Source: Stephanodiscus triporus (Eukaryota > Bacillariophyta > Thalassiosirophyceae > Thalassiosirales > Thalassiosiraceae). From it: DNA of 17,585 nt. The stretch covers positions 1 to 17,585 of the forward strand of contig JALLAZ010000291.1 of NCBI GenBank assembly GCA_036939755.1, written 5' to 3'. Positions 1 through 17,585 of the stretch are shown one piece after another. The notes beneath the pieces were generated by a model. It did not search any database. It saw nothing but the letters and a program-made list of their open reading frames with translations, and was not told the DNA's origin. Positions within the stretch are counted from its first letter, which is position 1. Every line of letters begins with the position of its first letter. The translations under genes were made by a program, and so were the position numbers.

Positions 1-144
1 GATTGTTAGTGCGATTGTGACAACACCTATCTCTACCTAGAGTACGATAGGTCCATCCCGCTCCTCTCTTCCAGCCAACACTAGAGGTAGACAATCCCCC
101 GCGCCCCTGGCCTCCTTTTTCCCTCTACTCTCCACAGCGCGGCG

Positions 145-732
145 ATGGCACGTCTCTACTGGGACCGTGCGACCTACACATGCGCCCCGGCCCTCATCAA
201 TGCCAATGCAACCGAAAAACGTCTCTACTGGGACAGATCGCATTACTCGACACCGGAAGCTCAAGTGTGCGCCCTGGCCCTCTCCTCGACCGTGTACGTC
301 GGGAACTTGGCCTTCTCCACCCGCACCATCCACCTTCGGCGGCATTTCGAGCAAGTCGGCCCGGTGGCAGAAGTGCACATGGGCCTCGATCGGTTCAAGA
401 AGGTACCCTGCGGGTTCGCCTTCGTGGAATTCCGTCACAGGATCGATGCCCTGGGCGCAGTGGCAAATCTTACGGGAACGAAGCTCGACGGGATGCCGAT
501 CCGCGTGGAATTGGACGCGGGGTTCAAGCCGGGGAGACAGTATGGACGGGGCACTAGCGGGGGTCAAGTGAGGGACGATCGTGGTGGCGGGGCGAATAGC
601 GGAAGGAAACGTCAACGGAGCGAGGGCGAGGGGGGGGAGACGGGGGAGGACCAGCAGCAACCGAGGCGATTTCAACCACCACAGTTCGGAGCGAGGTGGG
701 AGTCTCCCAGTAGTCAGGGTCAGAATGCATAG
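145..732 (+). CDS. CBP20: Nuclear cap-binding protein subunit 2 (CBP20), 195 aa
   Basis: This is the small subunit of the nuclear cap-binding complex, which with CBP80 binds the m7G cap of Pol II transcripts and promotes splicing and export. One RRM spans residues ~48-124, with RNP2 VYVGNL (50-55) and RNP1 CGFAFVEF (89-96). The family-diagnostic tail DAGFKPGRQYGRGTSGGQVRD follows at about 124-144. Aromatic residues at the cap-stacking positions are present: a Tyr in YWDRSHY, Y51, F91 and F93. The Trp of human WDAGF is Leu here, a position that also varies in plants. The ATG at 145 has a good context (gcgATGg) and no intron is needed. The N-terminus is longer than usual because RLYWDR-x2-Y occurs twice, 23 codons apart. 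The C-terminus is Gly/Arg/Gln-rich. It is convergent with the ORC2 gene, with 139 bp between the stops. Identity is close to certain; the exact start could be one of the later ATGs. Confidence 0.93.
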   Translation: MARLYWDRATYTCAPALINANATEKRLYWDRSHYSTPEAQVCALALSSTVYVGNLAFSTRTIHLRRHFEQVGPVAEVHMGLDRFKKVPCGFAFVEFRHRIDALGAVANLTGTKLDGMPIRVELDAGFKPGRQYGRGTSGGQVRDDRGGGANSGRKRQRSEGEGGETGEDQQQPRRFQPPQFGARWESPSSQGQNA

Positions 733-871
733 CAACGGACCAGATAAAATAGCCTCGCTTCTGGGGGAGAATCCTACCCCTCGTCTGAAAATTGGGTGGT
801 GGGGATAAATATCCTTGAGCCTGATTATTTTATTTACAGCTAAAAAGCGTGTACACCGAATCATTGGCAGT

Positions 872-3800
872 TTACTTAAGCTTGAAGTTAAGGATGTCAT
901 GCAATATTCCAGAAGGAACGCAAACTATCTCATTCCCCAGTTCACCCCTCTCTAGTGCAACAATTCTGTGATCAGAAAGCTCCTTGAGTATATTACGCAA
1001 AACTGCGTCCGAAGACGGCAGCATCTTCCTTGTGCACTCATCTCGCAACATTCCATACGACACAGCCTTCGGTGTGCTGGAATGTTGTAGGGTTGCCAGA
1101 GCTTGCAGTACCTCTGTGTGTCTGGGCGCAAGACAGGCCAGAACCTTGAGCGCCGCTGAATCTCCGCCAATAATTTGGCTGTCGTTTCTCCTCTTGACCT
1201 TTTTAGATGATACCGCATGAGGAATACTGCGCACTTCTTCGAAGTATGGCCTGTGCGTGTGGACCATTTTCCAAGCCTGAGAGTCAGTAAAGGTAATCAG
1301 TATGAGATCGATTATTGAAATCGCGAATGAAGCATGGCAGTGAAGTCACTTACCCAATCAAATTTGTGTTCTACCTCTGGAGACCATAACACCATGGCCG
1401 CATTCACATTATCAACGGAGGCCACGACACGTATCAACGGCGAGCCATCCTTATTGCTGTTTGCGGTCAATGTGGCAATAGAGTCTTGCGCAAATGGATT
1501 ACGCAAGCCTAAGCCATCAATATTGTGTATTAATATGAACAATGGCCTCGACCTTGTCAAAGCAATTTTTTTTGCAACGGAGGCGGCCTTTTTTGCTAGC
1601 CCTTTATTCAAATCTCTCGCTTGGGGTTGGTGTGATTCCCTTCCATCGCAGAATAAATCATCCATATAGTCAAGAAACACACTCATGTTGATGTTAGGGT
1701 CATAGCCATTGAGAATCATAACATCCCCTTCTTGGGCTAGGTAGTTCCCAAATCGAGTCAAAAGGGAGATCTTTGAGCCAAATCCAAACAGAAGGATTGA
1801 CTGCCTTGTTGCCAATGAAAACGACCACTCATCGAACTGTTGTTGGTATTGGACTTCGAACTTGTCAAACTCGATGTCGACATTGCATTGACGGTGCAGA
1901 ATTTCCACTTCAGCAATGCATTCCTTCAGAGAAGGCACGACGAGATCGCTCCTTGCACCATCGATTTTCGATATCTTTCCGGACTTTCTGCTAAAGTATT
2001 GATCAACCTCCTCGGCGCTTTTCCCACCTTGGGCATCTGCTTTAGAAGATTTGACTTGTGGATTGTCAACTTTAGCTTTTGAAGACTTGACTCGTGGACT
2101 GTTAACTTTAGATGTACCCGTATCAACACCAATGTTTCGGCAGCGTAGACACAGGTGTTCCTTCTTCGCATCCCAGCCCACAACATCCAAACAATCAATT
2201 TGGAGACACAGTCGGTGATAAAATCGCCCACACGATCCTTTACATTGCACGAGATCTCCCTTCCCCTTTGCACACGTCTCGCATCGAATGGTAGTGATCC
2301 GCGTACTCTGGAGGGGAAAAAGGGACGTCATAATAAAGCTCAAGATACTCGCACAGCAAAACGATGAACGTCAAGGACGGGAAACTTACCTCGGCATCTC
2401 GAACTTTCTCGGCCGATGTATCCAACGCATCGCGAATATGAACGGAAGCATCTACGCCGTTTCGACCGGAATCCGAAGAAACCCCCGTCTTCGATGGCGG
2501 CAGGGCGGCGTTGATGCAGAACAGGTGCGCCCATGTTTCGGACGATGCCTCCGACGATCTCCGGCTTTTCCTCTTTCGATCCCTCGCGTCTTTGGAGGGA
2601 ACGGTCGCGGCGTCCGCCTCGTCGGCCGCGATCCTGACCATGCCCCCGGCGACGTAATTCCAACCGCAAAGCGAGCAAACCGCGTCGGGATGATGATGGA
2701 CGCGCCATGCCTCGACGCGCCATCCCGAGCGTTGGGGTGCTTGCCATCGGGATTTGCACGCGGCGGCGCGATTGGTGCCGACGGGCGCCATCGCGCAGAC
2801 GTCGCACGCGAAGTACCCCCCCTCGTCCACCTCTGCGGCCCCGTTCCTCCCCTCGCCGCCCTTCTCCCCGTGATCCGAAAGGCCATAGCAGCGTGTGTGA
2901 GCCACGAGGCCGCATCCGCGACATGCCACGCGAGGATGGAAGGGATTCGCGCCCCCGAAGCACACCTCGCACGGCCGATGGCCGTGTCCGTATTTGGACC
3001 GTCCGACGACGTCCTCCTCCCCCTCCTCCTCCTCTCTACGGGCCAGGCCGACGCGCGAACGCTCGCGATACGCGACCTCCAGCAATTCGAGCCGCAATCG
3101 TAGGTTGCGACGCCGGTACGCAGTCGTGTTGGCGGACAGCGACGTTCGCGTCGCCTCGACCTCGGCCGGCGTCGAGCGGTAATCCGGCATGCAGTATTCG
3201 TCGAGGTAATCGATCAGCTCGTTGGGACTGTCGAATACCTCCGGACCCTCCTCGTCGTCGGTCCCTTCCCCGTCCGACGATCGTCCCGTCGTCCCGTGCC
3301 GACCGCCGTCGCGGGCGTTGTCGTCTTCGTCGAGGTCGAAGTGCTCGTATATTCTTTCGACTGTACCCTCGCAGTCGTACCTCCTCCCCCTCCTCCTCCT
3401 CCTACTTCGTTCGGGAATGTGATACTTGCCCGAGGAGTACGTCCACCCGGCGAGCTGGAGATACCTCCAAAGTTCGGTCGTGAAGGTGGGCAGGCTCAGT
3501 CCGAGGACCATCGTTCGGAGTTGAAAACAGTGCAGTCCGTCGAGGTTGACGTTCGCCCCGCGTCGTCGATCGTCGTTGTCGTCGTTGTCGTCGTCGTTCT
3601 CGTCGTCGTCGTCGTCCTCCCCCCGTGCCGATCTCGACGTCATCTCGCCATCAACCGACGGATCGACGACGCGGCGATCGGCGACGACGTCCGCCCCCCT
3701 CTCCTCGTCCGTCCCCGATGCCGCCACGTCGGCGACGGCGGCGTCCGCGTCGTCGTTCGAGATCCCGGGCGACGACACGCGCCCGACGACGACGCCGCCG

Positions 3801-4210
3801 CCGCCGCCGCCGTCGTCCCGGCGGCCGGCCTCCTCGGCCGACGACGACGCGTCGATCGCGCGCAGCGTCCCCTCCGTGAAGTTCGCGTCGTCGCGAAGCT
3901 CCGTCGCGCGATCGCAAACGTCGTACACGAAGGACAGATCGCGTCGTCGGGCCGAGCATCCGTCCCGCAGCTCGTCGAAGAGTCGCAGTTGGAAGGTCGA
4001 GGGGGGGGATCGGTCTTGGTCGTTGTCGTCGCATCCGTCGTCGTCTTCGTCGTCGTCGTCGACGACGACGACGGACTCGACGAGGCGTAGCACCCGCAGG
4101 GCCAGCTCCAGCGTCGACAGCGGCGTTTCCATGGCGATGCGCGCGGCGGAGCAGCGGCGGTAGAACCACCGGGCGTTGGAGTGATCCTCGTCGTCCTGTA
4201 GTAGTTCCAT
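872..4210 (-). CDS. ORC2: PHD-zinc knuckle-PHD (PZP) module fused to origin recognition complex subunit 2 (ORC2), ~1059 aa, 3 exons
   Basis: Exons are 4210-2390, 2307-1354 and 1276-872. Introns 2389-2308 (82 bp, GAG/GTAAGT...CCAG) and 1353-1277 (77 bp, TGG/GTAAGT...CTCAG) are both phase 0. ORC2 is a core ORC subunit with a degenerate AAA+-like fold that licenses replication origins. Residues ~730-930 resemble its AAA-like domain (LLFGFGSK at ~779-786; PLFILIHNIDGLGLR; VVASVDNVNAAMVLW), preceded by the ORC2-type VDQYFSRK motif. Exon 3 gives the winged-helix end, and the junction reads FDW/AWKMVHTHRPYFEEV, as the family does. Upstream lie PHD1 (Cys 414 to Cys 472), a C2HC knuckle (CSLCG from 512 to WAHLFC 565) and a C4HC3 PHD2 (C616, C619, C629, C633, H638, C641, C660, C663). 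This is the order seen in BRPF/JADE proteins. The N-terminus has Asp-rich tracts and a LWRYLQLAGWTYSSGKYHIP segment. The ATG at 4210 is the first in-frame ATG, in context gaccATGg. Confidence 0.9.
3561..4074 (-). repeat. GAC/GTC trinucleotide-rich stretches encoding acidic tracts
   Basis: Two runs, 3561-3616 and about 4018-4074, consist mostly of gtc/gac triplets on the + strand. Read on the - strand within ORC2 exon 1 they encode Asp/Glu/Asn-rich tracts (for example ENDDDNDDNDD). The triplet skew also keeps the opposite strand open and gives spurious Val/Ser-rich reading frames. Length variation between alleles would be expected. Confidence 0.8.
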
Positions 4211-4572
4211 GGTCAAGAATGGTAGTAATAAAGACGCGAGTTTTAAAGTGTTAGTGTTGCGCTGTATCGGAAAGGGTTCCCGCCAAGAAATTTAGAGTGT
4301 GGCCGCAAACCTGATCGATTTTGGCGCGCAGAACATTACAGTGTGTAGGTAGGTATCGTACCTAGCCATACGGTACATACCTACGGTTCATAGTGTAGAG
4401 AGATAGCAAAAGCCCAGCTATGGTGTAGATAGATAGCACCACCCAGCATTGGTCTCTCTCATCTCCTCGATCTTGTCGGTCCGTCCTTGATCCTCTGGTG
4501 GTAGAACAACAACAGGAGAGAGGAGAGGGAGTGAGTAAAGCAAAGCCAAAGCAAAGCGCAGCCCGGCACCAA
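4211..4572. promoter_or_regulatory. Shared divergent promoter of PZP-ORC2 (-) and SMC6 (+), with E2F-like motifs
   Basis: These 362 bp separate the two start codons and must hold both promoters and both 5' leaders. Two sequences match the E2F/DP consensus (TTTSSCGC or its complement): TTCCCGCC at 4277-4284 and TTTTGGCGCGC at 4319-4329. Both lie within 120 bp of the ORC2 start. A perfect inverted repeat TAGGTA-tcg-TACCTA lies at 4350-4364, followed by a 30-bp imperfect tandem duplication at 4393-4451. The motifs are visible in the sequence; that they act as E2F sites is inferred from the cell-cycle roles of the two genes. Confidence 0.55.
4393..4451. repeat. Imperfect tandem duplication, two ~30-bp units
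   Basis: Unit 1 (4393-4422) and unit 2 (4423-4451) both begin gtgtaga, contain agatagca and cccagc, and end in tg. They lie in the probable 5' leader of SMC6, so they are not coding. The function, if any, is unknown; replication slippage is a sufficient explanation. Confidence 0.7.
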
Positions 4573-7500
4573 ATGCCCACTTCGAAAAGGCATAAGCGCG
4601 CCGCCGTCCACCACGACGAGGAAGAAGAGGGAGTCGAGATCAAGAAGGCGAGGGCGAGCAGGGTCGCTCGCGACAAGGAGAACGAGATTCAGATGAACGG
4701 CGGAGGATGCGACAAGCGAGGCGGGGGCAAGGGCAAGTCGTCCCGCGACGACTACGAAGACGACTACGACGACGAAGACGACGACGAATACGACGAGCAA
4801 GACGAGCAAGACGAACGGCATCAGCCCCAGGCCTCCCCGCCCCGCAAGCGTCCCAAGAAGAAGAACGGCTCCTCCCCCGCATCATCGTCCTCCGCCGCCG
4901 CCGCCGCCGTCGGCTCCCCCCTGCAGGACCGTCACCTCAACCCCAAGGGCACGCCGGCGGAGGCGGGGATCATCCACGAGGTGTACGTCGAGAACTTCAT
5001 GTGCCATCGCAAGCTATCCGTCAAGCTATGTCGCAACGTCAACTTCATACACGGGCAGAACGGTTCCGGCAAGTCCGCGATACTCGCCGCGATACAGGTG
5101 TGCCTCGGGGCGGGCGCTCGTCGTACCCACCGAGCGAGGAACCTGCGGGATCTGGTCAGGAAGGAGGCCGGGTCCGATTGTCCGGGAGCGAGGCTGCGAG
5201 TCACGTTGCTCAACGGAGGAGCGGACGGGTACATGCCGGAGGTGTACGGGGAGCGCATAACGGTCGAGCGGACGATATCCCTCCGTCCGGGGGGTTACAA
5301 CGGGTACAAGCTCCTCGACTCGAATATGAAGGAAAGGTCTCGTTCGAAGAAGGACCTCGACGCGATGCTCGATCAGCTCAACATACAGGTGGAAAATCCG
5401 GTGGCGGTCCTCGATCAGGAGGAGGCGAAGAAATTCCTTACGGGGAAGGAGGAGGACAAGTACGCGTTCTTCGTCAAGGCCACGGAATTGGAACGGCTCG
5501 ATCGGGCGTACGCGAGCGTTCACGATAACATACTGGAACAGAAGGCGCTGCAGGAACGGGCAAGGGAGGGGGTGGGAGGGGCGATCGAGAACACGAGGAG
5601 GCTGAAGGTGGAATGGGAACAATTTCGAGAGCTGGACAAGCTCGAGTTGGAGGCGCAGGAGCTGAGGGCGATGTACGGATGGAGCTGTCACGGGGAGTTT
5701 AGGGAGCAGCTGAACGAGGAGATGAAGGTGCGTTACATATATACACGTTTATTTAAGCGACCGACGACGACGGACGAGAGGGAGGGGAGGTGGGATCGAC
5801 TGGACCACCAGTATTTATTACCCGATTTCTCGTCACCATCCCCCCCCCCCACCTCATCATTCTCGTTTCCACGTCGACCTCGAAATTATCACGATTGATT
5901 AGAAAGCCCAAAAGTACGGCCGGGCGCTCGAGAAGCGCCGCGTAGAGCTCGCCACGGCCGAGCAATCCCTCGACGTCAACGACGACGAAGAGGCGGAGCT
6001 CAAGAGGGAGATGGAGAACCTGTCCGAGGAGGCCAACGAGGCCGCCGAGTCGAAGATGCGCCTCGAGAACGCCGTCAGGGAGGCGTCGGTACCCGTCAAG
6101 TCGAAGGAGCGCGAGCGCGGCCTCCTCGCTCGGGAATTGGCGTCGGAGAAGAAGAAGCGCGATGCTGCCGTTCGCAGGCTCGAGGGGGCGAGGAGGCAGA
6201 TACTCGAGAGTCGGGGCAACGTCGCCGAGGAGGAACGCGCGCGTACGCGCAAGATCGCGCAGACGGAGGCCGACCTCGCGAGGGCCAAGGAGCAGGTCGA
6301 GCCCCTGCGGGAGGAAATCGCGATGCAGCTGCGCAACTACCAGGAAATCGAGCCCGCCGCCGCGCAGATGAAGGAGACGTTGGACGGGACGAATAGGCAA
6401 TTGGGCGCGGTGCAGCAGAAGGTGAAGGCGATGGAGCAGGAGAGCGGAGATGGCAGGGCGGCGCTGGCGGTGTTCGGGAGCAAGTGCAAGGCGTTGTACG
6501 AGGTATGGATAGATGCGTCCTTTCCCTTTTTGTGTGTGTAAATCCTTCCGTTGGCGCCCGTAGTCAATTGCTGAAATGCCTCGTGCTCCGTTCTTGGATA
6601 TGTCTATTTCCTTAAAATCGCAGGCCGTCCAAAAGGCGACCAAGGCCAACAAATTCCAGGGACCCGTCACGGGTCCCGTGGGGATGTATGTCAAGGTCGT
6701 GAGCGGCAAGGAAAAATACGCCAAAATTGCTGAATTGGCGATCGGTCCGGGCGCCTTGGATCGGTTCATCGTGACCAACCACGACGATTTTCAATTGATG
6801 AACAAGATCCGCAGGGAAATCGGATGCGGGCCGCGCGATTGTCCGCTGTATCGTATCAGTCCGAAATCGACGAAGCACAGGTACGACGTTCCCGCTCCCC
6901 CTCCCGGCGTGGAGACCGTCACGAGCGTATTGCATGTTGAAAATGCCATGGCGTTCAACATGTTGGTGGATCACGCTAAGATCGACACGTCGGCCCTAGC
7001 CGATTCCAAGGAAAGCAGTGAACAGGCCCTGCTCTCGAGGGAGAATGGGAGGAGTTTCATCAAGGGTGGGAAGATTGGTAAGGTGTTCTTCCTCCCCAAC
7101 GGCGATCACTGGGAAGCGAAAGGTGGCAACGTGATGATGGTGGGCAACGATCGCGGGATGAAGCAGACCATTGGTATCGATCGATCTGCGGCGATCGAGT
7201 CAGCGAAGCACGAGTTGAAGGCATTGCAGCAGGAGTTGGCACGGAACAAGGAGGAGCTGAAGGGGGTAAATGATGCCTCGTACAATCACAAAAAGGCTTG
7301 GAATGTGGCCAAGGAGAAATATAGTAAAATATCCAGTCAAATCAGAAGCATGGAAGAGATTTTGGAGAAGCTTCGGGATGAGGCTGAGACGTCCGAGGAG
7401 GCACCCACAATTGACACTACTGAGTATGAGAATGATATCCAAGAGGCAGAGACTGCCGTGCAAGATTTGAAGAAGAAGGAGGCAACGGTGGTGCAGGAGA

Positions 7501-8685
7501 TTGAATCCCTCCAGCCAGGTCTGAAGGAGCTAAAGAGGCAGCTGGAAGAAGTCCAGACGCGGAATAATAGGATTTTGGAAGATATGGACAAGGTCGAAAA
7601 AAAGCTTGAGGATATTGTGAAGGGCCAAACCGAAAGCATGGAAATGGTCGACAAAATCCGCGCGAAGGTAGAACAGATAGATGAAGCCGTGAAGCAGCAA
7701 GAGGGCATTGTGGCCGAAATCAAGGGCAAAGTCTCCGACGCTCTTTATGGTGCACGGAAAATGCAATTCGACTACAATCGCGATGTCAGAATTTTCGAAT
7801 TGAAGAAGAAAAATGGTGGTGAGCTCCCGCCCGGCGAGGAGGTGGAACTCGAACCCAGTGAAAAGGATCTCGAAGAGATTGTAGTCGTCGACCCAGAGAA
7901 TGACTCAAAGTTTTTCAAGACTAAGCTTCAGAACAAGTTGAAGAAGATCGAACAGGAGAAACAACGTCGTAATATGAGCGAATCCGACCCGGCAGTGGCA
8001 CGTGACAAGTACTTTCGCGCGAGGAAAGACCTTGACTCCAAAATGGAGCAGATACATGCCATCGAGAAGAATACCAAGGCCTTGACAAAAGACCTCAAGG
8101 AACGCAGGGACAGGTGGAAACACTTTCGACGTCATATTGCCGAAGCAACGAATCTTGGCTTCGATGAGATGTTGAATAAGAAGGGAAGTTCTGGAGAGGT
8201 GGAGTTTGATCACGAGGCGGGTAGATTGAATTTGATTGTTCAGAAGGTTAGTTCAACCCATCAATTGCAAAACTTGCTCACCGGTCTTCACTCATTTGCT
8301 TGTCTTAACCTGCGTCATCACGAACTTCTTATAGAGCAACACTGATGCACAGAGCCAGACAAAAGATGTCAAGGCATTGAGCGGAGGTGAGCGGAGCTTT
8401 GCCACGCTGTCCCTCCTCCTTGCAATTGGCGAAAGCCTTGAGACGCCCTTTCGCGTAATGGACGAATTCGACGTGTTCCTTGACCCTGTCGCACGAAAGA
8501 TTGCCATGGAAAATCTCGTTAGAGTCGCCAAGGAGATGGGCCATCGTCAGTTCATCTTCATCACACCGCAGGACGTTTCCAACCTGCAAACCGATCCGAA
8601 ATTGAGGATCTTTAAAATGAAACCCCCTGTGAGGAATAACACTGTTGGCGGCGCCCAGCAGCAAACGCTTGATTTTGAGAGCTAG
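4573..8685 (+). CDS. SMC6: Structural maintenance of chromosomes protein 6 (SMC6), ~1236 aa, 4 exons
   Basis: Exons are 4573-5727, 5903-6502, 6624-8246 and 8353-8685. Introns of 175, 121 and 106 bp are all GT-AG and phase 0. SMC6 pairs with SMC5 in the SMC5/6 complex, which acts on chromatin in recombinational repair and replication-stress control. Walker A is GQNGSGKSA at residues 161-169. NIQVENPVAVLDQEEAKKFL and DKYAFFVKATELERL match the SMC6 head. Coiled coils flank a hinge at about 596-730 (PVTGPVGMYVKV, IGPGALDRFIVTNHDDF). Exon 4 supplies the signature ALSGGERSF (~1134-1142), Walker B RVMDEFDVFLD (D1163, E1164) and QFIFITPQDVSN. The first ~140 residues are low-complexity: an acidic Asp/Glu/Tyr run (59-81), a basic NLS-like RKRPKKK (91-97) and a KEN tripeptide (35-37). 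The frame is open further upstream, but the first in-frame ATG is 4573. Confidence 0.95.
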
Positions 8686-9109
8686 GGCGTAATTCTAAGC
8701 CCGTTTAGCAAAGCTTCTCTCCGTTGGATATTCTATTCATATGTTACCAGATGGAATGATGATTTTTGAATCTGCCTTATACTTAGAGCGGTATCTAGTT
8801 CCCTAAAATAACGAAAAAAAAATCAATACAAGGTTTGACATGTGTACTCTATGCGAGGTGAGAGAAACCGTGATTCTTTTTATGGCACCTGGACATGCCA
8901 ATTGAGCAAATGAAGGGGTGCCAATTAATGTCGATGGGTGGGCGACTCCTCAATTATTATGGAGGTAAGAAAGGTGAACACCATGTCGAATCCACTACGG
9001 CTGTACGCAATATTTTCTCGGCTTCTACGTCTAGAATAAATATTTGCGATCATCACCTCTTCATCCTTGAGATATCCATTGTTGCGTTATTAGATACTGA
9101 GTTCACGCG
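8686..9109. other. Intergenic region between convergent SMC6 and MTHFR 3' ends
   Basis: These 424 bp lie between the SMC6 stop (TAG, 8683-8685) and the MTHFR stop (complement of 9110-9112). The stretch is AT-rich, with a poly-A run near 8813-8822, and probably holds the two 3' UTRs. I see no convincing gene, RNA or repeat in it; a short open frame at its right end has no recognisable content. Confidence 0.7.
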
Positions 9110-11475
9110 CTACGAAGAAGACATCTTCCCAACTTCTAGGAGTGAGTCCAACAAAAGAAATTTAGACCCATCTTTCCCACCACTCGTAAAGTCATTGTCG
9201 ATTATTGCGACCAAATAATAGGTATCTCTCATTTTCTCTATCAGTTCATAGCTTTCACTTCCAAAGTCATACAAGTTGAGCCACATAGCCGACCAAAGGG
9301 AGAAAGCTTCTTCTGCCCAAACTAAAAAAATGTCAGGATCAAAAATCGTAGGTTGCAATATTTCTCGGTTTGGAAACACACCCCAAGTCAGCGCAGTCAC
9401 CCCTCCCTCCTCCACACCAACCCGCAATTCTTGCCCAGTGTAGTTCACGGCATACAGATTCATGTTTGGGTGGTCTGTGACCATTCGTGTAAGTCTGTTT
9501 GCTTTGTCAGGACTCACAAAGCATTCAACATAGGCTTTTTGATAAACCCTTCCACAAAAGCATCAACATGAGGAGAGGGGTTTGGGGCGAGAACGATGTA
9601 TGCTCCATGAAAACAAAGACAGCACCCTACCTTCCACCTTTACCACCCCATCCGAAAACAGGATGATTACTCGACGCGCCATCTACTGGGGGTTGACTAT
9701 TGACAGTCAGAAAACCATATCGATTTAGCCTCGCAAGCTGGGGCTGTATCAAAAATGATTCTGGTTGCAGCGGCGTCTCGCACCAAGGAATATGAGGAAC
9801 AGTGCCTTCTACATATCGAGCGAAGACTTCATGTACATCTGATTCGGCAAGAGGGCAACTTCCCAGCATGGCACGGCGGTCGTCATCAGAGCCCAAAGTG
9901 AATGAATAGAAATGAGATAATTCTGACAGTTCACCGAATGCAGGGGAAGTTGAGTCACCCCACCGGCCATTGGGAAACTGAACAGTGAAATTTCAGGTTC
10001 CAAAACCATTGTAGGTAATAATGCAAGAGAAGAGTGCAGATGTGAACAAGAGATCTCTAATTAGAATGAATTCTCACCTCATCCCAGTCATCCGTTCGCA
10101 TGATATACGATACAGGCCTGTTGCTCCAATTGATAGGTCTCACTGTCTCTTTGGATCGGTTCTCCATAGCTGATGGCTTCCATGGAAGGGCACGCCTAGT
10201 CGATCTCGCTTGCTCAGATACAGAATATTTTCGTTCTCTTTCTAGTGCTGCTTCATTGCATTCTTGGTTGTTATTTGCACTAGCCATACTATCGTCGACA
10301 TCATGAGCAAAGTCGCCTTCAATTTGGTTGCTCTGTTTTTCTCGTGATACTGAACTCAACGCGCCTAAACTTGCCAATATTCGTGTAGTACTGCGTTCTA
10401 GGTTCAATGTGTAAAAATGAAATCCATCCACGTACAAGTCTACACTAGAATCCTCCCCCACCAAAGGCGATGTAAGTATCGTCGAGCACATTTCAGTTGC
10501 AATCTCACATCCAATTCTTTTGACGGCCTCATCATCGTGACGAACGCTTTGAAGCCTTTCGACCACTGATGATGGAACAGATATGCCACAGAACTGAGTC
10601 ATCTTCAACAGACTTGAGTATGATTGAATGGGCATTATTCCAGGTATAATTGGGCAATCAATTCTCGACTTTCTGCACCTCTGGACATAATCCAAGAAGA
10701 CATTCACATCATAGAAGAATTGTGTGATTATGAAATCTGCGCCCGCGTCCAGCTTTTCTTTCAAATGCTGCAACTCACGAATATTCCCATCCTCTCCCTT
10801 CACAGATGAAGGATGACCTTCCGGATGACCCGCCACTCCTATTCCAAAGTAATCTCCATGCAATTTGCGAATCAATTTTACTAAATCAATAGCCCTGTCG
10901 CATTCTCCTCCACTGACATCTCCTTCCAGCCAAGCCCTCTTTCCCTGCGGAGGATCACCCCTCAGTGCTAAAATATTGCGTACCCCGGATGATTTCACCA
11001 TATTCAATATATGTGCTATCTGCTCCCTCGTCAATCCGGTACAACTTAAATGGAGTAAAACGTCGACACATGCATATCGCTGTGCATGCGAAGCAACAGC
11101 AAGCGTGCGTGACAACGTTGAGCCGTTGGCACCCCATGTGACAGACACAAAGAGTGGGTCCAACCTTCGGGACATGCGATCTATCCGAGTTAACAGGTTG
11201 TCGAGGCCGGGCTCGGTTTTGGGAGGGAAGAACTCGAAGGAATAATACCATCCGGTCTGAATCATTGCTAATTTATCATCGCGAGCGTTGGATGTGGAGC
11301 CCTGCGTTGGAGGATGCCCATTACTACAAATCTGCGGATGCGGCCGATTCCTGATGTGGCTGGGTATGCCATCCTCGGCGTCGGGTCGCCGATGCTGTGA
11401 AGCAGCAACGCGATTTTTCCTTTCCGACTGGAATTCTTTTCTTCTTGCGTGGATTTTATCGATTATTCGTACCAT
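9110..11475 (-). CDS. MTHFR: Methylenetetrahydrofolate reductase (MTHFR), ~727 aa, 3 exons
   Basis: Exons are 11475-10078, 9977-9631 and 9548-9110. Intron 1 (10077-9978, 100 bp) is phase 0; intron 2 (9630-9549, 82 bp) is phase 2 and splits an AGG codon. The enzyme reduces 5,10-methylene-THF to 5-methyl-THF with FAD, feeding methionine synthesis. The catalytic barrel (residues ~76-370) starts YYSFEFFPPKT, where E81 matches the catalytic Glu. It contains HLSCTG, LALRGDPP, AGHPEGHP, DFIITQFFYD and PGIMPI. The eukaryotic regulatory half follows: RALPW, VRPINWSNRPVSYIMRTDDWDE, then across the splice FPNGRWGDSTSPAFGEL. Exon 2 ends LTVNSQPPVDG...VFGWGGKGG and exon 3 continues VYQKAYVECF...ALTWGVFPNREILQPT. 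A ~75-residue non-conserved N-terminal extension precedes the barrel, and M71 is a possible alternative start. A polar, Ser/Glu/Asn-rich linker of ~70 residues joins the halves. The gene looks intact. Confidence 0.95.
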
Positions 11476-11781
11476 TGTTCTGTGTTAGTTTTAGACAAAG
11501 AGGGAGCGAGCGTGTGGTGTCTTCTCTGCTTTGCGCGCAGCTGGATATCGGTTGTTGTGGAGAGAGGTTTGTCAGTCTACCCGTGTACTATTCCTTCCCA
11601 CGTAGGAGGAGTCGCTCCGCAGGCCCAGCCTCCGGTCAATCACGGACAGCCTCCGGTTTCAACGTACTTACGATATCTCCTTTTTTCCGACCAACAACCC
11701 CGCCCCGCCCCCTCCGCCCCTACTAATAGCACTCTGCACGAGACGATGTGAAACCAACTTGCTTCATAAGACAAGTTCAAC
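11476..11781. promoter_or_regulatory. Divergent promoter region between MTHFR (-) and the disordered-protein gene (+)
   Basis: The 306 bp between two divergent start codons must contain both promoters. A C-rich, GC-box-like run lies at 11698-11720 (ccccgccccgccccctccgc and onwards), and the 11-mer CAGCCTCCGGT occurs twice within 11628-11660. I see no clear TATA box. Regulatory function is inferred from position only. Confidence 0.4.
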
Positions 11782-13860
11782 ATGGAGCATCAACATTTAG
11801 CTCCAAGTCGGCGGCGGGTCTGCCGTAGAGAGGACACATCGGCGGTGCCAGCCGCCGCTGAGAATCATCACCCTGGACACAATGGTCGACGCCAGGAGAC
11901 TTCTCACTCACATGGGTTACCCAAGAGCGCGCGAAGCCATAGCAGCGGAAGACAGAGAATGCACGGTCAAACTACTGACGGGGTAGTGGCAGTGAATAGC
12001 GGCAGGAGGACGCCGCAGGAATCAAACTTAGGCAGCTCCGCCAACCGTCAGTATCCATGGGAAGGCACTTCGAGTAGGTCTGAAAAAAACAACTCCAGAC
12101 AACCATCTACCAAAACAAATAGTGCTAGAACTCAAACTACAGAGGAAGATTCTTCATTGAAATTATCGGCCTCGCCAGATGCTTCAACTTCAGAAAAAGA
12201 AAGAAGCTCCGCAAACGGAGTAGGGCCTTTTTTTTCAACGCCAAAACAACAACTTTATCCCCCACCTCCGCCAAGACCCATATTCAATACAATGGGTCAA
12301 CTTTCCCAAGATAATAACAGCAGCCAAGGCAATCCTGGTCAAAATTCTCATCCGATCCGATTGTTAAAGGAGTTGGGTAGAAAACTCGTAAAGGAAACAG
12401 AGGAAGCCGGAGGCGCATCGTTTCCCTACGATGATTTATCCATAGGGATGCGTTCTACTGCACCACCCCGGTCACGACGTCCGCCAACGCCCAAACAAGT
12501 GCGGGATTATCAAACTTCAACTAAGAATGATGATGATTTAGGACGAGAAAATATTCGCTCATTATCAACGAATGATCTCAGTCAGAAGAAAAGGCAGCAA
12601 CGAATAGAGCGTTCTCCATCACATCGAGAATCAACAGAATCATTGGCAGCTGTAAGGGCAGAGGAGTCGAATGATAGCACACTAGGGGATTCATCAGAAA
12701 TCATTACACGAATGGATAGGTTGAAAAATAATTGGGAGCAGCCATCATTTCGAACGAGGAAGTCACGTCAGCAGCAAAATGATGACATTGTGGCCGACAC
12801 CACTGCTTGTTCAGCTGCCGGGAAACTTGCACGCGCCGAACGTCGGAAGGAAAAGGCAGAGAAGATGGCTTCTGAACTGCGTTTACGGGAGACAATTAGA
12901 CGGCACGGTGAGGACGGGCAAATTTATACCCTTCCAATGAATGATGTGCCCACACGCGGACGTGAGGAGATGTGCATGGATGACATTCTAAAAGCGGCCG
13001 CTGAAGTACGCGCCCGTGCTCGGCGAAGCGCCAGTCGTTCAAGGGAGCGCTTGAAGGAGGCCGCCACATTTTGCGGGGAGTTTCCCTCGGAAAAGACCGA
13101 TTACGAAGGACAATCAGAGGACGATCAAATATCATTGTCTTCTGCGAGAAAGCGGAGCATCTTGAATCCGCATGGATTGAAGGACCAACCGAGGCCGCCT
13201 GCTATAGAGAGGAGAAGTCAGAGCCGCGAAAGGAGAAGGAATACAGGCGGTAATAGTAAGTTAGAATTCGGTATTGACAGGAAGGCATCCCCTGCGGATG
13301 AGAGGAGAACGGTTAGCAGCCGTGGTAATGCAAATGGAGATAAGGACCTTGGCTATACACAGTTATCCACAGCTGAGGAGTTACTCAGACGCCGTCGAGA
13401 AATGAGGCACAAGATCAAGGAGAGACAGAGTAAGGACGTATCTAATATCTCCGCACAGGCAGCCATGGACCATTTATCTCTGAAGGAACAGGTGCTGGAA
13501 GAGTGGTCATGTACTCAAAGTGAAGTAAGATCGACATCAAGACCTTCGCGTATGGTGGATGAAAAAAATGTACACAGACGAGGCCGATCACGCTCGGCAA
13601 TACGCGATGGCTTTTCCAAGATACGATCCGCATCGTCGCGTGCACTTCGAAAGAAGTGGGACAAAGGGACTAGTGATGAGGACGACTCAAATACCATCGA
13701 TAGCGGGAGACAGTCCACGTATTCATTCAAGAGTTTTCTTTCTGTTGGCACTCGTCGCTCGCTGAGCCGTGGCCGGAACAATTTGTCGCCGAAGGTTAGA
13801 CGTGGCAGTTTCAGCTCAGACAACGAACAGAGATATGGTGATGCCAGAAGTTCCACTTAA
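11782..13860 (+). CDS. Uncharacterised, largely disordered Ser/Arg/Glu-rich protein, 692 aa to the first stop
   Basis: I do not recognise this protein. It is a single long open frame starting at an ATG with an in-frame TAA 12 nt upstream, so the start is well bounded. It is polar throughout, with many Ser, Arg, Glu, Asn and Gln and almost no hydrophobic segments: no signal peptide, no membrane span, no zinc-binding motif. Residues ~344-433 are the most ordered-looking part, a charged likely helix (AAGKLARAERRKEKAEKMAS), then a short non-repetitive patch (EDGQIYTLPMNDVPTRGREE), then another helix with AAAEVRARARRSASRSRERL. The C-terminal part has basic Ser-rich motifs such as RRSLSRGRNN, possible basophilic kinase or SR-type sites. 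The frame ends at TAA 13858-13860 but continues openly downstream with the same motif. It is divergent from MTHFR. It could be a cytoskeletal or RNA-associated scaffold; nothing seen decides this. Confidence 0.75.
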   Translation: MEHQHLAPSRRRVCRREDTSAVPAAAENHHPGHNGRRQETSHSHGLPKSARSHSSGRQRMHGQTTDGVVAVNSGRRTPQESNLGSSANRQYPWEGTSSRSEKNNSRQPSTKTNSARTQTTEEDSSLKLSASPDASTSEKERSSANGVGPFFSTPKQQLYPPPPPRPIFNTMGQLSQDNNSSQGNPGQNSHPIRLLKELGRKLVKETEEAGGASFPYDDLSIGMRSTAPPRSRRPPTPKQVRDYQTSTKNDDDLGRENIRSLSTNDLSQKKRQQRIERSPSHRESTESLAAVRAEESNDSTLGDSSEIITRMDRLKNNWEQPSFRTRKSRQQQNDDIVADTTACSAAGKLARAERRKEKAEKMASELRLRETIRRHGEDGQIYTLPMNDVPTRGREEMCMDDILKAAAEVRARARRSASRSRERLKEAATFCGEFPSEKTDYEGQSEDDQISLSSARKRSILNPHGLKDQPRPPAIERRSQSRERRRNTGGNSKLEFGIDRKASPADERRTVSSRGNANGDKDLGYTQLSTAEELLRRRREMRHKIKERQSKDVSNISAQAAMDHLSLKEQVLEEWSCTQSEVRSTSRPSRMVDEKNVHRRGRSRSAIRDGFSKIRSASSRALRKKWDKGTSDEDDSNTIDSGRQSTYSFKSFLSVGTRRSLSRGRNNLSPKVRRGSFSSDNEQRYGDARSST

Positions 13861-14037
13861 TCGGAGAGCTCCGTGCAATCACTGTTCAATAGGTCGTTGT
13901 CTAGGACGAGACAGCCAACACATTCAGGAGGTATTGCCCGTTCACTGAGCTGTGGCCGTCTTGATGAAGATGAGCATAATTCTTGGGCGGCTGAGAGTGA
14001 AGCTAGCCCTAAGGCGTTTGTGTCGCGCCGGCGTTGA
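13861..14037 (+). other. In-frame 58-codon continuation beyond the TAA of the upstream gene
   Basis: Directly after TAA 13858-13860 the same frame runs 58 codons to TGA 14035-14037. It has the same Ser/Arg style and contains NRSLSRTRQ and ARSLSCGRL, matching RRSLSRGRN upstream of the stop. The nucleotides of the motif are also alike: 13756-13775 and 13939-13958 differ at only three of 20 positions. This indicates formerly or conditionally coding sequence. Stop readthrough, a recent nonsense mutation, an allelic variant or a base-call error are all possible. Confidence 0.6.
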
Positions 14038-14178
14038 ATTAGGACGTGGTTCTTGCTTCTCCTGCGAAGTGGCTCTTTTAAGTAACCTTTGAGATTCTAA
14101 GATGTGTCTACTCCTTTTGCAAGCCACTTGCATTATTTACTCATGTCTGCACACTCTACATACTTTGGTCGTTGATAT

Positions 14179-15060
14179 CTAGTTGCAAACTCCATCAGCA
14201 TTTTCATTGGCATTTGATATCTCTGCCGAGCAGCAGTCCACCAATGGAGGAGAGGTCTTTGTCCTCCGGATGCATCGTGCAATAATATCGCTGAGGCCCA
14301 CTGCTTTCTTTTCCTGTCCGGCATCAATTATTCCGACTTCTACTGCAAATGGCTCTACGTTTTGAAACTCTTGTCCCCCTAACGCGAAGGCTTCCGATAG
14401 CCTTCTAATGAGGAATCTAACACCGGATGCATCCCAATCAGTATCGCCAGTTTCCCCCAACTCAAGCGCTATTGTGTTGAGGTGGGAATTGGTCCTATTT
14501 GAAAATACAATGTGATTCAAGACAGTCGAAGACTGCGAAGTGGACGTTGGCACAAGAAGGAGTGTCAACTTCGTGGCAGCACTTTCGTCAGATTTGTTTA
14601 TTTGACTCAATTCATGCCAACGACTTCTGACCCCATCAATGAAAGCCAAAAGCTTTGCTCCTCCAAATGATCTATGCAAAACTGTTTTGCCATTGTCAAA
14701 GTCATATTCAATTACGAGATAGACAGTAGAACATAAGTTACCGATGCGATGAGAAGAAGCTGCGTGCTTGTCCATCTCATTCTCAATCGCAGTGTTGTCA
14801 TCTTTCGGCACAGGAAATCGCGCTTGCTGGACAACTTCAAATGCATTATCTGAAGAATTTTCAGATGATCCCTTTAGAACAATTATGCTGTCTTGATCAA
14901 GTGTTGGCCGTAGGTCCAGTACGCCAATCAATAGCCGATAATCTGCTGGCGCTAGGCAGCCACCACTCGGAACGAATGGGATTCGACGGAGACTCGTATA
15001 TGGGATCACGTTGTTTGCGACTGCTGAACATAACATCATCAGAGCGGTGAAGTACAACAT
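14179..15060 (-). CDS. Unrecognised protein, 293 aa as a single-exon ORF; 5' structure uncertain
   Basis: I do not recognise a family. From the ATG at 15060 the frame is open to TAG at 14181-14179, with mixed, globular-looking composition: alternating hydrophobic segments such as TVYLVIEYDF, TKLTLLLVPT and EPFAVEVGIIDA, so a folded domain is likely. Two starts compete. Starting at 15060 gives a signal-peptide-like beginning (hydrophobic LYFTALMMLCSAVA followed by NN). Alternatively, that ATG sits inside a consensus donor, GAGAG/GTATGT at 15063/15062. An upstream exon could then begin at the ATG 15124 (MTIEDVVVNEMKTALEVILE) and splice to an AG at 14994-14993 or 14967-14966, both of which keep the long frame (introns of 70 or 97 bp). 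A TAG stop lies two codons before the 15060 ATG. The gene is convergent with the disordered-protein gene; its promoter would lie in, or overlap, the tRNA region. Confidence 0.6.
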   Translation of the reverse strand: MLYFTALMMLCSAVANNVIPYTSLRRIPFVPSGGCLAPADYRLLIGVLDLRPTLDQDSIIVLKGSSENSSDNAFEVVQQARFPVPKDDNTAIENEMDKHAASSHRIGNLCSTVYLVIEYDFDNGKTVLHRSFGGAKLLAFIDGVRSRWHELSQINKSDESAATKLTLLLVPTSTSQSSTVLNHIVFSNRTNSHLNTIALELGETGDTDWDASGVRFLIRRLSEAFALGGQEFQNVEPFAVEVGIIDAGQEKKAVGLSDIIARCIRRTKTSPPLVDCCSAEISNANENADGVCN

Positions 15061-15177
15061 ACCTCTCTAGTATTACTTCCAGGGCGGTCTTCATCTCATT
15101 CACAACAACATCTTCGATCGTCATATTTTGCTTAAGTACAGTATTATAAACTCTATTAATAATCTTCTGACAATGAG

Positions 15178-15248
15178 GCGCTAGTGGTTTAGTGGTAAAA
15201 TCCAACATTCCCATTGTTGGGCCCCGGGTTCGATTCCCGGCTGGCGCA
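15178..15248 (+). tRNA. tRNA-Gly (anticodon CCC)
   Basis: The 71-nt cloverleaf folds fully. Acceptor stem GCGCTAG pairs with CTGGCGC, allowing one G-U pair, and the discriminator is A. The anticodon stem CAACA/TGTTG holds the 7-nt loop TTCCCAT with anticodon CCC. The T arm is CCGGGTTCGATTCCCGG. The internal Pol III promoters fit: A box TGGTTTAGTGG and B box GGTTCGATTCC. No CCA is encoded and there is no intron, as expected for a nuclear gene; it reads GGG codons. The overall sequence resembles eukaryotic cytosolic tRNA-Gly. Confidence 0.95.
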
Positions 15249-15257
15249 GCTAAATTA

Positions 15258-15353
15258 TTGTTTTTTCAGTGCATGCTAAGGTAGACTATGTTTTGTTAGT
15301 ATCACATCTATCAGAAACACTTTTGTGTTTTCAGGGCACGCTAAGGCAGACTA
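15258..15353 (+). repeat. Imperfect 31-bp direct repeat downstream of the tRNA (15258-15288 and 15323-15353)
   Basis: Both copies begin ttgt, share a T-run followed by cag, then gcaygctaaggyagacta (y = c or t), and differ at about five positions. The starts are 65 bp apart. The second copy ends on the TA dinucleotide where the transposon sequence seems to start. It may be an old duplication of the tRNA 3' flank. Confidence 0.7.
15261..15266 (+). terminator. Pol III terminator of tRNA-Gly
   Basis: A run of six T residues begins 13 nt after the mature tRNA 3' end, the usual position and form of an RNA polymerase III stop signal. Confidence 0.8.
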
Positions 15354-15517
15354 CCGTATTGGCCGGGGTTTAAGCACCAGCTAATGTTTTCTGATGTGAC
15401 AGCTAAATCGCTCGGAGGCCCTTTTTTCCCCGTACGTACTTTTTTTTTCCAAAGAGGTGTACTGAGTCAACGTAGGAATGAAAATGGAAGAAGTCTTTTC
15501 TTTGGCGCGCTCCAAAT

Positions 15518-16825
15518 ATGGCGCACATCCACACCTCCTCCGACCGCACTTACAACCGAGCCAACTCAACTTCGACCATGCCTCGCGTCGTCCAGCCCGG
15601 CGGATTGTCGGGTAAAATGCGCGTGCGCTACACCGCACGTCGCAAGCTTGCCCTTCTCGCTTCGGCCAAGCGCATCATGGAGGAGGAGGGGTTGACTCTC
15701 CGTATGGCTGCCGAACGCCTCCGTGTAAGCCATACACTTTTCGTGAGGTGGGAGAGGCAGAGAGATGCCGATGGCGACCCCATCCTCGCCATGCTTAAGA
15801 AGAGGATGAAGGCTAATCATCCTGGACCGGCTTCGCAGCTGAAGCCGATCGAATGTGCCCTGCTCCGCTACATCTTCGAGCAGCGCGAGCAGGGCATGGC
15901 CATCTCGACATTCGACCTGGCCATCAAGGCGTCGATCCTCTCCCCCGAGTTTGGTGCCAAGCACTTTGTTGCTCGGTACAGTGCCATCCAACGTTTTTTA
16001 AGCGCCCATTCGATGGTCTATCGAATGGGCACGCACGAAACGCAGCGGAAGCCGGAGGAAGTCGCGACGGAGGCGGCGGAGTATATGGCTCTCGTCCGCC
16101 AACTTCTCGTCGGCCCGCATCGCGACCGGCGTTTCGTCCTGAACATGGACCAAACGCCATGTTTTTTTTCCATGTCCAAGAAGAGGACACTGGAAGTGGT
16201 CGGTCGGAAAACCGTCCACATTCGTACGTCGACCAACGACACGAAGCGTGCGACGGTGGCGGTGACGATCGCTGCCGACGGCACGGTCCTCCCGCTGATG
16301 GTCGTATTTAAGGGGCAGCGGACGGGTCGGATCGCGACGAGGGAGTTTTCGACGTACCCAACAACCCACCACTACCGTTGTCAACAAAAGGCGTGGATGG
16401 ACGAGCAGGTAATGCTCGATTGGGTCGACGACGTACTGGCTCCGTACATCGCGACCGCGCCGGAGCATGTGATTCCCGTGCTCGTCCTCGACAGCTACCG
16501 ATGCCACATGATGGCATCGGTAGTTTCGAGAATTCAGGAGCTCGGGGTGGAGGTGATGCACATCCCAGGCGGATGTACATCCCTCTGCCAGCCCGTCGAT
16601 GTTGGCTTTAACAAGCCATTCAAAGATCGGGTCCGGCGGCAGTGGGTGTCGTGGATGATCGCCGAAGGCGTCATCCACGGCACAACGAGCCAGCCAACGA
16701 GGCGCGATGTTGCGGGGTGGATTGATCGGGCGGTGGCGGAGATGCGGAGTGAGGGGACAATCTGCCGCAACGCTTGGCAGAAAACAGGCTATGAATGGTT
16801 CGCGACGGAGGGGGGTAATAATTAA
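15518..16825 (+). CDS. Pogo/Tigger-type DDE transposase, 435 aa, apparently intact
   Basis: This is a cut-and-paste transposase of the Tc1/mariner/pogo superfamily (DDE_1 family, related to CENP-B and jerky). An N-terminal helix-turn-helix lies at residues ~40-80 (RRKLALLASAKRIMEEEGLT, then MAAERLRVSHTLFVRWERQ). A second, CENP-B-like DNA-binding region follows at ~107-175. The catalytic Asp residues are all present: D211 in FVLNMDQTP, D325 in VLVLDSYRCHM and D361 in CTSLCQPVDVGF, with 35 residues between the last two (DD35D). The frame has no stop or frameshift, which suggests recent activity. ATG 15518 opens the frame; ATG 15578 (MPRVVQPGGLSGKMR) is an equally good start. An E2F-like TTTGGCGCGC sits at 15501-15510, just before the first ATG. 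Identity of the superfamily is firm; the subfamily name is less so. Confidence 0.93.
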   Translation: MAHIHTSSDRTYNRANSTSTMPRVVQPGGLSGKMRVRYTARRKLALLASAKRIMEEEGLTLRMAAERLRVSHTLFVRWERQRDADGDPILAMLKKRMKANHPGPASQLKPIECALLRYIFEQREQGMAISTFDLAIKASILSPEFGAKHFVARYSAIQRFLSAHSMVYRMGTHETQRKPEEVATEAAEYMALVRQLLVGPHRDRRFVLNMDQTPCFFSMSKKRTLEVVGRKTVHIRTSTNDTKRATVAVTIAADGTVLPLMVVFKGQRTGRIATREFSTYPTTHHYRCQQKAWMDEQVMLDWVDDVLAPYIATAPEHVIPVLVLDSYRCHMMASVVSRIQELGVEVMHIPGGCTSLCQPVDVGFNKPFKDRVRRQWVSWMIAEGVIHGTTSQPTRRDVAGWIDRAVAEMRSEGTICRNAWQKTGYEWFATEGGNN

Positions 16826-16846
16826 TTATTTTTCTAATTATTTTTC
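16823..16846 (+). repeat. Two tandem copies of TAATTATTTTTC at the transposase stop
   Basis: The 12-mer at 16823-16834 is repeated exactly at 16835-16846, and the first copy includes the TAA stop of the transposase. The AT-rich stretch to 16890 separates two convergent ORFs and probably carries their 3' ends. Confidence 0.7.
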
Positions 16847-16891
16847 TATGATTTACGTCTATTAATCTAAGGATTACTTTATTACTTAATT

Positions 16892-17585
16892 TCATGCCCG
16901 TCCCAGCTCTGGTGCGTCGGGGTCAACGTTGTCGGAGTCGACGACGTAGCCGTAAACGTCGCTGTGGTGTTCCGACGACGAGTCGGAGGAAGACGACGAC
17001 CTTTCCGACGACGACGACGACGATGACCCACGCTTCGTCTGCACCGCCCTCTTCTTACCGCCGCCCTCCCCCTCCCTTGCCTTCCCCTGCACTTCCTCGT
17101 CCCCCACCTTCCTCTTCTGCACCTTCCCCGTCTCCATCTTCTTCTCCGTCCGCGGGGCACGACACATACGGCAGTCGACGCGCGCGACGTCCACATTGAC
17201 GTACGCGCACGACTCGCACCGCCACGAGATCGCGCGTTCCGGCGCCTTCCTCTCCCCCGCACTTCCTCCCCCACCCTGCACCTTTCCGCCCTTTGCCTTC
17301 CCCTTCAGATCCTCCTCATCCAACTGTGAAACGACGGCGGCAAGGGCGCAACCATGATTCGCGTATTTTTTTTTCCTCTCCGCCGCGTCGCAGATGCGAG
17401 GGTCGTCGGTTAGCACCCTCGTCACCTGGACGAGGGCCCCGTCGAAGCGGCGCGCATGTTTTACCATGTGGCGCTTTAAAAAACCAACGCGACAACGATC
17501 AATACCGTCCGTCACCCAGTAACAGGCGACGGCGGTCTCCTCCACCCCATCCACCATGATCTGCTCCTTTCGGAGGCGGAGCAGA
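16892..17585 (-). CDS. Hypothetical protein with RanBP2-like zinc finger, 5' end outside the window, probably transposon-borne
   Basis: I do not recognise a named family. The stop is TGA at 16894-16892. An ATG lies at 17557, but the frame stays open upstream to the edge (about nine more codons), so the true start may lie outside. The N-terminal part is a compact Cys/His-containing region (CYWVTDGIDRCRVGFLKRHM, then VKHARRFDGALVQVTRVL and a later NHGC). Next comes a RanBP2-like zinc finger, W-x-C-x2-C-x3-N-x7-C-x2-C (WRCESCAYVN...CRMC), one residue longer than the usual N-x6-C spacing. After that the protein is Lys/Gly/Glu-rich with long Ser runs and ends acidic. It is convergent with the transposase, with 66 bp between the stops. 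If the element's right end is beyond the window, this is its second gene, perhaps a DNA- or protein-binding accessory factor. That role is inference. Confidence 0.6.
   Translation of the reverse strand, partial: LLRLRKEQIMVDGVEETAVACYWVTDGIDRCRVGFLKRHMVKHARRFDGALVQVTRVLTDDPRICDAAERKKKYANHGCALAAVVSQLDEEDLKGKAKGGKVQGGGGSAGERKAPERAISWRCESCAYVNVDVARVDCRMCRAPRTEKKMETGKVQKRKVGDEEVQGKAREGEGGGKKRAVQTKRGSSSSSSSERSSSSSDSSSEHHSDVYGYVVDSDNVDPDAPELGRA

Follow-up and report, generated by a model that had tools for sequence, protein, structure and literature searches.

Most eukaryotic replication origins have no strong sequence code, and the known links between the origin recognition complex (ORC) and histones include the BAH domain of ORC1. 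In a stretch of DNA from the diatom Stephanodiscus triporus (17,585 nt of contig JALLAZ010000291.1, assembly GCA_036939755.1; hereafter the window), a first-pass annotation had proposed that another subunit, ORC2, is fused to a PZP, a module made of a PHD finger, a zinc knuckle and a second PHD finger. The locus raises the question of whether these fingers and ORC2 belong to one protein, how far the fingers make up a PZP, and whether such a protein could tie ORC to chromatin.

Gene structure and the ORC2 core

When the introns near the proposed junctions were enumerated, a single model kept the frame and had canonical splice ends in both of them. The features of the predicted gene and its product, in window coordinates, are as follows.

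872..4210, minus strand: whole gene, three exons, 1059-aa product
2390..4210, minus strand: exon 1 (residues 1-607), coding for the acidic N-terminal arm, PHD1 and the knuckle
2795..2971, minus strand: PHD1, residues 414-472, C4HC3
2516..2677, minus strand: C2HC zinc knuckle, residues 512-565, CSLC...GG...WAHLFC
2308..2389, minus strand: intron 1, 82 nt, GTAAGT...CAG, phase 0, containing an ATG at 2331 in the exon 2 frame
1354..2307, minus strand: exon 2 (residues 608-925), with PHD2 and the larger part of the ORC2 RecA-like domain in a single open frame
2140..2283, minus strand: PHD2, residues 616-663, C4HC3
1277..1353, minus strand: intron 2, 77 nt, GTAAGT...CAG, phase 0
872..1276, minus strand: exon 3, residues 926-1059, ending in a stop codon (last base 872)
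1085..1872, minus strand: ORC2 RecA-like domain (Pfam), residues 753-989, split by intron 2
914..1078, minus strand: ORC2 winged-helix domain (Pfam), residues 992-1046

The coordinates, strand, splice sites, frame and 1059-aa length in the first-pass annotation were recovered at the level of the sequence, from which we also infer that intron 1 is spliced. Two more intron combinations stay open for >1000 aa (1062 and 1057 aa), with poorer donors. They alter only a handful of residues where exons 1 and 2 meet, and the domain results are unaffected.

The exon junction falls inside the module, between the knuckle in exon 1 and PHD2 in exon 2, as had been claimed, and exon 2 does continue into ORC2, with PHD2 and the ORC2 domain contiguous in one open frame. 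Since PHD2 and ORC2 lie in the same exon, the PHD-ORC2 link is independent of intron 1, while the three-part module depends on it. On this model PHD2 is almost certainly fused to ORC2, and PHD1, the knuckle and PHD2 very likely all belong to one chain. A separate ORC2 start inside exon 2 had been named as part of one case that would speak against the fusion. There is no methionine in exon 2 before residue 804, which lies within the ORC2 domain, and thus an AUG-started separate ORC2 inside this exon is excluded. The ATG in intron 1, being in frame with exon 2, could give rise to a shorter product of 460 aa that has PHD2 and ORC2 but neither PHD1 nor the knuckle.

The ORC2 identity of residues 753-1046, as predicted from profiles, is secure. 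Pfam RecA-like_ORC2 scored 127 bits at residues 753-989 (cut-off 25.1), and WHD_ORC2 scored 38.2 bits at residues 992-1046 (cut-off 27.3). The best PDB match is human ORC2 (E 5e-24, query residues 678-1054), and 7 of the 11 distinct PDB sequences matched at E <=1 are ORC2. The remaining four comprise two KDM5 fingers together with NSD3 and GON7, of which GON7 aligns against the acidic arm. The earlier claim that a complete ORC2 follows the fingers is borne out by these matches, with both Pfam domains above cut-off and human ORC2 aligned. The RecA-like and winged-helix domains are shared with known ORC2 (human 7cte chain B, Drosophila-type 4xgc chain B), as judged from the human alignment. In contrast, the known chains align with the query from residue 678 or later, and the zinc module has no counterpart in them. 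A profile search of the whole assembly for the ORC2 family gave one match, and so no plain second copy was seen there.

The zinc-finger module and its likeness to PZPs

Upstream of the ORC2 core, the zinc ligands follow the PHD-knuckle-PHD order that the first-pass annotation had described. The Pfam PHD profile scored 23.4 bits on the whole protein, just below the cut-off of 24, and 30.7 bits, in two stretches, when residues 400-666 were scanned alone. All 20 zinc ligands (20/20) occur in PHD-knuckle-PHD order in one chain, in the spliced model only. This 20-ligand pattern, whose spacing ranges, like the knuckle signature, were set after sight of the sequence, appeared in none of 20000 whole-protein shuffles and in none of 20000 shuffles of residues 400-670; it had no match among the 26 loci of the genome that we examined, L003 included. 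The knuckle signature was searched in the window and in loci L001-L038 (184,326 translated residues), where it was present in four genes, namely ORC2, L003, L023 and L024; none of 50000 shuffles contained it. The gene count is not genome-wide, because many of the loci were picked for a PHD or extended PHD match. Structure prediction without relatives, with the pieces folded separately, gave mean pLDDT values of 37.2 for the exon 1 part (208 aa) and 31.5 for exon 2 (318 aa), which makes the models useless for judging whether the region would adopt the saddle-like PZP fold with its five zinc sites.

The known PZPs of BRPF1, JADE1/3, AF10, PHF14 and NTO1 share with the ORC2 module the PHD-C2HC-PHD order and the knuckle CxLC...GG...W[AV]HxxC. 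The ORC2 module differs from them in having about 40 residues between PHD1 and the knuckle, a 54-residue knuckle, a C-x2-C end and a PHD1 that has lost its Asp. These proteins act as scaffolds for acetyltransferases or as cofactors of DOT1L, and none is an ORC subunit.

The two extended-PHD families of Pfam, zf-HC5HC2H and zf-HC5HC2H_2, scored 19.8 bits (cut-off 29.1) and 17.7 bits (cut-off 27), both below. Against a profile built from three animal PZPs (JADE1, JADE3, BRPF1), the ORC2 fingers reached 6.6 bits, a score exceeded by 8 of 2000 shuffles, with a maximum of 9.9. On the same profile L003 scored 27.4 and the single-PHD gene L007 scored 20.6; since single-PHD genes such as L007 score so high, this profile is a weak judge of PZPs. 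The final ligand pair of PHD2 is C660-x2-C663, with no final His. The module is therefore best termed PZP-like: the ligand order fits, whereas the extended-PHD families, the animal profile and the final ligand pair do not, so that on these comparisons the name PZP is only partly earned. The fingers may fold together as one PZP.

Three further genes of this genome are PZP-like (L003/L038, L023 and L024/L037), two of them with long knuckle inserts. Like ORC2, they have the knuckle signature and a PHD-type finger upstream of it, and PHD1 of L024 has CRxCG...H..CYG in common with PHD1 of ORC2. They differ from ORC2 in their last ligand pair, which reads C-x2-H in the sequences of L003, L023 and L024, and their open frames contain no ORC2 part recognisable by eye. 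PHD1 of ORC2 scored 61 against the zinc region of each of L024 and L023, and PHD2 scored 56 and 52 against the same regions (each time the zinc region as a whole), with 0 of 300 shuffles as good in any of these cases. The zinc region of L003 matches less well (8 of 300 shuffles as good for PHD1, 34 of 300 for PHD2). For the knuckle, no pairwise similarity to any of the three genes was seen beyond the ligands (216, 192 and 27 of 300 shuffles as good).

Outside the fingers, neither residues 1-129 nor residues 215-386, the second piece also in a shortened version, had a Pfam match. NCBIfam gave no match. The N-terminal arm contains LWRYLQLAGWTYSSGKYHIP...FDSPNELIDYLDEYC (window 3191-3472, residues 247-340), which we take to resemble a module widespread among the chromatin proteins of diatoms. 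The basic linker between PHD2 and ORC2 carries the near-repeat KVNSPRVKSSKA / KVDNPQVKSSKA (window 2038-2109, residues 674-697). Searches for relatives in viral_contigs and genome_contigs gave 2 and 11 pattern matches, none confirmed, which is unsurprising given that these are collections of viruses and prokaryotes.

Genomic surroundings and ORC1

The assembly comprises 21.65 Mb in 1324 contigs. It contains a silicon transporter (758.8 bits, profile positions 2-478 of 513) and 27 light-harvesting (LHC) matches, some of which are pieces; the PDB matches of two of these are LHCI, VCPI, XLH and FCP proteins. The silicon transporter and light-harvesting content fit a diatom genome.

A gene of the SMC type, which matches SMC_N and AAA_23 and which we take to be SMC6-like, is divergent from ORC2, and the two genes have the intergenic region 4211-4572 (about 360 bp) in common (window 872-8685). 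GC is high near this shared promoter and falls from 5' to 3' in both genes. Elsewhere in the window, a short RRM protein (145-732, plus strand, 49.4 bits) resembles the nuclear cap-binding subunit CBP20. A methylenetetrahydrofolate reductase gene is located at 10057-11484 on the minus strand (PF02219, 316.2 bits on a 264-aa piece), and the frame at 9110-9562 looks by eye like the C-terminal part of this enzyme. An open frame at 15518-16825 (plus strand) carries a DDE_1 endonuclease domain (95.3 bits), presumably that of a pogo-like transposase, with a tRNA upstream of it at 15178-15248.

We also searched the assembly for ORC1. The profiles PF09079, PF22606 and PF17872 gave 0 matches each across the 1324 contigs; the controls for these families were prokaryotic genomes, with matches in three, three and one archaea, and may not gauge a diatom ORC1. 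The ORC1 motif GVPGTGKT occurs in one place in the assembly, in a frame that reads by eye as a katanin-like ATPase, and the motif NTMDLPE, with one mismatch allowed, occurs in 0 places. The one BAH match in the assembly is below cut-off and lies in a 913-aa frame, which was rejected as ORC1 by eye. An ORC survey notes that Pfam profiles may overlook two domains of ORC1, BAH and Cdc6_C (PMC7058166), so the failure to find ORC1 is no evidence of its absence; it also says little because the assembly is in 1324 contigs. The proposal in the first-pass annotation that histone marks direct ORC through ORC2 in place of ORC1 is therefore speculative.

The same survey, covering 132 eukaryotes, reports a PHD in ORC1 of Chloroplastida and, in the part available, describes domain architecture for ORC1 (PMC7058166). 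In Chloroplastida, as exemplified by Arabidopsis ORC1, the PHD sits on an ORC subunit and is described as taking part in chromatin interaction (PMC7058166). The present gene differs in that it encodes ORC2 rather than ORC1, has PHD-knuckle-PHD rather than a single PHD, and belongs to a different lineage. No report of a PHD or PZP on ORC2 was found in the open-access literature (supplements excluded), which agrees with the statement of the first-pass annotation that no described ORC2 with a PZP was known; a Phaeodactylum paper naming ORC2 leaves PHD unmentioned (PMC10801743). What appears to be new here is a PHD-type module on another ORC subunit, in another lineage and in compound form, seen in one species.

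A possible chromatin tether and its alternatives

The gene model, the ORC2 identity, the order of the zinc ligands and the exon shared by PHD2 and ORC2 are established as far as sequence analysis reaches. The reading we lean towards, with modest confidence, is that a single gene encodes an ORC2 core with an N-terminal, PZP-like, chromatin-tethering arm. ORC2 would bear a PHD, a C2HC knuckle and a PHD on this long arm, and its core would occupy the usual position in ORC. The PZP-like module would then serve as a built-in chromatin tether, helping ORC to settle or remain on nucleosomes through a grip on the H3 tail or on DNA nearby. By binding nucleosomes the fingers may also affect origin choice. 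We suggest only tentatively, and regard as doubtful, that ORC2 in this diatom lineage is a chromatin reader whose PZP-like module, with a charge-reversed H3R2 pocket in its first finger, reads nucleosomes in a manner new to PZPs, and that the chromatin state sensed in this way determines where origins are chosen.

H3 binding is described for the PZPs of BRPF1, AF10 and PHF14, and DNA binding in addition for the first two, in two papers (PMC10124903, PMC4705663), the second of which describes the BRPF1 PZP as contacting DNA through its knuckle and PHD2. In PHD1 of AF10 the carboxyl of D43, the residue after C42, holds H3R2, and the remaining contacts are described as made via the backbone (PMC8257627, in part). 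JADE1, JADE3 and BRPF1 have, in their sequence letters, an Asp after the third Cys of PHD1. In the ORC2 product the corresponding residues are Arg431 in PHD1 and Lys630 in PHD2, and the sequences of L024, L023 and L003 read Arg, Gly and Ala after the third Cys of PHD1. The classical H3R2 pocket, as read from these letters, is altered in the ORC2 module and in the other PZP-like proteins of this genome that we have seen. A methyl-lysine cage in PHD2 was considered and rejected, there being no Trp before VQC where KDM5 fingers carry one. Of the BRPF/JADE/AF10-type histone reader that the first-pass annotation had proposed, the PHD-knuckle-PHD order stands, but the profile match is no better than shuffles and the H3R2 Asp is replaced by Arg431.

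The same substitutions, at Arg431, at Lys630 and in the three other PZP-like genes, point towards an explanation in which the fingers are real and fused to ORC2 and yet are not histone readers: they would form a structural arm, or one on which an acetyltransferase, a licensing factor or partners of ORC dock, and ORC placement would be independent of histone marks. We consider this unlikely: AF10 PHD1 holds H3 by many backbone contacts (PMC8257627), so that a missing Asp does not settle the matter, and the slightly basic character of the module (pI 8.4) allows DNA binding. The linker that follows the module is basic as well (pI 10.4).

A different possibility, and one to be taken seriously, is that the locus holds overlapping units, with the 460-aa PHD2-ORC2 form starting at the intron-1 ATG and a separate exon 1 protein carrying PHD1 and the knuckle, so that the three-part module never exists within one chain. 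The position of that ATG in the exon 2 frame agrees with this, as does the fact that exon 1 read through intron 1 stays open to 656 aa. Nevertheless, we judge it quite improbable: PHD1, the knuckle and PHD2 stand in PZP order on the two sides of the junction, intron 1 has canonical ends and its removal preserves the frame, and the 460-aa form would be a PHD-ORC2 fusion all the same. Far less probable still, and rejected by us, is an assembly or binning chimera in which unrelated sequence was joined near 2400. Coding GC does change, from 0.59-0.75 in stretches of exon 1 to 0.44-0.46 in exon 2, and GC3 ranges over 0.66-0.92 in exon 1 and 0.39-0.52 in exons 2 and 3. However, the drop starts within exon 1 (GC3 0.40 at residues 580-599, in noisy 20-codon steps), and it is mirrored in the neighbouring gene that we take to be SMC6-like, where GC falls from 0.64 to 0.47 (last piece 0.52). 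Moreover, a join near 2400 could not produce the PHD2-ORC2 fusion, both parts of which lie within exon 2.

The preferred reading, an ORC2 with its own chromatin tether, can be set beside what has been described for licensing. HBO1 is an ORC partner linked to histones, its BRPF scaffolds carry a PZP, and its JADE form acetylates histone H4 during licensing (PMC11566351). If our reading is true, the PZP-like module would give ORC2 a route of its own from ORC to histones, independent of the known ones, and origin choice in diatoms could be tested by deleting a single domain. If the fusion is common to related diatoms, a core complex of replication would have changed throughout the lineage.
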